Assembly: GCA_008727115.1 (NCBI GenBank)
Contig: CP044131.1
Location: forward strand, 1,674,001-1,738,000
Length of the DNA stretch: 64,000 nucleotides
Source of the DNA: Comamonas testosteroni
GTDB lineage: Bacteria; Pseudomonadota; Gammaproteobacteria; Burkholderiales; Burkholderiaceae_C
Direction: 5' to 3'
Part shown: piece by piece, positions 1 to 64,000 of the stretch
Position numbering within the stretch: the stretch's first letter is position 1
Layout: the number at the start of each line of letters is the position of its first letter
The notes under the pieces: generated by a model
Seen by the model: only the letters and a program-made list of their open reading frames with translations
Database searches by the model: none
Told to the model about the DNA's origin: nothing
Made by a program: the position numbers and the translations under genes

Positions 1-60
1 GCGAAGACTTTGTTATTTCTTCGATAGCTCTGCAGCTTCAACAGCCGAGAAGGACATTGT

Positions 61-2550
61 GTGAATTCGCAGCAAGGCTTTCATGTCGACCCTTTGCTGG
101 CCTCAGTGCTTGAGGGCTTGCAAGAGGGAGTCTGGCTGCTGGATGGGCAGACGCTGCGGGTGATTCATGCCAATGGAGCAAGCGTACAGCTCACAGGCTA
201 TACGGCCGCCCAGGCCAAGGAGCAGTACGTCGAAGTGCTGTGTGCATCCCTTGTACAAAAAGCGTTCTGGCAGGACGAATCCAATTGGCAGGGAGGGGCG
301 AAATTCCTTTCTGAAATTCGCTGTGCTGACGGCTCGCTGCTAGCTGTGGAGTTGGGAGTGAATGCGGTTGCCCAGAATTCGCAATGGCTGATGCTCACCA
401 TGCTTGACTGCAGTGAGCAATTGCGCCACGAGAGTGAGCTGGATATGCTGCTGTCAGAGTTGCGTGCCACTCTGGAGTCGGCTGCAGATGGCATGATGGT
501 CTGTGATCTGCGTGGTGGCATTCGTGCTTTTAACCACCGTTTTGCCGAGCTGTGGCAGTTGCCTGAAGCGCTGCTGCTGCACAGAGACGATGGCGCGATC
601 TTCGCGCATCTTGAGGAGCAGACGGCCAGCAGCGAAAGTCAGTTCACTTTGCTGCAGGATGCACAGGATCTGTCTGCGCCGCAAACTTCTGAAGTGCTGC
701 AGCTTAAAAGTGGGCGAGTGCTAGAGCGCAGGTCAGTGCCTCAGCTTAGCCGTGGTGTTGCCATAGGGCGTATCTATTCCTACCGAGACATTACGGTGGA
801 GTCCAATTCGGCTGCAGAGCTGCGCTTGGCTGCACGGGTCTTTGAGTCCAGTCTTGATGGCATTTTCATTGCTGATGCACATGGGGTCATCGTGCAGGTG
901 AACCCTGCAGGTGCACAGCTCTTGCATGGTATGACTGTGCTGGGGCGCTCCGCTTGGACCATGTTTGAGTCCGATAACGGGCAGGTAGATGATTTGTGGC
1001 AGCAAGCTGCTGCGCGCTGGGAAGTCGGGGGCTTTTGGGAGGGCAATCTCTGGCTCAGGCAAAGCGAGGGCCAGCGCTGTGCTGTCTGGCTTTCCTGGGT
1101 CGCCTTGCGAGATGGTTATGGCCGCTTGATGCAAAGCATAGGTTTCATGCGTGATATGACGATGCAGCGCAGTGCCCAGCAGCAGATTGAGCAATTGGCG
1201 TACAGCGATGCTTTGACTGGGCTGCCTAATCGGTTGCATCTGAGTCGTCATGTGCAGGCCGTAATTGCTGCAGCACGCTTCAGCTCCCAGCCTTTCAGTA
1301 TTTTGTTTTTGGATCTGGATCGCTTCAAGATCATCAATGACTCTTTGGGTCATGATTTTGGCGATAGGGTGCTGAAGCTGGTGGCTCAGCGACTGAGTGC
1401 ACTGCTGCGACCTGCCGACATGCTTTGCCGGCAAGGCGGTGACGAGTTCGTTCTCTATCTGAGTGGCTGCACGGGGGAAGGAGCTTCTGCGGTAGCCGCG
1501 CGTATTCTGGAGGAGATGCGTCAGCCGTTCATGCTGGATGGCCTGGGATTTTCCGTGCAGTGCAGCATCGGCGCCGCTCAGTTCCCTGCGGATGGGCTGA
1601 CACTGGATGAGTTGATTCGTCAGGCTGACATTGCCATGTATCGAGTCAAGGAGCGTGGGCGCGGCAACTTCAGCTTTTATCAGCCTCAGATGAGCGCAGG
1701 CCTGCTCTCGCGCATGAAGCTGGAGCACTCCATGCGACAAGCCTTGAGTAAGGGACATATGGCAGTGCATTTCCAGCCTCAGGTGCATATTCGCTCGGGC
1801 CGAATTGTGGCTGCAGAAGCACTGTTGCGCTGGACAGATCCTGAACTGGGTGTCATATCACCTGCTGCTTTTATCCCTTTGGCGGAAGAGTCTGGCTATG
1901 TGGTGGCGCTTGATGCCTGGGTGTTGGAGCAATCTGTACAGGAGGCAGCCCGCTGGCAGGCAGCGGGGACGCCTGTCAAAGTCTCGGTCAATGTCTCGGC
2001 ACTGGAGTTCCGACAGCCTGATTTTGTAGATCGCTTGACCCGTGTTCTCAAAGACAGTGGTTTACCAGCTCAATGGCTGGAGCTGGAGTTGACGGAAAGC
2101 ATTTTGTTGCAGGAGGCGCAGGAAATGGCGCAACGAGTGCACCAAATTGCCGAGCTTGGTGTTGGCTTGGTGATCGATGACTTTGGCACAGGCTATTCAA
2201 GCTTGGCTTACCTCAAGAAGCTGCCGATCTCCAAGATCAAGATTGACCAAAGCTTTGTGCGTGGCTTGCCGTATGATGCCGGGGACAAGGCGATTGTGGG
2301 AGCCATCATCAGCATGGGGCAGGCGTTAGGTGTGGAGCTTGTGGCTGAAGGGGTGGAGACACAAGAGCAATGCCACGCAATTGATCAAATGCAAGGAGGC
2401 TATTTCCAGGGATATCTGTGCTCGCCGGCCTTGCCTGCAGATCAATTCAGGAGGCGGCTTGAGCAGGGCGAGTCTCAGAGTAGGGCGGAGTGGCAGTCGT
2501 ACTACTTGGGTGAGGATGAGGGAAATACCCGCATCTCCGGCTTGCAATAA
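61..2550 (+). CDS. PAS-GGDEF-EAL c-di-GMP turnover protein
   Basis: An 829-residue protein that probably makes and/or breaks cyclic di-GMP. Three PAS-like sensory modules occupy about residues 10-375. A diguanylate cyclase domain follows at about 385-545 with an intact GGDEF near residue 459 and an RPAD inhibitory (I-site) motif five residues before it. The C-terminal phosphodiesterase domain (about 560-815) has EALLRW near 586, ESGYV and DDFGTGYSS. Both catalytic motifs look intact, so which activity dominates cannot be told from sequence. No membrane segment is evident, so it is probably a cytosolic sensor. The start is GTG at 61, preceded by a GAGAAGGA ribosome site. The signal sensed is unknown. 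Confidence 0.93.
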   Translation: MNSQQGFHVDPLLASVLEGLQEGVWLLDGQTLRVIHANGASVQLTGYTAAQAKEQYVEVLCASLVQKAFWQDESNWQGGAKFLSEIRCADGSLLAVELGVNAVAQNSQWLMLTMLDCSEQLRHESELDMLLSELRATLESAADGMMVCDLRGGIRAFNHRFAELWQLPEALLLHRDDGAIFAHLEEQTASSESQFTLLQDAQDLSAPQTSEVLQLKSGRVLERRSVPQLSRGVAIGRIYSYRDITVESNSAAELRLAARVFESSLDGIFIADAHGVIVQVNPAGAQLLHGMTVLGRSAWTMFESDNGQVDDLWQQAAARWEVGGFWEGNLWLRQSEGQRCAVWLSWVALRDGYGRLMQSIGFMRDMTMQRSAQQQIEQLAYSDALTGLPNRLHLSRHVQAVIAAARFSSQPFSILFLDLDRFKIINDSLGHDFGDRVLKLVAQRLSALLRPADMLCRQGGDEFVLYLSGCTGEGASAVAARILEEMRQPFMLDGLGFSVQCSIGAAQFPADGLTLDELIRQADIAMYRVKERGRGNFSFYQPQMSAGLLSRMKLEHSMRQALSKGHMAVHFQPQVHIRSGRIVAAEALLRWTDPELGVISPAAFIPLAEESGYVVALDAWVLEQSVQEAARWQAAGTPVKVSVNVSALEFRQPDFVDRLTRVLKDSGLPAQWLELELTESILLQEAQEMAQRVHQIAELGVGLVIDDFGTGYSSLAYLKKLPISKIKIDQSFVRGLPYDAGDKAIVGAIISMGQALGVELVAEGVETQEQCHAIDQMQGGYFQGYLCSPALPADQFRRRLEQGESQSRAEWQSYYLGEDEGNTRISGLQ

Positions 2551-2671
2551 GCACTCGGGGCTCTCATCTTCCAAGTCTTTATCGTCTGAGTTGACGATGT
2601 GCGACTGCTGCGAATGCAGAACAATCCGTTTATTTCCAAGCTGAAGTTTGGACGCGGGGTATTGAGCTGCT

Positions 2672-3973
2672 GTGAGCGTGCTCGGAGTTGAGCAGCTTGA
2701 TGGGCCGGATTTTTTGAGAGAGCAAATGCCCAAAAGCGATTACGCAACTTTTGACTTCTATAGCTATCTTGGAACCCCTGTGGAGGCGGCTAACCGCTTC
2801 CATGTGCTCGGGGACTCTGAGCCTGTTTGCCCTAAGGCAGTAGAAGGTGATGCAGTCATTAGTACTGAAAGCTTGAGTCAGCTGATTGCTGCCTTGTATG
2901 AAACAGCGATAGATCCTCAGGAATGGAAGTTCTTTCTTGAACTTTTGCGCACCCATGCTGCAGGTAACTTTGCCTCTCTTGTTGTAAGAGATCCCAATGG
3001 TGAGAATCTCGGGTGGGTCATTTCCGCGACAGGCAGTCGTGCGGAGGTCATGCCCTATGACCCGTATGCGCAATGGAGCCCTTTTGTAGGGATTGCCAAG
3101 GATAGCGTTGTCACCTTGCAGGATGTGATGACGGAGGCTGAATGGCATGCATGTCGCTACTACACAGAGTGGTGTAAGGGTGTGGGGATTGAGCACATAT
3201 TGGCAGTTGATATCTCCACCGATAACGGTTGCTCCTATGGTTTGCGCATCACCAGGGCAGGCGCTACTGGTGCCTTTGAGCAGAGACTGCGTGATCTCGT
3301 GCGTATGCTGGTGCCTCATCTCAAGAGAGTGTTGAACCTGCAGCTGAATCTGCACCGAGACCGCCAGGTCATATCGCTGTACGGGCGTGCCACTGCCCAG
3401 CTGATGATGGGGGTGGTGATTCTTGATCAGACAGGGAGGATGATTGAGGCCAATCCTGCGGCGACAACGATCTTGAACGTAGGTGACGGGATCAGAATCA
3501 ACAACGGCGCACTTGAGGCCGTTTATGCCAATGACAATCGCAAGCTGCAGCGCCTCATTCGCGATGCACTGCTTTCTCCCAGGATGGCACGTACCTCAAT
3601 GATGGAAGGTATGTCCATCACTCGCCAGTCAGGTCAGTTGAACTGGGGGGTTGTAGTGCAGAGTATTTCCCCTGACGAGTGGACGGAGGGTAAACAGCGT
3701 CCCAGTGTCGCAGTTTTTCTGCGCGACACAACGGGCAAGGCCGATCCCCCGGTCAAGCTCACGCAGCAACTCTTTCATCTGACTCCTGCAGAAACGGCTG
3801 TGGCTACGCACTTGAGCAATGGGATGTCTCTGGAGGAGGCTGCAGAGGCCTTGGGTATCAAGCCCAATACGGCAAGGGCTCACTTGCGCTCTATCTTTTC
3901 GAAGACGGGGGTGCGCAGGCAGACAGAGTTAGTGCGCCTGTTCCTCAATAGCGTGGCATGGCTGGGGAACTGA
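2672..3973 (+). CDS. LuxR-type helix-turn-helix transcriptional regulator
   Basis: A 433-residue regulator. The C-terminal 60 residues form a LuxR/FixJ-type DNA-binding domain (LTPAETAVATHLSNG, then NTARAHLRSIFSKTG). The N-terminal part is an uncharacterised sensory region, and around residues 240-270 there is a PAS-like stretch (GVVILDQTGRMIEANPAA). No phosphoreceiver domain is seen. The GTG at 2672 gives the longest form. An ATG at 2726, just after GAGAGAGC, is an alternative start that would remove 18 residues. It follows the c-di-GMP gene on the same strand and is bounded downstream by the hairpin at 4001. The target genes and ligand are unknown. Confidence 0.85.
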   Translation: MSVLGVEQLDGPDFLREQMPKSDYATFDFYSYLGTPVEAANRFHVLGDSEPVCPKAVEGDAVISTESLSQLIAALYETAIDPQEWKFFLELLRTHAAGNFASLVVRDPNGENLGWVISATGSRAEVMPYDPYAQWSPFVGIAKDSVVTLQDVMTEAEWHACRYYTEWCKGVGIEHILAVDISTDNGCSYGLRITRAGATGAFEQRLRDLVRMLVPHLKRVLNLQLNLHRDRQVISLYGRATAQLMMGVVILDQTGRMIEANPAATTILNVGDGIRINNGALEAVYANDNRKLQRLIRDALLSPRMARTSMMEGMSITRQSGQLNWGVVVQSISPDEWTEGKQRPSVAVFLRDTTGKADPPVKLTQQLFHLTPAETAVATHLSNGMSLEEAAEALGIKPNTARAHLRSIFSKTGVRRQTELVRLFLNSVAWLGN

Positions 3974-4000
3974 TGGGACCAGCTGAGGAAGAATAAAAAA

Positions 4001-4019
4001 AGATCCGCAGAGCGGATCT
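4001..4019 (-). terminator. Rho-independent terminator between the LuxR gene and 6S RNA
   Basis: An 8-bp perfect stem (AGATCCGC / GCGGATCT) with a 3-base loop. On the minus strand it is followed by six T residues, so it is a good terminator for the zapA-6S RNA transcript. On the plus strand the T tract is shorter, so it may also act weakly on the LuxR-type gene. Confidence 0.8.
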
Positions 4020-4031
4020 TTCAAGGTGCGT

Positions 4032-4068
4032 AGGTACTTGTTTCCATCAGCAAGTGAAACAAGCACCT
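4032..4068 (-). other. Long hairpin downstream of 6S RNA
   Basis: A 13-bp inverted repeat (AGGTACTTGTTTC and GAAACAAGCACCT) with one G-T pair and an 11-base loop. It lies between the 3' end of the 6S RNA and the terminator. It lacks its own T tract, so it may protect or help process the 6S precursor. That role is inferred from position only. Confidence 0.5.
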
Positions 4069-4075
4069 AAATAAT

Positions 4076-4250
4076 AGGTGTCTGCAAATGCCACCGGTTC
4101 GTCATCCTGAACCGGGGGTTCAGGTGGGCAAGAGCAACCTATCGTTGGGTTCATCTGACGCGAGACGATCACGCTCAATAGGTGATGTATCAAGCCCGTG
4201 CTCAATGAGCATTGGTTCAAGGAAATATAAAAACCGGCAGATTTGCAGAC
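4076..4250 (-). ncRNA. ssrS: 6S RNA
   Basis: 6S RNA binds sigma70-RNA polymerase holoenzyme and restrains housekeeping promoters in stationary phase. The evidence is positional and structural. It lies directly downstream of zapA on the same strand, the usual place for ssrS. The ends pair in a 10-bp closing stem (GTCTGCAAAT with ATTTGCAGAC). Near the 3' side is the hairpin CCTGAACC-CCC-GGTTCAGG, followed by GATGACG, like the conserved 6S closing region. The length of about 175 nt is normal. A TTAAAAT -10-like box sits just upstream at 4257-4263. Exact ends are approximate. Confidence 0.8.
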
Positions 4251-4319
4251 GTCCTCATTTTAACGTCTGTTCAGGTGCCTTGTGCACTCAAATGCCATTG
4301 AGTCATTCGGGTGAAGCGC

Positions 4320-4703
4320 TTAAAGAAGGCGGGTGTCTGACTCTAGGACTTCGTCCAGCTTGAGCATCAATTGTGCGGCCAGAGTTTCCTGACGTTGCTG
4401 CTCGGCATGGAGGGCTTGGGCAGCTTCGGCATCGACTTCAGGCTGCTGCTGAGTCAGGTGGTGCATTTCTGCCTCGGCGCTAGCCATGTGAGCCTGTTGT
4501 GCATCGCGGTCAAGAACATCAAAAGCCATGTTCAAAGCGGCCAGCACGGCCACGCGCTCGCGCGATCGAACTTTGCCGCTGTCACGGATGCGGGTCATGG
4601 CCTCGTCCACGCGGTGGGCAGCTTCTTGCACGCGTTCTTCTTGACCATCGGGGCAGGTCAGCACATAGCTTTGCTGCATGATTTGCACATCAATCTGCTT
4701 CAT
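4320..4703 (-). CDS. zapA: Cell division protein ZapA
   Basis: A 127-residue ZapA-family protein, a Z-ring-associated factor that binds and bundles FtsZ at midcell. It opens with the family's MKQIDVQIMQQSY-like strand. RVAVLAALNMAFDVL and a long C-terminal coiled coil follow, used for dimer and tetramer formation. The length is slightly above the roughly 105 residues usual in gamma-proteobacteria. The next gene upstream (4747-4968) encodes a short coiled-coil protein likely to work with it, and the 6S RNA gene follows downstream. The three probably form one transcription unit ending at the 4001 hairpin. Confidence 0.93.
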   Translation of the reverse strand: MKQIDVQIMQQSYVLTCPDGQEERVQEAAHRVDEAMTRIRDSGKVRSRERVAVLAALNMAFDVLDRDAQQAHMASAEAEMHHLTQQQPEVDAEAAQALHAEQQRQETLAAQLMLKLDEVLESDTRLL

Positions 4704-4746
4704 GGGCGTCAGTGGCGGGTCTGGTTATGGGTGAAAGTGACGAGGG

Positions 4747-4968
4747 TCACTCGCCCTGGTTGGCGGGCAGGCGTTCGATCAGAGCATCAACGCGAGCGCG
4801 TGCAGCCTGCAGGCGCAGACGCAGCAAATCGCGCTCTTGTGTGAGAGCAATGACCTGATCGGTAAGCAGGGTGTTGGTGCGCTGCAGTTCCTCGTGGCGC
4901 ACCAGCAGACGCTCAACACGCTCGGCAATGAGATCAATAGAGGGCTGGGTGGTCATAGACTCTGCCAT
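4747..4968 (-). CDS. ZapB-like short coiled-coil protein
   Basis: A 73-residue protein that is almost entirely heptad-rich helix (LIAERVERLLVRHEELQR, then LTQERDLLRLRLQAA). It matches my memory of the TIGR02449 type of protein found upstream of zapA in beta- and gamma-proteobacteria. By analogy with ZapB it probably links ZapA-decorated FtsZ into a denser ring, but that role is inferred from size, coiled coil and position. An internal ATG at residue 5 (MTTQPS) could be the true start. It is separated from zapA by 43 bases. Confidence 0.75.
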   Translation of the reverse strand: MAESMTTQPSIDLIAERVERLLVRHEELQRTNTLLTDQVIALTQERDLLRLRLQAARARVDALIERLPANQGE

Positions 4969-5235
4969 TGTAGGTCTTGCAGTCTGGGCATGGATGTAAA
5001 TATGCAGGCAAATTCGGCTGTTTGTGCCGAGGAATCGCCTTGCTTGAGCAGTGCAGTTGGGAACTTGCTGGTTTCTTCCAAAATCGTAGCGCTATACGCA
5101 GGCGCTGTCTGCCCCAAGATGCTGTTTAAAGTAAAAAATCGTCACCTGAACGGCAGATAATTTAGTTCGATCGAACGATGAAGCGGCCGACAGGCTTATT
5201 ACAATGCGCAGCTGTTGGTGCTCGAGGCTGCTCTT

Positions 5236-5424
5236 CTGCGGTCTCAGTTCAACGGGAAGCAGGGAGGAGCTGGCCAGAACACTGGCCTCTCCGAGCCTGC
5301 GCTGCCCCCGCAACGGTCGGCGAATGGAATGCCGAGCATTCCACCTTTTCCCTCATAGCCACTGGCGCTCAGCGCTGGGAAGGCTGGTAAGAGGATGATT
5401 CGCCTAGCCCGGATACCGGCCAAC
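5236..5424 (+). promoter_or_regulatory. Cobalamin (adenosylcobalamin) riboswitch
   Basis: The leader carries the class-I cobalamin aptamer landmarks in order: AACGGGAA, the invariant GCTGCCCCCGCAACGG, GCCACTGG, GGGAAGG and the B12 box AGCCCGGATACCGGCC (5405-5420). Binding of the coenzyme normally lowers expression of downstream uptake and synthesis genes. It lies 85 bases before btuB and probably governs at least btuB and perhaps the whole collinear cob locus. The rest of the 4969-5508 intergenic stretch holds only divergent promoter sequence as far as I can see. Confidence 0.9.
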
Positions 5425-5508
5425 ATGGGTGTGTCTGCATCAAGTGCAGGCACTGTTTGCTCATTGTCGGCGGGTAGGCTGGCAGGAGCGTTTTTCTGAA
5501 TTTCTCCA

Positions 5509-7371
5509 ATGAGTTCGTTTTCTCGGCAGCGCGTGGGCGCTGTTCTGTCGTTGTCCGCGCGTCCCGTGTCTCTGGCAGCTTTTTTAACGCTTTATTCCGC
5601 TTCGATCGCAAGTGCCAGCAGTCTGGATGAGGTCGTGGTTTCAGCCACACGCAGCGAGCAACGCCTAGCGGACGCAGTCGCGGATATTACGGTTGTCGAC
5701 AGCAAGGCGATTGAGCGCAGCGGGCAAAACAGCGTGGCCGAGCTGTTGTCTCGCCAGCCCGGCATGCAGATCAGCACCACTGGCGGACCAGTGACCACGA
5801 CCAATGTGTTCATCCGTGGCGCCAGTACCCAGTACACCGCCGTCTATCTGGATGGCGTGCGAATGGAAAGCCAAACCACCAGCGGTGGTGTGACCTGGCA
5901 GAACATTCCTTTGGCCTTGATCGACCGGATTGAAATTCTGCGCGGCCCAGCCGCTGCAGTCTATGGCTCTGACGCCATGGGCGGCGTGATTTTGCTGTTC
6001 ACCAAAAAGGGTGAAGGTCACTGGACTCCTTATGTGGAGGCTGGCTACGGCACACATGGCACTTACCGTGCGGGCGCCGGTATGAGTGGCGCGGTGGGTG
6101 TCTGGGATTACAGCCTGTCGGCGCAGCGAGAAGGCAGCGAAGGTTTCAACTCCAAGACTGTCGCCACCGCTGATCCCGACAAGGATGGTTACCGTCGTAC
6201 CTCTTTGGCAGCGAATGTGGGGCTGCAGTTGAATGCGGCACACCGCCTGCAGGCGCAGCTGCTGAAGTCGGAGACTAAGAGTGACTATGACGAAAGCTCC
6301 AAGCGCAACGGCGCCCAGTACCAGCGCGAGATGGAGACTGTGGGTGCTTCCTGGCTTGCGAACTGGTCTGATGTCTATCGCAGCACACTCAGTGTGAACA
6401 CCTCGCGCGACGACTACACGCTGGTGCCGTCGAACGAAAAGACCAAGACGCGGCTCAACACCTATTTGCTGCAGAACGAATTCAAGGTCGCCAAGGGGCA
6501 GCTGTTCACGGCATCGCTGGAGCGCCGCGAGGACGACTTCACCAATGTCAAGGTCAGCCAGGGCCACCAGTCGCGCCACCAGAATGCCTTGGCTTTGGGC
6601 TATGGTGTTTCGCTGGACGCACATACGCTGCAGCTGAATGCGCGTCATGACAAGGACAGCGAATTTGGTGGCAAGAGCACAGGCAGTGCTGCCTACGCCT
6701 GGAAGTTTGCGCCGCAGTGGCGTGTGAGTGCTTCGGTCGGTACGGCTTTCCGCGTACCCACGCTGTACCAGCGCTTCTCGTCTTATGGCGATGCCAATCT
6801 GAAGCCAGAAGAAAGCCGGAACCAGGAGCTGGGGCTGCGCTGGGCTCAGGGAGACAACAATTTCTCTGCCACGGTGTATCGCAACCGCTTCTCCAATATG
6901 GTGAGTTATGTGAGCTATGAAAACAAGAACGGGCCTTGCGGCACCTCGGGCTGCTATGAAAACGTGGACCGAGCCCAGCTCGAAGGCCTGACCTTGGCGG
7001 GTGCTTACCGTACGGGCGCATTCAAGTGGCATGGCTCGGTGGACTTCCAGAATCCTCGCAATGAAAAAACGGGCCAGATGCTGGCACGCCGCTCGCAGCG
7101 TTATCTGACGCTGGGCGTGGATACCAAGTTCAAGGGCTGGGAGCTGGGTGCTGAAATGCAATCGGCCAGCCGTCGCCATGACAAGGAAGGCGATGCCAAG
7201 ATTCTGGGCGGCTACACCTTGTTCAATCTGTCGGCTTCGACCCGGGTGGCCAAAGACTTCACCCTCTTTGCTCGACTGGACAACCTGATGGACCGTGATT
7301 ACACGATGGCCAAGGACTATGCCACCGCTGGCCGAACCCTTTGGGTGGGCCTGAAGTGGATGCCTCAATAA
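5509..7371 (+). CDS. btuB: TonB-dependent vitamin B12 outer-membrane receptor
   Basis: A 620-residue TonB-dependent receptor that imports cobalamin and other corrinoids across the outer membrane. After a signal peptide (about residues 1-36) comes the TonB box LDEVVVSATR. The plug domain contains VFIRGASTQYTAVYLDGVR and IEILRGPAAAVYGSDAMGG, and the beta-barrel continues to the C-terminus. The cobalamin riboswitch directly upstream and the following cobB, cobU and btuFCD genes fix the substrate. A CxxxxC pair (GPCGTSGC) sits in a predicted extracellular loop. The ribosome site before the ATG is weak, which fits translational control by the riboswitch. Confidence 0.93.
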   Translation: MSSFSRQRVGAVLSLSARPVSLAAFLTLYSASIASASSLDEVVVSATRSEQRLADAVADITVVDSKAIERSGQNSVAELLSRQPGMQISTTGGPVTTTNVFIRGASTQYTAVYLDGVRMESQTTSGGVTWQNIPLALIDRIEILRGPAAAVYGSDAMGGVILLFTKKGEGHWTPYVEAGYGTHGTYRAGAGMSGAVGVWDYSLSAQREGSEGFNSKTVATADPDKDGYRRTSLAANVGLQLNAAHRLQAQLLKSETKSDYDESSKRNGAQYQREMETVGASWLANWSDVYRSTLSVNTSRDDYTLVPSNEKTKTRLNTYLLQNEFKVAKGQLFTASLERREDDFTNVKVSQGHQSRHQNALALGYGVSLDAHTLQLNARHDKDSEFGGKSTGSAAYAWKFAPQWRVSASVGTAFRVPTLYQRFSSYGDANLKPEESRNQELGLRWAQGDNNFSATVYRNRFSNMVSYVSYENKNGPCGTSGCYENVDRAQLEGLTLAGAYRTGAFKWHGSVDFQNPRNEKTGQMLARRSQRYLTLGVDTKFKGWELGAEMQSASRRHDKEGDAKILGGYTLFNLSASTRVAKDFTLFARLDNLMDRDYTMAKDYATAGRTLWVGLKWMPQ

Positions 7372-7442
7372 GCCGTTCCCTGAAAAGCTGAAAGATGGGG
7401 CCGTCCAGTGCTCCATCGTCTCGGCAACCAACACCTGTGGTC

Positions 7443-8849
7443 ATGATGAATGTTGAAAACTTACGCTGTCCGGCACTGCTGATTACTTCGACCGCATCGG
7501 GGCAGGGCAAGACCACGCTGACTGCGGCCCTGGCCCGTTTGCATGCCCGCCAGGGGCGCAAGGTTAGGGTGTTCAAATGCGGACCGGATTTTCTGGACCC
7601 CTACTGGCACGAGTTGGCCAGCGGATCGCCCGTGCATTCGGTGGATTTGTGGATGACGGGTGAGGGCGATGTACGCCAGCGCCTGCACGAGGCTGCTCAG
7701 GACGCAGACTTGATCTTGGTCGAAGGTGTCATGGGGCTCTTTGATGGCAGCCCCAGTGCGGCAGACCTGGCGCAACTGCTGGGCTTGCACGTCATGGCCG
7801 TGGTCGATGCATCGGCCATGGCGGGCACATTCGGGGCACTGGCCTATGGCTTGCAGCATTACCAGCCGGGCCTGCGCTGGGCGGGCATGCTGGCCAACCG
7901 GGTGGCTAGCGCTCACCATGCTGACCTGCTTCAACAAGGCTTGCGGGACCCTGCTTTGTGGTTGGGGGCCATGCCCGGCGTGCACCTGGGGGCACCGGCT
8001 GCCAAAGCCAAGCAGGCGGCCTTGTTGCCGGAGCGCCATCTGGGGCTGATTGCTGCGCATGAGCTCGGCGATGCCATGCAGCGCCTGGATGCCGCTGCCG
8101 ATGCGCTGGCTCAGACTCCGCTGGGTCAGCGGCCCTGGCTGGAGCAGGAGGGGCAGCCCAGCTGGCAGGACTGGTGTGTGGACTTTGCCGGGCCTGCCCA
8201 GGCGAATGCGCAGAGCCAGCCTGAGCCCCAGCGCTTGCTGGAGGGAAAGCGCATTGCCATTGCACGCGATGCAGCGTTCTCCTTTATCTACCCGGCCAAT
8301 CTGGATTGCCTGCGCGCATTGGGGGCCGAGCTGTGCTTTTTTTCACCGCTGGCGGGTGATGCTCTGCCGCCCTGCGACGCGCTCTGGCTACCCGGTGGCT
8401 ACCCTGAGTTGCATGCGTCGGCTTTGCACGCCAACCAGCGCTTGCGGGACGATATTGCAGCCCATGTGGCGCAAGCCAAGCCGGTATGGGCCGAGTGCGG
8501 CGGCATGCTGGCCTTGTGCAATGGCGTCACGGCGCTGGACGGCAGCACTGAAGCCATGTGGGGGCTGCTGCCCGCACAAGTCATCATGCAAAACCGGCTG
8601 GGCGGACTGGGCATGCAGCAACTGGTGCTTGATGAAGGCGTGCTGCGTGGCCATACCTTCCATTACACGCGGCTGGAGACGGCCATGCCTGCGCTGACCC
8701 GCAGTAGCCGCCCTGGTGCGGCGGTGCAGGCCGACAGGGGAGAGGCCCTGTATCAGCAAGGCAGCGTGCGGGCCAGTTACTTTCATGCCTGGTTCCCCTC
8801 CTGCCCACGGGCGGTAGCGGCACTTTTTGGCGCAACAATCCAAGGCTGA
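7443..8849 (+). CDS. cobB: Cobyrinic acid a,c-diamide synthase
   Basis: A CbiA/CobB amidotransferase that uses ATP and glutamine to amidate the a and c side chains of cobyrinic acid. An N-terminal P-loop ATPase domain (TSTASGQGKTT) precedes CGPDFLDPYWH. The C-terminal class-I glutaminase domain has its nucleophile in WAECGGMLAL. I chose ATG 7443 (or 7446) because conservation begins at about LLITSTASGQGKT. An ATG at 7395 would add 16 residues unlike the family. Its presence means the host can process cobyrinic-acid-level precursors, not just finished cobinamide. Confidence 0.92.
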   Translation: MMNVENLRCPALLITSTASGQGKTTLTAALARLHARQGRKVRVFKCGPDFLDPYWHELASGSPVHSVDLWMTGEGDVRQRLHEAAQDADLILVEGVMGLFDGSPSAADLAQLLGLHVMAVVDASAMAGTFGALAYGLQHYQPGLRWAGMLANRVASAHHADLLQQGLRDPALWLGAMPGVHLGAPAAKAKQAALLPERHLGLIAAHELGDAMQRLDAAADALAQTPLGQRPWLEQEGQPSWQDWCVDFAGPAQANAQSQPEPQRLLEGKRIAIARDAAFSFIYPANLDCLRALGAELCFFSPLAGDALPPCDALWLPGGYPELHASALHANQRLRDDIAAHVAQAKPVWAECGGMLALCNGVTALDGSTEAMWGLLPAQVIMQNRLGGLGMQQLVLDEGVLRGHTFHYTRLETAMPALTRSSRPGAAVQADRGEALYQQGSVRASYFHAWFPSCPRAVAALFGATIQG

Positions 8850-8867
8850 GCTTTTCTGTCCATCACC

Positions 8868-9479
8868 ATGAGCCCTGAAAGTCCTTCCACCTTTGTCATG
8901 CCGCGCACCCAGTTCATTCTGGGGGGGCAGAAAAGCGGCAAGTCCCGCCGTGCAGAACTGTTGGCGCGCCAGTGGCTGGCAGCCGATGCAGCGCATCAGG
9001 CCGTTCTGGTCGCAACGGGTCAGGCCTGGGATGCAGAGATGAGCGAGCGCATTGCCCGCCACCAGCGTGACCGCTCCGAGCGGGTGCCGGGCATGCAGAC
9101 GCTTGAAGAGCCGCGTGACCTGGCCGCTGTGCTGGTGCAGCACAGTCACCCCCAGCGTCTGCTGGTGATTGACTGCCTGACCTTGTGGCTGACCAACTGG
9201 CTGATGCCGGTGGAAGAAGAAAATTTCGAGTCAAAACAGGCTCAAAGCCAAGACTGGAAAGCGCAGTTAGCTCTCTTTTTGAAAGCGATTGATGAGGCTG
9301 CAGGCCCCGTCATTCTGGTGGGCAATGAAATCGGCCTGGGCGTCATTCCCATGGGCAAAGAGGTGCGAGCCTTTGTCGATGCCCTGGGGGTTCTCAATCA
9401 GCAAGTGGCCGCGCATTGCGAAAGCGCCACGCTGATGTGCGCCGGCCTGCCGCTGGCGCTGAAAGGACCGCAGGCATGA
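8868..9479 (+). CDS. cobU: Adenosylcobinamide kinase / guanylyltransferase
   Basis: A CobU/CobP bifunctional enzyme that phosphorylates adenosylcobinamide and then transfers GMP from GTP to build the nucleotide-loop intermediate. The P-loop is GGQKSGKSRRAE and the family signature GPVILVGNEIGLGVIPMG is present. Around residues 118-140 the protein carries a polar insertion (ESKQAQSQDWK) encoded by a dispersed repeat at 9220-9285, in a region that I recall being shorter in relatives. The stop overlaps the btuF start by four bases (ATGA). An alternative start is the ATG at 8898. Confidence 0.92.
   Translation: MSPESPSTFVMPRTQFILGGQKSGKSRRAELLARQWLAADAAHQAVLVATGQAWDAEMSERIARHQRDRSERVPGMQTLEEPRDLAAVLVQHSHPQRLLVIDCLTLWLTNWLMPVEEENFESKQAQSQDWKAQLALFLKAIDEAAGPVILVGNEIGLGVIPMGKEVRAFVDALGVLNQQVAAHCESATLMCAGLPLALKGPQA
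9220..9285 (-). repeat. Dispersed repeat copy inside cobU
   Basis: On the minus strand this reads like the short AT-rich repeat found elsewhere in the window: GAGAGCTAACTGCGCTTTCC, then GGCTTTGAGCC, then TTTTGACTCGAAA. It is fully contained in the cobU reading frame and does not break it. Compare the copies at 12226, 14011, 14766, 20432, 24159, 27831, 42184 and 46360. Confidence 0.5.
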
Positions 9480-10387
9480 AAACCGTGCAGCCCCGTTTTG
9501 TGAGCTCGCTGCTGGCGGCCGTGCTGATGTTCGGCACGGCCACGGCATGGGCCCAGTCTGTGCAGATCACCGATGCACGCGGCACGCGGGTGCAACTGCC
9601 CAAGCCGCCGCAGCGCATTGTCAGCCTGCTGCCTTCGCTGACCGAGAGCCTGTGCGCGCTGGGTGCCTGTGAGCGCCTGGTGGGCGTGGACCGCTACTCC
9701 AACTGGCCGGCCCATGTGAAGACCGTGCCCGTGGTGGGCGGCGGGCTGGACCCGAATATTGAATCCATCGTGGCGCTCAAGCCCGATCTGGTGCTTGCAT
9801 CTGTCGCTTCACGCTCGGTGGCGCGCATGGAGGCACTGGGCCTGAAGGTTGTGGCGCTGGAGCCACGCACGCATGAAGAAGCGCGCACGGTGCTGCATCA
9901 GATTGGTGTGCTGCTGGCCCTGCCGCCCGCGCAGGGGGCGGAGCGGGTCTGGGCCGGGATTGAAGCCGATCTGGCCAAGGCTGCGGCCAGCGTGCCACCC
10001 GGCATCCGTGGCCAGCGTGTGTACTTTGAAGCCAGCCGTGGCCCGTTTGCGGCAGGCGAGCAGTCCTTCATCGGTCAGACGCTGACCCGGCTGCATATGC
10101 GCAATGTGATTGACCCCAGGCTGGGGCCGTTTCCGCGCATCAATCCTGAATATGTGGTCAAGGCAGACCCCGACATCCTGATGGCGGGCGAGCGTTCGTG
10201 GAAAACCGGTGTGCCCGAGTATCCGGGCTGGGCGCAGATGCGGGCCGTGCGCCAGGGCGCGATTTGCGCTTTCAGGGCAGAGGACTCGGATGTCCTGATT
10301 CGCCCCGGCCCGCGCATGGCCGAAGGTGCCCGCATCATGGCGCAGTGCCTGCAGGCCGTGGCTGAAAAGCAGGGCAAGCCGCAATGA
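9476..10387 (+). CDS. btuF: Periplasmic cobalamin-binding protein
   Basis: A 303-residue substrate-binding protein of the BtuF/FepB (helical backbone) class that captures corrinoid in the periplasm for BtuCD. The signal peptide ends near ATAWA-QS. The mature domain opens with VQITDARGTRVQLPKPPQR, followed by IVSLLPSLTESLCALG. The ATG at 9476 overlaps the cobU stop. A longer in-frame extension back to 9416 would bury the signal peptide and is not credible. It forms a tightly coupled unit with the permease and ATPase genes that follow, each overlapping by four bases. Confidence 0.92.
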   Translation: MKTVQPRFVSSLLAAVLMFGTATAWAQSVQITDARGTRVQLPKPPQRIVSLLPSLTESLCALGACERLVGVDRYSNWPAHVKTVPVVGGGLDPNIESIVALKPDLVLASVASRSVARMEALGLKVVALEPRTHEEARTVLHQIGVLLALPPAQGAERVWAGIEADLAKAAASVPPGIRGQRVYFEASRGPFAAGEQSFIGQTLTRLHMRNVIDPRLGPFPRINPEYVVKADPDILMAGERSWKTGVPEYPGWAQMRAVRQGAICAFRAEDSDVLIRPGPRMAEGARIMAQCLQAVAEKQGKPQ

Positions 10388-11412
10388 GCACGGGCAAGCA
10401 ATCCACGCGTGGCCTGGCGGCTCCCTGGCTGCTGCTGTGGCTGGCGCTGGCCGGCAGTCTGCTGGCCTTGCTGGGCGCAGGCATTGGCAGCACGGGCTTC
10501 GAGAGCGTGCTCAAGGCACGCCATGATCCGCTGGCCTGGCAGATCGTGATGGATATTCGCCTGCCTCGCACCGCAGCGGCCTTGCTGGCCGGCGGCCTGC
10601 TGGGGCTGGCGGGAGCCGTGGCGCAGGGCGTGTTTCGCAATCCGCTGGCCGATCCGTATTTGCTGGGCAGTGCGTCTGGCGCATCGCTGGGCGTGGCGCT
10701 GGCCATGGCCGCGCTGGGCGTTTCTCCGTTTGCCCTGGCTGGGCTGGCCCGCTGGGGAGTGACGGGTGCCGCATTTGCCGGGGCTGTGACCGCCGTGGTG
10801 CTGACACTGGTGCTGGCCAAGGGCGTGCAAAACACCATGCGTCTGCTGCTGGCTGGCGTGGTGGTGGGCGTGGTGCTGGGAGCGGCTGCGTCACTGGTGC
10901 TCTTGATGAATCCGGACATCATGCAGGCCATGCAGTCCTTCATGCTGGGCAGCACGGCGTTTGCGGGCTGGAATGCCTGTGCGCTGATGCTGTGGGTGCT
11001 GTTGCCGTCACTGGCCCTGTCCTGGTGCCTGAGCCGCGTGCTGGATGGTCTGGCGCTGGGCGAGGCCACGGCGCACAGCCTGGGCTTGCCGCTGGCGCCG
11101 CTGCGCCTGCTGCTGATTGTGCTGCTGGCGCTGGCCACGGGCACTGCCGTGGCGCAGACCGGGCTGATTGCGTTTGTGGGGCTGGCGGCGCCGCACCTGG
11201 TGCGCTCCATGGTGCGTGCATTGCACCGCTGGCTGCTGGTGCTCAGCTGCCTGATGGGCGGTGTGCTGCTGCTGGCTGCAGACTTGCTGGCCCGCTGGCT
11301 GATTGCCCCGCAAGAGCTGCCCGTGGGCGTGCTGACGGCCGTGCTGGGCGGCAGCTACCTGCTGTGGCTGATGCACAAGCGCGGTGCCATGGCGGGTGGG
11401 GAGGGCGCATGA
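10384..11412 (+). CDS. btuC: Cobalamin ABC transporter permease
   Basis: A 342-residue FecCD/BtuC-family inner-membrane permease with many hydrophobic segments, including the opening LLLWLALAGSLLALLGAG. Family motifs are present: DIRLPRTAAALLAGGLLGLAG, FRNPLADPYLLGSASGA and GLIAFVGLAAPHLVR. It moves corrinoid delivered by BtuF into the cytoplasm using BtuD. The start and stop overlap neighbours by four bases on both sides, which indicates translational coupling. Confidence 0.93.
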   Translation: MSTGKQSTRGLAAPWLLLWLALAGSLLALLGAGIGSTGFESVLKARHDPLAWQIVMDIRLPRTAAALLAGGLLGLAGAVAQGVFRNPLADPYLLGSASGASLGVALAMAALGVSPFALAGLARWGVTGAAFAGAVTAVVLTLVLAKGVQNTMRLLLAGVVVGVVLGAAASLVLLMNPDIMQAMQSFMLGSTAFAGWNACALMLWVLLPSLALSWCLSRVLDGLALGEATAHSLGLPLAPLRLLLIVLLALATGTAVAQTGLIAFVGLAAPHLVRSMVRALHRWLLVLSCLMGGVLLLAADLLARWLIAPQELPVGVLTAVLGGSYLLWLMHKRGAMAGGEGA

Positions 11413-12218
11413 GCAAAGACATGGCTACCGATGAGCGCAAGTCGCCTGCGGTGGAGACGAAGGCCTTGACCGTGCAATTGGGCGAGCGCGAAGTATTACG
11501 CCAGGTCAGCTTGCAGATTCCCAAGGGGCGCTGGACGGCCATCGTCGGCCCCAATGGCGCGGGCAAGTCCACCTTGCTCAGAGCCATGGCGGGCATGCGC
11601 GCAGCCCATCAGCAGCAAAGCGGTGATGTGCTGCTGCAAGGCCGCAAGCTGGACGCGTGGAATGGGCGTGACCGCGCCAAGGCCCTGGCCTGGCTGGGGC
11701 AGAACCAGCCGGTGTCGGCCGATATGGCCGTGTATGACGTGGTCATGCTGGGGCGCTTGCCCCACCAGGGCTGGCTGGCTCCGGCGTCGAGCGATGACAA
11801 GCAGGCAGTAGAGCAGGCGCTGCGCCACACCCATGCCTGGGACTGGCGTCAGCGCAGCATTGGGCAGCTTTCGGGCGGAGAGCGCCAGCGCGTGCTGCTC
11901 GCACGGGCTCTGGCGGTGCAGGCCCAGACCGTGCTGATGGACGAGCCCTTGGCCAATCTGGACCCGCCGCATCAGACCGACTGGATGCTGACGGCACGCA
12001 CGCTGGTGCAGCAGGGCGTGACCGTGGTCAGCGTGCTGCATGAGCTGTCGTTTGCCCTGCTGGCTGACGAGATGGTCGTGATGCAGGACGGCCGCATCAT
12101 CCACCAGGGCGCGTGCAGCGACCCGGCCAGTCATGGTGCGCTGGAGGCCGTGTTCGACCACCGCATACAGGTGCGCGAGCTGGACGGCCTGTGGCTGGCC
12201 TTGCCACGGCTTGCCTGA
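11409..12218 (+). CDS. btuD: Cobalamin ABC transporter ATP-binding protein
   Basis: A 269-residue ABC ATPase that powers BtuC. It has the Walker A motif GPNGAGKST, the signature LSGGERQRV, the Walker B VLMDEPLANLD and the H-loop VLHELSFAL. The ATG at 11409 overlaps the btuC stop. A much longer open frame beginning at 10992 lies within btuC in another frame and is rejected as the start. After btuD there is a 64-base gap holding a dispersed repeat before cobO. Confidence 0.93.
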   Translation: MSKDMATDERKSPAVETKALTVQLGEREVLRQVSLQIPKGRWTAIVGPNGAGKSTLLRAMAGMRAAHQQQSGDVLLQGRKLDAWNGRDRAKALAWLGQNQPVSADMAVYDVVMLGRLPHQGWLAPASSDDKQAVEQALRHTHAWDWRQRSIGQLSGGERQRVLLARALAVQAQTVLMDEPLANLDPPHQTDWMLTARTLVQQGVTVVSVLHELSFALLADEMVVMQDGRIIHQGACSDPASHGALEAVFDHRIQVRELDGLWLALPRLA

Positions 12219-12225
12219 AGATACG

Positions 12226-12288
12226 ACTTGAGTTTTCAAGCCTTTTTGCCTTTGAGCCCTTTATGGGTAAGCGTGAGTAGCTATGAAT
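12226..12288 (-). repeat. Dispersed repeat copy between btuD and cobO
   Basis: The minus strand reads ATAGCTACTCACGCTTACCC, AAAGGGCTC and then AAAAAGGCTTGAAAACTCAA. It matches the pattern of the window's AT-rich repeat family: a TAGCT box, a GCGCTT-like box, a GGGCT box and a T-rich tail ending TTGAA. It fills nearly the whole gap between btuD and cobO and supplies the first bases of cobO. Confidence 0.5.
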
Positions 12289-12852
12289 ATTGAAACCCCT
12301 CCCTCCGAGAAGCCCTATGAAAAGCCCGAAGGTGAGCGCCGCGGCCTCATCATCGTCAACACCGGCGATGGCAAGGGCAAAAGCACGGCCGCCTTTGGCC
12401 TGGCCTTTCGCGCTCTGGGCCGAGGCAAGGCCGTCAAGGTCTACCAGTTCATGAAGGTGCCCACGGCCCGCTTTGGCGAGCACCGTCTGGCCGAGAAGGT
12501 AGGCCTGCCCGTTGAAGGGCTGGGCGACGGCTTTAGCTGGAAGAGCAAGGACCTGGAGCATTCCGCCCAGCTGGCACGTGATGGCTGGGAAAAGGCCAAG
12601 GCCGATATTCTCTCCGGCGAGCTGTTTCTGGTGGTGCTCGACGAGATCACCTATCCGCTGATCTACGGCTGGCTGCCGCTGCAGGATGTGCTGGACACGC
12701 TGGCTGCCCGCCCCAAGGAAGTCCATGTCTGCCTGACGGGCCGCCGCTGCCCGCAGGAAATCATCGACATGGCCGATACGGTGACCGAGATGACCATGAT
12801 CAAGCATGCCTTCAAGGCGGGTATTCCTGCGCAGCGGGGGATTGAGGATTAG
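12283..12852 (+). CDS. cobO: Cob(I)yrinic acid a,c-diamide adenosyltransferase
   Basis: A 189-residue CobA/CobO/BtuR-family enzyme that attaches the 5'-deoxyadenosyl group from ATP to reduced corrinoid. The P-loop-like motif is NTGDGKGKSTAAFGLA. YQFMK and LVVLDEITYPLIYGWL follow, along with LTGRRCPQEIIDMADTVTEM. The length is typical. It belongs to the same plus-strand cobalamin locus and would act on corrinoid brought in by BtuBFCD or amidated by CobB. Confidence 0.93.
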   Translation: MNIETPPSEKPYEKPEGERRGLIIVNTGDGKGKSTAAFGLAFRALGRGKAVKVYQFMKVPTARFGEHRLAEKVGLPVEGLGDGFSWKSKDLEHSAQLARDGWEKAKADILSGELFLVVLDEITYPLIYGWLPLQDVLDTLAARPKEVHVCLTGRRCPQEIIDMADTVTEMTMIKHAFKAGIPAQRGIED

Positions 12853-13000
12853 GCGCCCCCTGAGGCGCTTTGCGCCTTCACCCTCTCTCGCTTTGCTTCG
12901 CAATGCGGGAGGGGGACGATGCCTTCGCCGCGAGGCGGCTCTTGCTCGGCATCTCTGAGTTGGGCCGGGCCAGTTTTTGTCGTTTCGACGGAGGCTGGAA
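12853..13000 (+). repeat. Putative intergenic repeat before bluB
   Basis: This 211-base gap contains GGCGCCCCCTGAGGCGCTTT, then CCTCTCTCGC and GGCTCTTGCTCGGCATCTCT. I remember closely similar text recurring between genes in Comamonadaceae genomes, with short inverted repeats built on GAGGCGCTTTGCGCCTT. Only one copy is in the window, so its repeat nature rests on memory and not on what is shown here. Confidence 0.35.
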
Positions 13001-13063
13001 AAATGGCATGGTGCGGGTATCTGTGAAGTCTCTGCACCGTCCCCAAAGGGCGACAATTGCGTC

Positions 13064-13789
13064 ATGTCACAAGCACAACCATCTCCCACCATTCCTGCCA
13101 CGCCTTTTTCCGAGGCGGAGCGGGCGGCTGTTTACCGCGCCATTTATGAGCGCCGCGACATGCGCCACTTTGCGGGCGGGCAGGTGGCGGAGGACGTGCT
13201 GCTGCGCCTGCTGCGCGCTGCGCATCATGCACCAAGCGTGGGCTTCATGCAGCCCTGGCGTTTTATCCGCGTCAAAAGCAGGGCGCTGCGCCAGCAGATT
13301 CATGCGCTGGTGGAGCAAGAGCGCGTGCGCACGGCCCATGCACTGGGAGAGCGCGAAGAAGACTTCATGAAGCTCAAGGTGCAGGGCGTGCTCGATGCCG
13401 CCGAGGTGCTGGTGGTGGCCATGCCGCCGGGTCGTGAAGCGCATATTTTTGGCCGCCGCACCCTGCCCGAGATGGACATTGCCAGTAGCGCCTGCGCCAT
13501 TCAAAACCTCTGGCTGGCTGCGCGTGCCGAAGGGCTGGGCATGGGCTGGGTGTCGATTTTTGATCCGCTGGAGCTGGCGCAGCTGCTCAAGATGCCTGAG
13601 GGCGCGCACCCGCTGGGCGTGCTGTGCCTGGGGCCGGTGGATGCCTATTACGCCGAGCCCATGCTGCAGCAGGAGAAATGGGCCAGTCGCGCCCCGCTGC
13701 AAGACATGCTGATGGATGACGTCTGGGACGACTCGCGTGTGGCGGCAGCCGCTGCCGAACTCAATCAGGGCAAGCAGGGCGGAGCATGA
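13064..13789 (+). CDS. bluB: 5,6-dimethylbenzimidazole synthase
   Basis: A 241-residue BluB flavoenzyme (nitroreductase fold) that breaks down reduced FMN with oxygen to make 5,6-dimethylbenzimidazole, the lower ligand of B12. It shows the RRDMRHF opening, PSVGFMQPWRFI, and the C-terminal GHPLGVL-like segment (AHPLGVLCLGPVDAYY). I chose ATG 13064. The frame stays open back to 12977 through the repeat region, which is unlikely coding. The stop overlaps cobD by four bases. Together with CobT it implies that this organism makes its own lower base, aerobically. Confidence 0.9.
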   Translation: MSQAQPSPTIPATPFSEAERAAVYRAIYERRDMRHFAGGQVAEDVLLRLLRAAHHAPSVGFMQPWRFIRVKSRALRQQIHALVEQERVRTAHALGEREEDFMKLKVQGVLDAAEVLVVAMPPGREAHIFGRRTLPEMDIASSACAIQNLWLAARAEGLGMGWVSIFDPLELAQLLKMPEGAHPLGVLCLGPVDAYYAEPMLQQEKWASRAPLQDMLMDDVWDDSRVAAAAAELNQGKQGGA

Positions 13790-14868
13790 GTGGTTTTGGC
13801 TGGACTGAGCTGATCGGTCTTTCTCTCAGTCCGCTGGCCTGGCTTTATCAGGCACTCACCGCCGAAGATCTGGCGGCCCTCAACTGGGCGCGCAATGTGC
13901 AGGCCGGCCTGCTGGCGGTGCTCGTGGCCTTGCTGCTGGACAGGCTCTGGGGCGAGCCACCCGTGTGGCTGCATCCCGTGGTGCTGATGGGCAAGCTGCT
14001 GGACGGGGCTGGAAAAATAATAGCGCCTAGCGCTGATATAGCAAAAGATTACAAGCGATTCATGCTTGGATTCATTGCTTGGTGCGCGCTTGCAGCTCTG
14101 TTTTTTATAGTCTATGGGCTGCTGCAGTTCATGCTGGGCTTTGCCGACTGGTGGGTCTGGGGGCTGGTCATGGGGGTGCTGCTCAAGCCGCTGCTGTCCT
14201 GGCGCATGCTCAAGGATGAAGTGCTGGCGGTAGAGGCCGCCTTGCAGCAGTCTCTGCCCGCCGGGCGCGAGCGCCTGAGCTGGCTGGTCAGTCGTGACAC
14301 CACGCAGCTGGATGCGGCCACCGTGCGCGAAAGCGCCATCGAGACGCTGGCAGAAAACCTCAGTGATTCCGTGATCGCTCCCTTGTTCTGGTTTGCCGTG
14401 GCGGGCTTGCCCGGTGCGGCCGTCTACCGCCTGGCCAATACCGCCGATGCGATGTGGGGCTACCACGGTTGGCGAGGCCAGGGCGACAAGCGCCGCCACT
14501 GGCAATGGGCGGGCAAATGGGCGGCGCGGGCCGATGATGTGCTCAACTGGATTCCGGCGCGCCTGACTGCGCTGTGGCTGGCGCTGGTGGCCGGTGGCCT
14601 GCCGTGGACTGACCTGAAGCGCAATGCAGCAGTGACACCCTCACCCAATGGCGGCTGGCCCATGGGAGCCATGGCGCAGGCCTTGGGGGTGCGACTTTCC
14701 AAGCCTGGTGTCTACCAGCTCAATGCCCTGGGTAGGGCGCCTGAAGCTGCGGATTTGCAGAACTCCGTAAAATTGGCCTCCAAAGTGCTGGTAGTGCAGG
14801 TAGCGATTGCGCTGATAGCTATGTTTTTGATGGCGCTGTGGATCTGGAAGCTGCTGGGTAATGTTTGA
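13786..14868 (+). CDS. cobD: Adenosylcobinamide-phosphate synthase
   Basis: A CbiB/CobD-family integral membrane protein (360 residues) that joins aminopropanol or its phosphate to adenosylcobyric acid. Family motifs are LLDRLWGEPPVWLHPVVLMG near residue 45, TVRESAIETLAENLSDSV, APLFWF and MWGYHGW. Two stretches are encoded by dispersed-repeat DNA: about residues 76-100 (KIIAPSADIAKDYKRF) and the final hydrophobic segment. Naming differs between systems: cbiB in Salmonella, cobD in Pseudomonas. It overlaps bluB by four bases and the next gene by eight. Confidence 0.92.
   Translation: MSGFGWTELIGLSLSPLAWLYQALTAEDLAALNWARNVQAGLLAVLVALLLDRLWGEPPVWLHPVVLMGKLLDGAGKIIAPSADIAKDYKRFMLGFIAWCALAALFFIVYGLLQFMLGFADWWVWGLVMGVLLKPLLSWRMLKDEVLAVEAALQQSLPAGRERLSWLVSRDTTQLDAATVRESAIETLAENLSDSVIAPLFWFAVAGLPGAAVYRLANTADAMWGYHGWRGQGDKRRHWQWAGKWAARADDVLNWIPARLTALWLALVAGGLPWTDLKRNAAVTPSPNGGWPMGAMAQALGVRLSKPGVYQLNALGRAPEAADLQNSVKLASKVLVVQVAIALIAMFLMALWIWKLLGNV
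14011..14075 (+). repeat. Dispersed repeat copy inside cobD (5' part)
   Basis: Plus strand: AAAAATAATAGCGCCTAGCG, CTGATATAGC and AAAAGATTACAAGCGATTCA. The AT-rich segment contrasts with the GC-rich flanks and has the TAGC / TAGCGCT boxes of the window's repeat family. It is in frame and interrupts an otherwise conserved hydrophobic region. Confidence 0.5.
14766..14831 (-). repeat. Dispersed repeat copy at the 3' end of cobD
   Basis: Minus strand: TCAAAAACATAGCTATCAGC, GCAATCGCTACC and TTTGGAGGCCAATTTTAC. It has the TAGCT, AGCGC and GAGGCC boxes of the family and encodes part of the last hydrophobic segment of the protein (SKVLVVQVAIALIAMF). Confidence 0.5.
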
Positions 14869-15868
14869 TATGAAGGCCGCTGCCATGCATGGCGGCACCG
14901 ATGCGTTGGGCGTGCCAGCCCATGATTTTTCGACCAATCGCAACGCCTTCGGGCCTTGCCCCACGGCGGTGCGGTTACTGCAGGCGGCCCATGTGGCGCA
15001 GTACCCCGACCCGCATTACACCGAACTGCGCGCGCAACTGGCGGCCTTTCACGGTGTGGCGCTGCAGCGCATTGTGATGGGCGGCAGCAGCAGCGAGCTG
15101 ATTCACCGCATCACCTTGCACGCCGTGCGCAGCGGTGCCAAAAGCGTGCAGTTTCCGCAGCATCACTATGGCGACTACCTGCAGGCGGCGCGGGTCTGGC
15201 GGCTGGCGCTGCAGGGACGCTCGGAGGAGTTGGCGGTGCCAGCCTTGAGCTGGGCTTGTGAGCCGTCCAGTCCGCTGGGCCGCGTGGAAGATATCTGGCC
15301 AGCCTGGCAGCAGGCGCCGAGCCCCCAAGAATGGCGCTTGCTGGACTGCGCTTACCGACCGCTGTGGCTGGAGGGCGAGGCACCAGAGCGCGCCATGGAT
15401 GAGCTCTGGCAGCTGTGGACGCCCAACAAGGCATTGGGCATGACGGGGGTGCGTGCAGCCTATGCCATTGCCCCCGAGCATGCCGCCGAGGCCGAGTTGC
15501 AGGCACTGAATGCGCTGGCCCCATCCTGGGTGGTGGGATCGCATGGTGTGGCCATGCTGCAAGCCTGGGTGACAGATGAGGTACAGCAGTGGCTGCAGCA
15601 AAGCCGCGGCACGCTGAGTCGCTGGAAGGCGCAGCAGCTGGCGCTGTGTGAGCGCCTGGGCTGGCAGGTGTTGCCGGGACATCAGGCCAATTATTTTGTC
15701 GCACGCTTGCCGACGGACGATATAGCCGCGTTACTGTCAGCCTTGCGTGAAAAGGGCATCAAGCTGCGTGACTGTGAGAGCTTTGGCCTGAGCGGCCATG
15801 TGCGCCTGGGCGTTTTGCCGCCGGTGTCGCAGGCCGCGCTGGAGCAGGCCTGCAAACGCATCCAATGA
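14861..15868 (+). CDS. CobC-like class I/II aminotransferase
   Basis: A 335-residue PLP-dependent enzyme related to CobC/CobD threonine-phosphate decarboxylases, which supply (R)-1-amino-2-propanol phosphate for the nucleotide loop. It has the family start HGGTDALGVPAHDFSTNRNAFG (with N replacing the usual S/N pattern), GGSSSELIHRI in the cofactor pocket, and NKALGMTGVRAAYAI with the probable Schiff-base lysine. It is translationally coupled to cobD. The active-site region is less typical than in Salmonella CobD, so the exact reaction is assigned by context. Start alternatives: 14861 or 14870. Confidence 0.8.
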   Translation: MFDMKAAAMHGGTDALGVPAHDFSTNRNAFGPCPTAVRLLQAAHVAQYPDPHYTELRAQLAAFHGVALQRIVMGGSSSELIHRITLHAVRSGAKSVQFPQHHYGDYLQAARVWRLALQGRSEELAVPALSWACEPSSPLGRVEDIWPAWQQAPSPQEWRLLDCAYRPLWLEGEAPERAMDELWQLWTPNKALGMTGVRAAYAIAPEHAAEAELQALNALAPSWVVGSHGVAMLQAWVTDEVQQWLQQSRGTLSRWKAQQLALCERLGWQVLPGHQANYFVARLPTDDIAALLSALREKGIKLRDCESFGLSGHVRLGVLPPVSQAALEQACKRIQ

Positions 15869-15923
15869 CCTTGGCACTCAGACCGTTCAGACTGCACGGC
15901 CGCAAGGCGCTACCATTTCTGCC

Positions 15924-16730
15924 ATGGACACTGAAACTCTGAAGCTGCGCTCTGTGCGGGTAGAGCGCTATGTCACGCCGCTGCGTGAGGGCGGCTCCAT
16001 GCCCGCCATTGTCGAGGCCGATGATCTGGGCACCTATGTGCTCAAGTTTCGTGGTGCCGGTCAGGGCGTGCGGGCCTTGATTGCCGAGATCATCTCGGGC
16101 GGCATCGCGCGGGCACTGGGTCTGCCGGTGCCGGAGATTGTGCTGCTGCATCTCAACGGTGACTTGGCGCGCACCGAGTCCGATCCTGAAATTCAGGACC
16201 TGATTCGCGCCAGTGACGGGCTGAATGTGGGGCTGGACTATCTGCCTGGCTCCATCAACTTCGACCCGGCGGTGGATAGGGTGGATGAGGACTTTGCCTC
16301 GCGCCTGGTGTGGTTTGACACGCTGATCAGCAATGTGGACCGCACGGCGCGCAACACCAATATGCTGATGTGCAAAAAGAAGCCCTGGCTGATCGATCAT
16401 GGTGCGAGCCTGACGTTTCATCACGCCTGGAAGGGCTCGGTTGCCGACCCGGCCAAGCCATTTGCACCCAGCAGCGAGCATGTGCTGCTGGCTCAGGCAT
16501 CGCAGCTGGCCGCAGTCGATGCCGAACTGGCGGCCAGGCTGACTCCCGAGGTGTTGCAAGCCATTGTGGACGAGGTGCCTGACTGCTTTCTGGAGCAGGC
16601 CGCTGCCGACAAGGATGACGATGCACTGAAAGACGTGCAGGCGCATCGCGCCGCGTATGTGAATTATTTTGTGGCCCGCTTGGCGCAGCGCAGTCGCTGG
16701 CTGCAAGGAGTGATTGATGCCCGCGTATGA
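15924..16730 (+). CDS. HipA-like kinase-fold protein
   Basis: A 268-residue protein of the HipA-like kinase type. ATP-binding strand YVLKFRGAGQG includes the likely lysine. LIAEIISGGIARALGLPVPEIVL matches the N-lobe of such kinases. The catalytic loop is NVDRTARNTNML (N near 137) and the metal loop is LIDHGASLTF. It lacks the extra N-terminal domain of full-length HipA and has no HipB-type antitoxin beside it. The stop overlaps the DUF3037 gene by 14 bases, so the two are coupled. It sits between cobC-like and cobQ, but no B12 role is known to me. ATG 15924 is chosen. Confidence 0.8.
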   Translation: MDTETLKLRSVRVERYVTPLREGGSMPAIVEADDLGTYVLKFRGAGQGVRALIAEIISGGIARALGLPVPEIVLLHLNGDLARTESDPEIQDLIRASDGLNVGLDYLPGSINFDPAVDRVDEDFASRLVWFDTLISNVDRTARNTNMLMCKKKPWLIDHGASLTFHHAWKGSVADPAKPFAPSSEHVLLAQASQLAAVDAELAARLTPEVLQAIVDEVPDCFLEQAAADKDDDALKDVQAHRAAYVNYFVARLAQRSRWLQGVIDARV

Positions 16731-17109
16731 GGTGTACGACTATGCCGTGGTACGGGTCGTGCCGCGTGTGGAGCGCGAGGAATTTGTCAACGCGGGTGTG
16801 ATCCTGTCCTGCCAGCTCAGCGGCTTTTTGCAGGCGGCCATTGCGCTTGACGAGAAGCGGCTGCTGGCGCTGGATCCGAATGTGGATCTGGAGACTGTGC
16901 ACAGGCACCTGGGCTCTATCGTGGCGATTTGCGAAGGCCGTGCCGATGCAGGGCCGATTGCACAGCTGCCCTTGCGTGCGCGTTACCACTGGTTGACGGC
17001 CAAGCGCAGCAGCATCATTCAGACCTCGCCCTCGCACATGGGGCAGTGCACCCAGCCGGGCGAAGCGTTGCAGCGCATCATGCAGCGTGTGGTCTTGCCT
17101 TTGGCTTAA
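16717..17109 (+). CDS. DUF3037 family protein
   Basis: A 130-residue cytosolic protein matching the DUF3037 pattern: YDYAVVRVVPRVEREEFVNA, GVILSC, then RYHWLTAKRSSIIQTSPSH near the C-terminus. Function unknown. In my experience this family often sits immediately after a HipA-like kinase gene, as here, where they overlap by 14 bases. That suggests a two-protein module. ATG 16717 follows AAGGAGTGATT, a good ribosome site. The TTG three bases earlier is an alternative. Confidence 0.8.
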   Translation: MPAYEVYDYAVVRVVPRVEREEFVNAGVILSCQLSGFLQAAIALDEKRLLALDPNVDLETVHRHLGSIVAICEGRADAGPIAQLPLRARYHWLTAKRSSIIQTSPSHMGQCTQPGEALQRIMQRVVLPLA

Positions 17110-17133
17110 CGGATATCTAGAGAGAACTGAGAC

Positions 17134-18588
17134 ATGACAGCACGTTGCATCATGGTGCTGGGCACCAGCAGTGGCGCAGGCAAAAGCTGGGTGGCCACGG
17201 CGCTGTGCGCCTACTATCGCAGCCTGGGCCTGAAGGTTGCCCCCTTCAAGGCGCAGAACATGAGCAACAATGCCCGCGTCGTTGCCACGCCCGATGGGAA
17301 GTGGGGCGAAATCGGCACCGCCCAGTATCTGCAGGCACTGGCCGCAGGGGCTGTGCCCGATGTGCGCATGAATCCGTTGCTGCTCAAGCCCGAGGCCGAT
17401 ACGCGCAGTCAGGTTGTGCTGTTCGGCCAGGTGGATGATGAACTGAGCGCCATGCCCTGGCGCGGCCGCAGTCTGAAGGTCTGGCCGCAGGTTGCGCAAG
17501 CGCTGGATGCGTTGCGCGCCGAAAACGATGTGGTGGTGATCGAGGGTGCGGGCTCGCCCGCCGAGATCAATCTGCATGCCAGCGATGTGGTGAACATGCG
17601 CGTGGCCAAGCATTGCAACGCGCATTGCCTGTTGGTGTCCGATATCGACAGGGGCGGCGCCTTTGCCCATCTCTACGGCACCTGGGCGCTGTTGCCAGAG
17701 GATGAGCAACAACTCATCAAAGGCTTTGTGCTCAACAAATTCCGGGGCGATGCCGCTTTGCTGGCGCCTGCGCCGCAGATGCTGCAAGAGAAGACCGGAA
17801 TTCCTACGGTGGCCTGCATTCCCATGCAGTTCCAGCATGGCTTGCCAGAGGAAGATGGCGTTTTTGATGACCGGGGCAGTACCGGGGTGGGGCAGGCTAT
17901 CCACACCACGATTGCCATCGTGGCTTATCCGCGCATCAGCAATCTGGATGAATTTCAACCTCTGCTGCAAGTGCCCGGCGTGCGTGTGGTGTGGGCACGC
18001 TCGCCCGCACAAATCACCGATGCGGATTGGGTGATCTTGCCGGGCAGCAAGGCCACGGCGGCGGACTTGGCGTGGATGAGAGAGCAAGGCCTGGATGCCG
18101 CGGTAGCTCAGCACGCCAAGGAGGGCAAGCGGGTGCTGGGCATTTGCGGTGGCCTGCAGATGCTGGGCGAAGCCCTGATTGATTTGCACGGTGTGGATGG
18201 CAATGCCGCAGGCCTGGGGCTGCTGCCTCTGGTCACCTTGTTTGCGCAGGACAAGACAGTGCAGCCCACCACGCTGACCTTGCCTGAGCTACAGGCACCC
18301 TGGAAGGCCTTGAGCGGAGTGCAAGCACGCGGTTATGAAATCCACCATGGGCAGACCCAGTTGCGGGCCGATATGCAGGCCGGCAGCGATCAGCCAGCGC
18401 AAGAGTTGCTGCCCGGCATGCTGTGGCAAGGCGGCAATCCGGCTGTGATCGGCAGCTATCTGCATGGGCTGTTTGAGAATGCCGAAGTGATTCACGCCCT
18501 GTTCGGCCATGCTGCGCCCAGTCTGGATCAGGTGTTTGCACGGCTGGCGCAAGGTGTGGCTCAATGGTTTGAGGCCGAGTCGCTTTAA
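17134..18588 (+). CDS. cobQ: Adenosylcobyric acid synthase (glutamine-hydrolysing)
   Basis: A 484-residue CobQ/CbiP enzyme that amidates the b, d, e and g side chains of adenosylcobyrinic acid a,c-diamide. The N-terminal dethiobiotin-synthetase-like domain has LGTSSGAGKSWVATALC and FKAQNMSNN. The C-terminal glutaminase domain has the cysteine in GICGGLQMLG and the histidine in YEIHHGQT. The length is typical. It starts 24 bases after the DUF3037 gene with an AGAGAAC ribosome site and so is probably cotranscribed with that gene pair. Confidence 0.94.
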   Translation: MTARCIMVLGTSSGAGKSWVATALCAYYRSLGLKVAPFKAQNMSNNARVVATPDGKWGEIGTAQYLQALAAGAVPDVRMNPLLLKPEADTRSQVVLFGQVDDELSAMPWRGRSLKVWPQVAQALDALRAENDVVVIEGAGSPAEINLHASDVVNMRVAKHCNAHCLLVSDIDRGGAFAHLYGTWALLPEDEQQLIKGFVLNKFRGDAALLAPAPQMLQEKTGIPTVACIPMQFQHGLPEEDGVFDDRGSTGVGQAIHTTIAIVAYPRISNLDEFQPLLQVPGVRVVWARSPAQITDADWVILPGSKATAADLAWMREQGLDAAVAQHAKEGKRVLGICGGLQMLGEALIDLHGVDGNAAGLGLLPLVTLFAQDKTVQPTTLTLPELQAPWKALSGVQARGYEIHHGQTQLRADMQAGSDQPAQELLPGMLWQGGNPAVIGSYLHGLFENAEVIHALFGHAAPSLDQVFARLAQGVAQWFEAESL

Positions 18589-18705
18589 TGGCAGGTGCGA
18601 CTTGTAGGAAAGCTCTCTCAAGCCCATGTGCGTTAAACCGATAAGCCGCAGCCTGGAGTGAGCGCAAGCTGGCAACGCTATTCACTTTTTGGAATGGAGT
18701 TAGAT

Positions 18706-19128
18706 ATGGCTTTTTTCAAGGTTCGGACGCTTCAGCTGGCTTTGGGGGCTGTCGCCTTGTCGATGGCGGGCCTGGCTAGTGCGCAGGTCGATCAGGCCAA
18801 GCCTGCGGCAGAAGCAGCAGCAATGGATGCCGCCAGGCCTGCGATGAAAAAGCATCACCACCATCACAAAGGCCAGCGCGGCATGGGTGGCGGCAACTCT
18901 TCAGCGCGTGAAGCGGCTGCAGCCAAGGCGGAAGCCCAAAGAGGCAGGCTTGATGACGGTCAGGGCTTGAGCCAGTACCAGCGCAATGCCTATGCCCGCT
19001 GCAGCGTGTTCAAAACCGAGGTCGACCAGCAAGCCTGCGTGGCGCGCGTCAAGGATGGTGCGGTCAGCGGCTCGGTCAAGGATGGCGGCATCTTGCGAGA
19101 AGTCACAGTGGAAGAAATCATTCGCTGA
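18706..19128 (+). CDS. Secreted His-rich small protein, unknown function
   Basis: A 140-residue protein not recognised as a named family. A signal peptide (residues 1-24, ending GLASA-QV) is followed by an alanine-rich stretch, a basic run with five consecutive histidines (KKHHHHHKGQ, about residue 46) and GMGGGN. The C-terminal half has two conserved-looking cysteines (ARCSVFKTEVDQQACVAR). The His cluster could bind divalent metal, and the position between cobQ and cobT makes cobalt a tempting but unproven ligand. ATG 18706 has GGAG eight bases upstream. Confidence 0.7.
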   Translation: MAFFKVRTLQLALGAVALSMAGLASAQVDQAKPAAEAAAMDAARPAMKKHHHHHKGQRGMGGGNSSAREAAAAKAEAQRGRLDDGQGLSQYQRNAYARCSVFKTEVDQQACVARVKDGAVSGSVKDGGILREVTVEEIIR

Positions 19129-19151
19129 TGCTTTTGCTGCATTTTCAGCTC

Positions 19152-19167
19152 AGGCCCTTCGGGGCCT
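19152..19167 (+). terminator. Rho-independent terminator after the His-rich protein gene
   Basis: AGGCCC-TTCG-GGGCCT, with a stable tetraloop followed by a TTTTT run. It separates the His-rich gene from cobT and implies that cobT has its own promoter in the 19170-19300 gap. Confidence 0.8.
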
Positions 19168-19300
19168 TTTTCATGTCTGCCGTGCGCTATTGCTGAACTT
19201 GCTGCCTTGACCATGATGAAAGCGCGATACTTGCCCAATCGCAAAAACATGCCTTCTGCACCACCGGTGGTGGAGGGTTTTGAGGTCTGATTTACCGGCA

Positions 19301-20425
19301 ATGACTGCAAGCATGAGTTCCGCACCCCTTTCCGAAGCCGCCTTGTCCACCATCTGGACCTGTCCTGAGGTTCCCGATATTCACGACGAACTGCTGCAAG
19401 CCAGTGTGCAGCACCGGCTGGATGTCAAGACCAAGCCACAGGGATCTCTGGGTGTTCTGGAGCAATTGGCGCTGCGCCTGGCCTGTATTACCGGTAGTGA
19501 GAATCCTGAACTGCAAGAACCTCAAATGGTGGTGTTTGCTGCAGACCATGGGCTGGCCGCGCAAGGTGTGTCAGCCTATCCCGTCGATGTGACCTGGCAA
19601 ATGGTCGAGAACTTTCTGGCGGGCGGAGCAGCAGTCAGTGTGCTGTCGCTCCAGAATGGGGTGGCACTGAATGTCGTGGACTGCGGTGTGGCCCGTGACT
19701 TTGAAGTGCGAGAGCAGGACCCAGAGCACAAGCTGCCGCGAGACGGTGAGCCGCGACTGTGGCGGCGCAAGATCGCCTATGGAACGGCCGATTGCAGCCA
19801 AGGCCCTGCGATGACAGAACAAGAGTGCGCAATGGCTTTGCGCAACGGTGCCGAACTGATCAAAAAGCTGCCGGGCAATGCCTTGCTGCTGGGGGAGATG
19901 GGGATTGGCAATACCTCCAGTGCTTCATTGCTGCTGGCGCGCCTGTGTGGTGAGCCTGTGGAAGAAGTGACCGGAGTTGGTACGGGTCTGAATAGCGAAG
20001 GCTTGATGCGCAAGATTGCCGTGCTCAAGCAGGTTCTGGATTTTCATGCTGGTGTCACTGAGCCCATGGGTGTTCTGGCCGCCATGGGCGGGCTGGAAAT
20101 TGCGACCATGACCGGGGCTGTCTTGCAGGCCGCTGCCGAGCGGCGCGTGATTGTGGTCGATGGTTTCATCACGACGGCTGCCGTGCTGGTGGCCAGCCGA
20201 CTGCAGCCCCATGTGCTGCAGCGCTGCGTGTATTCGCACCGCTCGGGTGAGCCTGGTCACTCGCGCATGCTGGCGCATTTGCAGGCTCAGGCCTTGCTGG
20301 ACTGGCAACTGCGCCTGGGAGAGGGCTCAGGCGCTTCGCTGGCATGGCCTCTGCTGCAGTCGGCCTGCACTATGCTCAATGAGATGGCCAGTTTCGAGTC
20401 GGCGGGCGTCAGCACCAAAAGCTGA
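19301..20425 (+). CDS. cobT: Nicotinate-nucleotide:dimethylbenzimidazole phosphoribosyltransferase
   Basis: CobT activates dimethylbenzimidazole to alpha-ribazole phosphate using nicotinate mononucleotide. Motifs: TKPQGSLGVLEQLA, FAADHGLAAQGVSAYP, LLGEMGIGNTSSASLL, GLEIATMTGAVL and LGEGSGASLAWPLLQ with the catalytic glutamate, then NEMASFESAGV. The start is uncertain. ATG 19301 and ATG 19313 are both plausible, and TTG 19280 has a better-looking upstream GGAGGG. It acts with BluB upstream in the locus. CobS, the partner that would use its product, is not in the window. Confidence 0.93.
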   Translation: MTASMSSAPLSEAALSTIWTCPEVPDIHDELLQASVQHRLDVKTKPQGSLGVLEQLALRLACITGSENPELQEPQMVVFAADHGLAAQGVSAYPVDVTWQMVENFLAGGAAVSVLSLQNGVALNVVDCGVARDFEVREQDPEHKLPRDGEPRLWRRKIAYGTADCSQGPAMTEQECAMALRNGAELIKKLPGNALLLGEMGIGNTSSASLLLARLCGEPVEEVTGVGTGLNSEGLMRKIAVLKQVLDFHAGVTEPMGVLAAMGGLEIATMTGAVLQAAAERRVIVVDGFITTAAVLVASRLQPHVLQRCVYSHRSGEPGHSRMLAHLQAQALLDWQLRLGEGSGASLAWPLLQSACTMLNEMASFESAGVSTKS

Positions 20426-20431
20426 TGAGGT

Positions 20432-20486
20432 TATCAAAATAGATAGCTGTCAGCGCTTGATTGCTAAGGGCTAAGCGCTGATTTAA
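20432..20486 (+). repeat. Dispersed repeat copy between cobT and nth
   Basis: Reads TCAAAATAGATAGCTGTCAG, CGCTTGATTGCTAAGGGCTA and AGCGCTGATTTAA. This is one of the clearest copies of the family: the TAGCT and AGCGCTTG boxes face a GGGCT / AGCGCT box. It sits in the 57-base gap between two convergent genes. Confidence 0.6.
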
Positions 20487-21139
20487 CTCTTTTTTCCAGC
20501 CGGAGGTGCTGGAGTCTTGGGCTTGAAGTCACAGTACTGCGAGGCTACGCACTCCCAGCAACGCGGCTTGCGTGCCTGGCAGACATAGCGGCCCAGCAAA
20601 ATCAGCCAGTGGTGCGAATCCACAGCATATTCAGCGGGCACACGTTTGAGCAGCTGCTTTTCCACCTCCAGCGGGTTCTTGCCGGGGGCTAGTCCCGTGC
20701 GGTTGCTGACGCGAAAGATATGTGTGTCCACCGCCATGGTGGGCTGGCCAAAGGCCACATTGAGCACCACATTGGCAGTCTTGCGGCCCACGCCAGGCAG
20801 TGCTTCCAGAGCTTCGCGCGTGTCGGGGACTTTGCTTTCATGCAACTCCACCAACATGCGGCAAGTCTCCATCAAGTGCTTGGCTTTGCTGCGGTACAGG
20901 CCGATGGTCTTGATATAGCTCTCCAGCCCTTCCAGACCCAGATTCAGAATCGCCTGGGGAGTATTGGCGACAGGAAACAGCTTGCGCGTGGCCTTGTTGA
21001 CGCCGACGTCGGTGGCTTGTGCCGACAGCAGAACTGCAGTGAGAAGCTCGAAGACAGTGGTGTATTCAAGCTCGGTCTGAGGAGTGGGGTTGGCGGCCTT
21101 GAGCACGGCAAAAAACGGCGCTATATCGCTTTTCTTCAT
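20483..21139 (-). CDS. nth: Endonuclease III
   Basis: A 218-residue DNA glycosylase/AP lyase that removes oxidised pyrimidines. It has the helix-hairpin-helix LPGVGRKTANVVLNVAFG with the catalytic lysine, and VDTHIFRVSNR with the catalytic aspartate. The C-terminal [4Fe-4S] site is complete with spacing C-x6-C-x2-C-x5-C (CQARKPRCWECVASQYC). It is transcribed away from the remnant gene upstream. The end converges with cobT. Confidence 0.95.
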   Translation of the reverse strand: MKKSDIAPFFAVLKAANPTPQTELEYTTVFELLTAVLLSAQATDVGVNKATRKLFPVANTPQAILNLGLEGLESYIKTIGLYRSKAKHLMETCRMLVELHESKVPDTREALEALPGVGRKTANVVLNVAFGQPTMAVDTHIFRVSNRTGLAPGKNPLEVEKQLLKRVPAEYAVDSHHWLILLGRYVCQARKPRCWECVASQYCDFKPKTPAPPAGKKS

Positions 21140-21180
21140 GGCGCTATTGTGGCCCGTGGTCGCGGTGCTTGAAAAAGAAA

Positions 21181-21203
21181 AGCCGCTACATTGCGCAGCG
21201 GCT
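21181..21203 (-). terminator. Rho-independent terminator of the remnant gene
   Basis: Inverted repeat AGCCGCT / AGCGGCT with a 9-base loop. On the minus strand it runs into TTTTCTTTTT. It lies about 20 bases beyond the stop codon of the remnant at 21224, so the terminator survived although most of the gene is gone. Confidence 0.65.
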
Positions 21204-21223
21204 CAGGGCTTGAGGCAGCAGGA

Positions 21224-21450
21224 TCAAGGATCCAGGTTGTAGCTGAGCACCAGGCTGTAGCGCATCTTGCGATCAGGGTTGTAGATGGAGTGATCACCCA
21301 GTGGCTTGCTCATGGCGACATCCAGCGCGTAGTGGCGGTTGTCGGAGACCCGCAGACCCAAGCTGGCTGAGCGCAGCGTGTTGCCCTTAATGCCGCTGGT
21401 CTGATGCTTGGTGCGAGCACATTCATACAGCAGAAAAATCCGTTGACTAC
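21224..21450 (-). pseudogene. C-terminal remnant of an outer-membrane beta-barrel (ShlB/FhaC-like) protein
   Basis: About 70 codons read cleanly to a TGA at 21224. The text LRSASLGLRVSDNRHYALD, then VAMSKPLGDHS and KMRYSLVLSYNLDP resembles the last strands of two-partner-secretion transporters (ShlB/FhaC). No start codon or N-terminal part exists upstream. The segment fades out near 21450, where AT-rich unrelated sequence begins. I take it as the stump of a deleted gene. The family assignment rests on pattern only, and another outer-membrane barrel is possible. Confidence 0.45.
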
Positions 21451-21705
21451 GCGGTCCGTGGATAGGTAGGCGTATGTTCTTGGCAGAGGCTTGGCACTGT
21501 CCAATTCATAGTTTGAGACACGAAGCTGTACATAATTAACAATATCTATCAACTTTAAGAAGTTGGTAGGAGTTTGATTACTGCGAAGCTGGAATAGCTC
21601 CTACAAAAAGACATTTCTCCCCTCTGGTGGGCTGCGCGCGCCACAATGGGCGTTTGCCGCTCAAGCGGCGACGAGATTTCTTTAGCGCCTTAATCCAAAA
21701 AACGT

Positions 21706-22902
21706 ATGCAATTTGCCAATCGACTCAATAACGTAGAAACCTCTGCGATTCGTGAACTGTTCAAACTGCTTGGCAAGCCCGGCATCATCAGCTTTGCGGG
21801 TGGCTTTCCGGACAGCGCCATGTTTGACGTGGCTGGCATCAGCGCCGCTTCTGCCAAGGCACTGGAGCAAGAGGCTGGCGCTGCATTGCAGTACGGAGCA
21901 ACCGAGGGCTATCAGCCATTGCGCGAGCAGCTCTCGACCTTCATGGCCAGCAAGGGCGTTCCCGATGTGGCCCCCGAGCAGCTCATCGTCACCACCGGTA
22001 GCCAGCAGGCACTGGACTTGCTGGGCAAGACCATGTTGGGTGAGGGTGACAAGGTCATCGTTGAAGGCCCGACCTTTCTGGCCACCATCCAGTGCTTTCG
22101 CTTATACGGAGCGGAAGTCATCTCGGCACCTGTCGACGAGCATGGCGTCAAGACCGACGAGCTGGAAAAGCTGATCGCCGAGCATCAGCCCAAGCTGGTC
22201 TATCTGATTCCCACATTCGGCAACCCCAGCGGTGCCATGCTGAGCCTGGAGCGCCGCAAGAAGGTGCTGGAGCTGGCCGTCAAGTACCAGACGCTGGTGG
22301 TGGAAGACGACCCCTACGGCGACCTGTACTTTGACGCTGCGCCGCCCGCCAGTCTGCTGGCGCTGAGCCGTGAAGTGCCCGGCAGCCGTGAATGGCTGGC
22401 ACATTGCGGTTCGCTCTCCAAGGTGCTCAGCCCCGGCCTGCGCATTGGCTGGCTGATTGCCCAGCCCGAACTGCTGGCCCGCGCCGTGATGTGCAAGCAG
22501 TTCAGCGATGCCCACACCAGCACTTTTGCGCAGGCCACAGCCGCCCAGTATCTGAAGTCCGGCGTCATGCCCAAGACCCTGGCCCATGTGCGCGAGGTCT
22601 ATGCCCAGCGTGCCAAGGCCATGGGCGATGCGCTGCGCGAGCAACTCGGAGACGCCATCGAGTTTGTGCAGCCCGCCGGTGGCCTGTTCATGTGGGTGCG
22701 TCTGACGGGGGCGCGCGGTCAGCTGGCAGATGCCGGTGAGCTGGCGAAGCGAGCCATCGAGCAAGGTGTGGCCTTTGTGCCCGGCGCACCTTTCTATGCG
22801 CAGAACCCCGACAACGCCACCTTCCGCCTGTCGTTTGCCACGGCCGACGAGGACAAGATCCGCGAAGGGATTGCACGTCTGGCAAAAGCACTCAAGGGCT
22901 GA
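21706..22902 (+). CDS. PLP-dependent aminotransferase (fold type I)
   Basis: A 398-residue class I/II aminotransferase similar to 2-aminoadipate / valine-pyruvate type enzymes. ISFAGGFPDSAMF opens the protein. YGATEGYQPLREQL and TTGSQQALDLLGK follow, and YLIPTFGNPSGAMLS, VVEDDPYGDLYF and the Schiff-base lysine in SLSKVLSPGLRIGWL complete the set. The substrate cannot be fixed from sequence: lysine/2-aminoadipate or branched-chain and aromatic amino acids are all possible. slyX follows by two bases, so they are probably cotranscribed. Confidence 0.88.
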   Translation: MQFANRLNNVETSAIRELFKLLGKPGIISFAGGFPDSAMFDVAGISAASAKALEQEAGAALQYGATEGYQPLREQLSTFMASKGVPDVAPEQLIVTTGSQQALDLLGKTMLGEGDKVIVEGPTFLATIQCFRLYGAEVISAPVDEHGVKTDELEKLIAEHQPKLVYLIPTFGNPSGAMLSLERRKKVLELAVKYQTLVVEDDPYGDLYFDAAPPASLLALSREVPGSREWLAHCGSLSKVLSPGLRIGWLIAQPELLARAVMCKQFSDAHTSTFAQATAAQYLKSGVMPKTLAHVREVYAQRAKAMGDALREQLGDAIEFVQPAGGLFMWVRLTGARGQLADAGELAKRAIEQGVAFVPGAPFYAQNPDNATFRLSFATADEDKIREGIARLAKALKG

Positions 22903-22904
22903 AT

Positions 22905-23126
22905 ATGAGGGATGAGCAAGAAGCGCTGCAAGAGCGAATCATGGAGCTGGAGATCAAAGCCAGCTATACCGAGGATTTGCTTGAGCAGCTCAATATGACG
23001 ATTTACCGTCAACAGCAGCAAATTGACTTGCTGATCAACGAGGTGCGAGAGCTCAAGCGTCAGGCACCAGAAGGTGGGGGCGCTGCAGTTCGCAATCTGC
23101 GCGACGAATTGCCGCCGCATTACTGA
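22905..23126 (+). CDS. slyX: SlyX protein
   Basis: A 73-residue coiled-coil protein of the SlyX family: RIMELEIKASYTEDLLEQLN, then MTIYRQQQQIDLLINEVREL and a proline-rich tail ending DELPPHY, typical of the family. The molecular role is unknown. It starts two bases after the aminotransferase stop and ends before a terminator at 23150. Confidence 0.88.
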   Translation: MRDEQEALQERIMELEIKASYTEDLLEQLNMTIYRQQQQIDLLINEVRELKRQAPEGGGAAVRNLRDELPPHY

Positions 23127-23149
23127 CAGTCACTTGGATCCTTCCAATA

Positions 23150-23180
23150 AAAAGGCCGAAGCGAAAGCTCCGGCTTTTTT
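23150..23180 (+). terminator. Rho-independent terminator after slyX
   Basis: GCCGAAGC-GAAA-GCTCCGGC forms an 8-bp stem with one A-C mismatch and a GAAA loop. It is preceded by an A tract and followed by TTTTTT. It ends the aminotransferase-slyX transcript. Confidence 0.75.
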
Positions 23181-23249
23181 GCACCGAATCCGCGTCAGAC
23201 TGCCAGCAACTCAAGGCAGGCCATGGGCGAAATACCATGAACTTTTGCG

Positions 23250-23393
23250 TCACTCCAGCGGTGTGCTGGCAATGTTTTTCATCTTGCCCATGAAGAGCCG
23301 GGTAAAGAAGGCGGCCATGACGATGATCAGCACAATCACGGCCAGACTCATCAGTCCATAGTCGGTGGAAAAGAGATCAATCATCAGCTTCAT
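23250..23393 (-). CDS. DUF3149 small membrane protein
   Basis: A 47-residue single-span membrane protein too short for many gene finders. It opens MKLMIDLFSTDYGLMSLAVI, continues through a hydrophobic helix (VLIIVMAAFFTRLFMGK) and ends in a short tail. The LFSTDYGLMS segment matches the DUF3149 family as I remember it. Function unknown. An A/G-rich ribosome site (GGGAGGCCTT on the minus strand) precedes the ATG at 23393, supporting translation. Confidence 0.75.
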   Translation of the reverse strand: MKLMIDLFSTDYGLMSLAVIVLIIVMAAFFTRLFMGKMKNIASTPLE

Positions 23394-23656
23394 AAGGCCT
23401 CCCGGTTGAATTGCTCTCACTATGGCCGCCGGGAGGGATTGAAGGATTGCGTTGCATCAAACCGTGGCGTTGGCGGGTTTGCGCTGGAGCAATCAGCCTG
23501 CACTTATCGGCAATCAGAGGGGGTGGGCAGCGCAAAAGCGCTGAAACAGTTTCGATAGCGATGTGAGAGATGCCTGGAATGCCTTCAAGTCACAACAGAG
23601 CTGACTTTTGTGCATGAAAATAGCCGCTGAGAACGCCCGCGGATTTTGAGGACACC

Positions 23657-24154
23657 ATGAGCATCTGGTCCATTGACGCCCAGACCGTTACCCACAGCAT
23701 TCAACTGGCTGTGGCCCCGGTATTTTTTCTGACTGCCGTCGCCGGCATGATTGGCTCTGTTGCCGGGCGACTGGCCCGAATTATTGACAGAGCCCGCAAG
23801 CTGGAAGAAAGCCTGCGCACTCTGGAGGATCACGATCTGATTGCGCGTCACCTCAAGGAGCTGCACTTTCTGCGTGAGCGGGGGCGGCTGGCGAATGTCT
23901 CCATTGGCTTGCTCACCATGTGCGGCATGTGCATTGGCCTGACCATCGTCTTGTTGTTTGTGGGCGAGGCCTATGGCGTCAGCGGTCAGCGTTATGCCGT
24001 ATTCAGCTTTTTGCTGGGGGTGCTGGCCTTTATGCTGGCCTTGTGCTGTTTTCTCTGGGAAACCATCATGGCCACGCGAATTCTGGACTTTCACATGCTC
24101 AGTCAGGCCAAGGCTGCAGTGCGTCATGTGACGGATGACTCCAATCCCGTCTAG
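23657..24154 (+). CDS. DUF2721 family membrane protein
   Basis: A 165-residue inner-membrane protein. Hydrophobic segments lie at about residues 10-35, 85-110 and 118-140, with a charged helix between (LARIIDRARKLEESL). The pattern FFLTAVAGMIGSVAGRLARIIDRAR is characteristic of DUF2721. Function unknown. The ribosome site GAGGACACC precedes the ATG. It stands alone, with a dispersed repeat directly after its stop. Confidence 0.8.
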   Translation: MSIWSIDAQTVTHSIQLAVAPVFFLTAVAGMIGSVAGRLARIIDRARKLEESLRTLEDHDLIARHLKELHFLRERGRLANVSIGLLTMCGMCIGLTIVLLFVGEAYGVSGQRYAVFSFLLGVLAFMLALCCFLWETIMATRILDFHMLSQAKAAVRHVTDDSNPV

Positions 24155-24158
24155 AGAA

Positions 24159-24217
24159 AAACATATAAAAAGTGCCTCGAGCCCTTATTCGGTAAGCGCT
24201 GATAGCTATCTTTATTT
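24159..24217 (-). repeat. Dispersed repeat copy between DUF2721 gene and argP
   Basis: Minus strand: AAATAAAGATAGCTATCAGC, GCTTACCGAATAAGGGCTCG and AGGCACTTTTTATATG. The TAGCT, AGCGCTT and GGGCT-GAGGC boxes are all present, and it is among the best copies. It lies between convergent genes. Confidence 0.6.
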
Positions 24218-25118
24218 ACATTGGCTCTAACCAGGCGGCCGCGGCCTGAATGACGCAGTCGGTCAGCCGTTGCAGGCTTTGCTGGGCGCTGCGGGTATGG
24301 CACCAGTACATGGGAATGTAGATGTCTCGCTCGGGTGCCAGCTCCAGCAGCGTGCCTTGCTGCAGCTGTGACTCGATCAGCTGCACGGCATGCACGCCCC
24401 AGCCCATGCCCAGCTCCAGAGCGCGCGTATAGCCTTGCAGCGAGGGCAGAAAATGGCGTACGGCGTTGCGTCTGCCGTCCACGCCCAGTTGCTGCAGCCA
24501 GACATCCTGAAGGCTGTCCTTGCGCCCGTAGCACATCATGGGGGCACGAGCCATGGTCTGCGCACTGATGCCCTGCGGCAGGTGGCGTGCAATGAACCCG
24601 GGGCTGGCGACGGCCACATAGCGCATGCGCCCCAGCGGCCAGGTATTGCAGCCTGTGATGGCGGTTCCGGTGGCGGTAACAGCAGCCATGACCTCACCCT
24701 CCTTGAGGCGCTTGGCCGTGTGGTCCTGATCGTCAATGCTGATGTCCAGCAGCTCGTTGCTGTCCTGGGTGAAGGCCGCCATGGCATCCATGAACCAGAT
24801 GGACAGGGAGTCGGCATTCACCGCCAACTTGAGAGAAGGGGGCGTGGCCTGTCCTTCGGGAACCAGTTCCGGATTCTTGCGGCGCAGGTCGTTTTCAAGC
24901 AGGGCCACTTGTTCGACATGCAGACAAAGGCGTCGGCCAGCCTCCGTACCCGTGCAGGGATTGCCGCGCAGCACCAGTACTTGGCCGACGCGCTCCTCCA
25001 ACAGTTTGATGCGCTGTGAAACGGCAGACGGTGTGACATGCAGCTTGCGCGCTGCACGTTCGAAGCTGCCCTCACGCATCACGGCGGCCAGGGCTTCCAG
25101 ACCTGCGTAGTCAAACAT
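24216..25118 (-). CDS. argP: LysR-family regulator ArgP/IciA
   Basis: A 300-residue LysR-type regulator. The winged helix at the N-terminus reads YAGLEALAAVMREGSFERAA, followed by LHVTPSAVSQRIKLLEERVG, as in ArgP (IciA). A ligand-binding domain follows. In E. coli ArgP activates the arginine/lysine exporter ArgO in response to these amino acids. Here it is divergent from a LysE/ArgO gene with 96 bases between, the expected regulator-target arrangement. That intergenic region (25119-25214) is therefore the probable operator. Confidence 0.9.
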   Translation of the reverse strand: MFDYAGLEALAAVMREGSFERAARKLHVTPSAVSQRIKLLEERVGQVLVLRGNPCTGTEAGRRLCLHVEQVALLENDLRRKNPELVPEGQATPPSLKLAVNADSLSIWFMDAMAAFTQDSNELLDISIDDQDHTAKRLKEGEVMAAVTATGTAITGCNTWPLGRMRYVAVASPGFIARHLPQGISAQTMARAPMMCYGRKDSLQDVWLQQLGVDGRRNAVRHFLPSLQGYTRALELGMGWGVHAVQLIESQLQQGTLLELAPERDIYIPMYWCHTRSAQQSLQRLTDCVIQAAAAWLEPM

Positions 25119-25214
25119 TAGAAACTCTTCATCAAGTTGAGTAAATGTAATTTTACTTAAGTGATGTGCCGCCGCAGAATCCGTGCCGCTGAAGAGAGTT
25201 CAAAGAGGTAGGCC

Positions 25215-25865
25215 ATGGACACAACAACAAATTTCTATTCCGCCTGGATTGCAGGCTTTACGGTGTGCGCTTCGCTCATTGCATCCATTGGAGCCCAGAA
25301 TCTTTATGTGCTGCGCCAGGCTGTGCAAGGCGAGCATGTGAAGTCCTGCGTGGCGCTGTGCGTGCTCAGTGATGCTTTGCTGGTGGCCCTGGGGGTGGCG
25401 GGCATGGCGCAAATGCTGGCCCGCTACCCGTCACTGGCGCAGTATCTGACGCTGGGCGGCGCGGCTTTCTTGTTGGCTTATGGACTGTTTGCATTCCGGC
25501 GCATGTGGCTTGCACCCGATGCAGCCATGGACCCACAAGAGCCGCAGAGCGCTCCACGCGGAATGATGAGTGTGCTGGCTGCCCTGGCCGCAATCACCTT
25601 GCTCAACCCCCATGTCTATCTGGATACGGTACTGCTGATGGGCTCTATCGGTGCGCAGCAAGAAGGGGCGGGCCGCTGGTCCTATGTGATTGGGGCGGCA
25701 TCGGCCAGTTGCCTGTGGTTTGTGCTGCTGGCTTTGGCTGGGCGACGGTTGCGGCATTGGTTTGCCAATCCCAGAGCCTGGCAAGTCATGGACGGCATTA
25801 CCGGAGTGATGATGCTGGGGCTGGCCTGGTGGGTGGCCAGCAGCGCCTGGGCCATGGAAATCTGA
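25215..25865 (+). CDS. LysE/ArgO-family amino acid exporter
   Basis: A 216-residue inner-membrane exporter with about six hydrophobic segments. The family start GFTVCASLIASIGAQNLYVL, then SDALLVALGVAGMAQML, and LNPHVYLDTVLLMGSIG are LysE/ArgO signatures. It probably expels arginine and/or lysine and is likely switched on by the divergent ArgP. Whether lysine or arginine is preferred cannot be told. An AGAGGTAGGCC ribosome site precedes the ATG. Confidence 0.9.
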   Translation: MDTTTNFYSAWIAGFTVCASLIASIGAQNLYVLRQAVQGEHVKSCVALCVLSDALLVALGVAGMAQMLARYPSLAQYLTLGGAAFLLAYGLFAFRRMWLAPDAAMDPQEPQSAPRGMMSVLAALAAITLLNPHVYLDTVLLMGSIGAQQEGAGRWSYVIGAASASCLWFVLLALAGRRLRHWFANPRAWQVMDGITGVMMLGLAWWVASSAWAMEI

Positions 25866-25895
25866 GCAGGAGCTCGACAAGCGCTGGCGCAGGGG

Positions 25896-26204
25896 TCAGC
25901 TTGCCGCGGTCTGTTCCCACAGGCCCACAGCCTCGATCAGGTTCCAGCTATTGCACTCAATGCGATACAGCCGCGTTACCCCGGTTTTCTGGCTCTGTCC
26001 CTCAATCACCACCATGTGCTTGCCGTGGCGCTGGGCCTCGGAGAGGGGGCGAATCTTGTCGTAGTTGTGCTGCTCTGCAATATCGCCGCGAAAAGAGATC
26101 GTCACTTGCTCGCGCCGTGGGTAGTAGTCCTGGGCATATTTTTCCTCGGTTCGCTCGGCGATCAGGGCAGCCATGTCAGGTGAGGTGCTGGAAGGGATGC
26201 TCAT
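25896..26204 (-). CDS. Hypothetical protein
   Basis: A 102-residue soluble protein, not recognised. It has LIAERTEEKYAQDYYPRREQ, then VTISFRGDIAEQHNYDKIRP and a C-terminal RIECNSWNLIEAVGLWEQ, mostly beta-type with one cysteine. The ATG at 26204 follows AGGAGACTTG on the minus strand, a strong ribosome site. The open frame continues upstream to 26372 without a better start. It lies between the exporter gene and the Lrp-type gene, and no functional link is evident. Confidence 0.6.
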   Translation of the reverse strand: MSIPSSTSPDMAALIAERTEEKYAQDYYPRREQVTISFRGDIAEQHNYDKIRPLSEAQRHGKHMVVIEGQSQKTGVTRLYRIECNSWNLIEAVGLWEQTAAS

Positions 26205-26368
26205 CAAGTCTCCTGCAAATTGGACGGGGTGCGCATTTCGAAACAGGAATGCGTCTGATGTGATTGTTGCATTTTGTTTCTTGCGCTGCCAGTGCCTGAG
26301 CAGGGGTCGGCAAGCCGGTATGTGCGGCGTTAAGGCTGGATCAAGCTTGCGGCTGCTGTGCAGAAACT

Positions 26369-26836
26369 TCAAATGGGCATCTGCAGTCCTGTCTTGACGC
26401 GCTCCAGCGCAATCGAGGTGCTGTAGCGGCGAATATTGTCATCTCCTTCAAAGAGACGCCGACAGATCGCCTGGTAGTCCTCCATGTCGGTGGCGGTAAC
26501 GATGAGGATGTAATCGGTCTCGCCCGTGACATAAAAGCATTGCTGCACGGCAGCTTCGGCGCTGATGCGCGCTTTGAAGTCACGCGACAGGTCGGGCCTG
26601 TCATTGACCAGTTGCACAGTGATGATGGCTGTCAGCGTGCGGCCAATATGTCCTGGTTCCAGCACGGCCACATTGGCGGAAATCACCCCGGTTTCCTGCA
26701 GGCGCTTGATGCGCCGTTGCACGGCAGGCGCCGACAGATTGATGTGCTCGGCAATCAGGCGCTGAGGCATGAGGTTGTCGCGCTGCAGCAGGGCAAGAAT
26801 GGCGCGGTCGAAGGAGTCCAGGTCGGCAACAGGCAT
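26369..26836 (-). CDS. Lrp/AsnC-family transcriptional regulator
   Basis: A 155-residue regulator. The N-terminal HTH is LDSFDRAILALLQRDNLMPQ, followed by LSAPAVQRRIKRLQETGVI. The C-terminal RAM ligand-binding domain contains CFYVTGETDYILIVTATDM and FEGDDNIRRYSTSIALE. It is divergent from an EamA-type transporter gene (26924) with 87 bases between, so it probably controls that exporter in response to an amino acid, which cannot be named. Confidence 0.88.
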   Translation of the reverse strand: MPVADLDSFDRAILALLQRDNLMPQRLIAEHINLSAPAVQRRIKRLQETGVISANVAVLEPGHIGRTLTAIITVQLVNDRPDLSRDFKARISAEAAVQQCFYVTGETDYILIVTATDMEDYQAICRRLFEGDDNIRRYSTSIALERVKTGLQMPI

Positions 26837-26923
26837 GGTGATGGGGCATTGAGAGCGAATCTTGCAGATTCCATACGGAAAATGAGCAAATTCAACGGGT
26901 GATGTGCAATATCGTATCCACCT

Positions 26924-27823
26924 ATGTCAAAAAATAGTTGGAATCATTGGTGGCCGGTGCTGGCTGTGTTGGGCTCGGTGACAGCGCTGGGTGTCGGTAC
27001 CTCGTTGGCCAAGCAGCTGTTCCCTGTGGTCGGGGCGCAGGGGACATCGGCCTTGCGCGTGGGTTTTGCAGCCTTGATTCTGGTGTGTATCTGGCGTCCC
27101 TGGCGCTGGCCGCTCAACCGCCAAAACGCACTGGCCTTGCTCGCCTTTGGCACGGCCCTTGGCGGCATGAATCTGATGTTCTACATGGCGCTGCGTGACA
27201 TTCCCTTTGGCCTGGCCGTTGCCATTGAGTTTTCCGGGCCACTGGCCGTGGCCATTTATTACTCGCGCCGGGCTGTGGATTTTGTCTGGCTGGTGCTGGC
27301 GGTCATCGGTCTTGCCATGATCTTGCCGCTGGGCGTGCATTCTCAGGGCGTACACCTGTCTGCTGTAGGTATTGCCTGCGCGCTGGGTGCGGCGATCTGC
27401 TGGGCTTTGTACATCGTGCTCGGACGCAGACTGGGCCATATTCCCAGCGGCCAGGCCGTTTCACTGGGATTGTTGTGCGCGGCCTTGGTGGTGGTGCCGT
27501 TTGGTGTGGCTGAAGCGGGGGCCAGGCTGCTGACTCCATCCATCTTGCTGTTCGGGCTGATGGTGGCTGCCATCTCCAGTGCCTTGCCCTACACGCTGGA
27601 GATGATGGCTTTGCGCCGTCTTCCTCCGGCTACTTTTGGCATTGCGCTCGCTACCGAGCCAGCCATCGCTGCACTGATGGGCATGCTGCTGCTGAGTGAG
27701 AACCTCAGTCCCATGCAGTGGGCTGCCATCGCCTGCATCATGGCGGCTGCCATGGGCAGCGCCATGACACGAGGTACCGTCAAACGCGTTGCCCAGGATG
27801 CATCGACAGCGAGTGCTGGATAA
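26924..27823 (+). CDS. EamA/RhtA-family exporter
   Basis: A 299-residue inner-membrane transporter with about ten hydrophobic segments in two EamA repeats. It resembles RhtA (threonine/homoserine exporter): GTSLAKQLFPVVGAQGTSAL, GGMNLMFYMALRDIPFGLAV, then LPYTLEMMALRRLPPATFGI. Export of an amino acid or similar metabolite is likely. The divergent Lrp-type gene is the probable regulator. The short ATG-proximal ribosome site is poor. Confidence 0.85.
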   Translation: MSKNSWNHWWPVLAVLGSVTALGVGTSLAKQLFPVVGAQGTSALRVGFAALILVCIWRPWRWPLNRQNALALLAFGTALGGMNLMFYMALRDIPFGLAVAIEFSGPLAVAIYYSRRAVDFVWLVLAVIGLAMILPLGVHSQGVHLSAVGIACALGAAICWALYIVLGRRLGHIPSGQAVSLGLLCAALVVVPFGVAEAGARLLTPSILLFGLMVAAISSALPYTLEMMALRRLPPATFGIALATEPAIAALMGMLLLSENLSPMQWAAIACIMAAAMGSAMTRGTVKRVAQDASTASAG

Positions 27824-27830
27824 ATGGATG

Positions 27831-27900
27831 CTATTAAAAACAGTGCAGCTAGCGCTTGCTAACCAATGATTTGGGTAAATATTGCTAGTGAATAACCCTT
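27831..27900 (+). repeat. Dispersed repeat copy after the EamA gene
   Basis: Plus strand: TTAAAAACAGTGCAGCTAGC, GCTTGCTAACCAATGATTTG, GGTAAATATTGC. It has the GCTAGCGCTTG core of the family but a diverged right half. Confidence 0.45.
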
Positions 27901-27946
27901 GAGACAAGCGTTGTCAGCTCTTGTTTTTGTAGCTTCTGTCCTGCAA

Positions 27947-27973
27947 AGCGCTACTCCGGTAGCGCTTTTTTTT
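27947..27973 (+). terminator. Rho-independent terminator
   Basis: AGCGCTAC-TCCG-GTAGCGCT is an 8-bp perfect stem followed by eight T. It closes the EamA transcript and insulates the prkA operon. Confidence 0.85.
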
Positions 27974-28273
27974 ACGTCCTGATCAGGCATGAGGTGCAGC
28001 GGTTTTTTCCTAGTTTCCGCTCCCCGGAAAACTTCAGTGCTGGCAGACACATACGGCATTCTGAGCGCTGCGTTGGCAGCGATAAAACGGTTTGGAAACG
28101 GGGCTTTTTCAATGCAGAAAACGCCATGCTTTGAGTACAGCCTGCGCAGCAAATTTGTAGGAATGTCGGCCTGTTCAAATCCAGGGTGAGGTGCTACAAC
28201 GAATGCACACGGTCACGAATGCCATGCAACTTTGCGGCACTGTTCGAGCCAGGGTGTCGCCACGGGAGGTCTT

Positions 28274-30196
28274 ATGGATGTCATCAGCAATTCCGCAGCC
28301 CGCTATGTCCGTTTGCGTGAAGAGGAAATGTCCCTGGACGAGTACCTCTCCCTCTGCCAGAAAGACCCCATGGCTTATGCCAGCGCAGCGCAGCGCATGC
28401 TCGCCATCATTGGCGAGCCGGAGATGGTCGATACGCGCAATGATCCTGTCCTGTCGAGGCTGTTTGCCAACAAGGTCATCCGCCGCTACCCCGCGTTTTC
28501 CGAGTTCTATGGCATGGAAGATGCCATCGAGCAGGTGGTGAGTTTTTTCCGCCATGCGGCACAGGGGCTGGAAGAGCGCAAGCAGATTCTCTACCTGCTC
28601 GGCCCTGTGGGCGGCGGCAAGTCCTCGATTGCCGAGCGCCTCAAATACCTGATGCAGAAAGCGCCGTTCTACGCTCTCAAGGGCTCGCCCGTGAACGAGT
28701 CGCCTCTGGGCCTGTTTGATCCTGTCGAAGACGGGCCGATTCTGGAGGAGGAGTTCGGCATCCCGCGCCGCAGCCTGCAGCATGTGCTCTCGCCATGGGC
28801 CGTGAAGCGGCTGGAAGAGTTTGGGGGGGACATTCGCCAGTTCCGCGTTGTCAAGCGCTACCCCAGCATTCTCAAGCAGATCGGCATTGCCAAGACTGAG
28901 CCGGGAGATGAGAACAACCAGGACATCTCCAGCCTGGTGGGCAAGGTCGACATTCGCAAGCTGGAGAACTTCTCGCAAGACGACACGGATGCGTACAGCT
29001 ACTCGGGCGGTCTGTGTCTGGCCAATCAGGGTCTGCTGGAGTTTGTCGAAATGTTCAAGGCGCCCATCAAGGTGCTGCACCCTTTGCTGACTGCGACACA
29101 GGAAGGCAATTACAAGGGCACGGAAGGCTTTGGCGCCATACCGTTTGATGGCGTGGTGCTGGCGCACAGCAACGAGAGCGAGTGGAAGGCCTTCCGCAAC
29201 AACAAGAACAACGAGGCGTTTCTTGACCGTATCTACATCGTCAAGGTGCCGTACTGTCTGCGTGTGAGCGAGGAGGTCAGGATTTATGAAAAGCTGATTC
29301 GCGAGTCGTCGCTGGCCAACGCCATCTGTGCGCCTGGCACGCTCAAGATGATGGCGCAGTTTTCGGTGCTCACGCGCCTGAAGGAGCCCGAGAACTCCAG
29401 CCTTTTCAGCAAGATGCAGGTCTATGACGGTGAAAGCCTCAAGGACACGGATCCACGCGCCAAGAGCTATCAGGAGTACCGTGACTATGCGGGTGTGGAT
29501 GAAGGCATGGAGGGGATATCGACCCGCTTTGCCTTCAAGATTCTGGCCAAGGTCTTCAACTACGACAGCACCGAGGTGGCGGCTAACCCTGTGCATCTGA
29601 TGTATGTGCTGGAGCGGCAGATAGAGCGCGAGCAGTTCCCGGCTGAGATGGAGACCAAGTACATCGGCTTCATCAAGGAGTACCTGTCGCAGCGCTATGC
29701 GGAGTTCATCGGCAAGGAAATCCAGACGGCCTATCTGGAGAGCTACAGCGAATATGGGCAGAACATCTTTGACCGCTATGTGACCTACGCCGACTACTGG
29801 ATTCAGGACAGCGAGTACCGCGACACGGATACCGGAGAAGTGTTTGATCGCAGCGCGCTGAATGCCGAACTGGAGAAAGTGGAAAAGCCCGCAGGCATTG
29901 CCAACCCCAAGGATTTTCGCAACGAGATTGTCAACTTCGTGCTGCGCGCACGGGCCAACAACCAGGGCAAGAATCCGAGCTGGACCAGCTATGAAAAGCT
30001 GCGCGCGGTGATCGAGAAGAAGATGTTCTCCAACACCGAGGAGCTGCTGCCGGTCATCAGCTTCAATGCCAAGGCCAGCGCCGAGGATGCGCGCAAGCAC
30101 CAGGACTTTGTCACGCGCATGGAAGCCAAGGGCTATACGTCCAAGCAGGTGCGACTGCTGTGCGAGTGGTACTTGCGTGTACGCAAGAGCAGCTGA
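28274..30196 (+). CDS. prkA: PrkA-type serine protein kinase
   Basis: A 640-residue PrkA/YeaG protein: an AAA-type N-terminal ATPase domain with Walker A GPVGGGKSSIAERLKYL near residue 110, and a C-terminal PrkA kinase-like domain (SWTSYEKLRAVIEKKMFSN). In E. coli yeaG is RpoS-dependent and linked to nutrient-stress survival. In Bacillus PrkA acts in sporulation. ATG 28274 follows GGGAGGTCTT, a strong ribosome site, and is preferred over ATG 28232. It heads an operon with yeaH and spoVR homologues. The true substrate is unsettled in the literature I know. Confidence 0.93.
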   Translation: MDVISNSAARYVRLREEEMSLDEYLSLCQKDPMAYASAAQRMLAIIGEPEMVDTRNDPVLSRLFANKVIRRYPAFSEFYGMEDAIEQVVSFFRHAAQGLEERKQILYLLGPVGGGKSSIAERLKYLMQKAPFYALKGSPVNESPLGLFDPVEDGPILEEEFGIPRRSLQHVLSPWAVKRLEEFGGDIRQFRVVKRYPSILKQIGIAKTEPGDENNQDISSLVGKVDIRKLENFSQDDTDAYSYSGGLCLANQGLLEFVEMFKAPIKVLHPLLTATQEGNYKGTEGFGAIPFDGVVLAHSNESEWKAFRNNKNNEAFLDRIYIVKVPYCLRVSEEVRIYEKLIRESSLANAICAPGTLKMMAQFSVLTRLKEPENSSLFSKMQVYDGESLKDTDPRAKSYQEYRDYAGVDEGMEGISTRFAFKILAKVFNYDSTEVAANPVHLMYVLERQIEREQFPAEMETKYIGFIKEYLSQRYAEFIGKEIQTAYLESYSEYGQNIFDRYVTYADYWIQDSEYRDTDTGEVFDRSALNAELEKVEKPAGIANPKDFRNEIVNFVLRARANNQGKNPSWTSYEKLRAVIEKKMFSNTEELLPVISFNAKASAEDARKHQDFVTRMEAKGYTSKQVRLLCEWYLRVRKSS

Positions 30197-30273
30197 GGCT
30201 ATGACGAGCGGATGGGGCACCGGGTGCTCCATTCGTGTGATGGTTGAGACAGCCCCTGGAGATGGGAGCACAG

Positions 30274-31542
30274 ATGGCACTGCATATCATCGATCGCAGG
30301 CTTGCAGGCAAGAATAAATCCGTGGGCAATCGCGAGCGCTTCGTTCGGCGCTTCAAGCAGCAGATCACGGAGGCCGTGCGCCGCGCCGTATCCAGCCGCG
30401 ATATTCGCCATATCGAGCAAGGCGAAAGCATCACCATTCCGAAAAAGGATATTCAGGAGCCTGTCTTCAGGCATGGTCAGGGCGGAATCCGGGACATGGT
30501 GCTGCCTGGCAACCGAGAGCATGTACGAGGGGACCGCATTGCGCGTCCATCGGGCGGTGCTGGTGGTGGCGGCTCACAGGCCAGCGACAGCGGAGAGGGT
30601 CAGGATGATTTCACCTTCACGCTCACCAAAGAAGAGTTCATGGATCTCTTTTTTGAGGATCTGGCTTTGCCGCGACTGCTACGCAATCACCTTGGTAGCA
30701 CTATGCACTTCAAGACGCGGCGTGCTGGCTACAGCCATGACGGCACGCCCAGCAATCTGGCGCTGGTACGTACCATGCGAGGAGCGCTTGGCAGGCGCAT
30801 TGCACTGACCAAGGCGCCTCATCGCGAAATCAAGGCGCTTGAAGAGGAGTTGCAGGACTTGCTGGCGCAGGACGACGGCACCAGCGAAATGGCTGCTGAA
30901 TTGCAGCAGCGCCTCGAGGCTTTGCGCGAACGCGTGGGTCGTGTGCCGTTTCTGGAACAACTGGATCTGCGCTTTCGCAATCGCACCAAGGTACCGGTAC
31001 CCAACAGCCAGGCCGTCATGTTTTGTGTCATGGATGTCTCTGGCTCCATGGATCAGGAGCGCAAAGAGCTGGCCAAGCGCTTTTTCATCCTGCTGTATCT
31101 GTTTCTGACGCGGCATTACGACAAGATCGAAATTGTGTTTATCCGCCATCACACTCAGGCCGCTGAGGTCAGCGAGGATGAGTTCTTTCATTCCACGGAA
31201 AGCGGAGGGACGGTGGTCAGCAGCGCGCTGGTGTTACTGGAGCAGGTCATTCGCACACGCTATCCGGTCAATGACTGGAATATCTATGTGGCTCAGGCCA
31301 GTGATGGCGACAACTTCAGCGATGACGGCGGCAAGTGTCACAGCCTGCTGGCCGAAAAGATACTGCCACTGGTGCGTTACTACGCTTATTTGCAGGTGGT
31401 GCTGGAGGAGCAAAGTCTGTGGGAGGAGTACAGCAGGCTGCAGGCAGCGCACTCGCACTTCGCCATGCGCAAGGTGTCTCAGGCCAGTGAGATTTACCCG
31501 GTGTTTCGTGATCTCTTCAAGAAAGACGGGGTGACGATATGA
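30274..31542 (+). CDS. yeaH: YeaH/YhbH (UPF0229) von Willebrand A-like protein
   Basis: A 422-residue UPF0229 protein. The basic N-terminus (MALHIIDRRLAGKNKSVGNR) is typical, then a Gly/Ser-rich segment near residue 90. The C-terminal half is a vWA-like domain with a MIDAS-type motif MDVSGSMDQ and IEIVFIRHHTQAAEV. It is usually encoded with PrkA and SpoVR, as here. ATG 30274 after GGGAGCACAG is chosen over TTG 30244. Its stop overlaps spoVR by four bases. Probably a cytosolic partner in the PrkA stress pathway. Confidence 0.92.
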   Translation: MALHIIDRRLAGKNKSVGNRERFVRRFKQQITEAVRRAVSSRDIRHIEQGESITIPKKDIQEPVFRHGQGGIRDMVLPGNREHVRGDRIARPSGGAGGGGSQASDSGEGQDDFTFTLTKEEFMDLFFEDLALPRLLRNHLGSTMHFKTRRAGYSHDGTPSNLALVRTMRGALGRRIALTKAPHREIKALEEELQDLLAQDDGTSEMAAELQQRLEALRERVGRVPFLEQLDLRFRNRTKVPVPNSQAVMFCVMDVSGSMDQERKELAKRFFILLYLFLTRHYDKIEIVFIRHHTQAAEVSEDEFFHSTESGGTVVSSALVLLEQVIRTRYPVNDWNIYVAQASDGDNFSDDGGKCHSLLAEKILPLVRYYAYLQVVLEEQSLWEEYSRLQAAHSHFAMRKVSQASEIYPVFRDLFKKDGVTI

Positions 31543-33164
31543 ACCTCAACCACTATCCCGCACTGGACCTGAGCGAAAGCCGCAAGGTGTGGTCGCATCC
31601 GGCTGCTGCGGAACGCCCGCGCGATGTGCCGCAAACGCCTTTGCAGGCAGGCGAGAGGCCGGCCAGCCCGTTGCCTGCACCCAGCGACTGGACCTTCGAG
31701 CTGATCGAGCAATACCACGCAGCCATCGCTGCCACGGCCGAGCGCTTTGGACTGGACACCTATCCCAATCAGCTGGAAATCATCACCGCCGAGCAGATGA
31801 TGGATGCCTATTCCAGCGTAGGCATGCCCGTCAACTATCGACACTGGAGCTATGGCAAGGAGTTTCTGGCGACGGAGCGTCGCTACCGCCGCGGCCATAT
31901 GGGGCTGGCCTATGAGATCGTCATCAACGCCAACCCCTGCATCAGCTATCTGATGGAGGAAAACAGCACGGCCATGCAGGCCTTGGTGATTGCCCATGCA
32001 GCCTACGGGCACAACAGTTTCTTCAAGAACAACTATCTGTTTCGCATGTGGTCCGATGCGGGAAGCATCATCGACTACCTCGTCTATGCACGTGACTATG
32101 TGGCACAGTGCGAGGAGCGTTATGGGCTGGATACCGTGGAGCAACTGCTGGACTCATGTCATGCACTGTCCAATTTTGGCGTGGATCGGTATTGCAGGCC
32201 TTCGAACAAGAGCCTGGCCAGAGAGCGAGCCGAGCGCGAAGAGCGTGAAGCCTATGTGCAGCAGCAAGTCAATGTGCTGTGGCGCACCTTGCCTGCGCGC
32301 AAAGACAAGGATGCGGTGGCGAACAACCATGAGCGCTTTCCCAAAGAGCCCGAGGAGAACATTCTGTATTTCATTGAAAAGAATGCTCCCTTGCTCGAGC
32401 CATGGCAGCGCGAGATCGTGCGCATCGTGCGCAAGGTTGCGCAGTACTTTTATCCGCAGCGACAGACCCAGGTGATGAATGAAGGCTGGGCCACTTTCTG
32501 GCACTACACCTTGCTCAACACCATGTATGACGAAGGCTGGCTGACGGATGGCGTGATGATGGAGTGGCTGTCGTCACACACCAATGTCATCTATCAGCCC
32601 CCGGCAGGACATAGGGCCTTCAGTGGCATCAATCCCTATGCGCTGGGCTTTGCCATGTACAAGGACATCCGGCGTATCTGTGAGGCTCCGACGGAGGAGG
32701 ACAGGTATTGGTTCCCGGACCTGGCGGGAACGCCTTGGTTGCCGGCCCTGCACCATGCCATGCGCAACTTCAAGGACGAGAGCTTTGTGGGGCAGTATCT
32801 CAGCCCGCATCTGATGCGCGAGATGCGCTTGTTTGCGTTGCACGATGATCCCGATGAGCGAGAAGTTATCGTCAGTGCCATTCATGACGAGGACGGCTAC
32901 CGCATGTTGCGCCAGCTGTTGTCACAGCAATACGACCTTGGAACGCGTGAGCCCAATATCCAAGTCTGGGATGTCAATCTGCGCGGAGATCGCAGTCTGA
33001 CTTTGCGGCACACGCCGTATCAGGGGCGGCCACTGGCTGAAGATGCCCAGGAGGTTCTCAAGCATGTGGCGCGTCTGTGGGGCTTTGGCGTTCAACTGGA
33101 GAGCGCCAATGGCGATGGTGAGGCAGCAGTGCTGCTGCATTCGGTCCCGGCATCATCTGGCTGA
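31539..33164 (+). CDS. spoVR: SpoVR family protein
   Basis: A 541-residue SpoVR/YcgB-family protein. Motifs: FGLDTYPNQLEIITAEQMMD, YSYGKEF-like (HWSYGKEFLATERRY), YEIVINANPCISYLMEEN, MNEGWATFWHY and INPYALGFAMYKDI. In Bacillus SpoVR affects spore cortex. In Gram-negative bacteria it is a stress-associated protein of unknown activity. Histidines and acids in NEGWATFWHYT suggest a metal site, which is inference. It overlaps yeaH (ATGA) and ends before the terminator at 33233. Confidence 0.92.
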   Translation: MNLNHYPALDLSESRKVWSHPAAAERPRDVPQTPLQAGERPASPLPAPSDWTFELIEQYHAAIAATAERFGLDTYPNQLEIITAEQMMDAYSSVGMPVNYRHWSYGKEFLATERRYRRGHMGLAYEIVINANPCISYLMEENSTAMQALVIAHAAYGHNSFFKNNYLFRMWSDAGSIIDYLVYARDYVAQCEERYGLDTVEQLLDSCHALSNFGVDRYCRPSNKSLARERAEREEREAYVQQQVNVLWRTLPARKDKDAVANNHERFPKEPEENILYFIEKNAPLLEPWQREIVRIVRKVAQYFYPQRQTQVMNEGWATFWHYTLLNTMYDEGWLTDGVMMEWLSSHTNVIYQPPAGHRAFSGINPYALGFAMYKDIRRICEAPTEEDRYWFPDLAGTPWLPALHHAMRNFKDESFVGQYLSPHLMREMRLFALHDDPDEREVIVSAIHDEDGYRMLRQLLSQQYDLGTREPNIQVWDVNLRGDRSLTLRHTPYQGRPLAEDAQEVLKHVARLWGFGVQLESANGDGEAAVLLHSVPASSG

Positions 33165-33232
33165 AATTGAAGCTGAAATGGCATGAAACGCTTATCTGTA
33201 AAGCGGTTTAAGCTATCAAATAAAAAGAAAAA

Positions 33233-33252
33233 AGCGCTGCAATGGCAGCGCT
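33233..33252. terminator. Bidirectional terminator between spoVR and metQ-like gene
   Basis: AGCGCTGC-AATG-GCAGCGCT with A-rich sequence on the left and TTTTT on the right. It serves both converging transcripts. Confidence 0.85.
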
Positions 33253-33296
33253 TTTTATCTGGAGCCTGCCCTTTGAGAGAGGCTCCAAAGAAACGA

Positions 33297-34079
33297 TCAG
33301 AATGCCGGAACCACGGCACCCTTGTACTTTTCCTCGATGAACTTCTTGGTGTCTGCAGAGTGCAGAGCGCCCATCAGCTTGGCAATGTCGGCACCATTGG
33401 CGCGATCCTTGCGGGCGGCCACGATGTTGGTGTAAGGGGAGTCTGCACCTTCGATGAACAGCGCATCCTTGGTGGGATTGAGCTTGGCCTCGATGGCGTA
33501 GTTGGTGTTGATCAGGGCTACATCGACATCAGCCAGAGCACGTGGCAGCAGAGGGGCTTCCAGTTCCTTGAACTTCAGCTTCTTGGGGTTCTTGACGATA
33601 TCCAGTGCAGTGGGCGTCAGGCTCTTTGGGTCCTTGAGTTCGATCAGGCCATGCTTGGCCAGCAAAATCAGCGCACGGCCACCGTTGGAGGGGTCATTGG
33701 GAATGGCAACAGTTGCGCCATTTTTCAGATCCTTGATGTTCTTGATCTTGCTGGAGTAGGCGCCAAAAGGCTCCACATGCACCTTGCCGTTGGGCACGAC
33801 CACCAGCGATGTCTTGCGGTCTTTGTTGTAGCTGTCCAGATAAGGCTGGTGCTGGAAGAAGTTGGCGTCCAGCTGCTTGTCTTCGACAGCTGCATTGGGC
33901 TGCACATAGTCGCTGAATTCCTTGATCTCCAGATCAATGCCCTGGGCCTTCAGAGCGGGCTTGATGTGGTTGAGGATCTCGGCATGAGGCACGGCAGTCG
34001 CTCCTACCTTGAGGACTTCGGCATTGGCCGCGAGGGCCAGAGTGGCAATAGCGATCGCAGAAAGAGCTTTCTTCAACAT
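33297..34079 (-). CDS. MetQ/NlpA-family substrate-binding protein
   Basis: A 260-residue periplasmic binding protein of the NlpA/MetQ family, usually for methionine. The signal peptide ends ALAANA-EV, with no lipobox cysteine, so the protein is soluble and not lipid-anchored as in E. coli MetQ. Family motifs: VGATAVPHAEILNHIKPAL, DANFFQHQPYLDSYN, VHVEPFGAYSSKI and IPNDPSNGGRALILL. No metN or metI gene lies next to it, so its permease must be elsewhere. The ligand is assigned from family only. Confidence 0.88.
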   Translation of the reverse strand: MLKKALSAIAIATLALAANAEVLKVGATAVPHAEILNHIKPALKAQGIDLEIKEFSDYVQPNAAVEDKQLDANFFQHQPYLDSYNKDRKTSLVVVPNGKVHVEPFGAYSSKIKNIKDLKNGATVAIPNDPSNGGRALILLAKHGLIELKDPKSLTPTALDIVKNPKKLKFKELEAPLLPRALADVDVALINTNYAIEAKLNPTKDALFIEGADSPYTNIVAARKDRANGADIAKLMGALHSADTKKFIEEKYKGAVVPAF

Positions 34080-34237
34080 CGGTTCTGACTTTCTTCAGCA
34101 AGTTGCAATAAATACCCGGGCCTTGTCTGGACCACAGTGAACTAAGGTGCATAGTCTAGTGCTGCCGATCAAAGCGTGCAGGACATTTTTCTTATTTGGT
34201 TATAAGAGCGTCTTTTTTTATTCAAGAAATTGGTTTC

Positions 34238-34477
34238 ATGAATCCCCAAATGCTTGAGCGCCTGGTGCGTGTGTCCATGCCTTATGGCAAATACAAGGGC
34301 CGATTGATTGCTGATTTGCCGGGAAACTATCTCAACTGGTTTGCGCGAGAGGGATTTCCCAAAGGGGAAATTGGCCAGTTGCTGGCGCTGATGCAAGAGC
34401 TGGATCACAACGGGCTGAGCGGATTGCTTGAGCCATTGCGCAAGGCCGCCGGGCTGCCTCCGCGTGCTCAGGAGTGA
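34238..34477 (+). CDS. DUF3820 family small protein
   Basis: A 79-residue soluble protein with the DUF3820 pattern: MPYGKYKGRLIADLPGNYLN, then WFAREGFPKGEIGQLLALM. The family is annotated as a putative quorum-sensing-regulated virulence factor in some databases, but the role is essentially unknown. ATG 34238 matches the family start. A longer frame from 34196 lacks support. It ends before a strong convergent terminator at 34498. Confidence 0.82.
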   Translation: MNPQMLERLVRVSMPYGKYKGRLIADLPGNYLNWFAREGFPKGEIGQLLALMQELDHNGLSGLLEPLRKAAGLPPRAQE

Positions 34478-34497
34478 CCAGCGTCAATCAATAAAAA

Positions 34498-34517
34498 AGG
34501 GCCGCTGCAGCGGCCCT
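34498..34517. terminator. Bidirectional terminator
   Basis: AGGGCCGCTG-CAGCGGCCCT is a perfect 10-bp palindrome flanked by AAAAA and TTTTT. It separates the convergent DUF3820 and Ala-rich protein genes. Confidence 0.85.
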
Positions 34518-34539
34518 TTTTGCATCTGCGCGGTGTCGA

Positions 34540-35022
34540 TTACTTGACAGCAGCGCGTGCGGCCTCGGCCTTGGCCTTGGCTTCATCCAGCTTCTTTTGC
34601 AGCTCAGCGGCTTCGGCTTCTGCCTTGCGGGCTTCTTCTTCCTTGGCCTTTTGGGCTTCGGCTTCCTTGTCGCCACCCATGGCACCAGCAATGGCGTTGC
34701 CAGCCATGGTGCCGGCTACGGCGCCGACGGCGGCACCAGCCATGGTGCCCATCATGCCGGAGCCGCGAGCGGCGGGTGCTGCTGCGGCAGCAGGGGCCGC
34801 TGCAGGAGCGGTGGCGGCAGGTGTCGTGGCGGGCGCGGCCGCCTTGGGAGCAGCAGCTGCAGGAGCCACAGGTGCGGGCTTGGCTGGGGCCTTGCTGCCA
34901 ATGCTGGCAGGACGAACAGACTTGCTGGAGCCCATGCGCTTGGCCTGAGCCAGCGAGGGCACGGTCAGCGATGCGATGGCGATAGCGATCACGGAGGCGG
35001 CAGCACGGTACGAAGTCTTCAC
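34540..35022 (-). CDS. Secreted Ala/Pro-rich glycine-zipper protein
   Basis: A 160-residue envelope protein, not assigned to a known family. A signal peptide (ending SLAQA-KR) is followed by a low-complexity Ala-Pro-Thr linker (residues 45-85). A glycine-zipper-like hydrophobic segment comes next (GMMGTMAGAAVGAVAGTMAG, about 89-108). The tail is a highly charged coiled coil (KAKEEEARKAEAEAAELQKK). The Ala/Pro linker might cross peptidoglycan or act as a spacer, and the zipper could insert in or associate with a membrane. It has a strong terminator and its own upstream region. Confidence 0.65.
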   Translation of the reverse strand: MKTSYRAAASVIAIAIASLTVPSLAQAKRMGSSKSVRPASIGSKAPAKPAPVAPAAAAPKAAAPATTPAATAPAAAPAAAAAPAARGSGMMGTMAGAAVGAVAGTMAGNAIAGAMGGDKEAEAQKAKEEEARKAEAEAAELQKKLDEAKAKAEAARAAVK

Positions 35023-35301
35023 AGGTGTTTTTCCAATCTTGGTTGTCTATAGCCACTTCCCCAAAAAGCGGGGAAGGGTGCTGGCATGCCATGGGATGTG
35101 GATCTCATGGGCCTGCTTGCTATGGTATTTAGAGTTAATGGGGGAGATTTCAAGAGGCCGAGCTGAAACTGTCCGTAAAAGGACAGGGCTGATCTCTGGC
35201 AGCTGGTGTTGTGATGGATGTAGCGCTGCGGCTCCATTGTAGGAACACTGGCTACGAGAAAAGTTCCAGAGGACTGGAGATCAAAGAAATATTCATAAAA
35301 A
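35023..35301. other. Intergenic region
   Basis: About 280 bases between the Ala-rich protein start and the terminator of the FMN reductase gene. It should contain the promoter and leader of the Ala-rich gene (minus strand). I see no RNA gene, repeat or credible open frame. Confidence 0.5.
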
Positions 35302-35302
35302 A

Positions 35303-35332
35303 GCCCCGCAGCACTTGATGTGCTTGCGGGGT
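35303..35332 (-). terminator. Rho-independent terminator of the FMN reductase gene
   Basis: GCCCCGCA / TGCGGGGT stem with an inner GCAC...GTGC extension. On the minus strand it is followed by a run of T. Confidence 0.8.
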
Positions 35333-35359
35333 CTGCTATGAAATCAGATGACTAGCTGC

Positions 35360-35917
35360 TTATGCCTTGGGGTGTTTGCGGACCCAGGCCAGAAAGCTTG
35401 TCATGTACTTGTTCAGGAAGTCATGGCTGCCGGCACCGATATTGCCTTGAGCATCAATCAGGTCGTCATTCCAGCGCACAAAGCCTTCGGGCTGTTGCAT
35501 GGTCGGCATGTCCAGGAAGACAAAGACATTTCGCAGATGCTGCTGAGCCATGGAGGTGGCAGGGCCGCCGGGGGATGTGCCGATGACTGCGGCCGGGATG
35601 CCATTCCATGCTGCTTGGCCATAGGGGCGGCTCAGTCCGTCCAGGGCATTTTTCAGCGGTGCGGGGATGGAGCGGTTGTGCTCTGGAGTCACAAAGAGCA
35701 GGCCGTCGCAATTGCGGACCTGGGCCTTGAGGTCTTCAAAGGGCTGGAATTCGGGTGTGCCGTCAAAGTCGCGGTTGTACAGCGGCAGGCGGCCAATATC
35801 AATAAAGCTCACATCGGCTTGATCCTGGATCAGCTTGGCAAGGCCTTCTCCGAGCTTGCGGTTGATGGATTGCTTGCTGTTGCTGCCAACGACCACGCCG
35901 ATTTTCAGTTTGCTCAT
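35360..35917 (-). CDS. NADPH-dependent FMN reductase family protein
   Basis: A 185-residue flavodoxin-fold oxidoreductase like ChrR/YieF and azoreductases. IGVVVGSNSKQSINRKLGEG is the FMN phosphate loop and LLFVTPEHNRSIPAPLKNAL is the family signature. It probably reduces quinones, chromate or similar electron acceptors with NAD(P)H to lower oxidative stress, but the physiological substrate is not set by sequence. A GAAAGGTCTG region precedes the ATG. It is a single-gene unit with its own terminator. Confidence 0.87.
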   Translation of the reverse strand: MSKLKIGVVVGSNSKQSINRKLGEGLAKLIQDQADVSFIDIGRLPLYNRDFDGTPEFQPFEDLKAQVRNCDGLLFVTPEHNRSIPAPLKNALDGLSRPYGQAAWNGIPAAVIGTSPGGPATSMAQQHLRNVFVFLDMPTMQQPEGFVRWNDDLIDAQGNIGAGSHDFLNKYMTSFLAWVRKHPKA

Positions 35918-36014
35918 ATCAGACCTTTCAGTGCAGGAGGTAAAGCAGCCACTTTAACGGAGGATGGTGGGTATCTGGAGTCGGAGATTGCCGCCAGACT
36001 GCGAGCGCAAAAAA

Positions 36015-36042
36015 GGCTGCTGACCATGATCGGTCAGCAGCC
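36015..36042 (-). terminator. Rho-independent terminator of serB
   Basis: GGCTGCTGACC / GGTCAGCAGCC is an 11-bp perfect stem. On the minus strand it is followed by TTTTTT. It lies 19 bases after the serB stop. Confidence 0.85.
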
Positions 36043-36060
36043 TGTGCTCTGTTGTCTGGT

Positions 36061-36771
36061 TTACTGAAGGATTTCCAACAGGCGATCCAGTCCGCCTTCG
36101 TTGATGGAGATCTTGGCTTCATTGCGCACGCGGGGCTTGGCGTGATAAGCCACGGACAGGCCAGCGGCCTGCATCATGGGAATGTCATTGCTGCCATCGC
36201 CGACAGCAATGCATTGCTTGGCATCAATGCCCAGCAAAGACGCAACTTCCAGCAGCGTGCGGCGCTTCTCGGCGCCATCGCAGATATCGCCCCAGGCCTG
36301 CTCGACCAAGCCACCGGTCAAGACACCGTTCTGGATCTCCAGCACATTGGCTCGCACGAAGTCGATGTTCAGCAGGCCGCGCACATGTTCGGCAAAGTAG
36401 GTGAAGCCGCCGGAGACCAGCAGCACTTTCAGGCCTGCAGCCTTGGCGGCCTTGACCAGCGTCTCTGCACCTGGAGAGAGCTTGAGGCGTTCGGCCAGCA
36501 CGCGGGCCATGTCGGCTTCGGTCACGCCGACCAGCTTGCCCACGCGCTGACGCAGGCTGTCCTTGAAGTCGGTGATCTCGCCGCGCATGGTGGCTTCGGT
36601 GATGGCAGCGACCTCGGCCTTCTTGCCCGTAGCATCCGCAATCTCGTCGATGCACTCAATGGTGATCAGCGTCGAGTCCATGTCGAAAGCAATAAGCTTG
36701 TAGTCGGCCAGCTTCTGCGGGGCAGTGATGTTTTGAATGGCGAGGCCGGGGGCGAATTCGATAGCAGACAT
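36061..36771 (-). CDS. serB: Phosphoserine phosphatase
   Basis: A 236-residue HAD-superfamily enzyme for the last step of serine synthesis. The nucleophile motif is FDMDSTLITIECIDEIA, motif II is LLVSGGFTYFAEHV, and the motif III/IV region includes IAVGDGSNDIPMMQAAGLSV. There is no N-terminal ACT domain. ATG 36771 begins at MSAIEFAPG. TTG 36798 would add nine residues without support. It forms a single-gene unit bounded by a terminator. Confidence 0.93.
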   Translation of the reverse strand: MSAIEFAPGLAIQNITAPQKLADYKLIAFDMDSTLITIECIDEIADATGKKAEVAAITEATMRGEITDFKDSLRQRVGKLVGVTEADMARVLAERLKLSPGAETLVKAAKAAGLKVLLVSGGFTYFAEHVRGLLNIDFVRANVLEIQNGVLTGGLVEQAWGDICDGAEKRRTLLEVASLLGIDAKQCIAVGDGSNDIPMMQAAGLSVAYHAKPRVRNEAKISINEGGLDRLLEILQ

Positions 36772-36933
36772 GGGCGCAAAAAAAGCAAGTGGTTGCAAAC
36801 TGGCTTAGGTGCAGAAAAGGCAGCCTAGGTCGATGGCGATTATCGGCGGTTTAGCCTGTTGCGATCGTAGTCGCATGAGTGGCAGAGTGCGTTGTGTGTT
36901 TTGCTGGGACGCAGTGGTCGGGAAGGCAGGTGT

Positions 36934-37590
36934 TCAGTGCTTGCCATACAGGTACAGATCATCTGACCAGGTGGCCAGCCATTGCGGTCTATAGGCTACG
37001 AATATGGCGCATACCATGCCAGTGATCACCGCATCCCCCCAGGCCATCAGCCAGCGGGCAATGGCTGACAGATCTTCGTGAACACCTGGCAGTTCATGCC
37101 CTAGCGATGCAGACAGCAGGCCGGCAGCGAACAGGCTCAGCAAAGCCCCTGCAAATCCGCGGCCAAAGATATAGACAAACACACGGGTGCCCAGCCATCG
37201 TCGCAACAAAGCGCCCCAGAGCATGGTCAAGGTGGCGGGCACAATGCCATGCCACACCGTCAGGCGCAGTGCCTCTTGCGTGCCCAGACCCGGGGAGAGC
37301 AGCCAGGCAATGGCCCCCACGGCACAGAGCACAGGGATAGCCAGTGGCCAGCCCAGACACATCAGCACCAGGCAAGCGCCCGACCACTGCAGTTGCAGCG
37401 GCATTTGCTGCAATGTGGGCAAGGCCCAAAGCCAGGGCAATATGACCAGGGTTGCAAACAGTGGAGACCAAAGCGCAGAGCTGTCGCCATGCTTTTGTGT
37501 CAGAAGGGCTTTGCGGTTCCGCAGAAAAATCCAGGGCCGCAGAGCCAGGGCAATCGTTAGCGCGAGAAAGAGAAGGACAACATCCAGCAT
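36934..37590 (-). CDS. CbiM-like membrane protein (COG3235 type)
   Basis: A 218-residue membrane protein with six to seven hydrophobic segments. CLGWPLAIPVLCAVGAIAWL, then VFVYIFGRGFAGALLSLFAA and AWGDAVITGMVCAIFVAYRP match my memory of COG3235 proteins, which resemble CbiM, the substrate-capture subunit of cobalt/nickel ECF transporters. No CbiN/Q/O genes are adjacent. A role in cobalt supply would fit the B12 locus 16 kb away but is inference. The family call is moderately secure. Confidence 0.6.
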   Translation of the reverse strand: MLDVVLLFLALTIALALRPWIFLRNRKALLTQKHGDSSALWSPLFATLVILPWLWALPTLQQMPLQLQWSGACLVLMCLGWPLAIPVLCAVGAIAWLLSPGLGTQEALRLTVWHGIVPATLTMLWGALLRRWLGTRVFVYIFGRGFAGALLSLFAAGLLSASLGHELPGVHEDLSAIARWLMAWGDAVITGMVCAIFVAYRPQWLATWSDDLYLYGKH

Positions 37591-37635
37591 GGCGCAATTG
37601 TGCGGCAGCGGTGGCTTGTTGGTGGCCCTGCCTTG

Positions 37636-40600
37636 TCAGGCCGCGACCGCTTCTGCCTTGAGCGGCTGGCCCAGGCTGCGCAGCACATCGCGCACCATCT
37701 GGGCGCGATCCTTGGGATTCTCCAACTCTTTTTCGATGCGCAGCTTTTCGTTGCCCGCCAGCTTGATGTGCTTGTTCTTCTGGATCAGATGAATGATGTT
37801 CATCGGGTCGATGGGCGGCTGGGGCTTGAAGGTGATGTTGATCACGCCGGGTGCCGCATCGACCTTGACCACACCATAAGGCTGGCTCAGCACACGCAGG
37901 CGGTGCACGTCGATCAGGGTCTGTGCCTGGGGCGGCAGCTTGCCGAAGCGGTCCACGATTTCCTCGAGCAGCGTGTCGATCTGGTCGGCCGTCTTGGCTG
38001 TGGCCAGCTTCTTGTAGAACGACAGGCGCAGATGCACATCGCCGCAGTAGTCGTTGGGCAGCAGGGCCGGGGCGTGCAGATTAATATCGGTGGAGGCCGA
38101 CAGCGGCGAGAGCAGGTCTGGTTCCTTGCCGGCCTTGAGGCTGCGCACGGCTTCGGACAGCATCTCGTTATAGAGCTGAAAGCCCACTTCCAGCATATTG
38201 CCGCTTTGGTTTTCGCCCAGCACCTCGCCGGCGCCGCGGATTTCCAGGTCATGCATGGCCAGATAAAAGCCCGAGCCCAGCTCCTCCATCTGCTGGATGG
38301 CCTCCAGCCGCTGCTGGGCCTGCTTGGTCAGGCTGTCCAGGTCCGGCACCATCAGATAGGCATAGGCCTGATGGTGGCTGCGGCCCACGCGGCCGCGCAG
38401 CTGGTGCAGCTGGGCCAGGCCGAACTTGTCGGCGCGGCTGATCAGAATGGTGTTGGCCGATGGCACGTCGATGCCGGTCTCGATGATGGTCGAGCACAGC
38501 AGAATGTTGTAGCGCTGGGCCACAAAGTCGCGCATCACGCGCTCCAGCTCGCGCTCGGGCATCTGGCCGTGGGCCACGGCGATGCGGGCTTCGGGCAGGA
38601 TTTCCTCCAGCTTCTGCTTGCGGTTCTCGATGGTCTCGACCTCGTTGTGCAGGAAGTAGATCTGTCCGCCGCGCTTCAATTCACGCAGCACGGCTTCGCG
38701 GATCACGCCCGTGCCCTCGTTGCGCACAAAGGTCTTGATGGCCAGACGCCGCTGCGGAGCGGTGGCAATCACCGACAGATCACGCAGACCTTCGAGCGCC
38801 ATGCCCATGGTGCGGGGGATGGGGGTTGCTGTCAGCGTCAGCACATCGACCTCGGCGCGCATGGCTTTCATAGCCTCCTTGTGGCGCACGCCAAAGCGGT
38901 GCTCCTCGTCGATGATGAGCAGGCCCAGGTTCTTGAATTGCGTGGACTCGGACAGCAGCTTGTGCGTGCCGACCACGATATCCACCGTGCCGTCCGAGAT
39001 GCCTTTGATGGCGGCGGTGATCTCCTTGCCCGAGCGGAAACGCGACACCTCGGCCACCTTGATTGGCCACTTGGAGAAGCGGTCCACCAGGGTCTGGTAA
39101 TGCTGCTCGGCCAGCAGCGTGGTGGGGGCCAGAAAGGCAACCTGCTTGCCACCCATGGCCGCCACAAAGGCCGCGCGCAGCGCGACCTCGGTCTTGCCAA
39201 AGCCCACATCGCCGCAGACAAGGCGGTCCATGGGCTGGGGCGAGATCATATCCTGCACCACGGCGTGGATGGCGGCGCGCTGGTCGGCTGTTTCCTCGAA
39301 GCCGAAGTCGGCCACAAACTGCTCGTAGTCGGCCGTGGGGAAGCGGAAGGCATGGCCCTGGCGCGCGGCGCGGCGGGCATAGATATTGAGCAGTTCGGCG
39401 GCCGAGTCGCGCACCTGTTCGGCGGCCTTGCGCTTGGCTTTTTCCCATTGCGTGCCGCCCAGCTTGTGCAGCGGCGCATCGTCGGGCGAGACCCCGGTGT
39501 AGCGGCTGATCAGATGCAATTGGCTGACGGGAACATAGAGCACGGCATCGGCCGCATATTCCAGATGCAGAAACTCCTGCAGCGCGGGCGTGCCGTCCGG
39601 GTTCTTCTGGCCCATGTCCATATTGATCAGCCCGCGATAGCGGCCAATGCCGTGATCGGAGTGAACAATCGGGTCACCGACTTTCAGCTCGGACAGGTCC
39701 TTGATCAGTGCTTCCACATCGCTGACCTGCTCCTGGCGGCGGCGACGGCGGCCCGTGGGGCTGGTGGCGAACAGCTCGGTTTCGGTGACAAAGTCCAGGC
39801 CTTCCTCAACCCAGGCAAAGCCCGTCATCAGGCTGGAGGTGGCGATGCCGACCTTTTCCGTGGTGTCGGCCTGGAACTCGGCCAGCGAGTCAAACACGGG
39901 TGGGTTGACGCCCGAGGCGCGGAAAAAGTCCAGCAGGCTTTCGCGTCTGCCATCTGATTCGGCCAGAAGCAAGGTGCGGCTTGCGCTGGCTGCTATATGT
40001 TTTTGCAGCTTGGCCAGCGGATCTTCGGCTCCGCGCACTACGGACAGGTCTTCGAGCTTCTGGAAGATGGCGCTGTCGGCCACATCTTCGGTACCCGGGC
40101 GCAGGGCCAGCTGGGCATGCTCTTTAGAGCGCGTGTAGAACTGATCGGGTGTGAGAAACAGGGTCTCGGGCGGCAGGGCCGGATGGTCGGGGTCGCCTTG
40201 CACCAGGCGGTAGCGGTCCTTGGTGTCTTGCCAAAAGCGCTGGAAGGCGGGCTCAAGGTCGCCATGCAGCACCACGGTGGCGTCGTTGCCCAGGTAGTCG
40301 AAGACGGTGGCCGTCTCGTCAAAGAACAGCGGCAGGTAGTACTCGATACCGGCCGTGGCAATGCCCAGACCCATGTCCTTGTAGATGCGGCTGCGCGTGG
40401 GGTCGCCTTCCAGCAGCTCGCGCCAGCGGCTGCGGAACTTGGCGCGGGCGTCCTCGTCCATGGGGAACTCGCGGCCGGGCAGCAATCGCACTTCGGGCAC
40501 AGGGTAGAGGCTGCGCTGGCTGTCGGGGTCGAAAGTGCGGATGGAGTCGATCTCGTCATCGAACAGATCCACGCGGTAGGGCTGGGGCGAGCCCATGGGG

Positions 40601-41124
40601 AAGAGGTCGATCAGCCCGCCACGCACCGCGTATTCGCCATGGCTGACCACTTGCGAGACATGCTGGTAGCCCGCCAGCGTGAGCTGGGCCTTGAGTTTGG
40701 CCTCGTCCAGCTTCTGACCGGTCTTGAATTCAAAGGTGTAGCCCGCCAGGAACGAGGGCGGGGCCAGGCGATACAGCGCCGTGGTGGCGGGCACGATGAC
40801 CACATCGGCGCCATGCTCTTTGTCGCGCTGGTTGATGCGCCACAGCGCCGCCAGGCGCTCGCTGATCAGGTCCTGATGCGGTGAGAAGCTGTCGTAGGGC
40901 AGGGTTTCCCAGTCGGGAAACAGGGCGCAGCGCAGCTCGGGCGCAAAAAAAGCCATTTCCTCGATCAGGCGGCGCGCATCCGAGGCATCGGCCGTCACGA
41001 TGGCGGTAACGCGGCCGTCGCCTTTCTCGCGCTCGCCCAGTCTGGCCAGCAGCAGAGCATCGGCGCTGCCCACGGGGCGGGGCAGGTGAAAGCGTTTACC
41101 AGGAGTGAGCTTGGGCAGTTGCAT
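37636..41124 (-). CDS. mfd: Transcription-repair coupling factor
   Basis: An 1162-residue Mfd translocase that removes stalled RNA polymerase and recruits UvrA. The N-terminal UvrB-like region is followed by an RNA-polymerase-interaction domain with HSDHGIGRYRGLINMDM. The helicase motor has GDVGFGKTEVALRAAFVAA, DEEHRFGVRHKE and LTATPIPRTMGMALEGLRD. The C-terminal TRCF domain follows. ATG 41124 (MQLPKLTPGKRF) is chosen because upstream residues look like translated intergenic sequence. A short repeat-like stretch (39979-40008) encodes part of KHIAASASRTLLL. Confidence 0.95.
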   Translation of the reverse strand: MQLPKLTPGKRFHLPRPVGSADALLLARLGEREKGDGRVTAIVTADASDARRLIEEMAFFAPELRCALFPDWETLPYDSFSPHQDLISERLAALWRINQRDKEHGADVVIVPATTALYRLAPPSFLAGYTFEFKTGQKLDEAKLKAQLTLAGYQHVSQVVSHGEYAVRGGLIDLFPMGSPQPYRVDLFDDEIDSIRTFDPDSQRSLYPVPEVRLLPGREFPMDEDARAKFRSRWRELLEGDPTRSRIYKDMGLGIATAGIEYYLPLFFDETATVFDYLGNDATVVLHGDLEPAFQRFWQDTKDRYRLVQGDPDHPALPPETLFLTPDQFYTRSKEHAQLALRPGTEDVADSAIFQKLEDLSVVRGAEDPLAKLQKHIAASASRTLLLAESDGRRESLLDFFRASGVNPPVFDSLAEFQADTTEKVGIATSSLMTGFAWVEEGLDFVTETELFATSPTGRRRRRQEQVSDVEALIKDLSELKVGDPIVHSDHGIGRYRGLINMDMGQKNPDGTPALQEFLHLEYAADAVLYVPVSQLHLISRYTGVSPDDAPLHKLGGTQWEKAKRKAAEQVRDSAAELLNIYARRAARQGHAFRFPTADYEQFVADFGFEETADQRAAIHAVVQDMISPQPMDRLVCGDVGFGKTEVALRAAFVAAMGGKQVAFLAPTTLLAEQHYQTLVDRFSKWPIKVAEVSRFRSGKEITAAIKGISDGTVDIVVGTHKLLSESTQFKNLGLLIIDEEHRFGVRHKEAMKAMRAEVDVLTLTATPIPRTMGMALEGLRDLSVIATAPQRRLAIKTFVRNEGTGVIREAVLRELKRGGQIYFLHNEVETIENRKQKLEEILPEARIAVAHGQMPERELERVMRDFVAQRYNILLCSTIIETGIDVPSANTILISRADKFGLAQLHQLRGRVGRSHHQAYAYLMVPDLDSLTKQAQQRLEAIQQMEELGSGFYLAMHDLEIRGAGEVLGENQSGNMLEVGFQLYNEMLSEAVRSLKAGKEPDLLSPLSASTDINLHAPALLPNDYCGDVHLRLSFYKKLATAKTADQIDTLLEEIVDRFGKLPPQAQTLIDVHRLRVLSQPYGVVKVDAAPGVINITFKPQPPIDPMNIIHLIQKNKHIKLAGNEKLRIEKELENPKDRAQMVRDVLRSLGQPLKAEAVAA
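39979..40008 (-). repeat. Possible short repeat fragment inside mfd
   Basis: Minus strand AAAAACATATAGCAGCCAGC followed by GCAAGC resembles the left half of the window's dispersed repeat (A-tract, TAGC, AGCGCAAG). It is too short to be certain. Confidence 0.25.
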
Positions 41125-41359
41125 GGCGGATAGAAGCGGTGCGAAGCCGCCAGGGCAGGGCGCTGGCAGCAGGAATAAAACAGGGACAGGTTGAATGCAG
41201 GCGAGCCGCGCCAATAGGGGCGGGGTTCACGGGCCAATCCGCGGGTAGCGGGTCGGGAGCGGCGCATTCACTCAAAATGGGAGCACCTCATGGTGATGCA
41301 AGCCGAAGGCCAGGAATTGAACGGCTTTCGGTCGAAACAGCGATTTTAAAATAGAGCGC

Positions 41360-42190
41360 ATGACAGAACCGTTTTCCTCGCCGGAGTCCATGCCGGGACT
41401 CCAGGCAAACGCCGCAGCCACCCCCAGTGCAGCGGCCGCCGGTGCAGATGCACCGCGCTGTTGGGTGCTGATTCCCTGTGCCGGCGTGGGCTCGCGGGCG
41501 ATTGCCGCCGACGCTCCTGCGCCCGAGTTGCCCAAGCAATACCAGAACGTTGCAGGCCAGCCCATGGTCATGCACACCCTGGCGGCGTTGCTGGGCGTGG
41601 CGCGCGTCCACCGGACTTTGCTGGTGATCTCCGGCGCCGACACCTTCTGGCAGGGCAAGGACTTGCACCAGAACCTGTCCATCGCGCCCTGCGGCGGTGC
41701 CACCCGGGCCGAGACCGTGACCAACGGTTTGCAGGCCTTGCTGACCCTGGGCGCCAGCGCCGAAGATTGGGTGCTGGTGCATGATGCCGCGCGCTGCCTG
41801 CTGACCCCGGCGCAGGTCGATGCGCTGATCGACGTCTGTCTGCCCGACGCTGTGGGCGGCTTGCTGGCGCTGAAGCTGCCCGATACCTTGAAGCAGGCCA
41901 GCCGCTTCAGTGGCGCCGATCGCGTGCAGCAAACGGTGGACCGCAGCGACAAATGGCTGGCGCAAACGCCGCAGATGTTCCGCATCGGGGCCTTGCTGGC
42001 CGCGCTGCAGTCCGCAGGCGATGCCGTGACCGACGAGGCCAGCGCCATGGAGCTGGCGGGCCATGCCCCCCGGCTGGTGCCAGGCGGGGCGCAGAACTTT
42101 AAGGTGACTTATCCCGACGACTTTGTGCTGGCCGAGGCGGTGCTGCTGCAGCGCAAAGCGCGGAAAAGATCTGAGTTACTTCGTAATTAA
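41360..42190 (+). CDS. ispD: 2-C-methyl-D-erythritol 4-phosphate cytidylyltransferase
   Basis: IspD of the non-mevalonate isoprenoid pathway. It joins CTP to methylerythritol phosphate. Nucleotide loop: VLIPCAGVGSRAIA, with PCAG in place of the more usual PAAG. LPKQYQNVAGQPMVMHTL follows, then WVLVHDAARCLLT. The protein is 276 residues, longer than E. coli's because of an Ala-rich N-terminal extension of about 34 residues. A later ATG at codon 11 is possible. ispF follows after 44 bases that are occupied by a dispersed repeat. Confidence 0.92.
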   Translation: MTEPFSSPESMPGLQANAAATPSAAAAGADAPRCWVLIPCAGVGSRAIAADAPAPELPKQYQNVAGQPMVMHTLAALLGVARVHRTLLVISGADTFWQGKDLHQNLSIAPCGGATRAETVTNGLQALLTLGASAEDWVLVHDAARCLLTPAQVDALIDVCLPDAVGGLLALKLPDTLKQASRFSGADRVQQTVDRSDKWLAQTPQMFRIGALLAALQSAGDAVTDEASAMELAGHAPRLVPGGAQNFKVTYPDDFVLAEAVLLQRKARKRSELLRN

Positions 42191-42234
42191 TAGCTGCTTG
42201 CGCTTGATAGGCAAGGGCTGGACAAGGATTTGAT
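42184..42234 (+). repeat. Dispersed repeat copy between ispD and ispF
   Basis: TAATTAATAGCTGCTTGCGC, TTGATAGGCAAGGGCTGGAC, AAGGATTTGAT. TAGCTGCTTGCGCTTG and AAGGGCT boxes match the other copies. It supplies the ispD stop codon and fills the whole ispD-ispF spacer. Confidence 0.6.
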
Positions 42235-42714
42235 ATGAATTTTCGTATTGGTGAAGGCTGGGATGTGCACGCGCTGGTGCCGGGTCGCAAGCTGATTCTG
42301 GGCGGTGTGGAAGTGCCGCACACGCTAGGGCTGCTGGGCCACTCGGATGCAGATGTGCTGCTGCATGCGATCACCGACGCGCTGTTTGGCGCGGCGGCGC
42401 TGGGCGATATCGGCCGCCATTTCTCGGACACTGACCCGCAGTTCAAGGGCGCGGATTCCGCTGTGCTGCTGGCCGAGGCCGCGCGCCGCGTGAGGGCCAA
42501 GGGCTTCGAGATCGGCAATATCGATAGCACCATCGTGGCCCAGGCGCCCAAGCTGGCACCCCATATCGAGAAGATGCGCGAGCGTATTGCCGCCGTGCTG
42601 GCGCTGGAGGTGGAGCAGGTCAACGTCAAGGCCAAGACGGCCGAGAAGATGGGGCCGGTGGGGCAGCAGCAGGCCATGGAGGCCAGAGCGGTGGCCTTGC
42701 TCTACAAGGCCTGA
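42235..42714 (+). CDS. ispF: 2-C-methyl-D-erythritol 2,4-cyclodiphosphate synthase
   Basis: A 159-residue IspF. Family start [20 protein letters not shown] with the zinc-binding aspartate and histidine, [20 protein letters not shown], and the C-terminal [19 protein letters not shown]. It forms a trimeric enzyme in the cytosol that cyclises the IspE product. It follows ispD as in most proteobacteria and ends before the terminator at 42761. Confidence 0.95.
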
Positions 42715-42760
42715 GATAGCGTAGCCAACCTGGGAAAGAGGCTGCTGCGACCAAAAGAAA

Positions 42761-42780
42761 AGGGGCCTTGATGGCCCCTT
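42761..42780. terminator. Bidirectional terminator between ispF and the sensor kinase gene
   Basis: AGGGGCC-TTGAT-GGCCCCT with A-rich left flank and TTTTT on the right. It serves both converging transcripts. Confidence 0.8.
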
Positions 42781-42830
42781 TTTCAATATGCGTCATGGCT
42801 GTGGCGCATGACATGTCATTGCTTCTGCGC

Positions 42831-44333
42831 TCAATCTTCGCCAGCTTCTTCCTCTTTTTTGTCGCGTGGCAAATTGCGCTTGACCTGAGGGCGCTGCAGT
42901 CGCTGCTCCGGGGCGGCGCTGGGGGTGACGCCCATGGCACGCTGTAGTTGCAGATGGGCGACCAGGCCGCCGGTGGAGGAGTTGGTCAGAGCGAACATGC
43001 CGCCCATGCGCTGCACCGTCTTGTCCACAATCGATAGGCCAAGGCCCGCGCCAGCGGCGGCGGTGCGGGCGGTGTCGCCGCGAAAGAAAGGCTGAATCAG
43101 GCTGGCCAGATGCTCGGGGGGAACGCCGGCACCGTGGTCACGAATGCGGATGATCACCCACTTCTCGCTCTCCTTGGCAATGACATCGACTTGTGTGGTG
43201 TCGGTCGATGGCGTCTTGCCATAGCGTCGGGCATTTTCAAAGAGGTTCGATATCACACGCGCCAGCTCCACCTCGTCGGCCATGACGTACAGGTCTTCGG
43301 GCACATTCATGCTGATCTGCAGCTCGCGGTGGTCTTGCACGGCATAGACACAGGAGGCAATCACGGCATGCAGGTCCACTGGGCTGAGCATGACGCGATG
43401 ATCGGGGCGGGCGTAGTCGAGGAATTTGTCGATGGTGGCGTCCAGCTGCACGATGTCGGCCACCATGTGCTCGCGTGCCACGTCGTCATAGACGCTCATC
43501 TCCGTCTCCAGCCGCAGGCGGGCCAAGGGCGTGCGCAGGTCGTGCGAGATACCGGCCAGCATCACGGCGCGGTCCTGCTCCAGCTTGGCCAACTTTTGTG
43601 CCATGCGGTTGAAGCCGATATTGACCTCACGGATCTCGCTGGTCACGGCTTCTTCGTCGAGCTGGCTGGCATCAAAGTCACCTTCGCGCACGCGATTGGC
43701 TGCATAGGACAGTTGCTTGAGGGGGCGGTTGATCAGTCTTGCTATGGCTGCAGCTCCCACCAGCGACAGCAGGGCCGCCGTAATCAGCCAGATCAGCCAG
43801 GTCTGCCCGCTGGCTGGGGTGAAGCGGGACTTGTCCATCAGCATCCAGTTGCGGTCCCCGTTGATGGTGAAGCCTACCCACAGTCCCGGATCGCCATTGA
43901 CGCTGCGCGCCACCACGGTGCCGTAGCCCAGGCGTCTGGTCAGCTCTTCGGTGAGCTTCTGGCCCAGGGCATTTTGCTCCAGCAGTTCAAAGGAGTCGCC
44001 TGGCTCACGAGGCAGAATGCGCACGCCTTCCTGGTCGGCCATGGTCTTGATCAGGGACACGCGGTTGATGGCGTCCGAGTGCTCCAGTGCCGCGCGGCTG
44101 AGGTTGACCAGGGAGGCGACCTGCTTGGCGGTCTGTAGCGCTCTTGGCTCGAAATCCAGAGACCTGAGGGTTTGCAGCCAGGCCAGAATGCTGCCGACCA
44201 GCAGCAGGGCCAGCAGGCAGAAGGTTCGCCAGAACAGGTTCAGGCCGACGGGAGATCGCGCCGTGCTGCGCCGTTCGTACTCAAGAGGTACGGGGCTGGT
44301 CGCATCGGAGGGCGATGGGTGAAAAGCGCTCAT
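42831..44333 (-). CDS. envZ: EnvZ-like sensor histidine kinase
   Basis: A 500-residue inner-membrane kinase partner of the OmpR-type gene upstream. A first membrane helix (FWRTFCLLALLLVGSILAWL) precedes a periplasmic domain, then a second helix near residue 165, a HAMP domain (INRPLKQLSYAANRVREGDF), the phospho-accepting LAGISHDLRTPLARL, and the ATP-binding NLFENARRYG, DHGAGVPPE and GAGLGLSIV. It probably senses osmotic or envelope conditions by homology. ATG 44333 is chosen over one ten codons upstream. A 150-base gap separates it from ompR. Confidence 0.88.
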   Translation of the reverse strand: MSAFHPSPSDATSPVPLEYERRSTARSPVGLNLFWRTFCLLALLLVGSILAWLQTLRSLDFEPRALQTAKQVASLVNLSRAALEHSDAINRVSLIKTMADQEGVRILPREPGDSFELLEQNALGQKLTEELTRRLGYGTVVARSVNGDPGLWVGFTINGDRNWMLMDKSRFTPASGQTWLIWLITAALLSLVGAAAIARLINRPLKQLSYAANRVREGDFDASQLDEEAVTSEIREVNIGFNRMAQKLAKLEQDRAVMLAGISHDLRTPLARLRLETEMSVYDDVAREHMVADIVQLDATIDKFLDYARPDHRVMLSPVDLHAVIASCVYAVQDHRELQISMNVPEDLYVMADEVELARVISNLFENARRYGKTPSTDTTQVDVIAKESEKWVIIRIRDHGAGVPPEHLASLIQPFFRGDTARTAAAGAGLGLSIVDKTVQRMGGMFALTNSSTGGLVAHLQLQRAMGVTPSAAPEQRLQRPQVKRNLPRDKKEEEAGED

Positions 44334-44482
44334 GAGCAGCAATAGAGAAAAAACTGAACCCAAGCCTACGCCGAATTCGGGTGGCGCGAGTTACGGGTTG
44401 TCCAAAAGTGCATGCTTTGTTGCAGGCATTGAAAACGCAGCAAGCCGCACAAAGGGCGGCTTGTCATCGTGGCGGACGTGAA

Positions 44483-45214
44483 TCAGTTCATGCCATCTGG
44501 CACAAAGACATAACCGACGCCCCAGACGGTCTGAATGTAGCGGGGTGCGGCGGCATCTTCTTCGATCAGCTTGCGCAGGCGCGAGACTTGCACGTCCAGG
44601 CTGCGGTCAAAGGGCTCGAATTCACGGCCACGGGCCAGCAGGGCCAGCTTTTCGCGCGACAGCGGCTGGCGTGGGTGGCGCACCAGGGCCTTGAGCATGG
44701 CGAACTCGCCGGTGGTCAGCGGCAGCTCTTCGCCATTTTTTTGCAGTACACGTGTGCCCAGGTCAAAGGTGAAGGGGCCAAAGCTGACCACTTCGTTGTC
44801 ACCCGAGGGGGCTCCGGGAGCTTCCTGCGGAGGGCGGCGGCGCAGCACGGCATGGATACGTGCCAGCAGCTCGCGGGGATTGAAGGGCTTGCCCAGATAG
44901 TCGTCGGCGCCCACTTCCAGGCCCACGATGCGGTCCACATCTTCGCCCTTGGCGGTCAGCATGATGATGGGGGTACGGTCGTTGGCTGAGCGCAGACGGC
45001 GGCAAATCGACAGGCCGTCTTCACCGGGCATCATCAGGTCGAGCACGATCAGATCTACCGTCTCGCGCAGCAGAATGCGGTTCAGCGCCTTGCCGTCTTC
45101 GGCAATCATGATCTCGAAGCCTTCTTGCGTCAGATAGCGGCGCAGCAGATCACGGATGCGGGCATCGTCGTCCACCACGAGGATCTTGTCAGTACGGTTG
45201 TTCGTCGTTGCCAT
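44483..45214 (-). CDS. ompR: OmpR-family response regulator
   Basis: A 243-residue response regulator. The receiver domain has KILVVDDDARIRDLLRRYL and the phospho-acceptor in LIVLDLMMPGEDGLS, with conserved K in DDYLGKPFNPRE. The C-terminal winged helix has LTTGEFAMLKALVRHP and DVQVSRLRKLIEED. High similarity of the receiver and the adjacent EnvZ-like kinase support the OmpR name. The 312-base divergent region upstream has two GTAACA-type sites, which suggests autoregulation. Confidence 0.9.
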   Translation of the reverse strand: MATTNNRTDKILVVDDDARIRDLLRRYLTQEGFEIMIAEDGKALNRILLRETVDLIVLDLMMPGEDGLSICRRLRSANDRTPIIMLTAKGEDVDRIVGLEVGADDYLGKPFNPRELLARIHAVLRRRPPQEAPGAPSGDNEVVSFGPFTFDLGTRVLQKNGEELPLTTGEFAMLKALVRHPRQPLSREKLALLARGREFEPFDRSLDVQVSRLRKLIEEDAAAPRYIQTVWGVGYVFVPDGMN

Positions 45215-45526
45215 GATCGTCCTTGTCGATTTATTTGTAACAGGGCTATTGTTGTCGTTGCCGGAAAAAAATCCAGCGAAATTTGCTGATATTTTGCCAG
45301 TTGTTACGAATGTTGCGTTTGTTGATGGGACGATAAATGTTTCTTTGAAAGTTTTTCACCATTGAATTGGCTATTTGTTGCTAGCATTGTTCTGTTTTTG
45401 TTGTGAGTAATTGATGTTCGCGCATGAGACCGGCCCGCTGACTGGCGACCTTCCCGGAAGGCTTGGGTGTAGCAGCGCGTCTCGTGTGTATCTGTGTAGG
45501 TGATTTCTTTTCCAGAGGTGAAGCAT
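45215..45526. promoter_or_regulatory. Divergent ompR / SIMPL-protein control region
   Basis: A 312-base AT-rich gap with no gene. TTTATTTGTAACA at 45230-45242 and its inverted counterpart GTAACAA (minus strand, 45300-45306) resemble the GTAACA half of OmpR boxes as known in E. coli. They could mediate autoregulation of ompR, and perhaps control of the SIMPL gene. Assignment is by eye only. Confidence 0.4.
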
Positions 45527-46285
45527 ATGAAGCAGCTCTTCAAACCCGTGACCACTCAGGCATCACGACTTCCTGCGATGACCGCTCTGGTGGCGGCCGC
45601 CTTGATGGTCGGGCACGCTCAGGCGCAAAACGCGGGTGCCAAAGAGGTGCAGCGCCTGGCCAATGTGGTGCAGCTTTCTGCCGATGGCTCTGTGGAGGTG
45701 CGCCAGGACTGGATGACGGCCACGCTTTCCGTGTCCAAAGATGGACGCGATGCGGCCACCGTGCAGGCACAGTTGCAGAAGATCGTCGACGCAGCCATGA
45801 GCGTGCTGCGTGCCGAGGCACAGGGCGGCAAGCTGGAGTTCAACAGCGGCAACTTCTCCATCTCGCCGCGCTATGGCAGCAATTCAAAGATCGAGGGCTG
45901 GCAAGGGCAGGCCGAGGTTGTGCTGCAAGGGCGTGACTTTGTGCGCATTACGCAGGCCGCTGCCAAGGTGCCTGACATGACGCTGGCGAGCATGGGCTTC
46001 AGCCTGTCGCGCGAGGCCAGAGAGAAAGTGGAGGGCGAGGCACAGGCCAAGGCTATCGAGAACTTCCGTCAGCGTGCCTCGGCGATTTCCAAGAGCTTCG
46101 GCTTTGCGGGCTACAGCCTGCGCGAGGTTGCGGTCAACAGCAGTGGCAGCTCGGTCAGGCCCATGCCTCGACCTCGCATGGCTGCCATGAGCAAGAGCAG
46201 CTATGCCGACGCTGCTCCTGTGGCAGTCGAGGCCGGGCGTGCTGAAGTCGTTGTCAGCGTGGGAGGCTCGATTCAGATGCAGTAA
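45527..46285 (+). CDS. SIMPL (DUF541) domain periplasmic protein
   Basis: A 252-residue secreted protein with a SIMPL/DUF541 domain, as in E. coli YggE. The signal peptide ends GHAQA-QN. The mature part opens VVQLSADGSVEVRQDWMTAT. The C-terminal half has KAIENFRQRASAISKSFGFA, then GYSLREVAVNSSG. Relatives are linked to lower oxidative stress, but the mechanism is unknown. ATG 45527 follows GAGGTGAAGC and is preferred over ATG 45500. It lies divergent from ompR. Confidence 0.85.
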   Translation: MKQLFKPVTTQASRLPAMTALVAAALMVGHAQAQNAGAKEVQRLANVVQLSADGSVEVRQDWMTATLSVSKDGRDAATVQAQLQKIVDAAMSVLRAEAQGGKLEFNSGNFSISPRYGSNSKIEGWQGQAEVVLQGRDFVRITQAAAKVPDMTLASMGFSLSREAREKVEGEAQAKAIENFRQRASAISKSFGFAGYSLREVAVNSSGSSVRPMPRPRMAAMSKSSYADAAPVAVEAGRAEVVVSVGGSIQMQ

Positions 46286-46315
46286 GCCTGCATCTATTGC
46301 CATGGCTTCAAAAAA

Positions 46316-46337
46316 AGGAGCTGCTTGCGCAGCTCCT
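46316..46337. terminator. Bidirectional terminator between SIMPL gene and bdhA
   Basis: AGGAGCTGC-TTGC-GCAGCTCCT with AAAAAA on the left and TTTTT on the right. Confidence 0.85.
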
Positions 46338-46359
46338 TTTTGACTTTCAGCAAACTTCT

Positions 46360-46410
46360 TGCTTGAAATCTAGGTAGAGAAGGCGCTAGCTGCTATGAAA
46401 TTGATAAAGT
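46360..46410 (-). repeat. Dispersed repeat copy near bdhA 3' end
   Basis: Minus strand: ATTTCATAGCAGCTAGCGCC, TTCTCTACCTAGATTTCAAG. TAGCAGCTAGCGCC is the left half of the family. The right half is diverged. Confidence 0.45.
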
Positions 46411-46436
46411 TCTACAGCTGAGTGGCGCTGAGTGGA

Positions 46437-47225
46437 TTACTGAGCGGTCCAGCCGCCATCCATGTTCCAGGCCACGCCGCGCACATTGTTGGCGGCGCTG
46501 GAGCAGAAGAAGGCGGCCAGCTCGCCCAGTTCCTCGGGCGTGGTGAACTGTTGAGAGGGCTCTTTTTCGCCCAGTAAAAGCTTGGTTGCCTCTTCGTTGC
46601 TGATGCCCTGAGCGGCCGCCTTGGCGTCCACCTGCTTTTGCACCAGCGGCGTCAGCACCCAGCCGGGGCAGATCGCGTTGCAGGTGATGCCCGTGGTGGC
46701 ATTCTCCAGTGCCGTAACCTTGGTCAGCCCGACGATGCCGTGCTTGGCGGCGACGTAGGCCGACTTTTCGGCAGAGCCGACCAGTCCATGCACGGAGGCC
46801 ACATTGATGATGCGGCCCCAGTTGGCCTGCTGCATGGCGGGCAGTGCCAGGCGGGTGGTGTGGAAGGCGCTGCTCAGGTTGATTGCGAGGATGGCATCCC
46901 ACTTCTCCACGGGGAAGTCCTGAACCTTTGCCACATGCTGAATGCCTGCGTTGTTGACCAGGATGTCGACGCGGCCAAACTCTGAGGCGGCGTACTGCAT
47001 CATGGCCTCGATGTCGGCAGCCTTGCTCATGTCGGCGCCGTGGTAGCCAACTTTGATCCCGGCCTCCTTGCCTGCTTGCTGAACCTGAGCGCGTGGTCCG
47101 TCCACGTCTCCAAAACCGTTCAAAACGATATGGGCGCCCTGACGTGCCAGAGCCATTGCAATACCGAGGCCGATTCCGCTGGTCGATCCTGTCACGAGCG
47201 CGGTTTTGCCTTTCAACATGGACAT
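46437..47225 (-). CDS. bdhA: D-3-hydroxybutyrate dehydrogenase
   Basis: A 262-residue short-chain dehydrogenase. NAD-binding loop TGSTSGIGLGIAMALARQG, NNAGIQHVAKVQDFPVEKWD, catalytic SAYVAAKHGIVGLTK (Tyr and Lys), and the family's ICPGWVLTPLVQKQVD and FTTPEELGELAAFFCS match 3-hydroxybutyrate dehydrogenases. It converts hydroxybutyrate from polyhydroxybutyrate breakdown to acetoacetate. Starts at 47225 or 47219. It is divergent from an alpha/beta hydrolase gene, with about 70 bases between. Confidence 0.9.
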   Translation of the reverse strand: MSMLKGKTALVTGSTSGIGLGIAMALARQGAHIVLNGFGDVDGPRAQVQQAGKEAGIKVGYHGADMSKAADIEAMMQYAASEFGRVDILVNNAGIQHVAKVQDFPVEKWDAILAINLSSAFHTTRLALPAMQQANWGRIINVASVHGLVGSAEKSAYVAAKHGIVGLTKVTALENATTGITCNAICPGWVLTPLVQKQVDAKAAAQGISNEEATKLLLGEKEPSQQFTTPEELGELAAFFCSSAANNVRGVAWNMDGGWTAQ

Positions 47226-47295
47226 ACGAGGTCTCCGAATGAATTACGATGCGACGACAGCCATTATCAGCCTCGGCCTTGAAAGCGCGCTCTCC

Positions 47296-48312
47296 ATGAA
47301 TCAACCTACGCTGAATTACGTATCGTGTCCCGGAGCTGCAGCCATGGCTCCCAGCTGGGCCAGCGCTCAGCGTCGTCAGCAGACTGAGGCCCAGCCCGAA
47401 GGCACGCACCGCATGGCCTACTGGGAGTGGAACAACACCGGCAACCCACAGCATCCCCATGTCATCGTCTGCGTGCACGGGCTGTCGCGCCAGGGGCGTG
47501 ATTTTGATGTGCTGGCTGCACAGCTCAGCCGCTTTGCCCGTGTGATCTGCCCCGATGTGGTGGGGCGCGGCGAGAGCGACTGGCTGGCAGACCCCATGGG
47601 CTATCAAGTGCCTTTGTACGCGGCCGATATGCTGGCGCTGCTGGCTCAGCTGCACGCACAGGCCCCTGTTGCAACACTGGACTGGATCGGCACCAGCATG
47701 GGAGGGCTGATTGGCATGGCCTTGCTGGGACAGCCGGGTCTGCCGCTGCCTGTGTCGCCTGGCAAGCTGGTTCTCAATGACGTGGGGCCAGCCATTGAAT
47801 GGGGAGCACTGGAGCGCATTGGTTCTTATGTTGGAAAAGGCTTGCACTTTCCCAACTTTGATAGTGCTGCTGCCGCGATGCGCTTGATATCTGAGGGGTT
47901 TGGCCCACATACCGACGAGCAGTGGAGCCAGCTTTCTTTGGCAATGGTCAAGCCAGATACCGAGGCAGGAGTGGTGCTGCACTACGACCCCCGCATTGCG
48001 GCACCCATGGCACAAATGACGCGTGAAATGGCACAGGCAGGCGAAGCCTTGCTCTGGCAGCTCTACGATCAGATCAAGGCACAAGTCTTGCTTATCCGAG
48101 GCGCTGAAAGCGACCTGCTGTCACGGCGCACCGCGCAGGCAATGGGGGAGCGTGGGCCGAGGGCGTTTTGCACGGAGTTGCAGGGCGTGGGACATGCGCC
48201 CACTCTGGTGGTTCCTGGGCAGGTGGCTTTGGTTCGACAATTTTTGCAAGGGGATAGTGGGCTGCCGGCAAGCATGAGCCTTGCGCAGCAAGCTCAAGAG
48301 GAAGCTGAATGA
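47296..48312 (+). CDS. Alpha/beta hydrolase
   Basis: A 338-residue alpha/beta-fold hydrolase. HPHVIVCVHGLSRQGRDFDV gives the oxyanion-hole region, DWIGTSMGGLIGMALLG carries the nucleophile elbow (GTSMGG), and ELQGVGHAPTLV near the C-terminus has the catalytic histidine. The substrate is unknown. The divergent bdhA makes a (hydroxy)ester or oligomer of hydroxybutyrate a speculative option. The start is uncertain: ATG 47296 leaves room for a promoter, while ATG 47239 has a better GAGG ribosome site. It overlaps relA by four bases. Confidence 0.8.
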   Translation: MNQPTLNYVSCPGAAAMAPSWASAQRRQQTEAQPEGTHRMAYWEWNNTGNPQHPHVIVCVHGLSRQGRDFDVLAAQLSRFARVICPDVVGRGESDWLADPMGYQVPLYAADMLALLAQLHAQAPVATLDWIGTSMGGLIGMALLGQPGLPLPVSPGKLVLNDVGPAIEWGALERIGSYVGKGLHFPNFDSAAAAMRLISEGFGPHTDEQWSQLSLAMVKPDTEAGVVLHYDPRIAAPMAQMTREMAQAGEALLWQLYDQIKAQVLLIRGAESDLLSRRTAQAMGERGPRAFCTELQGVGHAPTLVVPGQVALVRQFLQGDSGLPASMSLAQQAQEEAE

Positions 48313-50540
48313 AGACCAGCGATATCGCAAACACAGTCTCAGACGCCGCACCCAAGATCACGGCTCCGACGCCACATCTGATTACCGCCACGGCTGAAGT
48401 GCTGCCAGGCCAGGCCAATGCACTGGTGCGGGCTCGCGCTTTTGCCGAGCCTTTGATTGCTGGCGAAGTCATGGAAACCGGGGAGAACACCCTGGCCCAT
48501 GCGGATGCCGTGGCGGCCATTCTCAAGAAGATCGGTGGCTCCGAGATCATGCAGGCAGCCATCTATCTGGTGCATGCCAGCGTGCATCTGAACAAGCCTC
48601 AGGAAGTGATTGCCAAGGCCTTTGGCGATAACTTTGCCACCCTGGCGGTAGAGACGATCAAGCTCATACGCGTGCAGCAGCAGGCGCGGGATGCCGAGCT
48701 GAGCACCCAGCATGTGGATGGAGTGGCAACCCAGACCGAAAACGTGCGCAAGATGCTGTTGGGCTTCTCACGTGACCTGAGAGTGGTGCTGCTGCGACTG
48801 GCTTCACGCCTGCAGACGCTGCGCTACTACGCAGCGGAAAAAAGCCCAGTCTCCCCCAGCATTGCGCGTGAAGCGCTGTATGTATTTGCGCCGCTGGCCA
48901 ACCGGCTGGGCATCTGGCAGATCAAGTGGGAGCTGGAAGATCTGGCTTTTCGATTTCTGGAGCCGGACACTTATCGCCAGATCGCACGCCTGCTCGATGA
49001 AAAACGGGTCGAGCGCGAAGCCTATATGGAGCAAATGCGTGCGCGTCTAGAGGCCGATCTGCGGGCCCATAGCATCAGTGCTTCTGTCCAGGGCCGGCCC
49101 AAGCACATCTACAGCATCGTCAAGAAGATGCGTGGCAAGTCACTGAGCTTTGATCAGCTGTTTGATATCCGGGCCATGCGCGTCATCGTGCCTACGGTCA
49201 AAGATTGCTATGCGGCCTTGTCCTGGGTGCATGAGCAGTTCACGCCACTGGAAAAGGAGTTTGACGACTACATTGCCAAGCCCAAGCCGAATGGCTATCA
49301 GTCGCTGCACACCGTGGTGCGTGACGAAACCGGTCGCACCATAGAAATCCAGATTCGTACGCAAGCCATGCATGACCACGCCGAGCATGGTGTGGCAGCG
49401 CACTGGGCCTATAAGGAAGCGGGCACCAAGGGGTATGCGGGGGTGACGGCCTCCAGTGAATACGACGCCAAGATTGCCGTGCTGCGCCAATTGCTGGCCT
49501 GGGGCAATGATCTGACGGGGTCTGCCCAGCGTGGCTTGTTTGAAGATCGCATCTATGTGCTCACACCCGATGCAGCCGTGATCGAGCTGCCGCAAGGTGC
49601 CACACCGGTGGACTTTGCTTACTCGGTGCACACCAGCCTGGGTCATCGCTGCCGTGGTGCACGGGTAGACGGCGCCATGGTGCCGCTCAACACTCCGCTG
49701 GAGAGCGGTCAGACCGTAGAGATCAATACAGCCAAGGAAGACAGGCCCTCGCGCGACTGGCTCAATGCCGATCTGGGCTACTTGGTCAGCAACCGTGCCA
49801 AGGCCAAAGTACGGGCCTGGTTTAATGCCCAGGCTACGCATGAAACCGTCTCACGCGGGCGGGAAGCCGTAGAGAAGCTGCTGCAAAGAGAGGGCAAGAC
49901 GGCGGTCAAGCTGGAAGAGCTGGCTGCTCAGCTTGGTTTTAAGTCTGCAGAGGCGCTGTTTGAAGTGGTCGGCAAGGACGAATACTCGCTGCGCAATATC
50001 GAGGTCGTGCTGCGTCCCAGTGAAGAGGAGCCCGAGGAAGACGCTTTCACACCGGTGCGCAAGGCGAGAAGCCATGACTCTTCACGCAGTGGCGTACTGG
50101 TCGTTGGCGTGGACTCGCTCATGACCCAGTTGGCCAAGTGCTGCAAACCTGCACCGCCGGATGACATCGCTGGCTTTGTGACCCGTGGCAAGGGAGTGAG
50201 CGTGCATCGTTGCGATTGCTCCAACTTTCGCGAGATGAAGGCCAAGAACCCCGAGCGCGTCATCGAGGTGGATTGGGGAAAAACAAAGCATGTGGACAAG
50301 GGGGGGCCGGTCTACCCCGTAGATGTGGCTGTCGAAGCTGCTGACCGCCAAGGGCTGCTTCGAGATATTTCGGATGTGTTCGCACGCGAGAAAACCAATG
50401 TCATTGGAGTTCAGACTCAGTCCGTCAAGGGCACAGCATGGATGACCTTTACCGTGGAAGTGTCCGACTCTGGTCGTTTGAACAAGGTGCTGGGCATTGT
50501 GGCCAATGTCTCTGGGGTGCGCTCTGCGAGAAGACGCTGA
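48309..50540 (+). CDS. relA: RelA-type (p)ppGpp synthetase
   Basis: A 743-residue RelA/SpoT-family protein. The hydrolase domain is degenerate: where active enzymes have an HD pair, this reads AIYLVHASVHLNK. The synthetase domain has EFDDYIAKPKPNGYQSLHT with the acidic EXDD loop (residues 317-320) typical of synthetase-only RelA. TGS (about 405-465), zinc-finger-like (CCKPAPPDDIAG) and ACT domains follow. It therefore makes ppGpp on stalled ribosomes and probably cannot degrade it. A SpoT elsewhere is expected. It is coupled to the upstream hydrolase gene by ATGA. Confidence 0.93.
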   Translation: MKTSDIANTVSDAAPKITAPTPHLITATAEVLPGQANALVRARAFAEPLIAGEVMETGENTLAHADAVAAILKKIGGSEIMQAAIYLVHASVHLNKPQEVIAKAFGDNFATLAVETIKLIRVQQQARDAELSTQHVDGVATQTENVRKMLLGFSRDLRVVLLRLASRLQTLRYYAAEKSPVSPSIAREALYVFAPLANRLGIWQIKWELEDLAFRFLEPDTYRQIARLLDEKRVEREAYMEQMRARLEADLRAHSISASVQGRPKHIYSIVKKMRGKSLSFDQLFDIRAMRVIVPTVKDCYAALSWVHEQFTPLEKEFDDYIAKPKPNGYQSLHTVVRDETGRTIEIQIRTQAMHDHAEHGVAAHWAYKEAGTKGYAGVTASSEYDAKIAVLRQLLAWGNDLTGSAQRGLFEDRIYVLTPDAAVIELPQGATPVDFAYSVHTSLGHRCRGARVDGAMVPLNTPLESGQTVEINTAKEDRPSRDWLNADLGYLVSNRAKAKVRAWFNAQATHETVSRGREAVEKLLQREGKTAVKLEELAAQLGFKSAEALFEVVGKDEYSLRNIEVVLRPSEEEPEEDAFTPVRKARSHDSSRSGVLVVGVDSLMTQLAKCCKPAPPDDIAGFVTRGKGVSVHRCDCSNFREMKAKNPERVIEVDWGKTKHVDKGGPVYPVDVAVEAADRQGLLRDISDVFAREKTNVIGVQTQSVKGTAWMTFTVEVSDSGRLNKVLGIVANVSGVRSARRR

Positions 50541-50615
50541 TGCAAGTCTTGACGGTGGAGAGTGGCTGTAGATGGCAAGAAAGTTTTAGCTCTCAAAAAA
50601 TGAGTGAAAAACCCA

Positions 50616-50624
50616 TGCTACAAT
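50616..50624 (+). promoter_or_regulatory. Extended -10 promoter for tRNA-Val
   Basis: TGCTACAAT gives an extended -10 about 22 bases before the tRNA 5' end. The region 17 bases upstream (AAAAAT) is a poor -35, which an extended -10 can tolerate. Confidence 0.4.
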
Positions 50625-50645
50625 TGCTTCATCGAACAGAACAAC

Positions 50646-50722
50646 AGGCGCGTAGCTCAGCTGGTTAGAGCACCACCTTGACATGGTGGGGGTCGTTGGT
50701 TCGAGTCCAATCGCGCCTACCA
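50646..50722 (+). tRNA. tRNA-Val(GAC)
   Basis: A complete 77-nt cloverleaf: acceptor stem AGGCGCG / CGCGCCT, D arm GCTC-AGCTGGTTA-GAGC, anticodon stem CCACC / GGTGG around TTGACAT with anticodon GAC, T arm TTGG-TTCGAGT-CCAA, and encoded ACCA end. It reads GTC/GTT valine codons. The chromosome-like gene order stops here and accessory DNA with insertion sequences begins just downstream, so it is a candidate integration site for a genomic island. Confidence 0.95.
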
Positions 50723-50756
50723 AATATCGCAAGTAAAACCAGAGCTTGCAGCAAAA

Positions 50757-50778
50757 ATGCCCGCTAACAAGCGGGCAT
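50757..50778 (+). terminator. Rho-independent terminator after tRNA-Val
   Basis: ATGCCCGC-TAACAA-GCGGGCAT followed by TTTTT. It ends the tRNA transcript. Confidence 0.85.
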
Positions 50779-51390
50779 TTTTGTTTGTTCAGTACGGAGC
50801 AAGTACGAAAAATATTCCCGGATTTGGGTACTCTCAAATGCGTATTTTTCAGCACAAATAGTATTGCGTATACATACCACGCAGCCGCTTTCATACTGCT
50901 TGCACTTGAAACCAGCAATAAGAGCGGTGCCTAGCCGGCTTAGTGAGCAATTTCCGCATTAGATTGATTTCGGTTGGTCACTTCAGAATGATGAACGACT
51001 GTTGTTGACAAGCAGTCATGCGTGGAAGCTGAGTTGATGCGCACTTCTTTCTTGATTTCTGGAATGCACTTTTGTGCACTCGCGGACTTCCTCATAAGCT
51101 CAAAAGATCAACCAAGTAAATCTTGCTGTCCATGGGTATTTCACTTTGAGCGCTGCATAGCAACTCTTGCCCTTCAAATTCTGTCGAGAGGCTTCAGAGA
51201 AAATAGTGCACTCATCTCGTAAGACTGTCTCTGGGCGCACTTAGGTGCGATTAAATTCGATCAAATGGCGCTGGTTGCTCCTCTTCGTGGACAGATCTTG
51301 GCCGATATCAATTCTTATTTTGAGCAGGGTGCTGTCCCTCATGAATGTGATACGTGAGGGGTATGCAGAGCACCCTACAGCAGCCTATGG
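50779..51390. other. Accessory intergenic region, no gene recognised
   Basis: About 610 bases of lower-GC sequence at the left edge of the accessory region. Short open frames exist in it, but none has a convincing ribosome site or recognisable protein. No integrase remnant or copy of the tRNA 3' end is visible here. Confidence 0.5.
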
Positions 51391-51957
51391 TCACTGACCG
51401 TATTTGCGCTTCGCATCTGTGACGCATGTGTCCTTGGCATCGCCTGACAATGCATCGCAGCGCTCTTTTGCAGCTTTGTAATCAGCTTCGCGAGTCTTTT
51501 CGCTGGCATCTTTTCGTGCTTCAGCAACATCGCTGGACTTTGCCGTTGGATCATGTCGTACCTCAGCAACCTTGGCACTTTCCAATGCCTTTATATGTGC
51601 TGCCTTGGCATCTTTTTTACAGACATCTTTTTCGTTGCCTGACAGGTCGTCGCACTTTTCTTTCGCTACGTTGTAATCTGCATCAGCCTTGCTCTTGGCA
51701 ACGGCATAGCGATTTTTCTCGCTAGGATCAGACTTGTACTTCAGTTCCGCAGAGGCAATTTTTTCAGCGCCTTTCGCTTGCTCTTCGCAGACGTCTTTGC
51801 CGTTGCTCTTCAAAGATTTGCACTGCTCTTTGGCGGCCTTGTATTCAGCGCTGATGCGATCCTTTTCAGCCGAGTGCTCGGCAGGAGTTAGAGCGAAGGA
51901 CGAGGCAGCCAATGCAGTAGTGGCACAGGCGATGGCGAGTTGGATGTTGAGCTTCAT
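51391..51957 (-). CDS. Secreted protein with three Cys-containing repeats
   Basis: A 188-residue envelope protein, not a named family. After a signal peptide (ending SSFA-LT) it has three copies of a unit of about 25 residues: YKAAKEQCKSLKSNGKDVC, YNVAKEKCDDLSGNEKDVC and YKAAKERCDALSGDAKDTC, each followed by a K/A-rich helix (the longer linkers contain EVRHDPTAKSSD). Each unit has two cysteines ten or eleven residues apart, likely to pair in the periplasm. A strong AAAGGAG ribosome site precedes the ATG. It belongs to the cluster of small stress-type genes in this region. Confidence 0.75.
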   Translation of the reverse strand: MKLNIQLAIACATTALAASSFALTPAEHSAEKDRISAEYKAAKEQCKSLKSNGKDVCEEQAKGAEKIASAELKYKSDPSEKNRYAVAKSKADADYNVAKEKCDDLSGNEKDVCKKDAKAAHIKALESAKVAEVRHDPTAKSSDVAEARKDASEKTREADYKAAKERCDALSGDAKDTCVTDAKRKYGQ

Positions 51958-52414
51958 GACATTCTCCTTTTCAGGTCCGTCATTACGATGCTGGTAGACA
52001 TACGCAATGGATCGTTAACCAACGCCATAGCATGCGATGACGTAATTTGGCGATGGGCGAACATTCACTTTATGCAGCCTGACGCACGCTGGACGTCAGC
52101 TATCCCTAGACATCAGGGTCGGGCAGAGACTACGTCGTTACACATTTATTTGGCCAATTTCTGATCTTCGCTTTTGGCATCCTGCATCGCCTCAGGCTCA
52201 ATCTCCTCGGCAGACCGATTGAGGTGTACAAAGCACCCCCAGCCAGCTATCAAAAAGCCAACCGCAACAACTAATGCTGCCGAGTAAAGCAGCCTTGTTG
52301 GATCCTCTTGAGCTTTGAATGTTGCGATGAGCGCTTCTACGGCCAGAGCTACAACCAGGACAACGAGAAAGCGGGAGAGAAAGCGACGAACTCTTGTCGG
52401 TCCGCTAATGTGGG

Positions 52415-53536
52415 GGCGGATTCAAATGTGAAGTGCAACACCCTTGAATTCAATGGATGAGGGTGGAGTGCTGGGGAGAGTTGATCAGTAGCTCTCGATA
52501 AACCGACAGCGGTGATCGTACCCCAAGGCCCTTGCGAGGGCGGTTGTTGATTTCATCAGCAATCGCATCGAGTTGCTCTTGGCTGTAGATGCTCAGATCC
52601 ATGCCTTTGGGCAGGTACTGGCGCACCAAGCCATTCATGTTCTCGTTGGAGCCACGCTGCCACGGGCTGTGTGGGTCACAGAAGTACACCGCCACGCCCG
52701 TGTTGGCGGTCAATTGCTTGTGTAGCGCCATCTCCTTGCCCTGGTCGTACGTCATGCTTTGGCGCATGGGCTGCGCAATGCCCAGCAGCTTATCTGTAAA
52801 GGCTTGCATGACATTGGCTGCACTGGCTGGTTTGAACGCAGGCAACTTGACCAGCATGAGCAGTCGGCTGGTGCGCTCGACCAAGGTGCCTACGGCACTT
52901 GCATTGCCAGCACCCTTGATGAGGTCACCTTCCCAATGCCCTGGGAACTGCCGATCCTCAACTTCAGGCGGACGTACGTGGATGCTGAGCATGTCTGGGA
53001 TCTGTCCACGACGATCCTGTCCTTTGCTACGGGGCAGCCGTTTGTTGTGAGCATGGCGCAAAGTGGCAATCAATTCCTTGCGCAACTCACCCACGGGCTG
53101 GGCATAGATGCAGTTGTAGATGGTTTCGTGCGACACGCGTAGCTCATGGCCTTTGGGGTACAGGCGTGCAAGTGTCAGCGCAATTTGCTCTGGTGACCAA
53201 CGCAAACGCAAGAAATGCAATACCAAGAACCACAAGATCCCTTGTGAATGAAGCTTGGGATCAGATCTTGTGCTGCGTCTTCTGTAAAGCCACTGCTGTT
53301 GCGCTTGCCTGCTGGCATATCCATCGCTGGATACTGAGTTGCGAGCAATCTCACGGCTGACGGTGCTGGCACTGCGCCCTAGCAAACGCGCAATGCTGCG
53401 TACGCTATGACGCTGCAGCAGCAAACTGGCTATGGTGACTCTGTCTTCTGGTTGAAGTTGGCGATAGGACGAACGACTTGCTGACATCTGCTGACCTTAA
53501 CGGTTGCAGGTGTTGCACTTCACATTTGAATCCGCC
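52415..53536 (-). mobile_element. IS30-family insertion sequence
   Basis: An 1122-bp element with near-perfect terminal inverted repeats: left GGCGGATTCAAATGTGAAGT, then GCAACACC. The right end on the minus strand reads the same 28 bases. It is flanked by a GGG target duplication (52412-52414 and 53537-53539), in line with the 2-3 bp typical of this family. One transposase gene fills it. The intact ends, intact transposase and intact duplication imply a recent insertion. Confidence 0.93.
52450..53487 (-). CDS. IS30-family transposase
   Basis: A 345-residue DDE transposase. The N-terminal HTH reads LQPEDRVTIASLLLQRHSV, then RSIARLLGRSASTVSREIAR. The catalytic core has HWEGDLIKGAG (first Asp), MTYDQGKEMALHKQL (second Asp) and SPWQRGSNENMNGLVRQYLP (Glu). 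All three acids are present and the frame is unbroken, so it should be active. Encoded on the minus strand within the element at 52415-53536. Confidence 0.95.
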   Translation of the reverse strand: MSASRSSYRQLQPEDRVTIASLLLQRHSVRSIARLLGRSASTVSREIARNSVSSDGYASRQAQQQWLYRRRSTRSDPKLHSQGILWFLVLHFLRLRWSPEQIALTLARLYPKGHELRVSHETIYNCIYAQPVGELRKELIATLRHAHNKRLPRSKGQDRRGQIPDMLSIHVRPPEVEDRQFPGHWEGDLIKGAGNASAVGTLVERTSRLLMLVKLPAFKPASAANVMQAFTDKLLGIAQPMRQSMTYDQGKEMALHKQLTANTGVAVYFCDPHSPWQRGSNENMNGLVRQYLPKGMDLSIYSQEQLDAIADEINNRPRKGLGVRSPLSVYRELLINSPQHSTLIH

Positions 53537-54021
53537 GGGTATTTCTCAGGACCTCCTCTTCGAGAATGGTTTGCGAAATTTGCAGAGCTACTACTGCCGC
53601 TGCCAAAACTCCCATGGCTTCAATCAGCATCAGGGTCTCGTCACTACCCAGGCCGTTCGCCAGAGCATTCCACGCTTTGACTCCCGCGATCCAAAGTAGC
53701 GCAATTGCCGCAAGGCCAAACACCAGCGACATGATTGAATGAGCCACAGCAAATACAGCATGGAGTAATTTCATCACGCAGGTCTCCAATAAGCAGCACA
53801 GTGCAATGGATGATGAATTACGCACGAAGATTGATGTGTAGGAATGCAGGGCTTTGAATTGAGTGCCAAGCTAAACGGCAGACTCCGCTCGATAGACTCA
53901 GATCGCCCCTGTTCAGAACTTCACTGTCGCATAGCTGTCGCGGGCGGTTAGGTAGCAAGGCAGACCGTTAGCGGGCTCCTGCAAATTCCGGAAATACCCG
54001 CGATTCCAGCTCAATGTCACT

Positions 54022-54234
54022 TCACTGATTCGGGCCGTAAGGAGCCTGTGTTGGATCACCTGGCTGAGTTGGTGCTGGTGCTGCAGAAGGGGGCTCCACA
54101 GGAGGAGGTGTAGGTGCAGCCATGCCGCCAGTAGCAGGCGGCCTGGTTTCGAGCTCGGGCTTGGGCGCTTTATCATCACAGGCGCTCAAAGCACCGGCAG
54201 CCACGAAGAGAGTAATTGCAGATATTGTCTTCAT
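54022..54234 (-). CDS. Small lipoprotein
   Basis: A 70-residue lipoprotein. Signal sequence MKTISAITLFVAAGALSAC with lipobox LSAC, then DDKAPKPELETR and a Pro/Ala-rich tail (PTPPPVEPPSAAPAPTQP). No domain is recognisable. The short disordered tail suggests a surface or periplasmic anchor of unknown purpose. A start five codons earlier (MKDNS) is possible. It lies within the accessory cluster of small envelope and stress genes. Confidence 0.7.
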   Translation of the reverse strand: MKTISAITLFVAAGALSACDDKAPKPELETRPPATGGMAAPTPPPVEPPSAAPAPTQPGDPTQAPYGPNQ

Positions 54235-54425
54235 CGAATTGTCTTTCATAGTTGGAGACGCATGCCGCCTCCAAGTCTTTGGGCTTATTGCTCAACAGTC
54301 ATGACTCGCTCATGTCAACTCCAACCCTTTAGCAGTTCGCTGCAATTGAGTAGATCGATATCCGCTTTACGAAGCGCGTTCAACTTGTGCGATCAGTACA
54401 GGCAGCGATTTGCAATTTCTGCAGC

Positions 54426-54746
54426 TTATTCGTTGAGCTTGTTTTGTTTTGATGTGTCTTTAGGAAACAAATCTTCCCGTGCTCCCTCAATCGGGTTCGG
54501 ACTGTTGGGATCAGAGGGATCCATTGGGTCGGCCGGATATTGAGGTTGCTGAGATGGGTTGGGATTGCTGGGCTTCTCGGGCGGAACCGGTGAAGCTGCG
54601 ACCTCGGATTTCGACGAGTGACCTCCGGTGTTTGCCAGAGGCTTCCTGTGCTGCTCAGCAATGATGGTTGGCTCGGATGCCTGGTTCTCTTCAGGCTTTG
54701 CTGTGTTGCAACGTGTGGATTCAGCCGCTTGAGTTCGTTCTTGCAT
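54426..54746 (-). CDS. Pro/Asp-rich hydrophilic protein, unknown
   Basis: A 106-residue protein with no signal sequence or membrane segment. It is rich in Pro, Ser, Asn and Asp (PSNPNPSQQPQYPADPMDPS) and likely disordered. The ATG at 54746 follows AAGGAGCTTGTC, a strong ribosome site resembling those of its neighbours. It could be a desiccation- or stress-type disordered protein by composition, but no family is recognised. Confidence 0.55.
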   Translation of the reverse strand: MQERTQAAESTRCNTAKPEENQASEPTIIAEQHRKPLANTGGHSSKSEVAASPVPPEKPSNPNPSQQPQYPADPMDPSDPNSPNPIEGAREDLFPKDTSKQNKLNE

Positions 54747-54961
54747 GACAAGCTCCTTAAAGCGCTGCATTGTTTAAATGCAGCAATGAGAAGCGCTAAC
54801 CAGGAGAGGCTTCTCCGCTTTCAATTAGATCCACGGCACGCCGTAGTAGTCATAAACGCGTCGACCATAGTCTTCCGTGTACTCAGGGACAGTGTCCGAG
54901 GCATATTTAGGACCTTGACGCAGTTGTTCCTTGTCAAGCGAAACGACGTAGCCTTGTTGAG

Positions 54962-55994
54962 GGCGTTGTTGCACAAATGCCGGTCGCAGCTGAGGTAGGC
55001 TCGGGAGATGAGAGAGACGAGCTGGGGTCGGGTTAAGTACCGCACAACGAACTGGAAGGCTTACAACGCAGCGTTGAAGGCGCGAGGTGAGCTGACCATT
55101 TGGCTCGATAGGGATATGCAGTGGCTAGCTCGGCCCACGGGCAAGCGTGGTCGTTGCCAGAAGTTCTCAGATGCGGCCATCCAGTTTTGCCTGACCATCA
55201 AGTGCTTGTTTGGCCAGCCCTTGCGCCAGACACTGGGCCTGGTTGAGTCGCTATTGGGTATGGCAGGCCTGCATTGGCCAGTGCCCGACTACAGCACGGT
55301 GTGTCGCAGGCAAAAGAGCTTGGATGTGCAGGTGCGCTACCGTGCAAGTGACAAAGGCTTGCACATGCTGGCCGACTCCACGGGCATCAAGTTCTTGGGC
55401 GAAGGTGAGTGGAAAACCAAAAAGCACGGTGCCGAGAGCCGCCGCCAGTGGCGCAAGGTGCATCTGGGTATTGATGCCCAGACACTGCAGATTCGGGCCA
55501 TCGCAGTAACAACCAATGAAGTGGGCGACTCGCCCATGGCAGCAGACCTGCTAGGTCAAATTCCAAGCAATGAAGAGATAGCTAGCTTTACCGGTGATGG
55601 GGCGTACGACACGCAGGATGTACATAAGGCGTGCTACCTGCGGGGAGCCATTCCAATCATCCCGCCGCGCAAAGGAGCGAAGCTGCGCAAAGGGCTGGCA
55701 TTTGCTCACCGCAATGAAGCGGTCAAGGCGTGTAGGCAGTTGGGGCGGGCTATCTGGAAACGCTGGAGCGGCTACCACCGAAGGTCACTGGTGGAGACCA
55801 AGATGAATTGCTTCAAGCGACTCGGCGAGAAGGTCATGGCCAGGACGTTTGAGCGCCAGGTGACCGAGCTGCACATCCGAGCTTCAATCCTCAATCAATT
55901 TACCGCTCTGGGCACGCCCCAGACAGTCGCTGCTGCGTAAATCTATTTGGGATTGGGGATGCCTTGGCCTATGGCCGATTTATGCAACAAAGCC
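54962..55994 (+). mobile_element. IS5-family (IS903-group) insertion sequence
   Basis: A 1033-bp element. Ends are GGCGTTGTTGCACAAAT on the left and, on the minus strand, GGCTTTGTTGCATAAAT on the right, close to IS903-type ends. A perfect 9-bp target duplication CTTGTTGAG lies at 54953-54961 and 55995-56003, as expected for the IS903 group. A single intact transposase gene reads plus. Confidence 0.93.
55008..55940 (+). CDS. IS5-family (IS903-group) transposase
   Basis: A 310-residue DDE transposase. MLADSTGIKFLGEGEWKTKK carries the first Asp. FTGDGAYDTQDVHKACYLRG has the second. RSLVETKMNCFKRLGEKVMA contains the Glu in the usual Y-(2)-R-(3)-E context (YHRRSLVE). The N-terminal WLDRDMQWLARPTGKRGRC and TLGLVESLLGMAGLHWPVPD are typical of this group. 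The frame is unbroken. Confidence 0.95.
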   Translation: MRETSWGRVKYRTTNWKAYNAALKARGELTIWLDRDMQWLARPTGKRGRCQKFSDAAIQFCLTIKCLFGQPLRQTLGLVESLLGMAGLHWPVPDYSTVCRRQKSLDVQVRYRASDKGLHMLADSTGIKFLGEGEWKTKKHGAESRRQWRKVHLGIDAQTLQIRAIAVTTNEVGDSPMAADLLGQIPSNEEIASFTGDGAYDTQDVHKACYLRGAIPIIPPRKGAKLRKGLAFAHRNEAVKACRQLGRAIWKRWSGYHRRSLVETKMNCFKRLGEKVMARTFERQVTELHIRASILNQFTALGTPQTVAAA

Positions 55995-56254
55995 CTTGTT
56001 GAGTCACGTCATATTTAAGCGTGGTCCATGGCAGTGGGTAGCGATCTGTTCCCATACCCAGAAAGCCGCCGAATTCCATGATGGCGTAGCGAACCTGACC
56101 GGATATTTTGTCAATCATCAGTGACTCAATAGAGCCCAATTTTTCTCCGGCGGGGTTGTACACATTCGTACCATCAACCTTAGAGGACGAGATGATGCTG
56201 GATGCGGTATTCATAAGATCTCCTTTGGGTGTTGAGGAAGGGTTTCAAGACGGC

Positions 56255-56551
56255 TTAACGCCTGCTGAGGGCAAATCCAATCAACGCGCCGACTGCTAGC
56301 GCACCGCCTACTGCTCGCCATGGTGAGTCATGCGCATAGGCGTCAGCAGATTGAACTGCAGCTCGGGATTCATCTAATGCAACAGCCGATGTGGATCTCA
56401 CTTTTTCTAAGGCCAAGGATGCTTTGTTGAAGAGCATGGATGCCGCAGGGTCTGCATCACGGCCTTTGTTAGCCAGGACCTCTTTCAGATCATCTAGTAG
56501 CTGGCTCAGATCCTTGGAAAGATCTGCTGCATTTGCTTTTCGAAATCTCAT
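56255..56551 (-). CDS. DUF883 (ElaB/YqjD-like) membrane-anchored protein
   Basis: A 98-residue DUF883-family protein. An amphipathic helical region (LSKDLSQLLDDLKEVLANKG, then LEKVRSTSAVALDESRAAVQ) is followed by DSPWRAVGGALAVGALIGFA, the characteristic C-terminal membrane anchor ending in SRR. E. coli relatives bind ribosomes at the inner membrane in stationary phase. GAAAGGAGCTCAC precedes the ATG. It lies beside the PRC-barrel gene, and the pair is common among general-stress genes. Confidence 0.9.
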   Translation of the reverse strand: MRFRKANAADLSKDLSQLLDDLKEVLANKGRDADPAASMLFNKASLALEKVRSTSAVALDESRAAVQSADAYAHDSPWRAVGGALAVGALIGFALSRR

Positions 56552-56895
56552 GTGAGCTCCTTTCTTGAACAGATGAGTGTTCAGGCTAAGCGCCTGAGCT
56601 GGCAGATCTTGTAGGTCATGTGCGGACCAGCCGCATTGAAATGTGACTTAAGGAAACGTCTTCTCGGTCTTAAAAATGAAGATAAAACTGTCTGATGGAT
56701 AGTCGAATTTCTTTCTCAAGCGCTCGTCTACTGATACGACCGCGATAGATGCTGCAGCGGTAACTCATAAAGATTTGGATGAGAGTCAAACAAACATCTC
56801 TGCACCGTACTGACAGTTGAAAACATGTCTGCTCGCATGGACTACACGGTAAATTTTCTGTGCACATCAGACTGATCTTTCGAAAGGAGGTGCTT
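56552..56895. other. Divergent intergenic control region
   Basis: A 344-base AT-rich gap between the divergent DUF883 gene and the hydrophilic-protein gene. It should hold promoters for both directions. I see no RNA gene or clear repeat. Neither strand holds a credible open frame. Confidence 0.5.
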
Positions 56896-57147
56896 ATGAA
56901 AGCTAAAGATCAGTTGAAAGTAGCCAGCCCTGACGAAGCCAAGGTGAACCTCGCGAAAAAAGTGGAGCCCGATGCCCCTGGCAATGAGTCCATGCTTCCC
57001 CATGAACGCGATCAGTCATTGCATTCAACAAGTGGAAGTGTTCATCCAGAGATGGAAATAGCCCATAGCGATGTCAAAAAAGGCTTGGTCGACACTGATG
57101 CCAGAGCGAAGGATGGGCGTCCTATCGGTAGCCGTAGAACGACTTAG
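56896..57147 (+). CDS. Small very hydrophilic protein
   Basis: An 83-residue protein with a near-consensus ribosome site (AAAGGAGGTGCTT). It has no hydrophobic segment. It opens MKAKDQLKVASPDEAKVNLA and contains PGNESMLPHERDQSLHSTSG and DVKKGLVDTDARAKDGRPIG. The composition suggests an intrinsically disordered, possibly desiccation-type protein. No family recognised with confidence. It precedes the haloperoxidase-like gene by 46 bases and may be cotranscribed. Confidence 0.65.
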   Translation: MKAKDQLKVASPDEAKVNLAKKVEPDAPGNESMLPHERDQSLHSTSGSVHPEMEIAHSDVKKGLVDTDARAKDGRPIGSRRTT

Positions 57148-57193
57148 TGGTTCTGTCATGCCTGCGCATTACCCAACCAGCTAAGGAGAGCCA

Positions 57194-58033
57194 ATGCCAT
57201 ACATTGATATTTCCCAGTCCCAATCCAAACCAGTGAAACTGCATTACCAAGCTTTTGGAGAGGGACCTCCCGTGGTGCTTATTCATGGCTGGCCGCTCAG
57301 TGGGCGCACATGGGAGCCCCAGGTCGCTGACTTGGTTAATGCTGGATTCAGAGTCATCACATACGACAGGCGAGGCTTTGGTGCATCGTCTCAACCATGG
57401 AGCGGTTATGACTATGACTCTCTGGCCCGAGACCTCAACGAGTTGATCACTGAACTCGAACTGCAGGATGTTTCTTTGGTTGGCTTTTCAATGGGGGGAG
57501 GAGAGGTTGCCCGGTATATCGGCACTTACGGAGCGGCTTTTATTCGATGTGCAGTGTTTGCTGCCGCTGTTCCTCCGTTCTTGCTCAAAGGGACATCGAA
57601 TCCAGAAGGGGCAGTGACTGAAGAAGACGTATTGAAGAAAGAACAAGCAGTCCTGGAGGATCGCATGCACTTCCTCGATGAATTCACGCATAAATTCTTC
57701 TCAAATGCAGAAGGAACCCTCCTGGTCAGTGAGGCCCAGCGCGAGTACGCCAAAACAATAGCTGCTTTTGCATCTCCAAAGGCGACACATGCATGCATCG
57801 GCTCGTTTTCCAGAACCGACTTCCGGGAGGACTTGCAGAAAATCAATGTGCCTACGCTCGTCATCCATGGCGATAGCGACCGAATTGTCCCAATGGAGGT
57901 CAGTGGCTTACGCACACATCAAATGGTGCAAGGCAGTGAAATGCATGTCATCAGGAATGGGCCACATGGATGCAACCTCTCGCATGCTCAAGAGTTCAAT
58001 CGGGTACTCATTGACTTCATCAACGCGCACTGA
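57194..58033 (+). CDS. Alpha/beta hydrolase, non-haem chloroperoxidase type
   Basis: A 279-residue alpha/beta hydrolase like cofactor-free haloperoxidases and arylesterases. VVLIHGWPLSGRTWEPQVAD, then YDRRGFGASSQPWSGYDYDS, and the nucleophile elbow VGFSMGGGEVARYIG. The catalytic aspartate is in VIHGDSDRIVP and the histidine in GPHGCNLSH. In stress-gene clusters such enzymes are often annotated as peroxidases, but the physiological substrate is unknown. A strong AAGGAGAGCC ribosome site precedes the ATG. The IS66-type element begins 26 bases after its stop. Confidence 0.9.
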   Translation: MPYIDISQSQSKPVKLHYQAFGEGPPVVLIHGWPLSGRTWEPQVADLVNAGFRVITYDRRGFGASSQPWSGYDYDSLARDLNELITELELQDVSLVGFSMGGGEVARYIGTYGAAFIRCAVFAAAVPPFLLKGTSNPEGAVTEEDVLKKEQAVLEDRMHFLDEFTHKFFSNAEGTLLVSEAQREYAKTIAAFASPKATHACIGSFSRTDFREDLQKINVPTLVIHGDSDRIVPMEVSGLRTHQMVQGSEMHVIRNGPHGCNLSHAQEFNRVLIDFINAH

Positions 58034-58140
58034 GCGGGCTACGCTCACGCAATGAAAGGTAAGCGCCAATTTCTCCCCCTTCTTGTGATTTAGACCTCTG
58101 CGCCAAAGAATGACTACTACGTCAATCTGGGGAACTTTCG

Positions 58141-58539
58141 ATGGTCAATTCCGCAAAAGATTCAAGCTTCAAAGCCTGGGAGGCTCTCAGCTTGGAATGG
58201 TCGCAAAGTGGCTTGCCGCAAAAAGAGTTTTGTGAGCAGCGCGGTATCAACTACAAGACATTTGCAAATTGGCGTAGTCGTAACAACGCTGCTGTTCGGG
58301 GTACCGCTAAGCGCTCCGTAAAAGTTGCACGCCAAGAGCCGCACCACCCACTGATCCCCCTTCAGGTGATCGAAGCGGAAGCTGGCCATCCACTACCTAA
58401 ACTACGGTCTGAAGTGAACAGTTCAGCATCTTCTCCGATCACCATCATTACGTCTTTGGGGCATCGGCTTCTGATCGAGGATGGCTTTGACGAAAAAACG
58501 TTGCTACGTGTCTTGCGAGTGCTGAAAGATGCCGCGTGA
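58141..58539 (+). CDS. tnpA: IS66-family TnpA-type accessory protein
   Basis: A 132-residue IS66 first-frame protein. KAWEALSLEWSQSGLPQKEF, then CEQRGINYKTFANWRSR matches the HTH-like IS66 TnpA start, and a variable linker ends with ITIITSLGHRLLIEDGFDEK. The role in transposition is not well understood. Its stop overlaps the tnpB start (GTGA). Confidence 0.88.
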   Translation: MVNSAKDSSFKAWEALSLEWSQSGLPQKEFCEQRGINYKTFANWRSRNNAAVRGTAKRSVKVARQEPHHPLIPLQVIEAEAGHPLPKLRSEVNSSASSPITIITSLGHRLLIEDGFDEKTLLRVLRVLKDAA

Positions 58540-58886
58540 TTGAATTCACCTCCGACAACGTTTGGTTGGCTCCTGGTGCTACTGATATGCGTAAATCCAT
58601 AGATGGCCTGGCTGCAATCGCACAGTATGTCATCAAGCAGGATCCCACGAACCAACAGATCTTCGTGTTCTGCAACCGCAGTTGCAGCAAGATAAAAATC
58701 CTTTATTGGGGTGGCAATGGTTTTTGGCTTTTGTATAAGCGCTTGGAGCGTGGGGCGTTCAGATGGCCCAAGGAAGTTGCAACCCCGATGTGTATCAGTC
58801 GTCGCCAACTCGCTTGGCTGCTAGATGGATTAGCACTTGAGCAGCGATTTGCCCATCGACCTATGGATGCAAAATATTTGAGCTGA
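58536..58886 (+). CDS. tnpB: IS66-family TnpB accessory protein
   Basis: A 116-residue IS66 Orf2 protein, complete. VWLAPGATDMRKSIDGLAAI, then IFVFCNRSCSKIKILYWGGN and GFWLLYKRLERGAFRWP are the family's signatures. It starts at GTG 58536 overlapping tnpA. Needed for transposition in characterised IS66 elements, but here tnpC is broken. Confidence 0.93.
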   Translation: MIEFTSDNVWLAPGATDMRKSIDGLAAIAQYVIKQDPTNQQIFVFCNRSCSKIKILYWGGNGFWLLYKRLERGAFRWPKEVATPMCISRRQLAWLLDGLALEQRFAHRPMDAKYLS

Positions 58887-58965
58887 GCAGATAGTGATTA
58901 GATACTTGAATTTTGTATATCAATGAAATACACTTTCCGAGCTCCGGCTTGAGACTGGAGAACAT

Positions 58966-59259
58966 GTGACATCAAACCGAACATCTTCCTCCGCCTCGCC
59001 CAATAGCCATGTCAAGATCACCAAACGCCGTATGGCTGAACATCTTGGTCTTGATGACCATCGGCTGCAGCCGTTGGATGGTGCTGCGATCAAAGCGCTG
59101 CGAGCAAAGCACAACGTTAGCCAAGCCGTTTTGGCACAAATCCTCAATGTGGGCTTGGGGGCAGTAAGGCAATGGGAGCAGGGCCTCAGAAATCCGACGG
59201 GATCAGCCTTGAAGCTGCTGCATCTGATCGAGAAGCGCGGGATCGACTTACTCCTATAG
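58966..59259 (+). CDS. XRE/HigA-type HTH protein within the IS66 element
   Basis: A 97-residue helix-turn-helix protein. IKALRAKHNVSQAVLAQILN, then VGLGAVRQWEQGLRNPTGSA and LKLLHLIEKRGIDLL are like HigA/NadS-type antitoxins that autoregulate toxin operons. No toxin frame precedes it: only 79 bases separate it from tnpB. The GTG start follows CTGGAGAACAT. It lies where IS66 elements usually have no gene, so it is a passenger, or a degraded toxin-antitoxin locus captured by the element. Overlaps the tnpC open frame by 88 bases. Confidence 0.75.
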   Translation: MTSNRTSSSASPNSHVKITKRRMAEHLGLDDHRLQPLDGAAIKALRAKHNVSQAVLAQILNVGLGAVRQWEQGLRNPTGSALKLLHLIEKRGIDLLL

Positions 59260-60419
59260 ATCTGGAAGTAAGTCAGTGGGTCTTTTTTGGTGATGAACGG
59301 CGACTCCAAGAGCAACCAATCATCACAAGAGCTCCGTGGCCAGAGCTTCCAAGCTCCCAACTGAAAGCGGAGATTGAAGAACTAACGTGCCAATTTGACT
59401 TCAAGGAAGATGAGACGTTAGGGCTCGTGATTGATGCGTTTTTTCCATCAATCGACATGACCCAGAGAATCATCTTTGGGCACGAAGGCCATGTGCAGCG
59501 GCGCTTGTGCTCTCTTCTCAAACTGCAGAAAAACAAAATACAGCAGAAGGTGCACGAAGCTGCCCAGCAGGGGTTTCAACTTTCCGTGGCTCAGCAAGAA
59601 ATCCTGAAGCTGCAGGAATCAAACCGTCTGCTGGCTGAGCAGGTTGCTCGGTTCCGCCAAGAGCAGTTTGGCGCGAGTTCAGAGCAGGTTGAACCGTTGA
59701 ATTCCGACAAAGCGGTGGCCAACGACGAGGTTGAAACACCACCTATCAAAAAAACCCGGTTGGCTAGCAACGCTGGCCGTAAGCCACTGCCAGCGCACTT
59801 ACCCCGTCAAGACGTTAACTGCGACCTCGCCGAAGCTGAGCAAAAGTGCTCTGGCTGTAACCAGCCGATGAAGTTTGTAGGCGACGAATCCACTGAACGG
59901 CTGGAGCTCATCCCCGCCAAGTTGGTTGTTAAGCGCTTCATCGCTAAAAAGTATGTATGCCGATGCTGCAATAAATTTGCTGTAGCGCCCATCCCTAAAT
60001 CAGTGATCCCGGGTAGCAGCTTCGGAAGTTCGTCAGTGCTGGCAGACATCGTTGTCAATAAATACCAGTTTGCACTGCCTCTTCATCGCTTGACCCACAT
60101 GTATGACCGGGCAGGCATGCCCATCAACCGGACAACCATGGCTAATCTCATGATTAGCTTGGCTGATCGCTTGACGCCGCTCTATGAGCGCTTCCGCGAG
60201 ATATTGCTTCGCCAAGATGTGATCTATGCTGATGAGACTATTTTGCAGGTTCTCAAAGAGCTAGGCCGTACTCCTCAGTCGCAGTCCTTCATGTGGCAAT
60301 ACTGCAGTGGCTCGCATGCGGCACAGCCACTGGCCATGTTCGAATATCAGCCCACACGTGCTGGTGCTCATGCGTTGAAATTTCTAACGGCACCTGACGG
60401 CAAGGTTTTCAATGGCTAG
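59172..60419 (+). pseudogene. IS66-family TnpC transposase, internally deleted
   Basis: A 415-codon frame with the coiled coil and REQFG-like stretch (RFRQEQFGASSEQ), the zinc-binding CSGCNQPMKFVGDES ... YVCRCCNKF and the first catalytic region RQDVIYADETILQVL. It stops shortly after YQPTRAGAHALKFL. The residues expected next, including the remaining catalytic acids, are absent, and only the C-terminal end reappears in another frame at 60412. The N-terminal 95 codons, overlapping the HTH gene, do not look like IS66. ATG 59457 may be the real start. Confidence 0.85.
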
Positions 60420-60579
60420 GTCTGCGATTTTGAACAAGCTCGATCCGTACCAATACCTAGTGCAGGTACTCAACAAGCTACCGCACGCGGAGAGCGAAAA
60501 AGATTTCGAAGAAATGATGCCTTGGAATGTGAAGGCAGGGCTAGATGTTGCCGATTTGCAAGCACGCCTCGCTGCTTGA
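60412..60579 (+). pseudogene. C-terminal remnant of IS66 TnpC
   Basis: 55 codons in a different frame from the main tnpC: KLDPYQYLVQVLNKLPHAES, then EKDFEEMMPWNV, ending DLQARLAA. This is the usual end of IS66 transposases (DPYxYL ... LPW). The join at about 60412 marks an internal deletion of probably more than 100 codons. Confidence 0.8.
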
Positions 60580-60951
60580 CTACTCATAGCTTTCAGAACT
60601 GCCCAGTACGTGTAGTTGTACAGCTGCTCTGCAGCGGTTGCTGTACTTCGCTGGCGCAGTTCGTACTTACGCTGAGTGCCATCAAGCGGTCGTTCGCTCC
60701 GACGAGTTAGGAGTGCATAGCTGAGGTGCAGTTGTCGTAGGTTACGCATATACCAGCTCAGACGAGCAAAGCAAATTGCCCATCGGAGTTCTACCCCCCG
60801 GTGAAGTCCCTGTGATTGTGCAAAGCATCTTTGCCAGCGTTCACTCCAAGCAAGCGTTGTGCATGCACTGCTGCGCTAATATTGTCTCCGCTACGCCGTA
60901 AGAGCCAGAACTCGCCAGCAGGTGAGTCTTCAAGAACATCGGGGAGGTATT
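60580..60951. other. Intergenic region after the IS66 remnant
   Basis: 372 bases with no credible gene. Text resembling IS66 right-end flanks (GAGTGCCATCAAGCGGTCGT at about 60675) suggests that the element extends into it, but no inverted repeat matching the left end could be found. The final 100 bases are the likely promoter region of the large gene at 60952. Confidence 0.5.
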
Positions 60952-63900
60952 GTGGGCAGAAAGTCAAGAGAGAAGCGTGAGCGCCGACTTGCTCAGAGCA
61001 CGGGAGATCCTGATGTCCTACTCCGCCAGATGATGAACTGGCACGACCAGCTTGGCGAACGCAAACAGCTGAAAGACGCCTTCCTTGTCCAAGTGAGGCA
61101 GACCCGAACTCTCCTTAACCAGTACGACGCCTCAGACGTAGCGCTTGCGATTGGCGTTTCCGAACTCTGGCCGGCAAATGCCGGCAGCCACGTCAAACAT
61201 GCGTTCGCATGGTGCGTGTTCCTAGACGCCCCGCCCGAAGGACGTGGCGGCAAACGAATCGAGAGCTATGCGGACTTCCAAGAGTTCACCGAAGCACTTT
61301 ATGCAGTCTGGCCCCACTTTCCTACCCTTGAAGACTTCTTTCCTGAGGCGGATTGGGGACAGACCAAGGTGAGCCTCGGCGGCCGATTCGTACCGGTCTT
61401 CTACGGCAGCAGCATCGAGCGAGTCCCGGACTTCATAGAGGCCTTTCGAATCACCTACGCCGATGTGCCCAACGCCCTAGCCCAGATGGACTTAGCCGTC
61501 GCGCTACAGGCACTGATCATAGAAGCCATTCCACATCTCGCGCAGCCCCCTGTTATCGATGCGGCCCCTGGCCACGTAGAGCTTCCCTCAGAAAATTTCT
61601 GGGTCTCGTGCAGGGATGTGCTACAGAACATCGGTCAACAAAGCGCCTCCTGGCACCAGCGCGCGGGAACTTCTCTCGATGGGGTAGTCGGTGGCTACCA
61701 GGCGCCGCTAACGTGGGAATCGTTCGGCAATGCTGCATTCACTGGCGATGCCGTTCCCTTCTTGGGCGTCAATGTCGCTAGGACCTGGTACCCGATGGCG
61801 GTTCGAAGCGCCCCGGGGACAGTCATCGATCACTGGGCAAAGAAAAACATGCCAAGTATTAGCCCTCAGGTGCACCGGAGGCTAGGCCAGTTTTTCTTCG
61901 AGCGCTTTGACAATACGCTGCCTGGACCGGTGATGTTGATTCTTGGTGGCGAAACATGTAGAGAGCTCCAGATCAGCAGCGTGACCTCTGCGCCGACAGG
62001 CGTGTATCTCATTTGCGCTTGCGCTCATGAGTTGCTCGACGAACAATCGGCAGTGGCCGCCAGCATTCTAGCCAAGGCCCGGCAGACAAAGAATATTCGC
62101 TTCAAGATCGTTGGAGGCCCGGAAGTCCTGCTCTCAAAGGACGGAGTCAACGGCCCATCAGCCGACGAGCTCCACATCATCCTTGTGCCTACGCTGGCGG
62201 CCACCTCTGCAAGGCCCCTCAACCTTCCTGACGAACCGTTGCGTCTCCTGCCACTTGCGGATCTCATCACCATCATCGATAGCCTAGCGGATCTGGAGGA
62301 TCTGCAGCGTTATTGGACTTTTTGCGATGTGCAGCGCTCGGCCTTGTCTCCCTTCTCTCGGGGTCCTGCCGATCTGTTCGCTTCATTCAAGGACACCGAG
62401 GAGGTTCTTGTTGATGGCGCCGTCGAGCCCACGATGATCAGCCTTGATCCGAGTTGGGGCACCTCATGGAGGTTCAAAATGCTCGCTGAGTTCTGGTCAA
62501 GGGCTCCTCGCGTCTTTCCCGATCGAACATCTAGCTGGCTATTGCGTCCAGGGACAGATGGCGTCATCGAGATGAGTTCGCGCGGTCGCAAGGTCATCGC
62601 CTACTCCACTCTCGTCGGTGATTGCACAGTTCAAGCATTGCTGGAAATCAAGGACGACTTAGACCAAGAAGACGGACGAATGGTCGACCTGTTCATTCAA
62701 ATCCTCGCCGACAGCGCATTCCGGTGCCAAGGGCTTCTTGCCACAGCGCCACTGTTTCAACTGGACCATGTTCTGTTCGTCTGCAAGCGCAACGCGTCCA
62801 GCACCATCGTTGGCTATGACGAAGCGGGCACTGACGCAGCTAAGAATGCAGGCTCTGTTGTAGCTGCTGCCGAAGGAAGCTTCGGCAGAACTGCAGTCAT
62901 TCACCTTGATATCGATGTTCGCGCGGTGCTCTCGGGCTTGACCGACGCTACCAACGGGAGTTTCGAGGTGTGGTGCCTTGCGGAGGCGATTCGCAAGAGC
63001 CACGACGCCCTTGGCATGTCGTTGCCTGAGGGGCTGGAGGGAGCGGTTCTATCAGCGGCGGGTGAGCTCGCCCGATACACACTGCGAGTCTCCATCCGGC
63101 ACGTCGACGTTCCAGACCACCCACTAGTGATCATTTCCAGGATGTCGGACTACAAACTGGCTCGCAAGCAACTCGCTGAGATAATCCGAGACTTGGGCTT
63201 GGCACCTGGCCGATACGCGCTCTCGGAGGCCAAAGAGAAAATTGATCTGGCCTGCGTCCAGTTCAGGCTTCACATCGAAGGGCGGCTCACTCAGCTTGAC
63301 CGGCTTCAGCTGATTCGAGCTTGCATCGAACAGCACGATGCGCTTCTGGCTACCGAGCGAGGACGGATTGAAAGAGCCCGCCAGAGCCTGTCTCACGAGG
63401 TGGACTACGACCGAGTTGACGCTGTCGAAGAGGCGCGCAAGCAATACGGGACTGTAGCTCGTCACTATCGATACCTGCTGGAAAAGGCAGTCAGCAGTCA
63501 GGCCACTGGACCCGGCGAAGTCACTCCCGATGTACTGCGCGAACTGGTAGGCAAAGTTGACTGGCTCATGACGCTTGCAGGAGCCAGTGACGTCCTCCAC
63601 AACGGGGTCGATGTGGCAGGCATCACCATCGACGATTCGTTCATCCCAGATGTCTTCTACTCCGACGGTTCTAATGACCGGGAGATTCGGTTCGCGCGTG
63701 AGTACGCCAAGACACGACTTGGTCTGGGTGAAAATCGTCAGGACGTGGTCGAGGGGGAGTCGGAGGCTCTATTGGAGTCAGCTGATTTCAACCACGCTTT
63801 TGAGACCGACCTTGGATTCAACCTGTCAGACTTGCTCACGTCCCTATCCGTGTTGGCCCAAGCTCAGCACCGAGGTTTTGCCAAGGAGCCGTCACTTTCC

Positions 63901-64000
63901 TACAGCGCCAGTCCAGACGAACTGGCAGGGACGCTTGCCTCCGAGATCAAGGACATTGGACAGGAGAAGGCAGAGCGCATTGTGGCTTTCCTGACCCTTT
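60952..64000 (+). CDS. Large unrecognised protein, incomplete at the window edge
   Basis: An open frame of 1016 codons without a stop, running off the right edge. GTG 60952 follows GGGGAGGTATT, a strong ribosome site. The basic N-terminus (MGRKSREKRERRLAQ) leads into a soluble, mixed alpha/beta protein with no signal peptide or membrane segment. Aromatic-rich stretches occur at about 75-170 (AVWPHFPTLEDFFPEADWG). Two internal segments look domain-like: about 325-410 (PGPVMLILGGETCRELQ, VYLICACAHELLDE) and about 740-840, where charged helices predominate. The rest of the end (DVLHNGVDVAGITIDDS and onward) is also unfamiliar. I recognise no family and assign no function. Codon use (more CGA, AGG, CTA) differs from the chromosome to the left, consistent with acquired DNA. 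Confidence 0.85.
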   Translation, partial: MGRKSREKRERRLAQSTGDPDVLLRQMMNWHDQLGERKQLKDAFLVQVRQTRTLLNQYDASDVALAIGVSELWPANAGSHVKHAFAWCVFLDAPPEGRGGKRIESYADFQEFTEALYAVWPHFPTLEDFFPEADWGQTKVSLGGRFVPVFYGSSIERVPDFIEAFRITYADVPNALAQMDLAVALQALIIEAIPHLAQPPVIDAAPGHVELPSENFWVSCRDVLQNIGQQSASWHQRAGTSLDGVVGGYQAPLTWESFGNAAFTGDAVPFLGVNVARTWYPMAVRSAPGTVIDHWAKKNMPSISPQVHRRLGQFFFERFDNTLPGPVMLILGGETCRELQISSVTSAPTGVYLICACAHELLDEQSAVAASILAKARQTKNIRFKIVGGPEVLLSKDGVNGPSADELHIILVPTLAATSARPLNLPDEPLRLLPLADLITIIDSLADLEDLQRYWTFCDVQRSALSPFSRGPADLFASFKDTEEVLVDGAVEPTMISLDPSWGTSWRFKMLAEFWSRAPRVFPDRTSSWLLRPGTDGVIEMSSRGRKVIAYSTLVGDCTVQALLEIKDDLDQEDGRMVDLFIQILADSAFRCQGLLATAPLFQLDHVLFVCKRNASSTIVGYDEAGTDAAKNAGSVVAAAEGSFGRTAVIHLDIDVRAVLSGLTDATNGSFEVWCLAEAIRKSHDALGMSLPEGLEGAVLSAAGELARYTLRVSIRHVDVPDHPLVIISRMSDYKLARKQLAEIIRDLGLAPGRYALSEAKEKIDLACVQFRLHIEGRLTQLDRLQLIRACIEQHDALLATERGRIERARQSLSHEVDYDRVDAVEEARKQYGTVARHYRYLLEKAVSSQATGPGEVTPDVLRELVGKVDWLMTLAGASDVLHNGVDVAGITIDDSFIPDVFYSDGSNDREIRFAREYAKTRLGLGENRQDVVEGESEALLESADFNHAFETDLGFNLSDLLTSLSVLAQAQHRGFAKEPSLSYSASPDELAGTLASEIKDIGQEKAERIVAFLTL

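Follow-up and report, generated by a model that had tools for sequence, protein, structure and literature searches.

A predicted anti-phage nuclease from Comamonas testosteroni in a divergent sister clade of Upx

We analysed a 64,000-nucleotide stretch of the Comamonas testosteroni genome (the window, C1:1674001-1738000, from a source genome that is one contig of 4,136,480 bases), at the right-hand end of which lies the start of a large gene that we term upx-like. Judged from sequence comparison, its product is, with good probability, a stand-alone anti-phage nuclease from a divergent sister clade of Upx, in which the N-terminus would perform the sensing and the C-terminus would cut DNA. Upx, attributed by PMC10855318 to Gao et al. 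2020 (doi 10.1126/science.aba0372) and classed there under nucleic-acid degradation, has been found in genomic-island hotspots (PMC12629846, PMC12824646), and this setting, a mobile island with other defence genes, is common to both proteins. The upx-like clade probably represents a divergent branch overlooked by present annotation libraries, and defence catalogues that rely on the Upx models miss it. It broadens a single-gene anti-phage family, points to the conserved effector end of the protein, and provides a natural comparison for what the N-terminal part senses, which can be tested using the solved Upx structure.

Reading frame and purifying selection

Window positions 60952-64000 on the forward strand form a single open frame of 1,016 codons that is cut by the window edge; given the frame's own base composition, the chance probability of so many stop-free codons is ~1e-16. 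When the frame was followed beyond the window in the source genome, it closed after 1,266 codons, with a stop at window-equivalent 64750-64752, 750 bases outside the edge. A Shine-Dalgarno sequence, GGGGAGG (60941..60947, forward strand), lies 4 bases 5' of the GTG at 60952, and this codon is the likely start, favoured over an in-frame GTG at 60922 because the N-terminus that it predicts, (V/M)G[RK]KSREKRERR, recurs in three relatives. Comparison with an 83% relative on a metagenome-assembled (MAG) contig (JAFEER010000049.1, L004) gave a dN/dS of 0.18 overall and of 0.085 across residues 1000-1250, with the strongest purifying selection in the nuclease region. The full frame, the ribosome site, the shared N-terminus and the low dN/dS together indicate that the gene is intact and selected, in agreement with the sequence-only reading made of this DNA beforehand, which had described a very large gene, open for 1,016 codons to the window edge and with a strong ribosome site, and had proposed extending the contig.

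Database and profile searches

A Pfam scan of the upx-like protein returned no match. In NCBIfam, the single weak match was Upx (NF042954, E=4.4e-6, 24.2 bits, residues 774-1159 only); in PADLOC, it was again Upx (PDLC02221, E=2e-4); and a search of the PDB gave one weak match, the 1,272-residue 'Restriction endonuclease' 9wuf (E=0.0085). This entry is itself Upx, its aligned fragment scoring 696 bits against the Upx model and being identical to a Salmonella sequence. The earlier remark that no part of the protein could be matched to a known family holds for Pfam, but the other three libraries each yielded one weak match, always to Upx.

The match to 9wuf became stronger when the clade was used as a whole. 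A profile of the six clade members retrieved 9wuf from the PDB with E=6.2e-8, the runner-up standing at E=0.86. All six members (four scanned first, two added later) matched the Upx model of NCBIfam and no other, and the four of four that were scanned against PADLOC matched its Upx entry. When set by hhalign against an independent alignment of the Upx group (Salmonella, Sinorhizobium, Bosea and two Deinococcus sequences), the clade matched it across 735 columns (probability 99.6, E=1.5e-23), and a reverse search of 398 genomes with the Upx profile recovered the upx-like gene (E=4e-20). Homologues of the upx-like protein were not found in phages, plasmids or IMG/VR. Upx is the sole described relative in these searches.

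The upx-like protein, at 24.2 bits, falls well short of the curated NCBIfam cut-off for Upx of 1900 bits, a threshold set for close equivalogs that other Upx-group proteins fail to reach as well. Among the latter are plasmid-encoded proteins of Bosea, Sinorhizobium and Deinococcus, annotated as 'hypothetical protein', which have the same C-terminal module and score 110-482 bits against the Upx model but fall in the Upx clade, apart from the window protein. On the plasmid of Deinococcus sp. QL22 (L020:359-8305), an Avs2-like NACHT gene lies immediately before the Upx-group gene, and both are annotated as hypothetical.

Relationship to Upx

We mapped the extent of the kinship by splitting the alignments into segments and setting each hhalign result against 100 column shuffles. 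Residues 760-1095 matched Upx with E=2.8e-17 and residues 1085-1266, which hold the nuclease, with E=4e-9; in both cases, 0 of 100 shuffles scored as well. By the same profile comparison, residues 1-460 and 460-760 gave insignificant results, 7-28 of 100 shuffles being as good. These alignments make a solid case for homology to Upx across residues ~760-1215 only, comprising a helical region and a PD-(D/E)xK site. In the window, the Upx-homologous region thus begins at residue ~760 and occupies 63229..64000 (forward strand), whereas the N-terminal two thirds (residues 1-759, 60952..63228, forward strand) are conserved within the clade and show no significant match to Upx or to any library family.

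The C-terminal signature GD[FY]D-x14-ECK is invariant in six of six clade members, conforms to the catalytic PD-(D/E)xK pattern, with D1142, E1157 and K1159 as its key residues in the upx-like protein, and aligns with GDIDxL...ECK of Upx. It lies on the forward strand past the window edge, with GDFDVLAY at window-equivalent 64366 and ECKYN at 64420, as does the WEH[S/N/A]KR motif at 64060. A nuclease domain, which the sequence-only reading had named among the findings that would speak for a defence system, lies just past the point at which that reading had to stop.

In a tree of the C-terminal part, the six upx-like proteins form one clade and the Upx group another, each with a support of 100/100, with the upx-like proteins placed outside the Upx clade, as its sister, and a long stem between the two (1.92+0.88 changes per column). 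Because the clades are separate and the stem is long, the family is a sister of Upx rather than a close member. The two have much in common, as both are single proteins of close length (~1,240-1,272 residues for Upx against 1,266), in which the C-terminal helical region and the PD-(D/E)xK nuclease are collinear. They differ in their ~760 N-terminal residues, which lack recognisable similarity, in their separate clades and in score (24 bits against the 1900-bit cut-off), as well as in their motifs: the upx-like proteins have WEH[S/N/A]KR and, after the nuclease core, KD-x-[RK]R-x-RD-x-[IM]F, the counterparts in Upx being W-x-[FY]-x-RRLS and KDL-x-x-A-[RK].

Residues 1-759 are presumed to form the sensing or regulatory part. 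A short likeness between the upx-like clade (LWPxN...LEDF) and Upx (LLPEN...LEDP) occurs at the expected N-terminal place, and is suggestive only as a sign of kinship there. AlphaFold models of the two halves of the 83% relative, built from a two-row alignment, were unusable (pLDDT 35 and 32). Were the N-terminal module unrelated to that of Upx, the clade would constitute a separate single-gene defence system, one with an Upx-type effector end and its own trigger; we put this forward tentatively, as the less probable reading of the N-terminal comparison.

Carriers and their neighbours

The upx-like gene was found in 3 of 301 family genomes and in 2 of 399 order genomes, and 398 genomes of the phylum contained two full-length copies together with one weak fragment, the window's own genome being included in each count; three of three same-genus genomes searched lacked it. 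In the G004 carrier, Lamassu LmuA/LmuB, PDC-M01AB (Septu-like) and TIR genes lie nearby, with an integrase ORF in the region, and the L004 carrier, in which the gene sits within a relaxase-bearing element, also has an Avs1b-like gene. In G741 (L016:1-15155), the gene is cargo of an apparent Tn7-like element, whose TnsA, TnsB, TnsC and TniQ-like ORFs were read by eye, and its stop overlaps the ATG of a ~1,500-codon NACHT/Cap4-type protein (Avs1b/LmuA-like), which suggests that the two are a coupled pair in that genome. The G1358 copy stands alone between core genes and tRNA-Pro.

Residence within mobile elements, Tn7-like in G741 and relaxase-bearing in L004, could also be expected of a housekeeping or mobile-element nuclease concerned with DNA repair or maintenance and not with defence. 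This is very improbable given how sporadic the gene is, its presence in elements unrelated to one another and, in one case, by itself in a chromosome, and its neighbours, which are defence genes of differing kinds.

Two genes follow the upx-like gene in the source genome. Gene 2 consists of two overlapping frames at window-equivalent 64807-66520 (L002:4808-6521), is frame-disrupted and matches no library family; an intact 570-residue relative adjoins CBASS-type genes on the Pseudomonas aeruginosa plasmid pWTJH6 (L035:8365-10077), and in L004, gene 2 is internally deleted, with its two ends remaining. Beyond it, a 777-residue SEC-C protein (window-equivalent 66647-68980, L002:6648-8981) contains a D...ExK nuclease-like patch (DTLILIDDVLFLVEAKAG). 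Homologues of this protein are encoded on plasmids of Rhizobium, Aliarcobacter and Bradyrhizobium, where upx-like genes are lacking. Those of Aliarcobacter and Bradyrhizobium adjoin Lit, AbiE, AbiV or SAVED genes, and the SEC-C gene is a candidate defence gene in its own right.

The window genome and the L004 MAG agree in the order of upx-like gene, gene 2 (570 codons, disrupted) and SEC-C/PD-(D/E)xK-like gene. Such agreement would suit a multi-gene defence cassette in which the three act together, and the overlap in G741 suggests coupling there. We nevertheless consider such a cassette unlikely, as gene 2 has decayed in both genomes that share the order, none of the four more distant carriers has a close homologue of the SEC-C gene, which in other places is present where upx-like genes are missing, and G1358 has the upx-like gene alone. 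On co-occurrence and decay, gene 2 and the SEC-C gene were each rejected as an obligate partner. The repeated co-occurrence with a second gene that the sequence-only reading had asked for was thus not borne out, the two downstream genes being common to the 83% relative only, while the other carriers have different neighbours or none. Because the distant carriers differ in their neighbours, the G1358 copy is alone and the SEC-C gene occurs separately, the picture is one of a defence neighbourhood without a fixed partner. The genomic evidence for single-gene working is accordingly that no neighbour is common to all carriers and that one copy stands by itself.

Proposed mechanism

In the function that we favour, that of a stand-alone anti-phage nuclease, the large N-terminal part would recognise a phage component or an infection signal, and this recognition would release the C-terminal nuclease to cleave DNA, either that of the phage or that of the host in an abortive infection. 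A modification enzyme would not be needed. The PD-(D/E)xK-type nuclease, and the name 'Restriction endonuclease' given to 9wuf by its depositors, would suit an endonuclease of a conventional restriction-modification system, yet no methyltransferase family was found among the three downstream genes (Pfam, NCBIfam), none was apparent in the ORF lists of the relatives, and catalogues treat Upx as a single-gene system; we therefore hold this alternative to be highly unlikely. As no methyltransferase was seen, a stand-alone nuclease would have to spare host DNA by means of its trigger rather than by modification, or else the cell would be sacrificed. The initial guess of phage defence, which had been drawn from size and position, gains its support from elsewhere, namely from homology to Upx and the defence neighbours of the relatives.

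Upstream region

A non-coding leader (60420..60951) separates the upx-like gene from a truncated IS66-type transposase ORF (59172-60419), and no sigma-70 consensus promoter was found in it. The description of the region as a tRNA-linked island did not hold up: 98 kb of sequence contained no attachment repeat in the form of a further tRNA-Val end, and gene order is not kept in the same-genus complete genome G220, where 420 kb separates the flanking core genes, so that the empty-site comparison gave no clean site. The truncated ORF belongs to an IS66-type insertion sequence (58141-60419, with TnpA and TnpB) directly 5' of the upx-like gene. Further transposase ORFs are located at 52450-53487 and 55008-55940, and another, at L002:12593-14005 (on the scale on which L002:4808 is window-equivalent 64807), lies just 5' of a catalase gene. 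Far to the left, the window also contains a cobalamin riboswitch at 5199-5438 (Rfam RF00174, 81.6 bits).
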